From Clostridia bacterium (GTDB lineage: Bacteria > CBDUZB01 > JAGLHV01), in assembly GCA_030595925.1 (NCBI GenBank), contig JAUVLC010000015.1, forward strand, positions 1 through 35,071: 35,071 bases of DNA. The letters run 5' to 3'. Shown one piece after another: positions 1 to 35,071 of this stretch. The notes under the pieces are model-generated. The model did no database searches. It saw only the letters and a list, made by a program, of their open reading frames with translations, and was not told the DNA's origin. The position numbers and the translations under genes were made by a program. Each line of letters starts with the position of its first letter. Within the stretch, counting starts at the first letter, position 1.

Positions 1-165
1 GCTCAATATCAATTCGATTACAGAATTTTTTCAGCCTTGCTGACAAAAATTAAACACTCGACCCTCCGACTCCTTTCAAGGGAGTTTATGCCGAGTAAAG
101 CGAAGTGCGAAGGATCAATTCGACTACAGAGTTTTTTCAGAAAAAAACTCTAAGTCTCATTGAAA
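1..165. repeat. dispersed intergenic repeat, family D, copy 1
   Basis: There is no gene here. The stretch holds two internally similar blocks, one at about 11-50 and one at about 112-165. Both contain a TTCGAnTACAGA core followed by TTTTTTCAG. The segment resembles 24721-24870, sharing the TTCGACTACAGA core, an AAGGGAGTTT block and an AACTCTAAGTCT tail. It abuts the stop of the DUF3467 gene. Boundaries are approximate. Confidence 0.6.
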
Positions 166-462
166 TTAAAATCCAATTTTTTTATCGCCATTTCCCGTTA
201 TTTTTATAGTTCCGAATTGTTTTTCATATTTTTTTATATTATCTTCTAATGCATAAAAAAACCGTTTTGCATGTCCGGGACTAATAATCACCCGGCTTCG
301 CACTTTCGCTTTTGGCGATTGGGGCTGTAAATAGATAAAATCCACGGTGAATTCCGCTTCTGTATGAGAAATAGATGCTAAATTAGAATAAATCCCCTGA
401 GCAATTGTTTCATCCATATCAATTTTTATTTTAATTTGTCTATTTTTGTCATCTTCGAACAT
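166..462 (-). CDS. DUF3467 family protein
   Basis: This 98-residue protein contains the pattern EtIAQGIYSNLASISHTEAEF, then VDFI, PKAKVRSRVIISPGHAKRF and a LEDNIKKYE tail. These are recognised as the conserved blocks of DUF3467 (PF11950). That family is of unknown function and is small, soluble and about 100 residues, so this copy is full length. A strong ribosome-binding site (AAGGAGGA) lies a few bases before the ATG. The gene follows the HD-GYP gene by 34 bases on the same strand, so the two are probably co-transcribed. No catalytic motif is visible and no function is assigned. Confidence 0.85.
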   Translation of the reverse strand: MFEDDKNRQIKIKIDMDETIAQGIYSNLASISHTEAEFTVDFIYLQPQSPKAKVRSRVIISPGHAKRFFYALEDNIKKYEKQFGTIKITGNGDKKIGF

Positions 463-496
463 TCTTCCTCCTTTTTAATTTCTAATTGTATTAACT

Positions 497-2125
497 TTAT
501 CTTTTTTTCATAATCCCTTTTAATTCTCTATGATAAACGCTAAAAAATGCCTGAACACATCGAGGATCAAATTGGGAACCCGCTTTTATTTCTATTTCTT
601 TAAGAGCCATCTCATCTGAAAAAATATTTTGGCGATATGGTCTTTCCGAAGTCATTGCATCGAAAGAATCAACTACTGCAATAATTCGGCTGGCCAGGGG
701 AATCTCTCTCCCTTTCAATCCATCCGGATAACCGGTCCCATCGAATTTCTCCTGGTGATGCCGTATATATGGAATAACCTCCTTTAATTGTTTTATTGAA
801 TTTAAAATTTGCGCACCTATTTCAGGATGTTTTTTAATTTTTTCCCATTCTTTTTCTGTTAAACGTCCTTCCTTCTTTAAAACAGTTTCGGGAACACCTA
901 TCTTGCCTACATCATGTAATAAAGCAGCTATTTCTACATTTCTTTTTTCTTTTTCTGACAACCCCAAATTATTTGCAATTAGCACAGTATATTTTCTAAT
1001 TCTCTCACAATGCCCTCTTGTGTAAGGATCTTTAGCATCTATTGCTTCGGCAATAGATTTTATCGTAGATAAAAAAAGATCTTCCATATCCTTGTATAAC
1101 TTAGCTTTTTCAATCGCCATAGCTGATTGTTTTGCCAAAGAACTGCAAAGACGGATATCATCCGCAGTAAAATGACTTTTTTTCTTCTTATTAATCGCCT
1201 CTATTACCCCTACTATTTTATTTCCCACTTTCAATGGAATACAAAGTATTGATTTTGTTTTAAATCCTGAAATCTCATCTATTCTTTTAGCAAAACGAGG
1301 TTCCCGGGAAACATCCGAAACCAGAACTATCTTGCCGTTTTCCGCTACCCAACCGGCAATGCCTTCCCCTTTTCTTAAATGAATTTTTTCCAAATTTTTT
1401 TCTTTTTCTCCGGGTGCTGCAATAAAAGACAATTCTTCCTGTTCTTCGTCAATTATGAGTACCGAAGTAGCTTCCGCATTTAATAATTGCATAGCTAAAG
1501 ACATAATCGTATTCAAAACAACCCTCAGATCCAGACTGGAATAGACTATTTCCGTAGCTTTAAAAAGTTTTTTTAATTCTTCAACTTTTTTTTCCGAACG
1601 GTCAAAAAGAAAGGATTTTTCAATAATTACTGCAATTTTATCCATTAAAGAACAAATTAAAGAAAAATCTTCTTCAAAAAACCCTTTTAATTCTGTTTTT
1701 TTATTATAAATTTCAATTATTCCAAAGACTCCATTTTTTTTTAGTAAAGGGATAGTTATAACATTTTTTATAAAGTAATCATCCGATTCAACCGTTTGAC
1801 TTTCCCCATTAATAAAATTATTATTCATCATCGGTTGTTCTGTTACCAAAATTTTTTCTATACGGATTTGATTGGGCATAATTTTGATCTTTTTATTTAC
1901 AACTTCTTTTCTTATTTCAAAACGGCTGGCGGCAATAGCAAATTCTTTATTTTCTTTTTCTAATAGTAAAACAACACCCCCTTCCGCATTTACTAAATTA
2001 ATCATAAGAGAAAGAACTTCCTGGAGAAGTATATCCAGTCGTTCACAAAAATTAATTAACTTATTTATTTTTTCCGAAACTTCCAGTTTAAATTTAAAAA
2101 ATTCTATACTATTTTCTTTTTTCAT
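497..2125 (-). CDS. GAF-GAF-HD-GYP cyclic-di-GMP phosphodiesterase-like regulator
   Basis: This 542-residue soluble protein has two GAF sensor domains (about 25-172 and 195-340) and a C-terminal HD-GYP domain (about 350-520). The HD-GYP domain keeps the metal and substrate motifs: HDVGKIG with H404 and D405, HHQEKFDGTGYP at 456-467, and the IPLASRII..VDSFDAMTS.RPYR block. HD-GYP enzymes of this type hydrolyse cyclic di-GMP or related cyclic dinucleotides, and the GAF domains probably sense a small ligand. There is no receiver, PAS or transmembrane segment and no GGDEF gene nearby, so the signal and its source are unknown. The gene starts 13 bases past the stop of the upstream membrane gene, with a weak ribosome-binding site, and is probably in an operon with it and the DUF3467 gene. 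Catalytic activity is inferred from the intact motifs. Confidence 0.9.
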   Translation of the reverse strand: MKKENSIEFFKFKLEVSEKINKLINFCERLDILLQEVLSLMINLVNAEGGVVLLLEKENKEFAIAASRFEIRKEVVNKKIKIMPNQIRIEKILVTEQPMMNNNFINGESQTVESDDYFIKNVITIPLLKKNGVFGIIEIYNKKTELKGFFEEDFSLICSLMDKIAVIIEKSFLFDRSEKKVEELKKLFKATEIVYSSLDLRVVLNTIMSLAMQLLNAEATSVLIIDEEQEELSFIAAPGEKEKNLEKIHLRKGEGIAGWVAENGKIVLVSDVSREPRFAKRIDEISGFKTKSILCIPLKVGNKIVGVIEAINKKKKSHFTADDIRLCSSLAKQSAMAIEKAKLYKDMEDLFLSTIKSIAEAIDAKDPYTRGHCERIRKYTVLIANNLGLSEKEKRNVEIAALLHDVGKIGVPETVLKKEGRLTEKEWEKIKKHPEIGAQILNSIKQLKEVIPYIRHHQEKFDGTGYPDGLKGREIPLASRIIAVVDSFDAMTSERPYRQNIFSDEMALKEIEIKAGSQFDPRCVQAFFSVYHRELKGIMKKR

Positions 2126-2138
2126 TTTTTTAAATTTT

Positions 2139-2564
2139 TTAATCCTCTTTTCTAAAAATATGTTTATCCTTAAATCTATAATTCAATCGATACAAAAAAA
2201 AATATCCTAACGGTTTCACAGAATTAAAAATCTGGTCAAAAAAAAGATGTTGAAAACTTCCCAAAAAAATACCAATTAGAATTTTGTTTCCCGGAAAAAA
2301 TTGTGTGCATAATCCTAAAACCAAAATTAACTCCCAGGAATGAAACGGAAGACAATATTTACTGTACTGTTTTTGATAAAATTTATTAAAGAAATCGTAA
2401 AGATTAAATTTTAATCCTTCATTCCTGAAATAATCCAGAAAATGGTCTAAATCTATGAATACTCCTGATAAAAAAAAGGCAATACTTAAACTACCCAGCC
2501 CTGTTAATTTAAACAGTATCCCTGCCCCAAAAGCAGAAACCCCAATATGTCTTGAAAGCTTAAT
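2139..2564 (-). CDS. YdjM/DUF457-like small membrane hydrolase, apparent ATT start
   Basis: The frame is open for 141 residues and encodes a hydrophobic protein beginning (I/M)KLSRHIGVSAFGAGILF. It then shows SGVFIDLDHFLDYF, FHSWELILVLGL and GIFLGSFQHLFFDQ. The spaced DLDH, HSWE and QHLFFD motifs resemble the membrane-bound putative metal-dependent hydrolases of PF04307. No ATG, GTG or TTG lies between the upstream in-frame TAG and the conserved N-terminus. An ATT at 2564 lies 7 bases after a GAGAGGG ribosome-binding site and is the best start. The first conventional start, a TTG at 2324, would discard more than half of the protein, including DLDH. The stop lies 13 bases before the HD-GYP gene. 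Family membership is moderately sure; the start is inferred. Confidence 0.65.
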   Translation of the reverse strand: MKLSRHIGVSAFGAGILFKLTGLGSLSIAFFLSGVFIDLDHFLDYFRNEGLKFNLYDFFNKFYQKQYSKYCLPFHSWELILVLGLCTQFFPGNKILIGIFLGSFQHLFFDQIFNSVKPLGYFFLYRLNYRFKDKHIFRKED

Positions 2565-2599
2565 ATCTTTGCCCTCTCTTCTTTTTTTAATATTCTATC

Positions 2600-2628
2600 A
2601 TTTTACTCAGAATTTTATTATTTGTCAA
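2600..2628 (-). promoter_or_regulatory. sigma70-type promoter for the 2139-2564 gene
   Basis: On the minus strand, TTGACA (2628-2623) and TAAAAT (2605-2600) are separated by exactly 17 bases. This is a near-consensus housekeeping promoter. Transcription would start near 2593, giving a leader of about 29 bases before the ATT start. It would also drive the HD-GYP and DUF3467 genes downstream. Confidence 0.65.
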
Positions 2629-2703
2629 TTTCTTTTGTTGCAAAAAATTATCTTATCCTGATTTATTCATAAAAAATAAAGTCCTTTTTTTCACAAAAAC
2701 GGC

Positions 2704-3465
2704 TTAGTTTGTTTTTTTCAATATTTCCCGGGTTAAATTAATATAAGCTTCCGCACCCCGGGAAGCCCGATCATAAAGAATTATTGGCTTTCCAAATCCG
2801 GGAGATTCGGAAAGTTTCACATTACGGGGAATAATTGTTTGATAAACCTTATCCTTAAAAAATTTCCTTACTTCCCCTATTACCTGCTCAGCTAAGTTAA
2901 CCCTCATATCTGCCATGGTTAACACAACCCCTTCTATCTGTAAACCTGAATTTAAACTTCTCTTTACTAATTCCACCGTATGAATTAATTGGCCTAATCC
3001 TTCCAGGGCATAGTACTCGCACTGAATGGGAATTAAGATTGATTCCGCTGCAGTTAAACTATTGATAGTTAATAGACCTAACGAAGGAGGACAATCTAAA
3101 ATAATAAATTTATAAACATCTTTCATTTTTTCCAAGGCCTTTTTCAATCTTGTCTCCCGGGATAAAACATTGACCAACTCTACTTCCGCACCAATAAGAT
3201 TCGGACTGGAAGGAATTAAATCCAGCCAATCAATATCCGTAGAAATGAGTACATCCTCTAAAGAGGCTTCTTCCAATAACAACTCATAAATACTTTTTTT
3301 TACCCTCCTTTTGTCTATTCCTACCCCACTGGTAGCATTTGCTTGTGGATCTCCGTCAATAAGTAGTGTTTCCTGCCCTTCGTCTGCCAGACACGCAGCA
3401 ACATTAACCGCTGTAGTCGTTTTACCTACTCCCCCTTTTTGATTGACAACTGCTATTATTTTCAT
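2704..3465 (-). CDS. parA: ParA/Soj chromosome-partitioning ATPase
   Basis: This 253-residue protein has the deviant Walker A motif KGGVGKTT (10-17), the switch region LLIDGDPQANAT (34-45), the Walker B-like FIILDCPPSLGLLTINSL, and a C-terminal block NVKLSESPGFGKPIILYDRASRGAEAY. All are typical of chromosomal Soj/ParA. There is no N-terminal DNA-binding extension, which matches the small chromosomal type rather than P1-plasmid ParA. It would bind DNA nonspecifically when ATP-bound and be stimulated by ParB sitting at parS. Two parS sites lie 1.8 and 3.9 kb upstream, but parB does not follow. The next gene downstream is a membrane protein with its own promoter. The ATG is preceded by GAGG at suitable spacing. 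Confidence 0.95.
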   Translation of the reverse strand: MKIIAVVNQKGGVGKTTTAVNVAACLADEGQETLLIDGDPQANATSGVGIDKRRVKKSIYELLLEEASLEDVLISTDIDWLDLIPSSPNLIGAEVELVNVLSRETRLKKALEKMKDVYKFIILDCPPSLGLLTINSLTAAESILIPIQCEYYALEGLGQLIHTVELVKRSLNSGLQIEGVVLTMADMRVNLAEQVIGEVRKFFKDKVYQTIIPRNVKLSESPGFGKPIILYDRASRGAEAYINLTREILKKTN

Positions 3466-3715
3466 TTTTTTCCTCTTTTTCTTTTTTAAAATAATGTCAA
3501 GAATGTTTTATTTTTTGTCGTTGTTTTTTGCTATTCGCTATGAACCATAAGCGACTTGCCATTCGCACTCTTCTGTCTATTGTCTCTATTTATAATCTAT
3601 GAACTATCAACTGCTGGAGCAAAACGACAGTCTCGCTCCGCCTCATCCGCCTCAGGCGGAGGATAAGGCGGATGGACTATGGACTTTTTTTCTTTTAACT
3701 AATTCAATCCAAATT
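3466..3715. repeat. non-coding gap with palindrome and tandem ACTATGGA repeat (family A, copy 1)
   Basis: This 250-base gap holds no gene. At 3637-3672 there are nested inverted repeats around TCCGCCTCAGGCGGA with outer CCGCCT/AGGCGG arms, forming a long GC-rich hairpin. At 3672-3700 there is an ATGGACTATGGACTTTTTTT block ending in TTTTAACT, which recurs at 6292-6340 and 9793-9847. A degraded copy of the same theme (CTATGAACTATCAACT) lies at about 3597-3612. Confidence 0.6.
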
Positions 3716-5224
3716 TTATTCTACCTTATATATTTTTGCTGTCTTTCCTTCCAATATTACTGAAATCCCCCCTCTTTCCCATTTCATTTCATCCTGGAAA
3801 TCAAGCAAATTAATTAAATTTTTGTCCTGCATTTTTTCTCTTATCCGGGAAGGAATATTACTATTAGCTGCCACAGGAATAAATAATGGATGGGGCATTT
3901 TTTGAAGACCATTATTTATTACTATTACAATTATATTCCCTCGATATTCCCGCATAAAAGCATATACAAAATGATCGGAATAAAGAGTAAATTGATATCC
4001 CCATGCTAATGATTCATTTTCCTTTTTAATTTTAATCAATTGTTTTAAGTGTAAAAAAATTCCTTTTTGTTCCTGGCAATGGCTTAATGGTTCAAGCCCG
4101 GGTTGGTCACCAAAAATATTTTTCCAGGGCATGAATCTCCGATTGTCCGGATCTGCATAACCCTCCAATCCAATTTCCGTCCCATAATAAATTTGAGGAA
4201 TACCTCTATTAGTAAATAAAAAAGATAGAGCCAATTTGAATATTTTAAGAGCAAGCCATCGATCCCAATGCCCATAATAATCAAGAATTTCCGTCATAAA
4301 TCTTTTGGAAAGATCGTGATTATCTAATAAATTGACTAAACGGTTAGCATTGGTATAATAAGCATCCATATCCAGAATCCCTTCGGATTCATTATCATTA
4401 AGGCGGGGACGGGCAAGTTGAGTCATACCGGCATTATAAATAAAACTCTCTTTAATCTTATTGCACAAAGGAAAATTAAACAGCGTATCAAAATCATGAT
4501 CCTTTTGATATTGAGCAATTTTACCTACATCATATTCAAGATCCTCCCCAATAAGAGTAATATTGTGATATTTTCCTTTTACATAGGATTTAAAAAAATA
4601 CCAGAATTTTTTTTCCACATGTTTTACCGTATCCATACGAATACCATCTATGCCGGTTTCTTCTATCCAATCAACAATATTGTTTACAAAATAGTCCACC
4701 ACATCAACCTGATCATGGTCTAAATCCGGCAACCCTGCCAAACAACCCTCTATTTCATCTCCTGCCGGCCCTTGATTAAACCATTCATTTTTTATCTTTT
4801 TATCCGGATAATTGATATAATTTTCATTGTGATAACCCGTATGATTTACCACCATATCCAAAATAACCTTTATTTTTGCGTCATGTAATTGACTAACTAA
4901 TTCTTTGAGGTATTCTTTGCTCCCTTCTGCTAATTCCGGATTATGAGAATAGAGCTGCGAATCTACTTTTTCAAAATCTAATGCCCAATATCCATGATAG
5001 CTATCTGTTCCATAAAAATTTCCAATATTAAGATAAACCGGAGTAATCCATAAAGCAGTAATCCCCAAATTTTTTAAATAGGGAATTTTTGCTATTATAC
5101 CGGCAAAATCTCCTCCCTGATAGCGATAGAGATTATCTTTATCAACCCCTATGTTATTATGGGCATCCCCATCACAAAACCTATCGGTAAGGATAAAATA
5201 GATAATATCGTTTTGTTCAATCAT
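3716..5224 (-). CDS. GH13 alpha-amylase family enzyme, cytoplasmic
   Basis: The protein has 502 residues counted from the ATG at 5224. It carries the GH13 conserved regions in order: DMVVNHTGY (D123, N127, H128), GIDGIRMDTVKHV (nucleophile D198), LIGEDLEY (acid/base E227), and LVNLLDNHDLSKRF (D304). A C-terminal beta domain follows the barrel. There is no signal peptide, so it probably acts on cytoplasmic alpha-glucans such as maltodextrin, glycogen or trehalose-like sugars. The exact substrate cannot be told from sequence. An in-frame GTG at 5236 exists, but it falls inside the AAAGGTGG ribosome-binding site that serves the ATG 8 bases further on, so the ATG is preferred. A parS palindrome lies just upstream at 5273. 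The gene sits between rsmG and parA, places usually occupied by other partition or housekeeping genes. Confidence 0.9.
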   Translation of the reverse strand: MIEQNDIIYFILTDRFCDGDAHNNIGVDKDNLYRYQGGDFAGIIAKIPYLKNLGITALWITPVYLNIGNFYGTDSYHGYWALDFEKVDSQLYSHNPELAEGSKEYLKELVSQLHDAKIKVILDMVVNHTGYHNENYINYPDKKIKNEWFNQGPAGDEIEGCLAGLPDLDHDQVDVVDYFVNNIVDWIEETGIDGIRMDTVKHVEKKFWYFFKSYVKGKYHNITLIGEDLEYDVGKIAQYQKDHDFDTLFNFPLCNKIKESFIYNAGMTQLARPRLNDNESEGILDMDAYYTNANRLVNLLDNHDLSKRFMTEILDYYGHWDRWLALKIFKLALSFLFTNRGIPQIYYGTEIGLEGYADPDNRRFMPWKNIFGDQPGLEPLSHCQEQKGIFLHLKQLIKIKKENESLAWGYQFTLYSDHFVYAFMREYRGNIIVIVINNGLQKMPHPLFIPVAANSNIPSRIREKMQDKNLINLLDFQDEMKWERGGISVILEGKTAKIYKVE

Positions 5225-5272
5225 TTTTATTTCCACCTTTATTGTTATCTGTATTGAACACTTATCCTTAAA

Positions 5273-5288
5273 TGTTTCACGTGAAACA
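5273..5288. promoter_or_regulatory. parS: parS centromere-like site 1
   Basis: TGTTTCACGTGAAACA is a perfect 16-bp palindrome identical to the consensus parS bound by chromosomal ParB. It lies between the amylase start and the rsmG stop, close to parA. Confidence 0.95.
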
Positions 5289-5326
5289 TTTTCTTAACTG
5301 TACCCCCCTCGTATGTGGGATAAAGT

Positions 5327-6109
5327 CTATTTCATTGGCCTCTTGGAAGGCATCCCGGGTTTTCTGGGATATTTCCCCGGAGTAGGAAAAACCTTCTCAA
5401 TAACCACTAAACTCCTTTTTAATTCTATCTTTTTTAACTTAAGGTTTATTTTTTTTACATCTTTGACCTTCCCACCCAAAAGGTTAATCGCTTTTTCTGC
5501 TTCGTTTAATTCTTTTTTAACCACCGGTCCCTTTTGAGCTATCATTATACCATTTACTTTTACAAAAGGCAAACAATATTCCACCAAAAAAGATAGTTTC
5601 CCTACAGCACGGGAAATCACTATTTCATATTTTTCTCTATACTGCAAATCCCTTCCACAAATTTCTGCCCGATTATAAAGGATTAAAACATCCCTTAGTT
5701 GTAATTTTTCACAAATATGTTTTAAAAATAATGTTTTTTTTCTTGAACTCTCTAATAAAGTCAAGTTTATTTTTGGAACACAAATTTTAAGCGGTAATCC
5801 GGGAAATCCGGCCCCCGAACCAACATCTAAAACCCCACACGTTTTCCATAAATCTGTATCGTTAATTAAAGCAAAATCTTTTTCTGTCTTCCGTGACAAA
5901 AGATGAGGAAAACACAAAAAACAGGAAAGTGAATCAATAAAATGTTTAAAAATAATATCTTCATCCTGAACAATTGCGGTTAAATTAAATTGTTCATTCC
6001 ACTTTTTTAATTCTTCTAAATAGATTAAAAAGCTGTTTAATTGACCCGGATTAATTTTTATTCCTAATGAACTCAATCCTTCTTTAAATAAATTTTCTAT
6101 TTTTTTCAT
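5327..6109 (-). CDS. rsmG: 16S rRNA (guanine527-N7)-methyltransferase RsmG
   Basis: This 260-residue Rossmann-fold methyltransferase of the GidB/RsmG family modifies G527 of 16S rRNA (E. coli numbering), using S-adenosylmethionine. Visible motifs are WNEQFNLTAI near the N-terminus, the SAM-binding DVGSGAGFPGLPLKI, ESSRKKTLFLKH, and VISRAVGKLSFLVEYCLPFVKVNG. The protein is slightly longer than the usual 210-240 residues because of an insertion before the SAM motif (about residues 85-110) and a basic tail. The ATG has no obvious ribosome-binding site. In many bacteria rsmG lies directly beside parA/parB near oriC. Here an amylase gene and a parS site come between rsmG and parA. Confidence 0.95.
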   Translation of the reverse strand: MKKIENLFKEGLSSLGIKINPGQLNSFLIYLEELKKWNEQFNLTAIVQDEDIIFKHFIDSLSCFLCFPHLLSRKTEKDFALINDTDLWKTCGVLDVGSGAGFPGLPLKICVPKINLTLLESSRKKTLFLKHICEKLQLRDVLILYNRAEICGRDLQYREKYEIVISRAVGKLSFLVEYCLPFVKVNGIMIAQKGPVVKKELNEAEKAINLLGGKVKDVKKINLKLKKIELKRSLVVIEKVFPTPGKYPRKPGMPSKRPMK

Positions 6110-6335
6110 AAAATTAAATGGTTTTTTCGTAAATTCATAAATAAAATGGACGCCTCAAAAATAAAGGCAAAATATGTTTTGAACGACTTAGCAAATTTTA
6201 GCAGAAACAAGTATTTTCAAACCGCATTTTTTAAAACCTCAATTCAATCAGTTTAAACTTCCACCTCATATATCTGTTGTCTTTATTCCGTTGTCTATGG
6301 ACTATCGACTGTGGACTATGGACTTTTTTTGTCTT
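6110..6335. repeat. non-coding gap with family A tandem repeat, copy 2 (6292-6340)
   Basis: No gene is seen. At 6292-6340 there is GTCTATGGACTAT followed by CGACTGTGGACTATGGAC, a T run, and GTCTTTTAAC. This is the best copy of a 10-11 bp tandem motif. It runs into the last codon and stop of the patatin-like gene. The rest is AT-rich and I see nothing else in it. Confidence 0.6.
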
Positions 6336-7271
6336 TTAACTTTGTGCCTTATTATTTCTATCCCCTACCAAAAGTCTTTTTAAAAATGTTTTTTTTCGCA
6401 TTTTACTAATTAAAGATTTTATTTCTTCTATCTTTAAAGTTGCCTCATTTTCTCCCTGTTGAACACAAAAATTCGCTTTTTTAAAACTCATCCAGGAAAT
6501 ATTTTTTATCCTGGGACTAAGCACAAAATTCGCTTTCTTTAATTGCAAATCAGAAAGTTTTATCCCACTAATTTTATTTGCTCTAAAAATAATAGCTAAA
6601 CCATTATCTATACTGCTTATATGTCGTAACTTACTCCTCACATCTACCGCAATTACTATATCCGCTCCCAATTTAAAAGCCGCATCCACAGGGACAGTCT
6701 CTACCACGGCTCCATCCACTAACAATTTATCTTTCCAGCGTAAAGGAGGAAAAACCCCGGGAATAGTCATACTTGCCTGAACAGCTTCCCTTATTGGCCC
6801 CTGAGAAAAAGTAATTTCTTCTCCCGTACAAAGATCTGCGGCCACACAAACAAACGGAATTTTTGCGTCTTCTATATTCTTCTCGGAAAAAAGCACCTCT
6901 AAAATCTTTTCTATTTGTTTTTCTTCCAGGAGAGAATCTTTCTTTTTATACAAGTTATAATAAAGGTACAACTGCTTAATATAACTAATAAAACGATGAA
7001 AAGGCCTTATTTGAATCTTTTCATCTTGTTTTAAAAGATTGCTACTCAGCTCTCCGAATAAATCACTTTTTAAATTAGTTTGTATTTTATTTTCCAAGAA
7101 ATCAATATCCGGATTCAAGGCATAAAGCCCTCCGATCATTGCCCCCATACTTGTTCCGGCAATGATGTCAATGGGAATTTTATGCTGTTGAAAGACTTTT
7201 AAAATCCCCAAATGAGCAAATCCCCTTGCTCCACCGCCACCCAGGGCCAAACCAACCTTTAATTTCCGCAT
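6336..7271 (-). CDS. patatin-like phospholipase (RssA/YchK type)
   Basis: This 311-residue soluble protein has the patatin catalytic dyad. The oxyanion motif GGGGARGFAH lies at 11-20, the nucleophile elbow GTSMG carries S41, and the DGA motif carries D186 (LLVDGAVV). Members of this bacterial branch are predicted lipid acyl hydrolases, and several are of unknown physiological substrate. There is no signal peptide. The start is supported by AGGGTGA about 7 bases before the ATG. A parS site lies about 70 bases upstream. The stop codon overlaps the family A repeat. Assignment to the family is sure; the substrate is not. Confidence 0.9.
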   Translation of the reverse strand: MRKLKVGLALGGGGARGFAHLGILKVFQQHKIPIDIIAGTSMGAMIGGLYALNPDIDFLENKIQTNLKSDLFGELSSNLLKQDEKIQIRPFHRFISYIKQLYLYYNLYKKKDSLLEEKQIEKILEVLFSEKNIEDAKIPFVCVAADLCTGEEITFSQGPIREAVQASMTIPGVFPPLRWKDKLLVDGAVVETVPVDAAFKLGADIVIAVDVRSKLRHISSIDNGLAIIFRANKISGIKLSDLQLKKANFVLSPRIKNISWMSFKKANFCVQQGENEATLKIEEIKSLISKMRKKTFLKRLLVGDRNNKAQS

Positions 7272-7339
7272 ATTATTTCACCCTATTTAATCTACCGATT
7301 AAATATCCCCTTATATCAATTATAAAAATATTACCAAAT

Positions 7340-7355
7340 TGTTTCACGTGAAACA
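7340..7355. promoter_or_regulatory. parS: parS centromere-like site 2
   Basis: A second exact TGTTTCACGTGAAACA palindrome lies about 2.07 kb from the first, in the gap upstream of the patatin-like gene. Confidence 0.95.
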
Positions 7356-7397
7356 ATTTCCTAACCTTTGGTCTTTTTTGTGGTTCCTTTGTACTTA

Positions 7398-7453
7398 GTA
7401 GGGCAAACTTTTAGGTTTGCTTTTTACAACGCAAGGCTAAAGCCTTGCCCTAC
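7398..7453. repeat. REP-like palindrome pair upstream of RAYT (BIME-like)
   Basis: Two palindromic units are joined by a TTTTTACAAC spacer. The first is GTAGGGCAAAC-TTTTA-GGTTTGC (7398-7420). The second, in inverted orientation, is GCAAGGCTAAAGCC-TTGCCCTAC (7431-7453). Both end in the GTAGGGCAA/TTGCCCTAC tetranucleotide-plus-stem pattern typical of REP elements mobilised by RAYT transposases. Confidence 0.75.
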
Positions 7454-7502
7454 ATCCTATATACACAAATATAGTTACAATATAAAACGTAATGTAGAAT
7501 GT

Positions 7503-7525
7503 GTAGGGCAAACCTTTAGGTTTGC
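7503..7525. repeat. REP-like palindrome overlapping the RAYT stop
   Basis: GTAGGGCAAACC-TTTA-GGTTTGC is a further copy of the first REP unit. It overlaps the last codons and stop of the RAYT gene, so the gene end is part of the element. Confidence 0.7.
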
Positions 7526-7989
7526 GTTATATCAAACTCAAATGAGCCAAGAAAAGTATACTGTCGATAGTCATCTACTAATCCTTTTCTTACTGGATTA
7601 CCTAAAATATAATAAGCAACGCTCATCGTCTCTTCTTCTTTTCTTAGCAGATGTTCATAAAAATTAACCTGCCAAAGAGATTCCCCCTTATATTTTTTGT
7701 AGTAAAAACCTGTATGTTGTTTATATGAGGAAATAAATTGCTTCATATCAGAATGTAAATCTTTACCTTCTATTAAAATATGAAAATGATCAGGCATAAA
7801 ACAGTATACCCATATCTTAAATCCAAAAGACTTTGATTTTTCCCTTAAAATATTTATAAGCCATTTAACCAAAGATGTATCTCTAAATATTGGCAACTTA
7901 TTGAAAGTACATATTGTTATGAAATAACGATAATAACCTTTATAGTCAAAGTCTTTCAGCCGTATTCGTTTTTTATAATTTATCATCAT
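7516..7989 (-). CDS. REP-associated tyrosine transposase (RAYT, Y1/HUH family)
   Basis: This 157-residue protein of the IS200-like Y1 transposase superfamily has the HUH motif in FMPDHFHILIEG (H68, H70). A conserved GESLWQVNFYEHLLRKEEE segment has Y111 as the likely catalytic tyrosine, followed by VAYYILGNPVRKGLV. These are RAYT hallmarks. RAYTs act on single-stranded DNA and spread or maintain REP palindromes, and such palindromes flank the gene on both sides (7398-7453, 7503-7525, 8043-8065). The length is normal for a short RAYT and the reading frame is intact, so it may still work. It stands alone between the patatin-like gene and the purine permease. Assignment is from motifs plus context. 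Confidence 0.9.
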   Translation of the reverse strand: MMINYKKRIRLKDFDYKGYYRYFITICTFNKLPIFRDTSLVKWLINILREKSKSFGFKIWVYCFMPDHFHILIEGKDLHSDMKQFISSYKQHTGFYYKKYKGESLWQVNFYEHLLRKEEETMSVAYYILGNPVRKGLVDDYRQYTFLGSFEFDITQT

Positions 7990-8042
7990 CTGTTCTGTAT
8001 ATTGTCGAATAATCTCTAGACATTTGCTTTACTTTTTACAAT

Positions 8043-8065
8043 GCAAGGCTAAAGCCTTACCCTAC
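8043..8065. repeat. REP-like palindrome on the 5' side of RAYT
   Basis: GCAAGGCTAAAGCC-TTACCCTAC matches the inverted REP unit at 7431-7453 with a single visible change. A TTTTTACAAT spacer precedes it, as in the other pair. A partial TTTGC at 8023 marks the remains of a mate. Confidence 0.7.
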
Positions 8066-8134
8066 ATTTACCGTTCCCTACACTTTTAATATGAAAGAAT
8101 CTCTTTTTTTATCTAATTATTTGCTCACTATTTT

Positions 8135-9448
8135 TCATCCATAAGGGTAAAAAATAAAAAACAAAAGAGACATACCGGTTAACACCCACATTGCCGGATG
8201 AATTTCTTTATATCTACCGGCAACAATTTTAAAAAAAGGATAAAGAACAAATCCTCCCGTTATTCCTACCCCAATATTGTAGGTAAAACTCATTAAAATT
8301 ATAACGACAAAAGCAGGTATGGATTCCGTATAGTCATTAAAATCAATTTTAGTTATTGACTCTAACATTAAAAGGCCAACAATAATTAAAACCGGACCAT
8401 AAGCAATAGAAGGAATTGCGGTAAGAAAAGGAACAAAAAAAAGACTACTTAAAAACAACAGAGCTACAATCAAAGAACTCAATCCTGTCCGGCCACCTTC
8501 TTCAATTCCTGCAGCCGATTCGATGTAAGTCCCGGTGGTTGTTGTTCCTACTAATGAACCAACAATAGTAGCTAAGGCATCAGCTAACATCGGTTTTTCT
8601 ATTTCAGGAAGATTTCCCTGTTTATCTAAAAATCCCGCCCGGGCGGAAACCCCAATTAATGTTCCAATAGTATCTACAAAATCCATAATAAACAAGGTAA
8701 GAATTATAGGAACAAATCCCCATTTTAAAGCACCTAAAAAATCTATTTTAAGAAAAATAGGAGCAATACTGGGAGGAGAACTAATCCAACGGGAAGGAAC
8801 TTCTGCTACTCCAAAAATAAAAGACAAAAAAGTCGTTGCTAATATTCCAATGATTATGGATCCTTTTATCTTTTTAATCATTAAGGAGGCTATTAAAAGA
8901 AAACAAAAGATAGATAACAATACAGGAGTACTGGTAATCTTACCCAGATGAACCGGTGCCCCGGGAACACCTAAACAAATTATACCTGTTTCATTCAATC
9001 CAATAAAAGTTAAAAATAATCCTATTCCCGCAGCAAAACTATATTTAAGTCCTAACGGGATAGCATTGGCTAACCAGCCCCGCAGTTTAAAAATAGTAAG
9101 TAAGGTAAAAATTACGCCCCCGATAAAAACAGCTCCCAGGGCAGTTTGCCAAGAATAACCCAACACACCTACTACTGTAAAAGCAATAAAAGCATTTTCC
9201 CCCATATAAGGGGCAATGGCAAAAGGCCTATTAGCATAAAAGGCCATTAATATTGTTCCAAAAAAGGCAGCAATTACTGTTGCCACCATTGAGGGACCGA
9301 TAGGTATCCCAGCCCTTTGTAGAATAGCCGGATTAACGATAATAATGTAACCCATAGTCATAAAAGTAACCAGGCCCGCCAATATTTCTGTTTTGAGCGT
9401 TGTTCTATGAGCTTTTAATTTAAAAATTTTTTCTAATATTCGATTCAT
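8135..9448 (-). CDS. AzgA/PbuG-type purine (guanine/hypoxanthine/adenine) permease
   Basis: This 437-residue polytopic membrane protein belongs to the NCS2/AzgA family. It begins LKAHRTTLKTEILAGLVTFMTMGYIIIVNPAIL, then shows NRPFAIAPYMGENAFIAFTVV and FVDTIGTLIGVSARAGFLD. The segment IVGSLVGTTTTGTYIESAAGIEEGGRTGLSS follows. These blocks are diagnostic of AzgA-like nucleobase:cation symporters. It probably imports guanine, hypoxanthine or adenine across the cytoplasmic membrane. The length is typical and about 12-14 transmembrane segments are apparent. AAGGGAG precedes the ATG. I looked upstream for a purine riboswitch and did not find the conserved core. Confidence 0.92.
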   Translation of the reverse strand: MNRILEKIFKLKAHRTTLKTEILAGLVTFMTMGYIIIVNPAILQRAGIPIGPSMVATVIAAFFGTILMAFYANRPFAIAPYMGENAFIAFTVVGVLGYSWQTALGAVFIGGVIFTLLTIFKLRGWLANAIPLGLKYSFAAGIGLFLTFIGLNETGIICLGVPGAPVHLGKITSTPVLLSIFCFLLIASLMIKKIKGSIIIGILATTFLSFIFGVAEVPSRWISSPPSIAPIFLKIDFLGALKWGFVPIILTLFIMDFVDTIGTLIGVSARAGFLDKQGNLPEIEKPMLADALATIVGSLVGTTTTGTYIESAAGIEEGGRTGLSSLIVALLFLSSLFFVPFLTAIPSIAYGPVLIIVGLLMLESITKIDFNDYTESIPAFVVIILMSFTYNIGVGITGGFVLYPFFKIVAGRYKEIHPAMWVLTGMSLLFFIFYPYG

Positions 9449-9628
9449 AGATTATTTCGCTCCCTTCGTAAATAGTGTTGAATAATCCATACATAAATAC
9501 TAAGAAAATCAGAAAAATGAAAATAAACTGTATTTTTACTGATTTAGCAAATTTTCTGCGTAGGGGTGGAATTACTCCCCCTTTAAGTCCTTTGTACACC
9601 AAGGTCACCCCAAAATTAAATTCGCTCT

Positions 9629-9669
9629 AAAAAAAATAAGCCTTTCTGAGCACTTTTTAGCTTATTTTT
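9629..9669 (-). terminator. possible intrinsic terminator after the isomerase-like gene
   Basis: On the minus strand, AAAAATAAGC pairs with GCTTATTTTT across an 18-base loop, and the T run continues after the stem. The stem is AT-rich, so its strength is uncertain. Confidence 0.4.
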
Positions 9670-9749
9670 GCATGCCCATAGGGTAAAAACTATGCATCTA
9701 TGAAAAACATATTTTCCCTTTATTTTCCTTGTTCTGACTCCAACCTTCT

Positions 9750-9785
9750 AAATCCCCCTACCCCCCTTTTTCAAAGGGGGAAAAC
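9750..9785. repeat. C-rich hairpin repeat, family C, copy 1
   Basis: AAATCCCCCTACCCCCCTTT and then TTCAAAGGGGGA form a palindrome with CCCCCTTT/AAAGGGGG arms. A similar element lies at 13390-13424. Hairpins of this AATCCCC...AAAGGGGGA design are common as dispersed intergenic repeats in bacteria. Confidence 0.7.
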
Positions 9786-9792
9786 TATTTTT

Positions 9793-9847
9793 GTCTATGG
9801 ACTATGGACTACTGACTATGGACTATTCTTTGTCTTTTCTTTTAACT
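9793..9847. repeat. family A tandem ACTATGGA repeat, copy 3
   Basis: GTCTATGGACTATGGACTAC is followed by TGACTATGGACTATTC and then TTTGTCTTTTCTTTTAACT. It has the same core and the same T-rich, TTTTAACT end as the copies at 3672-3700 and 6292-6340, in the same orientation. Confidence 0.7.
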
Positions 9848-9912
9848 ATCACTTAAAAAATTACAGTACTTCTAAAACAAAATCCGCCTTACTTTAATGT
9901 CTTCTTTTTTCT

Positions 9913-10728
9913 CTACCCTAATAATCTATCCAGTTCTTTTTTACTTTGGACTGTTTTTTCTTCACAGTTATCCATGCTTTGAATTTCATGCACAATCATC
10001 CCCGGAAATTCTCTTAAAAAAGGAAAAATCAATTGGTAATCAATATTTCCCATTCCGACGGGTAAATGTTGGTCATAAGTACTATCATTATCGTGAATAT
10101 GAATATGCCTAATTTTGTCCTTTACCTTTAAAGACTCAAAGGTCTCTTTTACCCCCCAGGAACAGTGGGAATGCCCTATATCCCAGCACACATCTATTTC
10201 ACAGCTTTCGACCAAGTGCACAAAATCAGCCAGACTCTCCTCGTAATCATCCCTATCGACTCCACAATTTTCCAGTACCGCATGAACTTTTCTTTTCCGG
10301 GCATAATCTTTTATTTCGATAATTGATTCCTTGTTTAAATTAAAAGTCACCTCTTTTACTTTGGAAGGGGTTATCACCGCAGGTCTTTTCCCTGAATGAA
10401 AAACTACTATCTCGCTTCCTAAGGAGTAGGCTAAATCTATTGCTGCTTTTACCTGCCGCATTGATTCTTTTCGTATGCCATGATTTATTGAAGCAATATT
10501 TATTCCAAACATAGGGGCATGCAAAGCACTTTTCATTTTACTTTCCGTTAAAAGTTTATGTAACTTCCCCCACTGCTCTTTATCCCGGGTAAAATCGTTG
10601 ACATAACAATGGGGAACATCACTCCATATCTCTACCCCTGAAAACTCATTATCCCAGGCAAATTTTACTGATTCAAAAACATTCTTTACCAGAAAAAAAT
10701 TACTGGTAGCCATCCCAATTACCGGCAT
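9913..10728 (-). CDS. sugar phosphate isomerase/epimerase-like TIM-barrel protein
   Basis: This 271-residue protein is of the AP endonuclease 2/xylose isomerase-like superfamily. Metal-ligand-type motifs appear in barrel order: SALHAPMFGIN, IVVFHSGKRP, HAVLENCGVD, VCWDIGHSHCSWG, RHIHIHDND and IVHEIQS. The family includes sugar isomerases, epimerases and endonuclease IV-like enzymes. The sequence does not tell which, but it lacks an obvious endonuclease IV signature. The start follows GAGGTAATTAAA immediately after the truncated hepT frame. The gene is probably co-transcribed with the mntA-hepT remnant upstream, with a terminator-like hairpin about 240 bases downstream. Confidence 0.8.
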   Translation of the reverse strand: MPVIGMATSNFFLVKNVFESVKFAWDNEFSGVEIWSDVPHCYVNDFTRDKEQWGKLHKLLTESKMKSALHAPMFGINIASINHGIRKESMRQVKAAIDLAYSLGSEIVVFHSGKRPAVITPSKVKEVTFNLNKESIIEIKDYARKRKVHAVLENCGVDRDDYEESLADFVHLVESCEIDVCWDIGHSHCSWGVKETFESLKVKDKIRHIHIHDNDSTYDQHLPVGMGNIDYQLIFPFLREFPGMIVHEIQSMDNCEEKTVQSKKELDRLLG

Positions 10729-10733
10729 TTTAA

Positions 10734-10835
10734 TTACCTCATTTTTTTACTCTGTCCCACCTCGTAAGTGAGATTTTCAATATCTTTTATACTCTTTACA
10801 ATATCATCAAGATAAACAGATAGGTCTTTACTCAT
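10734..10835 (-). pseudogene. truncated HepT (DUF86) toxin remnant
   Basis: A 33-codon frame starts with ATG overlapping the mntA stop (ATGA). It encodes MSKDLSVYLDDIVKSIKDIE and continues with NLTYEVGQSKKMR before TAA. The first 25 residues look like the N-terminal helix of HepT proteins, which are normally about 110-140 residues and carry an RxxxxH/N active-site motif. That motif and all later helices are missing. The ribosome-binding site (GAGGAGGT-like, 10847-10840) is still present. The downstream gene begins 5 bases after the stop, so the 3' part of hepT has been deleted. Confidence 0.65.
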
Positions 10836-11137
10836 AGTATTTTAACCTCCTCTGACAATATCTTCTTTCTTAATAGCGGCTTAATAGCAGGGTATTGAAT
10901 TAAATCAACCTCTTTACCTAATACATCCTTTATTTCATTTCTAATATGAATAACATCCAAAAGACTTATCTTAAGTTTTTTGGGAAACTCAACAAGAATA
11001 TCAATATCGCTTTTACTGGTCATCATACCATGAACAATTGAGCCAAATAAACCAATATGTGTTACCCCATATTTAAGTAATATCGGAAGAATTTTTTCTT
11101 TAACTTTATCAATTTGTATTTTTGTTTTTTTATCCAT
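10832..11137 (-). CDS. mntA: MntA-like nucleotidyltransferase (minimal NTase antitoxin)
   Basis: This 101-residue minimal nucleotidyltransferase has the motif GLFGSIVHGMMTSKSDIDILVEF. It contains the GS..hG..+SD.D pattern, with two metal-binding aspartates in DID and a third acidic residue in EVDLIQY. In MntA/HepT type VII toxin-antitoxin modules, this enzyme AMPylates the HepT toxin and so neutralises it. Here it is followed by an overlapping hepT start, but that gene stops after 33 codons, so the antitoxin appears to be a leftover without a complete toxin. The length is normal. The ribosome-binding site is weak. Confidence 0.85.
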   Translation of the reverse strand: MDKKTKIQIDKVKEKILPILLKYGVTHIGLFGSIVHGMMTSKSDIDILVEFPKKLKISLLDVIHIRNEIKDVLGKEVDLIQYPAIKPLLRKKILSEEVKIL

Positions 11138-11256
11138 TTATTGTTTTTCCATTTTAAAATAGTTTTTCTTCTAATCCATCACAAATTTAGATTTCATCAA
11201 TATTTTGACCAATTCAACAAATAAAACCAATCAAACTAATTAACTGTTGTTTATTT

Positions 11257-11877
11257 CTAATGTTTTCTGACTATTTCCTTTACTTTCATCAAACGAACCA
11301 GATTCCCCCGCTCTATTTCCATCAGCTTCATTATTATATAGCGTATCGTTTCCTTCAAATCCGGAATCAATATGTATTCCAGGGCATTTACCCGGCGGCG
11401 AGTAAGAGTAATTTCTTTAGCTATAATCTCTAAATTTTTCTCCAATTCAGCTAATTTTATCATTTTAGGTAATAATTTCGCATAAAAATCCAGGGCATAA
11501 TCTAATTTGCTTGAGGTATTAACCAAACTATAAGTAAGCTTTTGTTCTCCTATTTTCACCCGGTAATTAACCAATCGTAAATTCATCAAAGGGGTAAAAG
11601 AGCTTTCAATCTCAATTTTTGTACTCGGATAAAGTAAGGCTTCTTCTACTATTTGGGGGGAACTTATAGCCCGTGCCATAAGAATATTTTGGTGTGCTTT
11701 GATTAAATCATTTTCTACTTCTTTACGCATTTTTTTTACTTCAGTCAATTGGCTTAAAAAATAACGCATTAATTCGTCCTGCTTGTCTTTTAATAATTTA
11801 TGCCCTCGATGAGCCAAAACTATCCGCTTTTTTAATTTCAGTAATTCCATCCGGTTAGGATTAACATTTAAACGCAT
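11257..11877 (-). CDS. atpD: V/A-type ATPase subunit D (central rotor shaft)
   Basis: This 206-residue, mainly helical protein begins MRLNVNPNRMELLKLKKRI, then LAHRGHKLLKDKQDELMRYF, the conserved N-terminus of V/A-ATPase subunit D. It ends with the matching C-terminal helix (TRRRVNALEYILIPDLKETIRYIIMKLMEIER). D forms the coiled-coil axle inside the A3B3 ring and couples hydrolysis or synthesis to ring rotation. It starts 4 bases after the subunit B stop and is the last gene of the operon. No clear terminator follows in the 120 bases to mntA. Confidence 0.95.
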   Translation of the reverse strand: MRLNVNPNRMELLKLKKRIVLAHRGHKLLKDKQDELMRYFLSQLTEVKKMRKEVENDLIKAHQNILMARAISSPQIVEEALLYPSTKIEIESSFTPLMNLRLVNYRVKIGEQKLTYSLVNTSSKLDYALDFYAKLLPKMIKLAELEKNLEIIAKEITLTRRRVNALEYILIPDLKETIRYIIMKLMEIERGNLVRLMKVKEIVRKH

Positions 11878-11881
11878 TCGT

Positions 11882-13273
11882 TTACTCTTTCCTCATATAT
11901 TTTTCTACCATATCATCTTTTACTCTTTTTAATTCCTGCCGGGGAAGTGTTTTTAAAAGTTTCCAGGCAAGATCTAAAGAATTTTCAATACTCCGATTTT
12001 CATCTTCCGCTTGTTTGACAAATTCATTTTCGTATATATCCGCAAAGCGGGAAAACAACTTATCTACAGGAGAAAGAGCTGCCTCCCCTAATATTACAGC
12101 TAACTCCTTAACTTCTTTTCCCCGGGCATAAGAAGCAAAAAGCTGTGAAGTTACATCAGCATGATCTTCCCTTGTTTTCTCCCGGCCAATACCTTTTTCC
12201 TTCAAGCGGGAAAGAGAAGGTAAAACATCTATCGGAGGATAAATACCCCTGTGATACAATTCCCGGCTTAAAATAACCTGTCCTTCGGTAATATATCCGG
12301 TAAGATCCGGTAACGGATGGGTTTTATCATCTTCGGGCATACTCAAAATAGGAATTTGGGTAATGGACCCTTTTTTCCCTCTGATTCTTCCTGCTCTTTC
12401 ATAAATAGTAGATAAATCCGTATACATATATCCCGGGTAACCCCTACGGGCCGGAATTTCTTTCCTTGCCGCAGAAACTTCCCGTAAAGCTTCGCCATAG
12501 TTAGTCATATCAGTAAGAATTACCAATACATGCATACCCTGACTAAAAGCTAAGTATTCCGCCGCAGTTAAAGCTATGCGGGGCGTAGCCAACCGTTCTA
12601 TCGCCGGATCATTAGCCAGATTAATAAAAAGGACTGCTCTTTCAATAGCCCCGGTTTTTTTAAAATCATTAATAAAATAATCAGCTTCTTCGAAAGTAAT
12701 ACCCATCGCCGCAAAAATAACGGCAAATTTTTCGTCTTTACCTAAAATTTTTGCCTGGCGGGTTATCTGGGCAGCCAATTCATTATGAGGCAAACCCGAA
12801 CCGGTAAAAATAGGTAACTTTTGTCCTCTTACCAGTGTATTCATTCCATCAATAGCAGAAACCCCTGTTTGAATAAATTCGTTAGGATAATCCCGGGCAG
12901 CGGGATTAATTGACTCCCCGTTTATATCCAATTTCTTCTCAGCAATAATTTCCGGTCCTCCATCAACAGGTTTTCCCATTCCATCAAAAACTCTTCCCAA
13001 CATATCCGGGGAAACCGCCAATTCAACCCCTTTCCCTAAAAATCTTATCCGGCTTTCGTTTAGATTTAGTCCTGCACTTCCTTCAAATAACTGCACTAAA
13101 ACTTTATCTTCCGTCACTTCCAATACTTTCCCGGTACGAACCTTTTCTTTACTACCACCGGCAATCCCTAACCGCACCTCAACAATTTCTCCGTATTTTA
13201 CCCCTTCGGTTCCTTCCACAAAAATCAACGGCCCGGCCATCCCGGAAATAGTTCTATATTCCTTAACTTTCAA
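11882..13273 (-). CDS. atpB: V/A-type ATPase subunit B (non-catalytic nucleotide-binding)
   Basis: This 463-residue protein has the subunit B fingerprint: [75 protein letters not shown], the [12 protein letters not shown] block, and the [11 protein letters not shown] region. The P-loop of subunit A is replaced by SGLPHNE, as expected for the non-catalytic subunit. The start is a TTG at 13273, with GGAGGG close upstream. Unusually, a TPR lipoprotein gene and a 216-base gap with a hairpin repeat separate it from subunit A, instead of the direct A-B junction seen in most such operons. Confidence 0.97.
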
Positions 13274-13389
13274 TGTTCCCTCCTCTTTTTTACGGTATAG
13301 AGTTATTCAAAATAACACATTCTGTCATTTCTCTACGTAATCAACAAGTATTGTGTTTTAGACCCATGTTATATTTTAACATCCTAAAG

Positions 13390-13424
13390 AAATCCCCTAA
13401 CCCTCTTTTTTAAAGGGGGAAATT
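13390..13424. repeat. C-rich hairpin repeat, family C, copy 2
   Basis: AAATCCCCTAACCCTCTTTT and then TTAAAGGGGGAAATT form an imperfect hairpin related to 9750-9785. It lies in the gap between the TPR lipoprotein gene and subunit B, inside the ATPase operon. Confidence 0.65.
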
Positions 13425-13489
13425 ACTTTTCATTTTTTTTCATCTAATTTTTGACACTACCCCGATACAGACCCAATTGTAAATGTTTA

Positions 13490-14287
13490 CTATTTTGGTA
13501 AAGATAACATCTGTTTTTGTGCCAATCTTCCCATTTCCCCATCAGGGTCTAATTTAATAACTTCTTCCCAATAACTTTTTGCTGTTCTTAAATCACCTTT
13601 AATTGCAATAATAGCTCCCAAAAACATATATATTCGCGGATTCCCAAGAATTTTTTCTTCAGCTCTTAAAGCATAATCTATAGCTAAGTCATATTCCTTT
13701 AATCCAAAATATGTTTCCGCTAAATTAAAAAAACATACACCTTTTGCTTTTTTTGTGTATTTGAGAACCTTTTTTAGATAGTCCTCAGAATTCTTCAATG
13801 ATTTTTTATCCAAAAAAGTAATCCCCATTTCATAATACCCCTCATACAATTGGGGATTAATTTCTATTGCTTTCTCCAAAACTATAATTGCATTTTTATT
13901 ATTGTTTGTGTGTCTATTCAAATAACCCAAATAAAGTACCGCATAATAATTTTGAGGATGTTTTTTGTATAATTTCTGTGCCCAATTTAAATTTTTAGTC
14001 CAAAAGTCTTTTTGTTCAAACACTCTTTTTTTTTCACTCCAAAATTTAAAGACTTTTTCTAAAAAGCGGTCACCTCCAAACCAATAGGCAGACAACAACA
14101 ATTGACAAAGAATTGCATCCTCCGGATCCTTTTCTATGCCCTCTTCCCCATATTGAATTACTTTATCCCAATCACCTTGCAAAAGAGCCTCTTTTGCCTG
14201 AATTAAATATTCACTTTCCTTTATCGTTTTGCTAACCCCTTCTTCTCCCCTGCTGCAGGATAAAAATAACACACAAAACAGCAACAA
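13490..14287 (-). CDS. TPR-repeat lipoprotein, inserted in the ATPase operon
   Basis: The protein has 265 residues. A hydrophobic N-terminus (MLLFCVLFLSCSRGEEG) ends in a cysteine that could be lipidated, although the residue at -3 is F rather than the usual L. The rest is helical with tetratricopeptide-like repeats. Examples are AVLYLGYLNRHTNNNKNAII, YEGYYEMGITFLDKKSLKNS, GVCFFNLAETYFGLKEYDLA and RIYMFLGAIIAIKGDLRTAK. TPR proteins are protein-interaction scaffolds, and no enzyme motif is seen. The start is a TTG at 14287. An in-frame TGA 12 bases upstream limits extension, so the signal peptide is short. It lies between subunits A and B on the same strand. Whether it works with the ATPase or is merely inserted is not known. 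Confidence 0.8.
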   Translation of the reverse strand: MLLFCVLFLSCSRGEEGVSKTIKESEYLIQAKEALLQGDWDKVIQYGEEGIEKDPEDAILCQLLLSAYWFGGDRFLEKVFKFWSEKKRVFEQKDFWTKNLNWAQKLYKKHPQNYYAVLYLGYLNRHTNNNKNAIIVLEKAIEINPQLYEGYYEMGITFLDKKSLKNSEDYLKKVLKYTKKAKGVCFFNLAETYFGLKEYDLAIDYALRAEEKILGNPRIYMFLGAIIAIKGDLRTAKSYWEEVIKLDPDGEMGRLAQKQMLSLPK

Positions 14288-14361
14288 CCCTATAATTCAA
14301 TAGGTTTTCTTTCTTTTAAAATTTAGTATTTGGCTAATCACTTTAAATCACCCCTCTTTAT

Positions 14362-17300
14362 TTATTCACCTAATACGCTTTCTTTTTCCAAAGAGTCTTT
14401 TTTCATTTTTATCTCTTCTTCCAATTCTTTTTCAATTTCTTCAAAACGGTTCATTTCTTTTTCTTCGATAAATTTCATTTTACTTATAGCTTCCCTGCTT
14501 TTTAAATCTATTAATTGCTCGAAAGGTATCTTATCCAATAATGCCTGTACTAAATAATATAACCTCATAATAACCTTCAGCATCAGATACTGTTTTTTTA
14601 AAGAGGTATAGGTATCTATTTCGTCAAACGCATGTTGATGCAAAAAATCTTCTTTTATTATTTTTCCCATTTCTAAAATCAATCTATCTCCCGCTGACAA
14701 CGCCTCTAATCCCACTAAACGCACGATTTCTTCCAGATTAGCTACTTTTTGTAAAATCTTTAGGGCTTCATCACGCATTTTTATAAAATCCGGGGCAACT
14801 TCTTTTTCCATATATTCACCAATATTATCCACATATAAAGAATAACTACGCAACCAGTTTATTGCCGGAAAATGACGCATATAAGCCAACCGGTCTTCCA
14901 ATCCCCAAAAAACTTTTACAATGCGCAACGTATTTTGTACTACCGGGTCAGCCAGGTCTCCTCCGGGAGGAGAAACTGCCCCGACAATAGAAAGAGAAGC
15001 TATTCGTTGGTCAGAACCTAAACAGGTTACTTTTCCTGCCCTTTCATAAAAAGAAGCGATTCTTGAAGCTAAATAGGCCGGATATCCTTCTTCTCCCGGC
15101 ATTTCTTCCAATCTTCCGGACATCTCCCTTAATGCTTCCGCCCAGCGGGAGGTTGAATCAGCCATTAAAGCTACCCGATATCCCATATCCCGAAAATATT
15201 CAGCCAGTGTAATCCCTGTATAAATAGAAGCTTCCCGTGCCGCTACCGGCATATTAGAGGTATTAGCAATTAAAATTGTTCTTTTAATTAATGATTCTCC
15301 GGTGAGAGGATCTTTCAAGGCCGGAAATTCTAATAAAACATCGGTCATTTCATTACCCCTCTCTCCACATCCCACATAAACAATAATATCAGCATCCGAC
15401 CATTTGGCTAATTGGTGAAGTACCACGGTATTTGAATAAATCATGGCAAAATCTCCACCTATAAAATTATGATCTCCCGGAACTTCTATATCATAAACCG
15501 TACAGGGAGTATTAATTTCTTTAATTTCAACGATTTTATCACAATAAATATGTTCCATATCATTTGTGGCAAATTTTATTAATTGAGAATTATTCATTAC
15601 CTGCGCAAATTTCCTAAACATCTTCTTGCTTATCAATTCTCCGGAAAGATAATTATGAATTTCCACCCCTTTTCCCTTTAATTTTTTATAGGGTCTTCCT
15701 GCCCGTTCATAAACAGACTTAATCAATGAAATTCCCATGGGAACAATATCAATGCAGGTATATTCTCTTTTTTTCAAGGCAAGATAGTCTTTAATCTTCT
15801 TGAATTTTGAAAGATTGTTCATTTTGCAAAAATTAAAAAAGCTTTTTATTTCTTCCCCACCTGAAACAAAAAGATAATATTGTTTAAATCCTTTATTGAC
15901 TTTTTCTTTTACTCTTGTTATTATTCCTAATCGCAAAAATAAATAAGCCAATCCTTTTTGCATTTCTTTTGAAGCAGTAGAATATTCAATTTCACCTTTT
16001 TCTTGATTAAAATATCCATCACAAACAAAATATGCACCGAGAAATGTTTTAATTATTGAGGGAGGACTTTTAAAAACAATTTTCGGAACAAAACAATTGC
16101 GTGATTTTTTATATTCCGGATAACCAAAATATTTCAATAATTTTGCAAGAATAGTGCTTTCCACGATTGAACATTTCACCTTATTGCATATAGTCCTTTT
16201 CCCTTTCAACCCAAAAAGATGCTCGATTAACTTCTCAAATAAATTCAACATTTTTTCATCATTATTGTAAAATCTTACACTATTTTGTTTAATCATTCCA
16301 TCACCCAACATCAATCCCAAAAAAGTAGCCATTTCTTCATTAAATTTCTCAGGAATCTTTACTTTTTTACTTCCCCTCTCTCCTTTAATATTTTTTATTT
16401 TGGGAAATTTTTTTCTACTTGTTAAATAAAGTTTTTCTACAAACTTTACCGTGGGTCGATTCTTTTTCAAAAAATACCCAATTAACATATCGTAAGAAAT
16501 ATTTAATTGGCTCGCTACTCCCTTTTTGTTTTTAGTTTTTGAAGCAAGTTTATTAATCAGGAAAGGGATTTTTTCTATGATTTCCCTCTCCACAATTCTT
16601 TGATTCGGAAAAATTTTTTTAATCGATAGCCCCTGAATTTTACCTTTAATATCTATTCTCCTCGGAATTGAAAGATAATCACCAACTTTTAAATCTTTTG
16701 CCTCTTTATAATCAATATCCAAATTACCATTAAATTTAGGAAGTTTATGTATGGGAGTAACTTTTGCAACCCTTCCTGTACGTGTTTTAATTTTAATTAT
16801 TTTATTGGTCTTCCCTTTATAAACCACACTAACTTTACTTTTACTAAACCCTCTCGCTGAACCGGAAAAAACCTCAAAAGGACTTGATAATATTGTGTAT
16901 TCTTCCCCAAAAGTCTTTACTTTCTTTCCTTTCAACTCATTTTCAAGAAAAATATCTTTCATTGATTTTAAACAACCATCGGCAAGAAGTACCGGTGTAT
17001 CCCCTGTTACACATTTTCCACTTCCAAAGGGTCCCGGGATACAAGCCGTTCCTCCCTTGGCTATGGGAAAAAAAGTATCGATTACCCGCGTACCGGTAAT
17101 TAACGGTTCCTCTAAAGTAAGTTTTTTCAGGTAAGGCCGTGCTTGCCGTACCGGCCAATGCTGTAACATACAAAGTTTTTTTATTTGTTTTTCCCCTTCA
17201 ATACTTAATTCTGCAATAGTATCTTCTACTGTGAATTCCCCAGCAAAAATATTTTTTATCGTTCCCTCCACCCCGGGAGGAACCATAATCTTATGCATTA

Positions 17301-17727
17301 CTAATTCGGTTTCTTTCACTTCTCCTAAAATATCTCCTTCAGTAACCACTTCCCCTTTTTTGACCTTCGGAACAAATTTCCATTTTTTCTCCCGATTAAT
17401 TTTGGGTAAATCTATCCCCCGGGTAATATAATCCCCTACTTTTTGACTAATTGTCTCTAACGGCCGTTGAATCCCGTCATAAATGGAAGTAACCAGTCCC
17501 GGACCCAATTCCACTGACAGGGGCTGTCCCGTAGCAACAACAATCTCTCCCGGCCCTATTCCTGTAGTTTCTTCGTAAACTTGAATGGAAACATGGTCAC
17601 CTTTTAACTCCACTACTTCCCCGATTAACCCTTCCTCCCCAACCCGAACTACTTCATACATCTTTACCCCCGGCAAATCAGTAGCTACGACCAGAGGACC
17701 TGATACTTTTATTATTTTTCCCTTCAT
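14362..17727 (-). CDS. atpA: V/A-type ATPase catalytic subunit A, interrupted by an intein
   Basis: This 1121-residue precursor consists of an N-extein (1-238), an intein (239-766) and a C-extein (767-1121). The spliced product would be 593 residues, the usual size of subunit A. The N-extein has the barrel domain, the long non-homologous insert (about 110-190) and PGPFGSGK. The C-extein begins TVVLHQLAKWSDADIIVYVG, followed by CGERGNEM, then SNMPVAAREASIYTG, DSTSRWAEALRE and PGEEGYPAYL. Joining the two restores GPFGSGKT, the P-loop that binds ATP, so the enzyme would be dead without splicing. Subunit A hydrolyses or makes ATP in the A3B3 ring. It follows subunit F by 35 bases. Confidence 0.97.
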   Translation of the reverse strand: MKGKIIKVSGPLVVATDLPGVKMYEVVRVGEEGLIGEVVELKGDHVSIQVYEETTGIGPGEIVVATGQPLSVELGPGLVTSIYDGIQRPLETISQKVGDYITRGIDLPKINREKKWKFVPKVKKGEVVTEGDILGEVKETELVMHKIMVPPGVEGTIKNIFAGEFTVEDTIAELSIEGEKQIKKLCMLQHWPVRQARPYLKKLTLEEPLITGTRVIDTFFPIAKGGTACIPGPFGSGKCVTGDTPVLLADGCLKSMKDIFLENELKGKKVKTFGEEYTILSSPFEVFSGSARGFSKSKVSVVYKGKTNKIIKIKTRTGRVAKVTPIHKLPKFNGNLDIDYKEAKDLKVGDYLSIPRRIDIKGKIQGLSIKKIFPNQRIVEREIIEKIPFLINKLASKTKNKKGVASQLNISYDMLIGYFLKKNRPTVKFVEKLYLTSRKKFPKIKNIKGERGSKKVKIPEKFNEEMATFLGLMLGDGMIKQNSVRFYNNDEKMLNLFEKLIEHLFGLKGKRTICNKVKCSIVESTILAKLLKYFGYPEYKKSRNCFVPKIVFKSPPSIIKTFLGAYFVCDGYFNQEKGEIEYSTASKEMQKGLAYLFLRLGIITRVKEKVNKGFKQYYLFVSGGEEIKSFFNFCKMNNLSKFKKIKDYLALKKREYTCIDIVPMGISLIKSVYERAGRPYKKLKGKGVEIHNYLSGELISKKMFRKFAQVMNNSQLIKFATNDMEHIYCDKIVEIKEINTPCTVYDIEVPGDHNFIGGDFAMIYSNTVVLHQLAKWSDADIIVYVGCGERGNEMTDVLLEFPALKDPLTGESLIKRTILIANTSNMPVAAREASIYTGITLAEYFRDMGYRVALMADSTSRWAEALREMSGRLEEMPGEEGYPAYLASRIASFYERAGKVTCLGSDQRIASLSIVGAVSPPGGDLADPVVQNTLRIVKVFWGLEDRLAYMRHFPAINWLRSYSLYVDNIGEYMEKEVAPDFIKMRDEALKILQKVANLEEIVRLVGLEALSAGDRLILEMGKIIKEDFLHQHAFDEIDTYTSLKKQYLMLKVIMRLYYLVQALLDKIPFEQLIDLKSREAISKMKFIEEKEMNRFEEIEKELEEEIKMKKDSLEKESVLGE
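15430..17013 (-). mobile_element. 528-residue LAGLIDADG intein in the subunit A P-loop (VMA-b site)
   Basis: The intein runs from C1 to N528, between GPFGSGK and T. Block A is CVTGDTPVLLADG (1-13). Block B is VAKVTPIHKL, with T86 and H89. The two LAGLIDADG helices are TFLGLMLGDGMI (D238) and TFLGAYFVCDGYF (D332), so both homing endonuclease acidic residues remain. Block F is VYDIEVPGDHNFIGG, with H515. Block G is MIYSN followed by the +1 T. The penultimate residue is serine (S527) instead of the usual histidine. A helix-turn-helix-like stretch (KGVASQLNISYDMLIGYFLK, 164-183) may help recognise DNA. The frame is open throughout. The site matches the archaeal VMA-b position, not the yeast VMA1 site before CGERGNEM. 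Confidence 0.95.
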
Positions 17728-17762
17728 CTTTACTGTATTCTCCTTTAATCTTTATATCTTTT

Positions 17763-18074
17763 TTATTCTTTCAATAAATCAACCCCTGTGGCTTCTTCCA
17801 CCATTTTTTTTAATCTCATCCACCCCGGATTGTTTCCTTTTCTTCGTCCGGGAATAGCTATTATGGTTACAGGTAAGTTTTTGCTTATTTTTTCTATTTT
17901 TTCCATGCTTTGCAAATAATCTTCCATTAAATAAACAATAGAAAATTCTTCCCGGAGTGCTTTTTTTAATGATTCTTCCGCTTCTTTTTCATTTTTCACC
18001 GGGAAAATAGAAAGACCCAACCCTTTAAAACCATAAATAAATTGCTTTTCTCCGATAATACAAATTTTAGACAT
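17763..18074 (-). CDS. atpF: V/A-type ATPase subunit F
   Basis: This 103-residue protein has the CheY-like subunit F fold. It begins KICIIGEKQFIYGFKGLGLS, has EEFSIVYLMEDYLQSM in the middle, and has VTIIAIPGRRKGNNPGWMRL, KKMVEEATGVDLL at the C-terminus. F binds subunit D in the central stalk and modulates rotation. Its ATG overlaps the subunit C stop by 8 bases, which suggests translational coupling. Confidence 0.93.
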   Translation of the reverse strand: MSKICIIGEKQFIYGFKGLGLSIFPVKNEKEAEESLKKALREEFSIVYLMEDYLQSMEKIEKISKNLPVTIIAIPGRRKGNNPGWMRLKKMVEEATGVDLLKE

Positions 18075-19077
18075 AGGTCTCTCTCAATTCCGCCTTGATT
18101 ATCTCTTCCTTTAAATTAGAATACTTTCCACACAAAAGGATACGCAAATTTTTGGCCTCATTTTCTTTAGCTAAAAGATATCCGATTAAAGGGTGTATAC
18201 TTAAAAACTCATATTTTGCTTTTTTTATATAATTCATTAAAAAATCATCACCTAATTTCTCTAACAAGGCAAAAGAATGCTCCTTTTCCCAAGAATCATA
18301 TCCTTCCCTGACTATTTTTTTGTAAGGTGAAAATCTTATATCATTAATAAAGTCATTTATCTGTTTGGAAAAATTTCTTAAAAACTTATCTTTTACTATC
18401 GTCCCCCCGGAAAGTAATGACTGTTTTAAAATAGTTTTTTTCTCTTTTTTTTCTTTAAGCCTAAAAAAAACCGACAGGTTAATTAAATCAACTCTGATTT
18501 TTCCGATTTCATTTACAAACTCATTTTCGCCTGTCTGATTTTTAAAATATTCCCAAAATCCAACATCCAGAATAAAATCAATACGTTGCGGATTTTTATG
18601 ATGTTTATAGGCCGTTATTGCTTTTTGGGGAAGTTCTCGTAAACCAGGCGGAAAAGCAGAAAAAATATTCCTTTCCATCATCTTTTTTAATTCTTCTTCC
18701 GTAAAAAATCCCCTCTTTAAAAAAATATTTTCTTTCTTCTTTTCTTTAACATATTTTAATTTAATTAAACCTTTCAAATTATGCCCGTCGTTAAGGAAAA
18801 GAAAAGCATTCGTAATAACAGGATTTAACGATAATTCCCTGACCAGATTATATGCCTCATCCAAATGCTTATCAATCATTTCTTCTAAAAAAACTAACCC
18901 CTCCCCATTCTCAATAACACTTTTTTCTTGATCTATTTTTGGATACCCCCTGCTTTCCAATTCTCCGACAATATCGGTTAAGGACCTTTCTAATAATCCG
19001 GCTAACTCCTGTTTATTAAAAAACCTTTTTTCTAACACCTTAATTTTGCCGGATGCATAAGCATACTCAGTATTCAT
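18067..19077 (-). CDS. atpC: V/A-type ATPase subunit C (AC39/subunit d family)
   Basis: This is a 336-residue protein counted from the ATG at 19077. It opens MNTEYAYASGKIKVLEKRFF, as is typical of V/A subunit C, and is all helical with three similar sections. A characteristic IHPLIGYLLAKENEAKNLRILLCGK lies near the C-terminus. Subunit C is the funnel that links the central stalk to the K ring. An ATG at 19098 would add seven residues but lacks a ribosome-binding site. The GAGGAAGAG stretch directly before 19077 favours the shorter form. It sits between subunits E and F, as in archaeal operons. Confidence 0.93.
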   Translation of the reverse strand: MNTEYAYASGKIKVLEKRFFNKQELAGLLERSLTDIVGELESRGYPKIDQEKSVIENGEGLVFLEEMIDKHLDEAYNLVRELSLNPVITNAFLFLNDGHNLKGLIKLKYVKEKKKENIFLKRGFFTEEELKKMMERNIFSAFPPGLRELPQKAITAYKHHKNPQRIDFILDVGFWEYFKNQTGENEFVNEIGKIRVDLINLSVFFRLKEKKEKKTILKQSLLSGGTIVKDKFLRNFSKQINDFINDIRFSPYKKIVREGYDSWEKEHSFALLEKLGDDFLMNYIKKAKYEFLSIHPLIGYLLAKENEAKNLRILLCGKYSNLKEEIIKAELRETYV

Positions 19078-19119
19078 CTCTTCCTCATTACTCCCCATGT
19101 AATTTTTGTCCGTTCTCTA

Positions 19120-19734
19120 TTATTTATTAAGCACCGGATTGTCTAACAACCTGCTGATTACCTGCTCCTCCGTTTCTTCCCTAACTACTTTCATCCAGGT
19201 ATCAAAAGAATTATCTAATTCTACCTTTCCCTGCCGTAAAATAAATCCTCCGTTTATATCTACTCTTTCCGAAGAAAGTTTTATTTCCCCTTTTTGTTTC
19301 CTTTTTTTCAATTCTTTATTTACCTGATCAATAAACAAAAGAGTAATTACTTTCTCATCCCGGGAAGAAATAAAAAGCTCTGCTTTTCCCTGCTCCATAA
19401 TTTCTAAAATCATTTTTTTTATAAACTCTTGGTATATCCCGGTCGGAGACATTAATAAATCGTTAAATACTTTTTGATAAATTTCATTTATCTGTTCCTG
19501 TTTTGTTTTAAGAAGTTCTTTCTTTTGTTCCAACCGGGCTTGAGCTAAAATATTATCTTTTACTGCTTGTGCTTTCCCCTCGCCGTTCTTTATTCTTTGT
19601 TTATGTATTTCTTCTGCTTTCTGCCAGGCTAAATCCAAAATTTCTTTTTCTTTTTTTCTTGCTTCATCTAAAATGTGCTCGCTATTATTTTTTACTTCTT
19701 TATCTATTCGTTCAATAATTTTTTCTAAAGACAT
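19120..19734 (-). CDS. atpE: V/A-type ATPase subunit E (peripheral stalk)
   Basis: This 204-residue protein has a long charged N-terminal helix rich in K, E and Q (about 1-90), followed by a mixed alpha/beta C-terminal domain. That domain carries INGGFILRQGKVELDNSF, which is typical of V/A subunit E. E pairs with the H/G coiled-coil subunit to form the peripheral stalks that hold the A3B3 head static. It lies 41 bases after subunit K and 42 bases before the preferred start of subunit C. Confidence 0.92.
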   Translation of the reverse strand: MSLEKIIERIDKEVKNNSEHILDEARKKEKEILDLAWQKAEEIHKQRIKNGEGKAQAVKDNILAQARLEQKKELLKTKQEQINEIYQKVFNDLLMSPTGIYQEFIKKMILEIMEQGKAELFISSRDEKVITLLFIDQVNKELKKRKQKGEIKLSSERVDINGGFILRQGKVELDNSFDTWMKVVREETEEQVISRLLDNPVLNK

Positions 19735-19775
19735 AATATCTCACCCTTAATCAATGTTTTTCCTTTTGTTTCCAA

Positions 19776-20261
19776 TTATTTCAATCCCGGAGCAATAGCT
19801 ATAAAAAGAATTAACGATGCCGCTAAAAACCCAAAAACAGCATACGTTTCCACCATAACCCCATTAACCACTCCCTTCATTGCGTGTTCAGGATTTTTAG
19901 CTACAATGCCCATCCCTGCAGCACAGGTTTTTCCCTGAAATATTCCTGACCACCATAATACTAACGATTCAAATATCCCTACCCCTAAAATAGCTAATCC
20001 CTGCATGGTACTGGGATCTTTAACTTCTCCTTCAAAAAGACCTAAAACAATAAGAATTACTACCCCGGAAACAAGTCCGTAAATTCCCTGGGTTCCCGGT
20101 AAAGCCACTAAAATAAGACTTTTTCCGAATTTTTCCGGTTCTTCACTAAGCAAACCATTCGCTGCTGAACCGGAAATTGAAATTCCCACAGCAGATCCTA
20201 TCCCGGAAACAGTAGCTACAATAATGGCTCCTAAAAGAGATAACATCATTCCTAAAGACAT
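19776..20261 (-). CDS. atpK: V/A-type ATPase subunit K (rotor ring proteolipid), Na+-type residues
   Basis: This is a 161-residue proteolipid with four transmembrane helices in two hairpins, the 16-kDa type found in Enterococcus hirae NtpK. Ion-binding positions known from that enzyme are all present: LPGTQG (L54, T57, Q58), SGIFQGK (Q109) and MVETYAVFG (E138). This full set supports Na+ rather than H+ transport. Only the second hairpin carries the carboxylate, as usual for this duplicated form, which implies one ion per four helices. A strong AGGAGGTGG site lies just before the ATG, fitting the high copy number needed for a ring subunit. Confidence 0.95.
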   Translation of the reverse strand: MSLGMMLSLLGAIIVATVSGIGSAVGISISGSAANGLLSEEPEKFGKSLILVALPGTQGIYGLVSGVVILIVLGLFEGEVKDPSTMQGLAILGVGIFESLVLWWSGIFQGKTCAAGMGIVAKNPEHAMKGVVNGVMVETYAVFGFLAASLILFIAIAPGLK

Positions 20262-20321
20262 TCTTCCACCTCCTATTAAAATAATTACTTTTTTAGCAAT
20301 AAAAAAACAGTTTTCACAAAA

Positions 20322-22439
20322 TTAATCATATATATCTTCTGATTTTACGGTAATATATTTATATTCTTCTCTAAACGGTTTAAAAAATCTCCCTCCGGAT
20401 TGGTAAAATTTAGTAAAAAACTCTACATATTGCAATCGGCAGGAATGAACAAAAGCACTCAGCACATTTATAACCAAATTAAAGGTATGACCTAAAATTA
20501 AAATAAGAGGAACTAAAATAATACTTATGTAAATAGGCGCTTGCCCGGCGACCCCGGCAATTTTATTAACCACCAATCCCACAATTCCCGTACCTAATCC
20601 CAGGGCTACCAAACGGGAATAAGATAGAATATCTCCTAAATAAGCAGTACTTCCATATAGAGCATAACATCCTAACCCTATCCTGCCCAAAAGAGAAATG
20701 ATATTTTTTCGGCCTAAATAAATTATTCCTAAAAAAGAAAAAGCAGAAAAGAAAGCACTTATAAATTTAAATATTCCATTTATCCGTAAAGAAAAACCGA
20801 TAATCATGGTTATCCATAAAAGGGTATACATTTTATCTGTTTTTTCTCCCAGATTTTTATCTACCCCTCTTCCCTGAAAACAAATTATTCCCAACGCCCC
20901 CACACAAATTCCTAATTTAAATAGTAAAGCAAACCCTCCCGCAAATATTCCCATTTTTGTTATTGCCCATCCAATTGCAGAAAGAATAAGCAAAATCCAT
21001 AGGCTCTGATCCCAAATTGCGGCCTGCCATTCCTTATGAACAATATTTTCATATATCTTCATTCCCAGACCGCAAATAATATGGATTACCCCCAAAATTA
21101 AAGCAATAGCAAAAAATACCTGTAAATCGTTAATCGGGTCAAATAACTTCCATTTCACGGTCATTCCAAACCATCCTCCGGTCATCATTCCCATTAAAAT
21201 CGTACAAATCCCTCCTAAAAAAAACAAATGCATAAATTTACGTAATTGCTCATCCATTGTCTTTCTAAAATAAAACAAACTTAGAGAGGTAATAAGGCAA
21301 AGTATTATCCCATATCCGGCATCGGTTATGCATAACCCAAAAAACAAAGCGTAAAATAAAGCTAATACCGGCGTTGGATCCATTCCCGAATAAAAAGGCC
21401 TTCCGTATAAATCAGTGATTACTTCAAAAGGTTCTACTATTTTTTTATTTTTAAGAGCAACCGGAACATCTTCTCCTTCTTGTGAATGAGTAAAGTGTAT
21501 TTCTATTTCCGGAAATCTATTCTCCAGGTCATCTTTTACTTTTTTCTGTTTATCGACTAAAATCCAGCCGGTTATATAAAATACTGATTCCGTCTTTAAA
21601 AAATTTTTCTTTACATCCTCTTTTTTCTGTATCACCTCATAATAATCAGACAAAATTACAAAATCAATAAAGCCCTTTGCTTTCTTTTTTGCTTTCTCTT
21701 CTAATTGTTTTTGTTTGATTTCTATTTTTTCTATCAGCTGTTTTGTTTGAACAAGCATTTCTCCTGAAGTTGCCGGGAAAAAGGGTAAAATAACCTGGTT
21801 AAACGAATATTTTTTCAATACCGTTTGTATTTGTTCTGCCTCTTCCTTTAAAAAAATAACTATCCCATATTTAACGTTTTTCTCCGTATTAATCTCATTA
21901 AATATCACGTTTTCATAATTATTCAGCTCTTTTCCCAGCAAAGAACATTTTTTCTCCGGTATTTTCCCCAACAAAAAACTTACATGCTTAGTATCAACCA
22001 ATTCCTCCAATGATATTGTTAAATTTTGCCAGGGACGAAGTTGTCGAATTTGCTCTTTCAAATTGTTTTTTTTTCTCTGCAATTCCTGTTTTTCATTTTC
22101 TAAAAAGCGACATTCTTTTTCCTCATTAAAAATATCCGTCCTTTGAATTATTGCGGATATTTCCTCTTTTTTTAAAACAAATTTTCCTGCTTTTACTTCA
22201 TCTTTAACTGTTTGGGAAGTAACGAAATTTTTCAAGTATTGGACAATATATTTTATTGCTTTAAGTTTCTCCTCCGACTCTTTTACTGTTTCTTCAAAAG
22301 AGGAACATAAAGCGGTTATTTTTTTCTCCCCGGCTTTTTTAACCTCAACTACTCCGTGTTTACTTAGTCTTGCCATCAATTGATCCAACCAACAGAGGTG
22401 AGCAATAATTTCTATTTTTTTTACCCCGGCAATTGCCAT
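20322..22439 (-). CDS. atpI: V/A-type ATPase subunit I (membrane stator)
   Basis: This 705-residue protein has a cytoplasmic N-terminal half (about 1-350) with long coiled-coil stretches and a membrane half with about seven or eight helices. The conserved stator region includes GDILSYSRLVALGLGTGIVG, whose arginine is the essential residue facing the ion-binding glutamate of the K ring. FALFFGLCITDAGYG, in the first membrane helix, is another family signature. It forms the two ion half-channels. Its ATG falls directly after the H/G stop, with GGAG inside the preceding gene, so translation is probably coupled. Confidence 0.95.
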   Translation of the reverse strand: MAIAGVKKIEIIAHLCWLDQLMARLSKHGVVEVKKAGEKKITALCSSFEETVKESEEKLKAIKYIVQYLKNFVTSQTVKDEVKAGKFVLKKEEISAIIQRTDIFNEEKECRFLENEKQELQRKKNNLKEQIRQLRPWQNLTISLEELVDTKHVSFLLGKIPEKKCSLLGKELNNYENVIFNEINTEKNVKYGIVIFLKEEAEQIQTVLKKYSFNQVILPFFPATSGEMLVQTKQLIEKIEIKQKQLEEKAKKKAKGFIDFVILSDYYEVIQKKEDVKKNFLKTESVFYITGWILVDKQKKVKDDLENRFPEIEIHFTHSQEGEDVPVALKNKKIVEPFEVITDLYGRPFYSGMDPTPVLALFYALFFGLCITDAGYGIILCLITSLSLFYFRKTMDEQLRKFMHLFFLGGICTILMGMMTGGWFGMTVKWKLFDPINDLQVFFAIALILGVIHIICGLGMKIYENIVHKEWQAAIWDQSLWILLILSAIGWAITKMGIFAGGFALLFKLGICVGALGIICFQGRGVDKNLGEKTDKMYTLLWITMIIGFSLRINGIFKFISAFFSAFSFLGIIYLGRKNIISLLGRIGLGCYALYGSTAYLGDILSYSRLVALGLGTGIVGLVVNKIAGVAGQAPIYISIILVPLILILGHTFNLVINVLSAFVHSCRLQYVEFFTKFYQSGGRFFKPFREEYKYITVKSEDIYD

Positions 22440-22441
22440 TT

Positions 22442-22768
22442 TTACTCCGTCATTCCTAATTTCTTTTTTATTATTTTTTGAGCACTACCAACATTTTCTT
22501 TTATCTTGTGTTTTATTTGCTCTTTCAACCGCTCAGTCTCTTTAACGATTTTTTCCTGTCCTTTTTCCCCGTCTTTTTTTGCTCTCTCAATTAAAATTTT
22601 TATCTGTTCCTTTGCCTTTTTTTCCATTAACCCAACCATTTCCTCTTTTTTTTGTTCAGCGGCTTTAATCATATTTTTAGCTTCTTTTTCTGCCTGTTCA
22701 ATTTGTTTTTCGCCGTTTTTCTCTGCTTCTTTTATTTTCTGTATAGAAGGAATTATCATTTTTTCCAC
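22442..22768 (-). CDS. atpH: V/A-type ATPase subunit H/G-like coiled coil (peripheral stalk)
   Basis: The protein has 108 residues, almost all K, E, Q, A, I and R in a continuous heptad-like helix (for example EKNGEKQIEQAEKEAKNMIK). Sequence identity carries little information in such proteins. The size, the coiled coil and the position at the head of the operon, before subunit I, match subunit H/G (AhaH-type). It would pair with subunit E in the peripheral stalk. GAGGTGG stands 5 bases before the ATG, and a good promoter lies about 55-85 bases upstream. Confidence 0.8.
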   Translation of the reverse strand: MEKMIIPSIQKIKEAEKNGEKQIEQAEKEAKNMIKAAEQKKEEMVGLMEKKAKEQIKILIERAKKDGEKGQEKIVKETERLKEQIKHKIKENVGSAQKIIKKKLGMTE

Positions 22769-22821
22769 CTCTTTTAAAATAGCCGCAACCCAATCTGTTT
22801 TAAAACTTTTTTTAGAGCCTT

Positions 22822-22851
22822 AGAATAACAAACTTTATCGTTAAAAGTCAA
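22822..22851 (-). promoter_or_regulatory. sigma70-type promoter for the V/A-ATPase operon
   Basis: On the minus strand, TTGACT (22851-22846) and TATTCT (22827-22822) are separated by 18 bases. They lie just after the stop of the upstream secreted protein. This would give a leader of roughly 45 bases before subunit H/G. Confidence 0.55.
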
Positions 22852-22861
22852 GCGTACAACT

Positions 22862-24634
22862 TTAAGGAACCACCTTCTTTTTATCTTCTTCTTTTTTAGT
22901 TCCTCCCTGGCTTTGATTTTGTTCTTTTCCTTCCCGTTCTATCCCGGAGTTCGTTTCTAAATTAGTTTCATCTTCGTCTTTTTTTTGAGTCTCCGTTTGA
23001 TTGTTTATTTCCTTTTCTTTTTCCGGGTTAGTTTCGTCTTGCTTTTCAGCTTGACTTCTTTTTCTAATCTCTTCATCGATCGTCTGCTTTTTTTTTACTT
23101 CTCGTTTTATGAAAAATTTTATTTTTTCTTCCAGGGGAAACAGCTTGATTACTTCTTTTTCACTTTGACACCATGCTTTCTTATTCAATTGTAATGATTT
23201 TGCTGAAATTTTCAAAATTAAAGGAATCGCTTTTACTTCTATTTTAATTAGTCCCGAATATACAGCTTCATTTACTGAAAGATGTTTTTCTCTAAAAATT
23301 AACTTTTCTTTTTCCCTTTTTATGCTATCAAACTTTCCCTCATCATATTTTATTATTTCTCCGTTTTCCACTTCAAACCGTAACTGATTTGCTCCCCTCC
23401 CAACATAACTATCCTGATCCCCGGCATTTATTAAAAGTAAATTTATTTTTACTTCCTCTCCAATAGCAAGTTGTTTGTAATCCTCTCTATTAATTACGAC
23501 TTCCCCTTTGGGAATGCACCCTTTTACCTCATTATAACCCAACGCCTGAGCAATTTCTATTTCATTAAGAACTAAATTTTCTTTGAAATATCCATACCTG
23601 AAAAAAGCAACACCTAATAAATTATGCGCATTCATTGTATCAACAAGATTCATATACTTTTTTACTAGCTCCAGCGTAATAATGTTAAATTTGACTATCC
23701 ATCCCGGACTAAATGTATACCCGGATAATTTTGTATTACACACCGCTTTAAAAACATAAGTATTTTGTCCTTTTCCTTTTTTTGTTTTAATTAACCGAAA
23801 ATCTTTATTTTCCGATACTTCTTTTACGGAAAGTATCGCCCATGACTCTACTCTTCTTCCTTTTTTATTATATATTTTACAATAACTATAGGTAGGGAGA
23901 CCGGCATAAAAAGGTTTTTTGAGCCTTTTATATTTTTTTAACACATTTTTTATCCATTTAATATCCGTGACTTTCATTAAACTTTTAGCCCTTTTTCCAA
24001 TAGAATAATCATAAATCATCGGTACAATAAAATCGACATTTTTGATTAACTCTCTAAATCCCTTCTTTTTATACCAGTATACCCGCGGAGTAATAGAAAT
24101 CAAATAGTCCCGGCCAAATCTTCTTGCCACAGTATTGATTAACTGCGTATAATTTCTTAATTGCAAATTTGTTTCCATATCTAATTGAATCCCGGATATT
24201 TTCAATCCTTTACCCTGAAAAACATTTAAATTCGATTCTATTTCTTCGAGGACAAACTCTATTGCCTCTTCCGTATTATCGTTAAAATATTTAACAAAAG
24301 CTTTTTTTGGCGTTCCGGAAAAAGTATAAACAAGATGAACTTGTATTGAGTTTAAATCTTTAAGTTTTTTAAACGTATCAGCTTGAAATTCAAAGCTTTT
24401 AAATCGCGGTTTATCACGATAATAGTCAAATTCCCCCATATGAAAAAATATTCCTTTGATATTAAATTGTAAAATTTTTTTTACATTTTCTTCGGTTAAA
24501 CAGGTCTTTCTGTGCCAATGCCAAAAAAAATTCCCTTTTTCCAAAGGTTCTTTCGCTTTAGCTTTATGATTAACCCCTATTAAACAAAGTATTAATATCC
24601 ATAAAAAAAAGATGTTTTTCCTATTCTTTGTCAT
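22862..24634 (-). CDS. secreted DUF3142/GH18-like barrel protein with charged tail
   Basis: The protein has 590 residues. A signal peptide at about 1-28 (KNIFFLWILILCLIGVNHKAKA) is followed by a TIM-barrel-like region (about 30-370). Motifs include NFFWHWHRKTCL, GIFFHMGEFDYYR, ISGIQLDMET, DYLISITPRVYW and VDFIVPMIYDYSIG. The overall pattern resembles DUF3142, a family related to GH18-type barrels, but I am only moderately sure. A beta-rich domain (about 375-500) follows, then a K/E/Q/N-rich disordered tail of about 70 residues. The tail has repeated DETN and EKEKE-like stretches and ends in VVP. The protein probably acts outside the cytoplasmic membrane. Its substrate is unknown. It lies directly upstream of the ATPase promoter. 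Confidence 0.6.
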   Translation of the reverse strand: MTKNRKNIFFLWILILCLIGVNHKAKAKEPLEKGNFFWHWHRKTCLTEENVKKILQFNIKGIFFHMGEFDYYRDKPRFKSFEFQADTFKKLKDLNSIQVHLVYTFSGTPKKAFVKYFNDNTEEAIEFVLEEIESNLNVFQGKGLKISGIQLDMETNLQLRNYTQLINTVARRFGRDYLISITPRVYWYKKKGFRELIKNVDFIVPMIYDYSIGKRAKSLMKVTDIKWIKNVLKKYKRLKKPFYAGLPTYSYCKIYNKKGRRVESWAILSVKEVSENKDFRLIKTKKGKGQNTYVFKAVCNTKLSGYTFSPGWIVKFNIITLELVKKYMNLVDTMNAHNLLGVAFFRYGYFKENLVLNEIEIAQALGYNEVKGCIPKGEVVINREDYKQLAIGEEVKINLLLINAGDQDSYVGRGANQLRFEVENGEIIKYDEGKFDSIKREKEKLIFREKHLSVNEAVYSGLIKIEVKAIPLILKISAKSLQLNKKAWCQSEKEVIKLFPLEEKIKFFIKREVKKKQTIDEEIRKRSQAEKQDETNPEKEKEINNQTETQKKDEDETNLETNSGIEREGKEQNQSQGGTKKEEDKKKVVP

Positions 24635-24720
24635 TACTCTATTTTTCTCTCCTTCAATAATTTGTTGTATTATTAGATTTAGTTTGAATGAACTACCCCG
24701 CAGTAAGCTACGGGGGAATT

Positions 24721-24870
24721 AAACCTGAAACCCTTCGACTCCCGACAAGGGAGTTTGTGCTGCGAACTTCGCTTTACTCAGCATAAACTCCGCTGAAGTG
24801 CTCAGGGTCAGTTCGACTACAGAATTCTTGTCAGCGGAGCTGAAAAAACTCTAAGTCTTATTGAATTAAA
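24721..24870. repeat. dispersed intergenic repeat, family D, copy 2
   Basis: This lies inside a 297-base gap (24635-24931) that has no gene. It contains CCCTTCGACTCCCGACAAGG, GAAGTGCTCAGGGTCAGTTC, GACTACAGAATTCTTGTCAG and AAAAAACTCTAAGTCTTATT. It matches the blocks at 1-165 in a different order and spacing. The CCTTCGACTCC...GCTCAGGGTCAG style is a widespread class of intergenic repeat. Confidence 0.65.
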
Positions 24871-24931
24871 AAAAGGTTAAAAATAATAAAATTCAGGTGC
24901 TTCTAAAAACATCTTCCCCTTAAAAAATTTA

Positions 24932-25168
24932 TTAGAAATGTATCATAATAAAAAGTCCAACCATCGCCAATATCGGAAGCGTTAGCTTAGGAAAAACATT
25001 ATTTGGGTTTGCATATACAGTGTACATTGCAATTCCTAAAACCAAAAGAATCATCCACTTTTTTAAATCAAAAGTCGTATCCAATCTTTCTCGAAATAAT
25101 AAGGGTATAATAATAATCCCTAATCCAATTAAAATGATCATTTTTTCATTCATATTACCCGGAAACAT
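24932..25168 (-). CDS. small three-helix membrane protein
   Basis: The protein has 78 residues with three hydrophobic segments: MIILIGLGIIIIPLLF, WMILLVLGIAMYTVYA and LTLPILAMVGLFIMIHF. A basic and acidic linker separates the first two. AAGGGGAG stands 4 bases before the ATG, so the gene is probably real. No family was recognised. It stands alone between a repeat and the LamG gene. Confidence 0.6.
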   Translation of the reverse strand: MFPGNMNEKMIILIGLGIIIIPLLFRERLDTTFDLKKWMILLVLGIAMYTVYANPNNVFPKLTLPILAMVGLFIMIHF

Positions 25169-25493
25169 TTTTTCTCCCCTTATTCTTTAAAAATAATATC
25201 TTTTTTAAATCTGTGTCTAAATCTTCTTATGCCTTTTATAATTTAACTTCCCTTCTCCGGTATCTCTATAAAATTTTTTTCTTTATTCATTTTGCTTTTT
25301 CAATTTCTTCTGGAAAAATTTTGTTAATTTTTTTAAAAAGCTATACATTATAATTATCTTCCTGTTAAAGAAAAAATACCCATTTCAATGCCTGACCTCA
25401 TGGAAAGTTTTATTGTCAACTCTCGTTTTTGTCCCAGATACTTATCGCATTAATGTGATTATAATCGTTAGTAAATACAATACGTGATTAATC
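25169..25493. other. 325-base gap with a possible mini-ORF
   Basis: No conventional gene is seen. A 21-codon frame at 25283-25348 (minus strand) encodes MYSFLKKLTKFFQKKLKKQN, a strongly basic amphipathic helix. AGGAAG lies about 8 bases upstream of its ATG. A second short frame (MNKEKNFIEIPEKGS) overlaps its end. These may be a real small peptide gene or chance, and the chance reading is at least as likely. Confidence 0.3.
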
Positions 25494-26777
25494 CTATTTA
25501 GCTAACACAATTGTTCCGTTAGATACCTTATTTCCGACTTTGAGCTGATATATGTATACCCCACCTTTTACAGTTGAACCATTGCTATCTTTCCCGTCCC
25601 ATATCAATGAAGACGTACTATTTTGATATAAACTATCTTTAATTAAACAGCCGGAAATTTCGAATATTTTTCCGGAAACCAGTTTGTTCTCGGAATTTTC
25701 AAAAACAAAGGTTACTATATCGTTAATCCCATCTCCATTAGGTGTAAATACCCGGGGATGAAGCGTAACTGAACCTAAAGAGGATCCGGTAAAGACTAAT
25801 CGAAAATCGAGTGTATTTGTCATACCCGCAGTTACTTTTGCTTGTTTTGATTGAGGACGATAACCTCTTTTTGACGCTGTTACTATATAATCCCCCGATA
25901 CTACATTTAGTATTGTGTAGTTCCCTACTGAATTTGTTGTGTCTGAATACCCATTAGCGGCTACTATCGTTCCCTGAATTGGATTATTATCCATATCTCT
26001 GACTGTCCCTGATATTGCATTAGCACCTCTCAGAAAATCCGCCAATATTTCTTCAGAACTCAATGCTTGATTGTAAATTTTGACTTCATCAATAATACCA
26101 TTAAATGGATCATTCCATTGGTCTTCAGTCCACCACCCTCCAATATGAAGGTTTGCATTAGAAGGATTTATTCCGGGAGGCGAATTTTTTGTATTTGGAT
26201 CCTGTTCTCCGTTGATATATACTTTCACTGTTGTCCCATCAGATGTAACCGCTACATGTGACCATATATTATTAGCAAGAGTATTTTCGGAAATAAGCCA
26301 TATTGCATTTGAGTTTGTTCCATCGGCACTGAGTTCAAAATTGATTTTTCCATCCGCCCCAATGTAAAAAACAAAGGAACGTTCAAAAATTCCTAGCCCA
26401 TAAAGCCATTTTTCTATCATCGCTTGCTTAGCTGTAATAAATGGTTTTACCCAAATTATAAGGGTAATTTCACTGGTAATGGTATCCAAACTACTTGAGT
26501 CAGGAGCTTCAATATAATCATTATCTCCATCAAATTGTAATCCCATTCCAAATTTTCCATCCACCCGGTCTGCAAGAGGATTCATATTGATTAAAGTTCC
26601 AGTATTATTATTTCCGGAAGAGTCATTTACCGTTATTCCATTTTCTTCTTCAAAGTGCCACAAACCAATGGGCTCTGCAGTACAATTAAAAGAAACAAAC
26701 CCCAGATGGAGAGTCCCTATTAGAAATACACATGCGAAGATGTGTTTCATTCTATTACTCAAATTTTCTTTTTTCAT
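25494..26777 (-). CDS. secreted LamG-domain protein with CarboxypepD_reg-like and FlgD/CHU_C-type C-terminal domains
   Basis: The frame can reach 459 residues from 26873, but I start at 26777 (427 residues). The first ATG lies between the -35 and -10 of a good promoter, and MKKENLSNRMKHIFACVFLI begins a signal peptide. Domains in order: a LamG/concanavalin-like fold (GLWHFEEENG, LQFDGDNDYIEAPDSSSLD, WSHVAVTSDGTTVKVYINGE, FNGIIDEVKIYNQALSSEEI); a CarboxypepD_reg-like segment (ISGTVRDMDNNPIQGTIVAA); and a FlgD-Ig/CHU_C-type end (VFTPNGDGINDIVTF, WDGKDSNGSTVKGGVYIYQL). It is probably a carbohydrate-binding or surface protein. The last domain resembles those on secreted proteins in several phyla. 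No catalytic domain is seen. Confidence 0.8.
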   Translation of the reverse strand: MKKENLSNRMKHIFACVFLIGTLHLGFVSFNCTAEPIGLWHFEEENGITVNDSSGNNNTGTLINMNPLADRVDGKFGMGLQFDGDNDYIEAPDSSSLDTITSEITLIIWVKPFITAKQAMIEKWLYGLGIFERSFVFYIGADGKINFELSADGTNSNAIWLISENTLANNIWSHVAVTSDGTTVKVYINGEQDPNTKNSPPGINPSNANLHIGGWWTEDQWNDPFNGIIDEVKIYNQALSSEEILADFLRGANAISGTVRDMDNNPIQGTIVAANGYSDTTNSVGNYTILNVVSGDYIVTASKRGYRPQSKQAKVTAGMTNTLDFRLVFTGSSLGSVTLHPRVFTPNGDGINDIVTFVFENSENKLVSGKIFEISGCLIKDSLYQNSTSSLIWDGKDSNGSTVKGGVYIYQLKVGNKVSNGTIVLAK

Positions 26778-26851
26778 TTTCCCCTTTTTTATCTTTGCCA
26801 TAACAATTAATAAACTAATTTCTTTTTTCTTATATTTTTTAAAGTAACATA

Positions 26852-26881
26852 TTTTTAGAGAGTATTCAAGCATAAAGTCAA
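26852..26881 (-). promoter_or_regulatory. promoter for the LamG gene
   Basis: On the minus strand, TTGACT (26881-26876) and TAAAAA (26857-26852) have 18-base spacing. Transcription starting near 26845 would exclude the first ATG of the frame and leave the ATGs at 26801 and 26777. Confidence 0.45.
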
Positions 26882-26969
26882 CATAAAAGTTTTGTTTGCG
26901 GAAGTCGGGAAAAACAAAAATTTAAATGGTGTCCACTTTTAATTTACAAATGACAGGCAGAAATTTAAA

Positions 26970-26998
26970 TTGACTTCCCGTTTTATATAATATATAAT
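26970..26998 (+). promoter_or_regulatory. sigma70-type promoter for khpB-mnmE
   Basis: TTGACT (26970-26975) and TATAAT (26993-26998) are exactly 17 bases apart. Transcription would start near 27005, with a leader of about 80 bases before khpB. It is back-to-back with the LamG promoter. Confidence 0.7.
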
Positions 26999-27086
26999 GC
27001 ATCTCACGGCAAAACCAAACCTATAAATACCAAGTAGGAATACTTTTAATTATAAGATTGGTTCTATCAGGAGGATAATTATCTTG

Positions 27087-27746
27087 ATGAAGGGTTTAGA
27101 AATAACAGGAAGAACAGTAGAAGAAGCAATCCAAAAAGGCTTAAAGAAATTAGGATTGGACCACAAAGAAGTAGAAATAAAAATTCTTGACGAAGGGAAA
27201 GCAGGTCTGTTTGGATTAATGGGAGCCAGTCCCGCAAAAGTAAAGATTTCCCCAAAAAATCCATCTGCTCAAAATACTCCGAATAACATATCTCCCGTTT
27301 CAGGTGTGCAAGCAAAAAAATTTTTGGAGGAAATTTTATGCCTTATGGGGATTGATAATAAAGTGGAATCTTTCCTTCAGGACGAACAATTGGTTTTAAA
27401 TATAAAAACCGCCGACAGTGCCCTTTTAATTGAAAAAAACCCTCCCCCGCTGAATTCACTACAACTTTTACTTAACTTAATTGTAGCAAAAACATATCAA
27501 CAAAAAATTATTCTGGATACAGAAAATTATCGTAAATGCCAAAAGGAAAAATTTATGACTTTAGCTAAAAATTCTGCCGAAAAAGTAAAAAAAACAAAGA
27601 AAGAAATAATGTTAGAGCCTTTGCCTCCCCAGGAAAGAAAAATAATTCACTTAGCCCTTCAATCCGATCCCAATGTACAAACTGCATCAAAAGGAGAAGG
27701 ATCTCATCGCAGAATTATAATTAGCTTAAAAAACAATACAATATAA
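27087..27746 (+). CDS. khpB: KhpB/Jag RNA-binding protein (Jag_N, KH, R3H)
   Basis: The protein has 219 residues from the ATG at 27087. A TTG at 27084 is also possible, and the AGGAGG at 27069 fits either start. Jag_N: EITGRTVEEAIQKGLKKLGL and the GKAGLFGLMGASPAKVKI block. Middle KH-like region: about 75-135. R3H: LPPQERKIIHLALQ followed by VQTASKGEGSHRRIIISL. KhpB/Jag binds RNA and is tied to cell-wall and cell-shape control in several bacteria. The KH region reads ALLIEKNPPPLNSLQLLLNL instead of the usual IGK.G..L, so the GxxG loop needed for RNA contact is missing. It usually follows yidC, but here it heads its own transcription unit. Confidence 0.9.
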   Translation: MKGLEITGRTVEEAIQKGLKKLGLDHKEVEIKILDEGKAGLFGLMGASPAKVKISPKNPSAQNTPNNISPVSGVQAKKFLEEILCLMGIDNKVESFLQDEQLVLNIKTADSALLIEKNPPPLNSLQLLLNLIVAKTYQQKIILDTENYRKCQKEKFMTLAKNSAEKVKKTKKEIMLEPLPPQERKIIHLALQSDPNVQTASKGEGSHRRIIISLKNNTI

Positions 27747-27795
27747 ACTGGTTTCAAAATTATTACTCATTTATTTTCTAAACAAGGATAGCTTT

Positions 27796-29202
27796 ATGTT
27801 TAATGATGCCATCGCTGCTATTTCCACCCCTCCGGGTGAAGGAGGTATCGGGATTGTTCGTTTAAGCGGAAAAAGTGTGATTTCCCGGGTCGAAGAAATC
27901 TTTAAATCGTGTAAGGAAAAATCGCTTTCTACTGTTCCCAGCCACACTGTTCATTATGGATATATTTATCCTGACCAAAAAGGAAAAGGAAATGCAATAG
28001 ATCAAACCCTAGTCACAATAATGCGTGCACCGCACACCTATACAGGGGAAGATATTGTTGAAATTTCCTGCCACGGGGGAATTATCCCGTTAAGGAAAAT
28101 ATTAGAGGCCTGCTTAAAAAAGGGTTTACGTTTAGCTCAACCGGGAGAGTTTACCAAAAGGGCTTTCCTTAACGGACGAATAGACTTGATTCAAGCAGAA
28201 GCAGTATGTGATATCATCCGGGCAAAAACCGAACTTGCCCTTTCCTCTGCAATAAAACAATTGAAAGGCAATTTATCTATTAGAATAAATCCTCTCTGGC
28301 AAAAAATATTTGATTTAGTTTCTCATTTAGAAGCAACTTTAGATTTTACAGACGAAGATATTCCTCAAATAAACACCGGAGAAATGTTAAAAAAAATAGA
28401 TTTTATTTTGACTCAAATTCAGGATTTAATTAATACCAGTTCTACCGGAGAAATTTTGAGTAACGGGTTAAAAGCAACATTTATAGGAAAACCCAATGTA
28501 GGAAAATCTTCTTTATTAAATGCCATTCTCCAGAATGAACAGGCAATAGTTTCTTCTACGCCCGGAACTACGAGAGACCTCATCGAAAAAGAAATAAATA
28601 TCTCAGGATTACTGGTGAAAATTACCGATACGGCCGGAATAAAAACTTCCGGACAAAATGATATTGAAGAAAAAAGCATCACTCAAAGCAAAAAAGCAAT
28701 TTCTTCTGCTGATTTAATCCTGTTTGTTCTGGATTACTCGCAAAATTTAACCAAAGAAGATTTTTCCATTATTTCTGCCTTATCGCAACATTCGCGAGAC
28801 AAAAAAATTATTGTTATTTTAAATAAGAGTGATTTAAAACAAAAACTCGTTGAAGAAAAAATAAAAAAATTATTCTCTTTTTCCCCTTTGATAATAAAAA
28901 CTTCTGCTACCCGGCTAACCGGAATAAAAGAACTTCAGGACCTTATCCATTCCCTATATATCAAAGGGGATATTAATGTAGGAGAAAAAACTTTAGTTAC
29001 TAATATACGCCATAAAAATATTCTCCTACTAACAGAAAAATCCTTGAAATTAGCCCGGGCTTCTCTTAACCTGGGACAATCTGAAGAATTTATTAGTATG
29101 GATTTACGAAATGCCTTAAATTCCTTAGGCGAATTGACCGGAAAAAATGCATCTCCAGATCTTCTGGATAAAATTTTTTCTACCTTTTGTATTGGTAAAT
29201 AA
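27796..29202 (+). CDS. mnmE: tRNA modification GTPase MnmE (TrmE)
   Basis: This 468-residue protein is full length. The N-terminal domain starts MFNDAIAAISTPPGEGGIGI and contains HGG and PGEFTKRAFLNGRIDL. A helical domain and an inserted G domain follow, with the P-loop GKPNVGKSSL, DTAG and NKSD. The protein ends in FCIGK, the C-x-G-K motif needed for activity. MnmE, with MnmG, makes the 5-carboxymethylaminomethyl-type modification at wobble U34 of some tRNAs. mnmG, its usual neighbour, is not in the window. The start is supported by AAGGA. The gene follows khpB by about 50 bases, as in many bacteria, and is probably transcribed with it. Confidence 0.97.
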   Translation: MFNDAIAAISTPPGEGGIGIVRLSGKSVISRVEEIFKSCKEKSLSTVPSHTVHYGYIYPDQKGKGNAIDQTLVTIMRAPHTYTGEDIVEISCHGGIIPLRKILEACLKKGLRLAQPGEFTKRAFLNGRIDLIQAEAVCDIIRAKTELALSSAIKQLKGNLSIRINPLWQKIFDLVSHLEATLDFTDEDIPQINTGEMLKKIDFILTQIQDLINTSSTGEILSNGLKATFIGKPNVGKSSLLNAILQNEQAIVSSTPGTTRDLIEKEINISGLLVKITDTAGIKTSGQNDIEEKSITQSKKAISSADLILFVLDYSQNLTKEDFSIISALSQHSRDKKIIVILNKSDLKQKLVEEKIKKLFSFSPLIIKTSATRLTGIKELQDLIHSLYIKGDINVGEKTLVTNIRHKNILLLTEKSLKLARASLNLGQSEEFISMDLRNALNSLGELTGKNASPDLLDKIFSTFCIGK

Positions 29203-29344
29203 AACCTGCTTGTTCATATATTTAGTATTATATCGTACAATTATAAATACTGTTTTTAGAGTATATAATCCAAGTTATTAAATGGCATCATTATAAGCAA
29301 TACATTCCATATATAAATTTATTCAACTTTTAATTGAGGAATTT

Positions 29345-30193
29345 ATGCGTTTTAGAAAATCACTTTTTCTGCTTTCTTTTTTACTTTTTTGCTCCTGGAA
29401 CACAAAAAATGTTTTCCTTTTTCCCTATAACCCTAAATGCGGTGACACGTTAAAAATAACCATTACAAAAACATCCCCTTCTAAAAAATTTATAGCAGAA
29501 TTTAATCAAAAAAAATATTTTTTTTATCCGATAAGACAAAAAAATCAATGTTGTCTTATTCCTCTTTCCTGTAAATTTCGCCCTGGAAAATATAAAATTA
29601 ATCTGTTTCGATTACATAAGAAAAAGAAAAAGCTGCTCTGGAGTAAAAAAATCGAAATACGCCCGGGAATATTTCGCCGAATCGATCTCAAACTCAGGCG
29701 TAAAAAAAGCAGATTACTTTCCCCTCCCAAAAAAAAACCTCAGGGAAAAAAGTTTCAGTACTATTTGAAAAGTAAAATTCCTTTTCCCTTATGGCAAGGT
29801 AAATTTATTCGGCCGGTAAAAGGAAGAATTACTGACTGGTATGGAACTTACCGAACAATAAATAAAACTATTCCCTGGAATCAACATAAAGGAGTTGATT
29901 TTGGAGCTCCAAAAGGAACTCCTGTCTACGCCTCAAACAAGGGAATAGTTGTTCTCGCAAAACCGTTTTCTCTGCAAGGAAAATTAGTTTTGCTGGATCA
30001 TGGGGAAGGGATACAAACTGTTTATATGCATCTTTCTTCAACGCTCGTTCAACCGGGTGAAATGGTAAAAAAAGGAAAACTGATTGGAAGAGTCGGTTCC
30101 ACCGGTTTATCTACAGGAGCACATCTTCACTGGGGCTTATATATTAATGGAATTACGGTAAATCCTCTTACCTGGCTCAAATATGAATATTAA
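29345..30193 (+). CDS. M23-family (LytM-type) peptidoglycan endopeptidase, exported
   Basis: The protein has 282 residues. The N-terminus, MRFRKSLFLLSFLLFCSW, is a signal or membrane-anchor sequence. A poorly conserved beta-rich segment rich in K and R follows, and then the M23 domain (about 170-280). Zinc ligands are visible in NQHKGVDFGAP (H and D) and GAHLHWGLY (HxH), and TVYMHLSS supplies the catalytic-type histidine. These enzymes cut peptide crosslinks in the cell wall and act outside the membrane. A shared GEMVKKGKLIGRVGSTG block is typical of the family. GAGGA precedes the ATG. The gene is separated from mnmE by 142 bases and from rsmI by 42. Confidence 0.92.
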   Translation: MRFRKSLFLLSFLLFCSWNTKNVFLFPYNPKCGDTLKITITKTSPSKKFIAEFNQKKYFFYPIRQKNQCCLIPLSCKFRPGKYKINLFRLHKKKKKLLWSKKIEIRPGIFRRIDLKLRRKKSRLLSPPKKKPQGKKFQYYLKSKIPFPLWQGKFIRPVKGRITDWYGTYRTINKTIPWNQHKGVDFGAPKGTPVYASNKGIVVLAKPFSLQGKLVLLDHGEGIQTVYMHLSSTLVQPGEMVKKGKLIGRVGSTGLSTGAHLHWGLYINGITVNPLTWLKYEY

Positions 30194-30235
30194 TCCTTTT
30201 CAGCAAAGAAATATTTTTGAAATCGAGGAAAAATA

Positions 30236-30931
30236 ATGAAAGATTCTTTTTCTTTCGGTACTCTTTACATAATATCCACCCCTATCGGCAATTTAGAAGA
30301 TATTACCCTGCGTGCCCTGCGCATTCTAAAAGAAGTAAATTTAATTGCCGCAGAGGATACCCGTCACACTAGAAAATTATTAAGTCACTACAATATTCAT
30401 ACCCCTTTAACCAGTTACCATCAGCATACCCATAAAAACAAAACAAATTCATTAATTAACTTTTTAAAAGAAGGTAAAAATATTGCACTGGTTTCCGACT
30501 GTGGAACCCCGGGAATATCCGATCCCGGGACGTTCATCATTAAAGAAGCTATTATCCGGGGAATTAAAGTAATCGCTCTTCCCGGCCCATCGGCATTAAT
30601 TTGCGCTCTTACTCTTTCAGGTCTTCCAACTAACGGGTTTCTCTTTTTAGGGTTTTTACCCAGAAAAAAAGGAAAAATCAAGAAAGAAATAAACAGAGCA
30701 TCTCTTTGTGAAAAAACTTTAATTTTCTATGAATCCTGTTATCGAATAAATAAAACACTGGAAATAGTCCGGGAAGAAATAGGACAAGTAGAAATAGTTT
30801 TAGCCCGGGAATTAACTAAAAAGTTCGAAGAAATAATCAGAGGAAAAATAAATGAGGTTATAGAAAAAATCAAAGATAGGACACTGAAAGGAGAATTAGT
30901 AGTTCTGGTAAGTAAATCTGGGGATTTCTAA
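30236..30931 (+). CDS. rsmI: 16S rRNA (cytidine1402-2'-O)-methyltransferase RsmI
   Basis: This 231-residue tetrapyrrole-methylase-fold protein has the RsmI signature: LYIISTPIGNLEDITLRALR, LIAAEDTRHTRKLLSHYNI, SDCGTPGISDPG, VIALPGPSALICALTLSGLP and FLFLGFLPRK. It methylates C1402 of 16S rRNA (E. coli numbering) using SAM. It lacks the roughly 45-residue C-terminal helical extension of longer RsmI proteins. Short forms are common. GAGG lies 7 bases before the ATG. It is the last plus-strand gene, facing a minus-strand block. Confidence 0.95.
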   Translation: MKDSFSFGTLYIISTPIGNLEDITLRALRILKEVNLIAAEDTRHTRKLLSHYNIHTPLTSYHQHTHKNKTNSLINFLKEGKNIALVSDCGTPGISDPGTFIIKEAIIRGIKVIALPGPSALICALTLSGLPTNGFLFLGFLPRKKGKIKKEINRASLCEKTLIFYESCYRINKTLEIVREEIGQVEIVLARELTKKFEEIIRGKINEVIEKIKDRTLKGELVVLVSKSGDF

Positions 30932-30953
30932 CTTATTATTTATATACTTGCAA

Positions 30954-30983
30954 ACCCGCCAAAATGCAAAGCTTTTGGCGGGT
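30954..30983. terminator. hairpin between convergent genes
   Basis: ACCCGCCAAAA (30954-30964) pairs perfectly with TTTTGGCGGGT (30973-30983) across the 8-base loop TGCAAAGC. It lies between rsmI and the convergent DUF6064-like gene, where a two-way terminator would be expected. No long T run follows on either side, so terminator activity is only inferred. Confidence 0.6.
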
Positions 30984-30995
30984 CAGTTTGACTGA

Positions 30996-31832
30996 TTATT
31001 TGCTTTTTTTATTCGTTAATTTTGGGAACAATAACAAAAGAAAGGAATATATACAAGTAATTACTAAAATTAAATCCCACCCAATTTTTAATTTTACCCA
31101 GCCTACCAGCCCAAAATAAAAACCGGCTATAGTTATAACCCAACAGGTAAGTTTGTTTGTTTTTTTAGCCAGGGTTACTAAAGAAACAGCGACCAACAAG
31201 GTCGGCGAGGGCAAAAGCCCGTAAGAAGAAAAAATAACTGTTTTTAATCCACCGGTTGCATACGCCGGATAACCAATTCCAACACTCAAAGGAATGACCA
31301 CCCACCATCTCCATATTTTCCCGGGTAACTGATAATCACCTTCGCTTTTCAGAGCTTCTACCAATGTAGCAATACAAAGGGAAAAAAATATCCGTTCAAA
31401 AAAAATAAAGATATATCCTCCCGGACATTTACTTCGATCTATATACCAAAAAAGAATTATTATCGGCACTAACCCAAACCAACGAAAAACCCCCACAGGT
31501 AAATGTAAAAAACTTTTTCCTCTCACGCCATCTATTAGCATAATTAAAAATAAAACAAATAACAGAAACTCAAAAATCCGCAAATAAAAACTTACTTCGT
31601 AATTAGCCTCTCCGATTAATTCTACTGCATGTGTCATTGCTCCGGTTAAACCCAAAAAAGTAAAAGATAAATATCCACAGAGAAATCGTTTCCCCCGGGT
31701 ATGCGGATGAGTAAACCAATAGAATAAAATTATAAATAAAAGCAAATGCTGCATTAGGCGAAAATCAACATAAAAATCTACCAATAATTGATAACCCTTA
31801 CTAATTATTTCTACCGGAAAATCAAAAAACAT
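30996..31832 (-). CDS. multi-spanning membrane protein, DUF6064-like
   Basis: The protein has 278 residues from the ATG at 31832. The upstream ATG at 31850 would place AAGGGG inside the coding region, while that same AAGGGG sits 6 bases before 31832, so the shorter form is preferred. It has about eight to nine hydrophobic segments. The conserved-looking motif GYPAYATGGLKTVIFSSYGL is followed by LPSPTLLVAVSL. The G..P.PT pattern after a GYP segment resembles DUF6064, whose function is unknown. I am only moderately confident of that. No transporter or enzyme motif is seen. The gene lies 25 bases past the argS stop and is probably co-transcribed with argS. Confidence 0.55.
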   Translation of the reverse strand: MFFDFPVEIISKGYQLLVDFYVDFRLMQHLLLFIILFYWFTHPHTRGKRFLCGYLSFTFLGLTGAMTHAVELIGEANYEVSFYLRIFEFLLFVLFLIMLIDGVRGKSFLHLPVGVFRWFGLVPIIILFWYIDRSKCPGGYIFIFFERIFFSLCIATLVEALKSEGDYQLPGKIWRWWVVIPLSVGIGYPAYATGGLKTVIFSSYGLLPSPTLLVAVSLVTLAKKTNKLTCWVITIAGFYFGLVGWVKLKIGWDLILVITCIYSFLLLLFPKLTNKKSK

Positions 31833-31875
31833 ATTTTTCCCCTTCTTCATAAATAACGACAGCCCGCTTTTTTAC

Positions 31876-33582
31876 CTACATTTTTTCCGGAACACTAACC
31901 CCCAGCAAATTAAGCCCATTACTGATTATTTTTTTTATTCCTTTTACTAATTTAAGCCTTGCCTGCCTTAACGCAATATCATCGGATAAAATACGAAATT
32001 TATTATAATAACTATGAAAATTCTTGGCTAAATCCTGTAGATAAATCACTATGTGGTGTGGTTCCAATTTGCGGGCACAAAGTTGTACTATATCCGGATA
32101 AAAAGCTAATTTTTTCATTAACTCCAATTCTTCCGGTTCTTTCAATAATTCGAGTTGAATATTTTTCTTTCGACAAGAATAATTCTTTTTTTCCGCTTCT
32201 TTAAATATACTGCAAATTCTGGCATGTGCATATTGAATATAATATACCGGATTTTCCGGGGACTGTTTCTTGGCTATTTCCAAATCAAAATCCAATGAAC
32301 TATTCGCCCCTCTCATTAAAAAGAAAAACCGGCAAACATCAGGCCCTACTTCATTTATAACTTCTCGTAAGGTAACGAATTCCCCTTTACGCGTAGACAT
32401 AGCAATTTGTTTTCCTCCCCGGTATAAACTAACCAATTGGTATAAAATAACTTTAAGGTCCTGGGGATTATAGCCTAAAGCAGTAATAACTCCTTTTAAC
32501 CGGGCAACATATCCATGATGATCCGCTCCCCAGATATTAATTACTTTCTTAAATTTTCTTTGCACAAATTTATCATAATGATAAGCTATATCGGAAGCTA
32601 AATAAGTCGGTTCGTTATTTTTCCTGACTACCACACGATCTTTTTCATCACCTAATTTAGAAGAAGCAAACCATATAGCTCCATCCTTATCATAAAGATA
32701 TCCTTTCTTTTTTAGAAGGGTTGTTACTTTATCTATCTGGGTTTGTCTTCCTTTTTTTTCATAGAGTTTTGATTCCTGAAACCAGGTATTAAATTTTACT
32801 CCTAAATCATTAAGTACCTGTTCTATCCAACCTTGAATTATTTCTATTGCCGCTTTTTCAAAAAACCAATGTCCTCTCTCCCGTCCTTTTTCTATCTTGT
32901 TATATTTTTTATCATTAAAAATCTTGCGGGCTATTTCTTCAATGTATTCTCCCTTATAAATATCTTCTGATTTCTTTTCTTCAAGGTATTTTTTTTCCTT
33001 TCGGTCAAGTTGCTGCCCTGAAATTTTATCATACTGCAACATTACAGAACACCCCAATACTTCAATTTGTTTTCCCCTGTTATTCACATAATATTCTTTC
33101 TCGACTTTATATCCGATAAAAGTCAAAATATTAGCCAAAGCATCCCCTATCGCCGCTCCACGGCCATGTCCTATATGCAAAGGACCTGTAGGATTTGCGG
33201 ACACAAATTCAATCTGAATCAATTCTTGTCTACCTATATTTTCTTTCCCATACATTTCTCCTTGTTTACAAATTGCTTCTAATTCTTCATATAACCTTCC
33301 GGGGGAAATAAAAAAATTAATAAATCCCGCCCCGGCTATTTCGACCTTATTACAAATATTTGTTGTATCGATAAGCATTGTGATTTTCCGAGCTAATGCA
33401 TAAGGAGAACTCTTTATCTCTTTAGCCATTACCAAAGCAACATTACAGGAAAAATCTCCGGCTATATTAGGAGGAGGGAATTCAACACAAAAAACAGGAA
33501 CATTTTTTATCTTTAACTGTTCTTTTTTTATCCATTGTTTTATAGCTTTATTTATTATTTTTTCAATCTCTTTTTTTAACAC
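31876..33582 (-). CDS. argS: arginyl-tRNA synthetase
   Basis: This 568-residue class I synthetase charges tRNA-Arg. The N-terminal domain contains EFPPPNIAGDFSCNVALVMAKEIKSSPYALA. The HIGH motif lies in FVSANPTGPLHIGHGRGAAIGD (136-139), and the KMSKS-equivalent is QIAMSTRKGEFVTL. The RDxxYxxxD-type segment is replaced by AHHYG-like GADHHGYVARLKG, as is normal for ArgS. The helical anticodon-binding domain ends with AARKLEPHHIVIYLQDLAKNFHSYYNKFRI. The start is a GTG at 33582, overlapping rsfS by 20 bases, with AAGGA about 8 bases upstream. Confidence 0.97.
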   Translation of the reverse strand: MLKKEIEKIINKAIKQWIKKEQLKIKNVPVFCVEFPPPNIAGDFSCNVALVMAKEIKSSPYALARKITMLIDTTNICNKVEIAGAGFINFFISPGRLYEELEAICKQGEMYGKENIGRQELIQIEFVSANPTGPLHIGHGRGAAIGDALANILTFIGYKVEKEYYVNNRGKQIEVLGCSVMLQYDKISGQQLDRKEKKYLEEKKSEDIYKGEYIEEIARKIFNDKKYNKIEKGRERGHWFFEKAAIEIIQGWIEQVLNDLGVKFNTWFQESKLYEKKGRQTQIDKVTTLLKKKGYLYDKDGAIWFASSKLGDEKDRVVVRKNNEPTYLASDIAYHYDKFVQRKFKKVINIWGADHHGYVARLKGVITALGYNPQDLKVILYQLVSLYRGGKQIAMSTRKGEFVTLREVINEVGPDVCRFFFLMRGANSSLDFDLEIAKKQSPENPVYYIQYAHARICSIFKEAEKKNYSCRKKNIQLELLKEPEELELMKKLAFYPDIVQLCARKLEPHHIVIYLQDLAKNFHSYYNKFRILSDDIALRQARLKLVKGIKKIISNGLNLLGVSVPEKM

Positions 33583-33952
33583 TGGTTTTTCCTTTTTTAT
33601 CTGTTTTCGTTTTTAACATTTTTACTTTTTTCCCTTCTCCCCAAATTTTTTCAAGATTATAAAATTTTCTTTGGTCTTCATGAAAAATATGAACAACCAC
33701 ACCGCCATAGTCCATTAATATCCAATGAGCAAATTTTTCTCCTTCCCGGTGTAAGTTATATATTTTTTCTTTTTTAAGAGCCATTTCTATTTCTTCGCTT
33801 ATTGCCTTTACCTGAACAGTTGACCGTCCACTGCAAATAACCAGATAATCAAAATAAGGGGTTAGTTCATTGACATCTAAAATAACTACATCCAATGCCT
33901 TCTTTTCTTGAGCCATTTTTGCACAGTTGACTGCTATTTTTCTAAAATTCAC
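33563..33952 (-). CDS. rsfS: ribosomal silencing factor RsfS (RsfA/Iojap)
   Basis: The protein has 129 residues. It shows AQEKKALDVVILDVNELTPYFDYLVICSGRSTVQVKAI, GEKFAHWILMDYGGVVVHIF and FYNLEKIW, the diagnostic blocks of RsfS. It binds ribosomal protein L14 on the large subunit and blocks subunit joining when nutrients run low. AAGGAG precedes the ATG by about 9 bases. The LCP gene upstream and the argS gene overlapping its 3' end form a cluster. RsfS next to an LCP gene is common in bacteria, often with nadD further upstream. Confidence 0.95.
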   Translation of the reverse strand: MNFRKIAVNCAKMAQEKKALDVVILDVNELTPYFDYLVICSGRSTVQVKAISEEIEMALKKEKIYNLHREGEKFAHWILMDYGGVVVHIFHEDQRKFYNLEKIWGEGKKVKMLKTKTDKKGKTSVKKRD

Positions 33953-34011
33953 TTTTTTCTCCTTTTTTTCGCCATTTTATTAATAATTATATAATACTAA
34001 AGCCCAGCGTC

Positions 34012-35071
34012 TCATTGAATAAAATCTTCCCCAATAATTATTGAAATATCTTCCAAAGGAAAATTCTCTTTTTGAGATATTATTTTATCACAGTTTATTA
34101 TTTTAGCTATCTTCCCGGCCAGAAAAAAATTTCCTGCCTTATCAATAACGACAGTACATTCTTCCAATGTTGCATAATTCCCCCAACGAACAACATCCAT
34201 TCCTGCATATTTAAGCTTTGTTCTCATCTCCCGGGCCATCCCTTTGATCCCGGCAGCATTCCATACAGCTATTGCCGGAAGTCTTTTTCCTACCTTTGTT
34301 TCTCTATTCCCAGGAGAAAAAATTACCTCTACCATTTGACCCACTTTTTCTTTATCCATTATCCAATAATAAGGTTTCCTTTCCCTCAACGTTCCCGGTA
34401 AGTTTTGAAAACGTATATTTCCAAGGGAAACTTTTTTTATCTCATAACACATTGCCAATATATCCCCTAAAGTAAGATTAGTAACCATGTTTTCTTTTAT
34501 TATTTGTGGAATTTCAAAAAGATTCGGAACCCATTTGAATTTTTTTATCATTTCTTTTAGCAAATTTTGCTGACGAACTAATCTCTGATAATCTCCTTCT
34601 TCTCTCTGATAAAAATCTTCCAGAAACTCTTTTCCTCCTAAGATAACATGCTTTTTCCCTACCCTTTTTATTCCTCCTAATAAATCAATTACTCTTATAA
34701 ATTCCTCTGTTTCTATCTGCATATAAAAAGGAATTGTTATTTTTAAGATTTCTTCGACTTTCTTTTTCAAGGCCCGGACTGCTTTTTTTCTGTCTTTTTC
34801 ATCCCGGCAAATATTTGAATAAATAGTCCCCAGTTTACCTTTTTTTAAAGAAGATTTTCTAATCTTCGTAGCAGAAGGAATAGTTACTACATCCAAAAAA
34901 CGTCTTACCGGATAATAACTTAATAATAAAACGGTCCCGGAATATTCAGAGCGTTTTTCCGAATTACATTCTAAAAGAAGCAAATTTATTCGCTCTCCTC
35001 TGTGAATATTTCTCACTATTTTGCTTTGTCCGTTCAAAAATAAAGAAAAAATTATCAAAACCAAAATACTT
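34012..35071 (-). CDS. LCP (LytR-CpsA-Psr) family protein with LytR_C domain, 5' end cut by window
   Basis: At least 350 residues are visible. The frame remains open to the window edge, so the true start is probably outside; the first in-window start is a TTG at 35064. An LCP-like domain covers about 20-245, with FIRVIDLLGGIKRV and EGDYQRLVRQQNLLKEMIKKF. A LytR_C domain (about 265-335) has AIAVWNAAGIKGMAREMRTKLKYAGMDVVRWG. LCP enzymes attach glycopolymers to peptidoglycan outside the membrane. Here the usual IPRDT-type motif reads TIPSATKI, so the arginine and aspartate are missing. The acidic residue before it (normally RSD) is replaced by SEYSG. Activity is doubtful; the role could be structural or regulatory. 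rsfS follows 59 bases later. Confidence 0.75.
   Translation of the reverse strand, partial: SILVLIIFSLFLNGQSKIVRNIHRGERINLLLLECNSEKRSEYSGTVLLLSYYPVRRFLDVVTIPSATKIRKSSLKKGKLGTIYSNICRDEKDRKKAVRALKKKVEEILKITIPFYMQIETEEFIRVIDLLGGIKRVGKKHVILGGKEFLEDFYQREEGDYQRLVRQQNLLKEMIKKFKWVPNLFEIPQIIKENMVTNLTLGDILAMCYEIKKVSLGNIRFQNLPGTLRERKPYYWIMDKEKVGQMVEVIFSPGNRETKVGKRLPAIAVWNAAGIKGMAREMRTKLKYAGMDVVRWGNYATLEECTVVIDKAGNFFLAGKIAKIINCDKIISQKENFPLEDISIIIGEDFIQ

Follow-up and report, generated by a model that had tools for sequence, protein, structure and literature searches.

A conserved membrane-protein gene with a probable ATT start codon, in a family where such starts seem to recur

The 35,071 nt stretch of contig JAUVLC010000015.1 analysed here (the window, from a Clostridia bacterium) contains a minus-strand reading frame that stays open far upstream of its first conventional start codon, and this raises the question of where translation of the gene begins. 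A listing of ORFs that start with ATG, GTG or TTG gives a TTG ORF of 61 residues at this locus (positions 2139..2324, minus strand), which is exactly what the preliminary description had expected of gene finders restricted to these codons. That description had proposed a gene of 141 codons starting at an ATT (2562..2564, minus strand), and the proposed frame was borne out. It is bounded upstream by an in-frame TAG (2595..2597) that lies 10 codons before the ATT, and downstream by a TAA (2139-2141), giving a predicted coding sequence at 2142..2564 for a membrane protein with a distant resemblance to YdjM, with fMet presumed as residue 1. There is no ATG, GTG or TTG between the TAG and residue 81, where the first such codon is the TTG at 2324. 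The absence of a canonical start is weak evidence when taken alone, since stretches of 79 codons lacking ATG, GTG and TTG are not very rare inside the window's real genes (371 of 6388), and it is the homologs that make the case.

A Shine-Dalgarno-like GAGAGGG (2572..2578, minus strand) is found where the preliminary description had placed it, 7 bases ahead of the ATT and at a normal distance, with a duplex energy of -8.0 kcal/mol (computed against an assumed 16S tail). A second species of the same genus, G002, has AAAAGGGGA in the same place. Further upstream on this strand is a -35 box TTGACA (2623..2628, identical in G002), with a -10 box TAAAAT 17 bases from it (2600..2605; TAGAAT in G002). 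The near-consensus promoter reported earlier is present in both species, but the match itself is not beyond chance in so AT-rich a window (1 match, compared with 1.09 in shuffled sequences, at one mismatch or fewer), and by itself the promoter motif is only moderately informative. Folding of the start region gave a hairpin that pairs the Shine-Dalgarno site with bases just past the start, and this was no stabler than the folds of shuffled sequences (z -0.69).

Alignment of homologs, the check proposed in the preliminary description, places the N-terminus on the ATT codon. Homologs from Elusimicrobia, an Aenigmarchaeote and several bacterial phyla have ATG or TTG, mostly ATG, at exactly this position, and they carry the upstream 80 residues, the lack of which in relatives had been named as evidence against the longer frame. 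Twelve residues are invariant in an alignment of 11 homologs, and seven of these (H6, D38, D40, H41, K69, H75 and E78) precede residue 81 and are absent from the 61-residue ORF, while the others (H106, D110, Y121, R126 and F131) follow it. Gene finders limited to ATG, GTG and TTG report a wrong, non-functional remnant at this locus. The earlier observation of a likely ATT-started gene is confirmed by these comparisons, and its interpretation is supported.

A family profile built from the 11 homologs had matches in 24 of 386 genomes, and five small phylum searches gave matches in 1 of 2, 2 of 6, 3 of 4, 1 of 4 and 22 of 45 genomes, with some genomes recurring. The N-terminus is covered in 36 homologs, mostly from metagenome assemblies, and it is on these that the recurrence described here rests: position 1 is ATG in 28, TTG in two, ATT in three, ATA in two and ATC in one. 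The six members with an ATH start (ATT, ATA or ATC; AUH, that is AUU, AUA or AUC, in the mRNA) have ATT in the window's genome (G000), G002 and G386, ATA in G185 and G189, and ATC in G389. G069, from the same genus as G386, starts with ATG. Four of the six (G000, G386, G189 and G389) have no ATG, GTG or TTG between the preceding stop and the conserved block. The remaining two are ambiguous because each has an in-frame upstream TTG, in G002 at 8 codons before the ATT and without a Shine-Dalgarno site ahead of it, and in G185 at six codons before the first ATA and directly abutting the Shine-Dalgarno sequence. On a tree of the 36 rows, four start-codon changes are needed, at least three of them forced by well supported branches, and a single change was enough in none of 200 bootstrap trees. 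Left out of this tree were L008, L009 and L010 (profile match starting at position 5 or 6), L035, L036, L037 and L040 (weak scores, all with ATG at position 1) and L038, L039, L041, L042, L076 and L084 (start uncovered). ATH starts seem to arise repeatedly in this family, a result that is new here and less expected than the assignment of the window gene to a known class of starts.

Control searches were made in 30 genomes from the 36-row set, using lspA (PF01252) and infC (PF05198). For lspA there were 32 matches in 28 genomes, 30 of them with loci, and all 30 offered a canonical start in the 35 codons ahead of the conserved block. For infC there were 27 matches in the 30 genomes, or 28 loci once G001 was added; 11 of the 28 had no canonical start within 35 codons and ten had none at all (in L225 there is one further up), and the loci without one typically have ATT or ATC after GGAGGTGA. 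The ten (L215, L220, L222, L223, L226, L229, L233, L234, L236 and L238) come from several lineages. The test of starts thus recovers infC, the textbook example, and flags nothing in lspA. Compared with lspA, the strict count for the family is 4/30 versus 0/30 (Fisher p 0.056), and 6/30 versus 0/30 (p 0.012) when the two ambiguous members are included.

The background frequency of ATH starts was estimated by coding potential. A first scan flagged four of 719 genes and was too insensitive, leaving the window gene itself unflagged. A laxer scan of sampled stretches from five carrier genomes flagged 27 of 1095 genes, which were sorted by eye, with Pfam run on ten. Two of the flagged genes belong to the family (those of G000 and G389). 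Another three seem to have genuine ATH starts: the G189 infC and, in G386 and G389 respectively, genes for a response regulator and a TonB receptor, both with ATC. The remaining 22 we took for fragments, masked stretches, spurious frames or genes whose ordinary start lies slightly downstream. The response regulator gene (L105 17960-18337) has no ATG, GTG or TTG before codon 14, and the likely start is the ATC at codon 3, which follows GGAGGTGA, while the gene for the TonB-dependent receptor (L177 936-2918, minus strand) lacks these codons in its first 147 and has an ATC directly after the stop, past GAGGAGG. The resulting background rate is about 0.3% of genes, from a scan that misses perhaps half, since of the four family genes in the scanned stretches two were flagged; the rate is close to the six of 2265 conserved genes given for Listeria in PMC13068326. 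In a rough binomial estimate, three further events in about 32 lineages (rounded) have a probability of 9e-5 at this rate, or 0.005 if it is taken as four times as high.

Shine-Dalgarno strength, taken as the energy of the best duplex before the start (again against the assumed 16S tail), had a median of -7.9 kcal/mol in the six ATH rows and -3.6 in the 30 canonical rows (one-sided p 0.009). Canonical family rows were also weaker than lspA (p 0.007; paired over 23 genomes, one-sided p 0.005), a comparison in which lspA is favoured because its start was taken as the candidate with the best site, and all of these p values are rough because the rows are related. The sites are weak in two ATH rows, G189 and G389 (-3.8 and -3.9), and some ATG rows have strong ones (G431 and G432). 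There seem to be two routes to weak initiation, either a strong Shine-Dalgarno site with AUU, AUA or AUC, or AUG with a poor site.

In the mechanism we propose for the window gene, the Shine-Dalgarno site would recruit the 30S subunit to the AUU, the initiator tRNA would mispair with its third base, and IF3 would reduce the rate of such starts, so that little protein would be made and its amount would vary with IF3 activity. We infer initiation at AUU, low output and IF3 sensitivity, together with some benefit to the cell of the low output. By analogy with infC, pcnB, cvfC1 and ccpN, a weak, IF3-sensitive start that would act as a translation throttle is the most likely reading, and the ATT, ATA and ATC codons in distant relatives hint that cells may keep this protein scarce. 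There is an appreciable chance, however, that the ATT start is real and has no regulatory meaning, a low-demand gene having drifted to a weak start; the switch between ATG and ATT within the genus of G069 and G386, and that between ATA in G189 and ATC in G389, would be in keeping with drift. It accounts less well for at least three separate occurrences in one family, when the rate for genes generally is so low, and for the strong Shine-Dalgarno sites that four of the six ATH starts are paired with. Extending the throttle to the family as a whole, it is conceivable, though we regard it as doubtful, that this is the second family after infC with recurrent AUH starts across phyla, marking a conserved translational set-point in which the AUH members and infC would form a regulon that responds to IF3 level.

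Other explanations concern the start codon itself, and the comparison with G002 (public MAG contig JAGLYT010000117.1) bears on them. The sample of this phylum consists of three genomes of one genus, G000, G001 and G002, and a search for more of the genus gave only the latter two; the gene is present in G000 and G002, and no homolog match was found in G001. G002 keeps the ATT at the same codon, the same open frame, the TTGACA with its 17-base spacer, and, at the same length, the run of eight A (2470..2477, plus strand) that had been suspected earlier as an indel site. Of the 35 differences between the two genomes among the 420 bases of codons 2-141, 18 fall at third positions, and dN/dS is 0.25; by comparison, 9 of the 30 bases directly before the ATT differ, and 16 of 76 in the upstream stretch. 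Residues 2-80, which would be untranslated if the short ORF were the true one, are identical at 72 of 79 positions. This pattern of substitution indicates that the frame is selected from near the ATT onward, with no such constraint visible in the bases that precede it.

An upstream start at a further ATT (2591-2589), aligned near the TTG of G002 and adding about nine residues, is unlikely. The frame is open for ten codons there and G002 offers a TTG, but no Shine-Dalgarno site precedes the upstream ATT, a start at that codon would come almost at the very beginning, in the first few bases, of any transcript directed by the -10 box, the stretch is far more variable than the coding sequence, as given above, and homologs start at the later codon; in the window, the start would be ATT either way. 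Less probable again is a decaying gene, in which the ATT replaces an ancestral ATG and the locus yields at most the 61-residue TTG product. The absence of a homolog in G001 and the difference between G386 and G069 inside one genus could be read in this way, whereas codons 2-80 have kept most of their residues and an open frame under the low dN/dS of the gene overall, and the short form would be without residues that are invariant in the 11 homologs. A sequencing or assembly error hiding an ATG, whether by one wrong base or by an indel that removed an upstream ATG, had been allowed for in the preliminary description and would need a single base in a fragmented assembly (193 contigs), but it is very unlikely because G002, a separately assembled and clearly diverged sequence, shares the ATT, frame, eight-A run and -35 box without any indel, and homologs put the start at the same codon. 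We consider it probable that this is a real and maintained gene of a parA-parB cluster, specifying a 141-residue membrane protein whose translation would start at AUU with low, IF3-dependent output.

The genes around it are all on the minus strand. Upstream is a ParA-type ATPase (AAA_31; 2704..3465), and downstream, 14 bases past the stop, is the gene for a GAF and HD-domain protein (497..2125), followed by DUF3467 (166..462) and, in G002, by a parB-type gene. Elsewhere in the window, and also on the minus strand, are a gene for subunit A of a V-type ATPase, split by a LAGLIDADG-containing intein (14362-17727; Intein_splicing, LAGLIDADG_3), an IS200-like Y1 transposase gene (7516-7989) and a gene for a Laminin-G-like / carboxypeptidase-regulatory protein with a CHU_C-type C-terminal domain (25494-26873).

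Pfam and NCBIfam searches gave no name for the protein. The YdjM/DUF457-like label used earlier holds as a distant resemblance, but the match to PF04307 (YdjM) is below the cut-off of 29 bits (9.9 bits, E 0.64), as it is in all four family proteins scanned, the best being the G389 homolog (20 bits, E 5e-4). An AlphaFold2 model was poor (mean pLDDT 63) and a PDB fold search with a threshold of E 0.001 came back empty, so we draw no functional conclusion from structure. The conserved His/Asp set would suit a membrane-bound metal enzyme. In G389, the YdjM-like domain shares one reading frame, as an in-frame fusion, with an RlpA-like lytic transglycosylase that has DPBB_1 and SPOR domains (L044 1483-2610), the RlpA lipobox being internal, and the same RlpA-like fusion, judged by eye, seems to be present in G189 (L029). 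The genomic setting and the RlpA fusion suggest a role in the envelope, and possibly a reason for keeping the protein scarce.

To our knowledge, throttling at the start codon is known from few genes, and a family with repeated AUH starts is a natural comparative experiment on why cells do so; the homologs listed supply matched AUG and AUH forms that reporter tests could compare. A literature search gave no paper joining DUF457 and start codon. Judged from its sequence, the ATT gene adds a member to the known AUH-start class, of the infC and pcnB kind. E. coli pcnB is reportedly limited by its AUU start, to go by the title of a 2002 paper by Binns and Masters, and resembles the ATT gene in being a non-IF3 gene limited in this way, its protein being unrelated. 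infC, which is the strongest ATH family in our sample and itself looks ATH-started in G185, G189 and G389, is alike in combining an AUH start with a Shine-Dalgarno site; it is reported to start with ATT in E. coli and ATC in Streptomyces (PMC5472188), and with AUA in S. aureus (PMC13009471). The product of the ATT gene is not IF3, so there would be no direct feedback loop, and the hint of infC-like feedback in the preliminary description is not upheld. In the window's own genus, the Shine-Dalgarno site of infC is directly followed by an in-frame TTG in 3/3 genomes, with an in-frame ATA two codons later as a less likely start, and because of this TTG the genus probably lacks the AUH feedback of IF3 on itself. 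Two S. aureus genes, cvfC1 (AUU) and ccpN (AUA), have conserved non-canonical starts with extended Shine-Dalgarno motifs, and in poor medium their reporters reached about 10% of the output with AUG (PMC13009471); they encode other proteins and were demonstrated by ribosome profiling, whereas the ATT gene is predicted from sequence. For Listeria rsbW, the order reported in PMC13068326 is ATG > ATA > ATT. The GTC start of Streptomyces sigR is repressed by IF3 and is conserved in 32 of 34 species, with GTT in two (PMC5472188), and the difference from the present case is that sigR, as described there, involves GUC, one genus and one regulator, whereas the family of the ATT gene has AUH starts in several phyla.

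Follow-up and report, generated by a model that had tools for sequence, protein, structure and literature searches.

Gene content of the window

The window analyzed here, 35,071 bp of DNA from a Clostridia bacterium, is the complete contig C148 of a fragmented assembly (G000; 2,596,137 bases in 193 contigs, 97% complete). Its left end is occupied by an interspersed repeat (positions 1 to 169), which has 50 matches in the genome and contains no parB coding sequence. The repeat is followed, all on the minus strand, by a gene for a DUF3467 protein (166 to 462; PF11950, 6.7e-29), a gene for a GAF/HD-GYP-type protein (497 to 2125) and parA (2704 to 3465), which encodes a chromosome-partition ATPase of 253 amino acids (AAA_31, PF13614, 2.3e-69). 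An alpha-amylase-family gene (3716 to 5236; PF00128, 4.2e-48), rsmG, or gidB (5327 to 6109; TIGR00138, 2.2e-49), and a patatin-like phospholipase gene (6336 to 7271; PF01734, 1.7e-34) lie farther to the right on the same strand. The pair jag-mnmE, which belongs to the conserved origin-region gene set, is located on the plus strand (27084 to 29202), and the end of an LCP/LytR gene (34361 to 35071, minus strand) forms the right end of the contig.

Two genomes of the same genus (G001 and G002), referred to as sister genomes below, were available for comparison; all other relatives were no closer than the domain level. The ParA proteins of the window and G002 are 96% identical, with a dN/dS ratio of approximately 0.06; parA is evidently under strong constraint.

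The gene for V-type ATPase subunit A (14362 to 17727) is interrupted by an intein that includes a LAGLIDADG endonuclease domain, and its orthologue in G002 is uninterrupted. A gene for a REP-associated tyrosine transposase (NF047646) is located at 7516 to 7989, and the short interspersed repeats with around 50 genomic matches may be the partners of this transposase.

parS sites

A motif search of the whole window detected the exact parS sequence TGTTTCACGTGAAACA at 5273 to 5288 and at 7340 to 7355, and no further parS-like matches with up to three mismatches were found elsewhere in the window. Shuffled versions of the window contained a mean of 0.14 parS matches, and two matches were found in none of 100 shuffles. 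In the whole assembly, the two copies in the window were the only parS matches at up to two mismatches, and a control pattern gave no matches in the same search. The two exact sites reported in a preliminary description of this DNA are thus real and unique in the genome at that threshold, and the genome-wide check for further copies that it proposed yielded none.

The first site, an exact 16-bp palindrome, lies 1.8 kb from parA, with rsmG on one side and the alpha-amylase-family gene on the other. The second is also exact, is found upstream of the patatin-like gene and just before the transposase gene, and extends into a 22-bp palindrome, AATTGTTTCACGTGAAACAATT. An extended context, AAWTGTTTCACGTGAAACAWTTTCYTAAC, is common to both sites (family D7). 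The pair was described as bracketing rsmG and most of the patatin-like gene; this is correct for rsmG, but the patatin-like gene is enclosed as a whole. The second site is kept in G002, where it is likewise located upstream of the patatin-like gene (L032:8562-8577). Since rsmG was not found in either sister assembly, the comparison with the sister genomes covers the second site only.

It is extremely improbable that the palindromes are chance matches or the sites of another regulator rather than parS. No evidence favoring such a reading was found, and the exact 16-mer occurs twice, against approximately 0.0008 exact copies expected from the base composition across the whole assembly. The conservation of the site in G002 also argues against it, as does a comparison set of 20 regions from other lineages that contain an exact or near-exact parS; 18 of these have the motif beside mnmE, rsmG, parA or parB.

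Pairs of parS sites 1.9 to 2.0 kb apart recur in several other genomes. Where mnmE, rsmG or both adjoin the sites, this spacing corresponds to the length of one intervening gene, probably mnmG.

Missing parB and contig ends

The preliminary description regarded parA as an orphan and predicted a parB gene unlinked to it. The window indeed contains a ParA-type ATPase gene without parB. Moreover, no ParB was detected in the 193 contigs of the assembly with PF02195, TIGR00180 or the G002 ParB as the query at E values up to 10, and positions 1 to 165 of the window, which consist of the repeat only, contain no ParB start in three frames. The proposed genome-wide search therefore gave no parB in this assembly, but a canonical ParB is present in both sister genomes.

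The gene run in G002 (contig C21) consists of parA, a 149-amino-acid open reading frame, HD-GYP (L031), DUF3467, parB and a lipoprotein gene, which, judged by eye, is presumably LPP20-like. In G002, 2.6 kb separate parB from the end of parA, and parB directly follows the DUF3467 gene. The run in G001 (contig C382) consists of HD-GYP, DUF3467, parB, the LPP20-like lipoprotein gene and a 463-amino-acid gene, and continues onward. The spacing between DUF3467 and parB is 44 to 54 bp in both sister genomes. The order in the window matches that of G002, with parA, HD-GYP and DUF3467 followed by the contig end. Because the window is a whole contig, the lack of parB within it says nothing about the sequence to the left of base 1, and the place of parB in the sister genomes falls off the contig. 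To see whether DUF3467 also separates parA from parB in other lineages, the 20 comparison regions were searched, and no DUF3467 match was found in them.

The 463-amino-acid gene and three further neighbors on the parB side are located on another contig of the assembly, C92. This contig breaks off at a group II intron (Rfam RF02005), 6 bp past the intron's 5' end. The intron piece at this contig end (L052:5131-5391) apparently leaves no room for an encoded protein.

Both parB and the adjoining LPP20 gene are absent from the assembly, and the stretch that should contain them lies between contig ends formed by a repeat and a mobile element. This combination is best explained by an assembly gap. 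The apparent orphan parA with an unlinked parB is very probably an effect of the assembly; parB is presumed to be present in this strain and would most likely be located in the unassembled gap between C148 and C92, just past the end of the window.

The empty searches of this genome, with two protein families and one sister protein as queries, could also suggest that the strain truly lost parB or carries a disrupted copy, perhaps owing to the group II intron or the repeat at the two contig ends, and that parA and parS now lack their reader. The mobile elements that flank the missing stretch on either side would be consistent with such an event. However, the LPP20 gene is missing too, as a gap predicts, and the assembly is 97% complete and broken into 193 contigs. 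The two parS copies are intact, ParA is strongly conserved, and both sister genomes have parB. The loss of parB is accordingly considered very unlikely and was set aside, since the position of parB in both sister genomes lies beyond the contig end. There is a similarly slight chance that mobile-element activity removed parB while ParA and the intact parS sites persist, the sites being read by another protein or decaying.

A parB gene located elsewhere on the chromosome is even less probable than its loss. Such a location would fit with the lack of parB next to parA in the window, but no ParB was found on any other contig of the assembly. The sister genomes also speak against the prediction: in G002, parA and parB share one gene run, and in G001, parB comes straight after HD-GYP-DUF3467.

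Position relative to the origin of replication

The best DnaA match in the assembly is located on contig C175. On this contig, gyrB-dnaN-dnaA is followed by two exact DnaA boxes, which lie on the upstream side of dnaA, and then by rpmH-rnpA-yidD-yidC leading away; rnpA was assigned by Pfam, and rpmH, yidD and yidC are presumed assignments made by eye from the sequences. The GC skew, computed on this contig, switches sign at the gyrB-dnaN-dnaA/rpmH-rnpA-yidC region. The contig runs on to proA-nadD-LCP (proA and nadD presumably, by eye), and its LCP gene (C175:28631-29341) overlaps the right end of the window with 96.3% identity over 711 bp. A single contig of G002 (C324) carries DUF502-MFS-proA-nadD-LCP-rsfS-argS-rsmI-mnmE-jag-V-ATPase and bridges C175 and the window, with jag-mnmE colinear; the contigs of G001 agree with this order. 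The claim that the window is origin proximal is therefore supported by synteny and by the 711-bp overlap with the contig carrying oriC, and the suggested searches for dnaA and a skew switch were both positive on that contig.

Past the overlap, C175 diverges into unrelated sequence with a methyltransferase-like open reading frame. Since the overlap is 96.3% rather than 100% identical and C175 diverges beyond it, the join of the two contigs rests mainly on synteny; strain mixture, a misjoin or a partial duplication might each account for the imperfect overlap. When the pieces are added across C175 and C148, oriC is separated from the parS sites by about 38.8 and 40.9 kb, approximately 1.5% of the 2.6-Mb genome, so that an oriC-parS distance of about 39 to 41 kb is estimated.

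Two additional large DnaA-type ATPases, of 709 amino acids (C180; L082:3233-5362) and 494 amino acids (C78; L083:4200-5684), are encoded in this genome, and similar matches occur in both sister genomes. A DnaA DNA-binding domain was not detected in either protein. The 494-amino-acid protein has an N-terminal MshEN domain, and its gene adjoins one for a DUF4388 (PATAN) protein, with what are presumably, as judged by eye, MglA-type GTPase and roadblock genes beside it.

Sister ParB proteins and the proposed partition system

The sister ParB proteins match TIGR00180 (1.3e-59 in G001 and 9.6e-58 in G002) and contain the ParB_N, HTH_ParB and ParB_C domains. The nearest solved structures are those of ParB/Spo0J (E value of 7.5e-65). 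The sister proteins carry the GERRWRA and ENIQR motifs (CTP binding) and, in a gap-free alignment, R and G where the Caulobacter protein has R173 and G201. These two residues are invariant among ParB orthologues and distinguish ParB from Noc, and RXXG residues mark parS-specific ParBs (PMC7383237). The motifs and the R and G residues of the sister proteins fit this pattern, indicating that they are canonical ParBs. An SMC gene is present in all three genomes.

The analysis shows the parS sites, parA, the SMC gene, the distance to oriC by contig linkage and the sister parB following DUF3467. With a probability of roughly 93%, the two sites are origin-proximal parS centromeres of a canonical chromosomal ParABS-SMC system beside rsmG-parA, whose parB lies in the gap between C148 and C92. 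Many phyla have such an arrangement. By the established mechanism, CTP-bound ParB would load at each parS, slide and spread over the neighboring DNA. The parS-bound, spreading ParB would recruit SMC, and stimulation of the ParA ATPase by ParB would move the origin region to the daughter cells. The suggested spreading of ParB over rsmG and the patatin-like gene would be generic ParB biology.

These results document a standard ParABS-SMC system, together with its oriC, for an uncultured genus. They also indicate that in metagenome assemblies parA can look orphaned as an artifact of a contig end and that parB is worth seeking across an assembly gap before it is called unlinked or lost.

Comparison with known systems

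The Noc/NBS nucleoid occlusion system resembles the present one in that Noc belongs to a paralogue family of ParB and binds a similar palindrome. In contrast, the site here is parS and not a Noc site. Identity with Noc, for which Q and R would be expected at ParB positions 173 and 201, was rejected, as the sister ParBs carry R and G.

In chromosomal ParABS systems, par operons and most parS sites are located in the origin domain (PMC7022226, PMC7333895). The system described here resembles those of Bacillus subtilis (Spo0J/Soj-parS), Caulobacter and Myxococcus in its parS sequence, the ParA family, the presence of SMC and the proximity to rsmG and oriC, as well as in the domains, motifs and specificity residues of the sister ParBs. 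Unlike in those systems, around 40 kb lie between oriC and rsmG-parA, a stretch that includes a V-type ATPase operon among other genes, and in this genus a distance of about 2.6 kb with three genes (the small open reading frame, HD-GYP and DUF3467) separates parA from parB. The ParABS-SMC system of this genome is most likely an ordinary one; the three genes between parA and parB are its only unusual trait and leave the expected mechanism unaltered.
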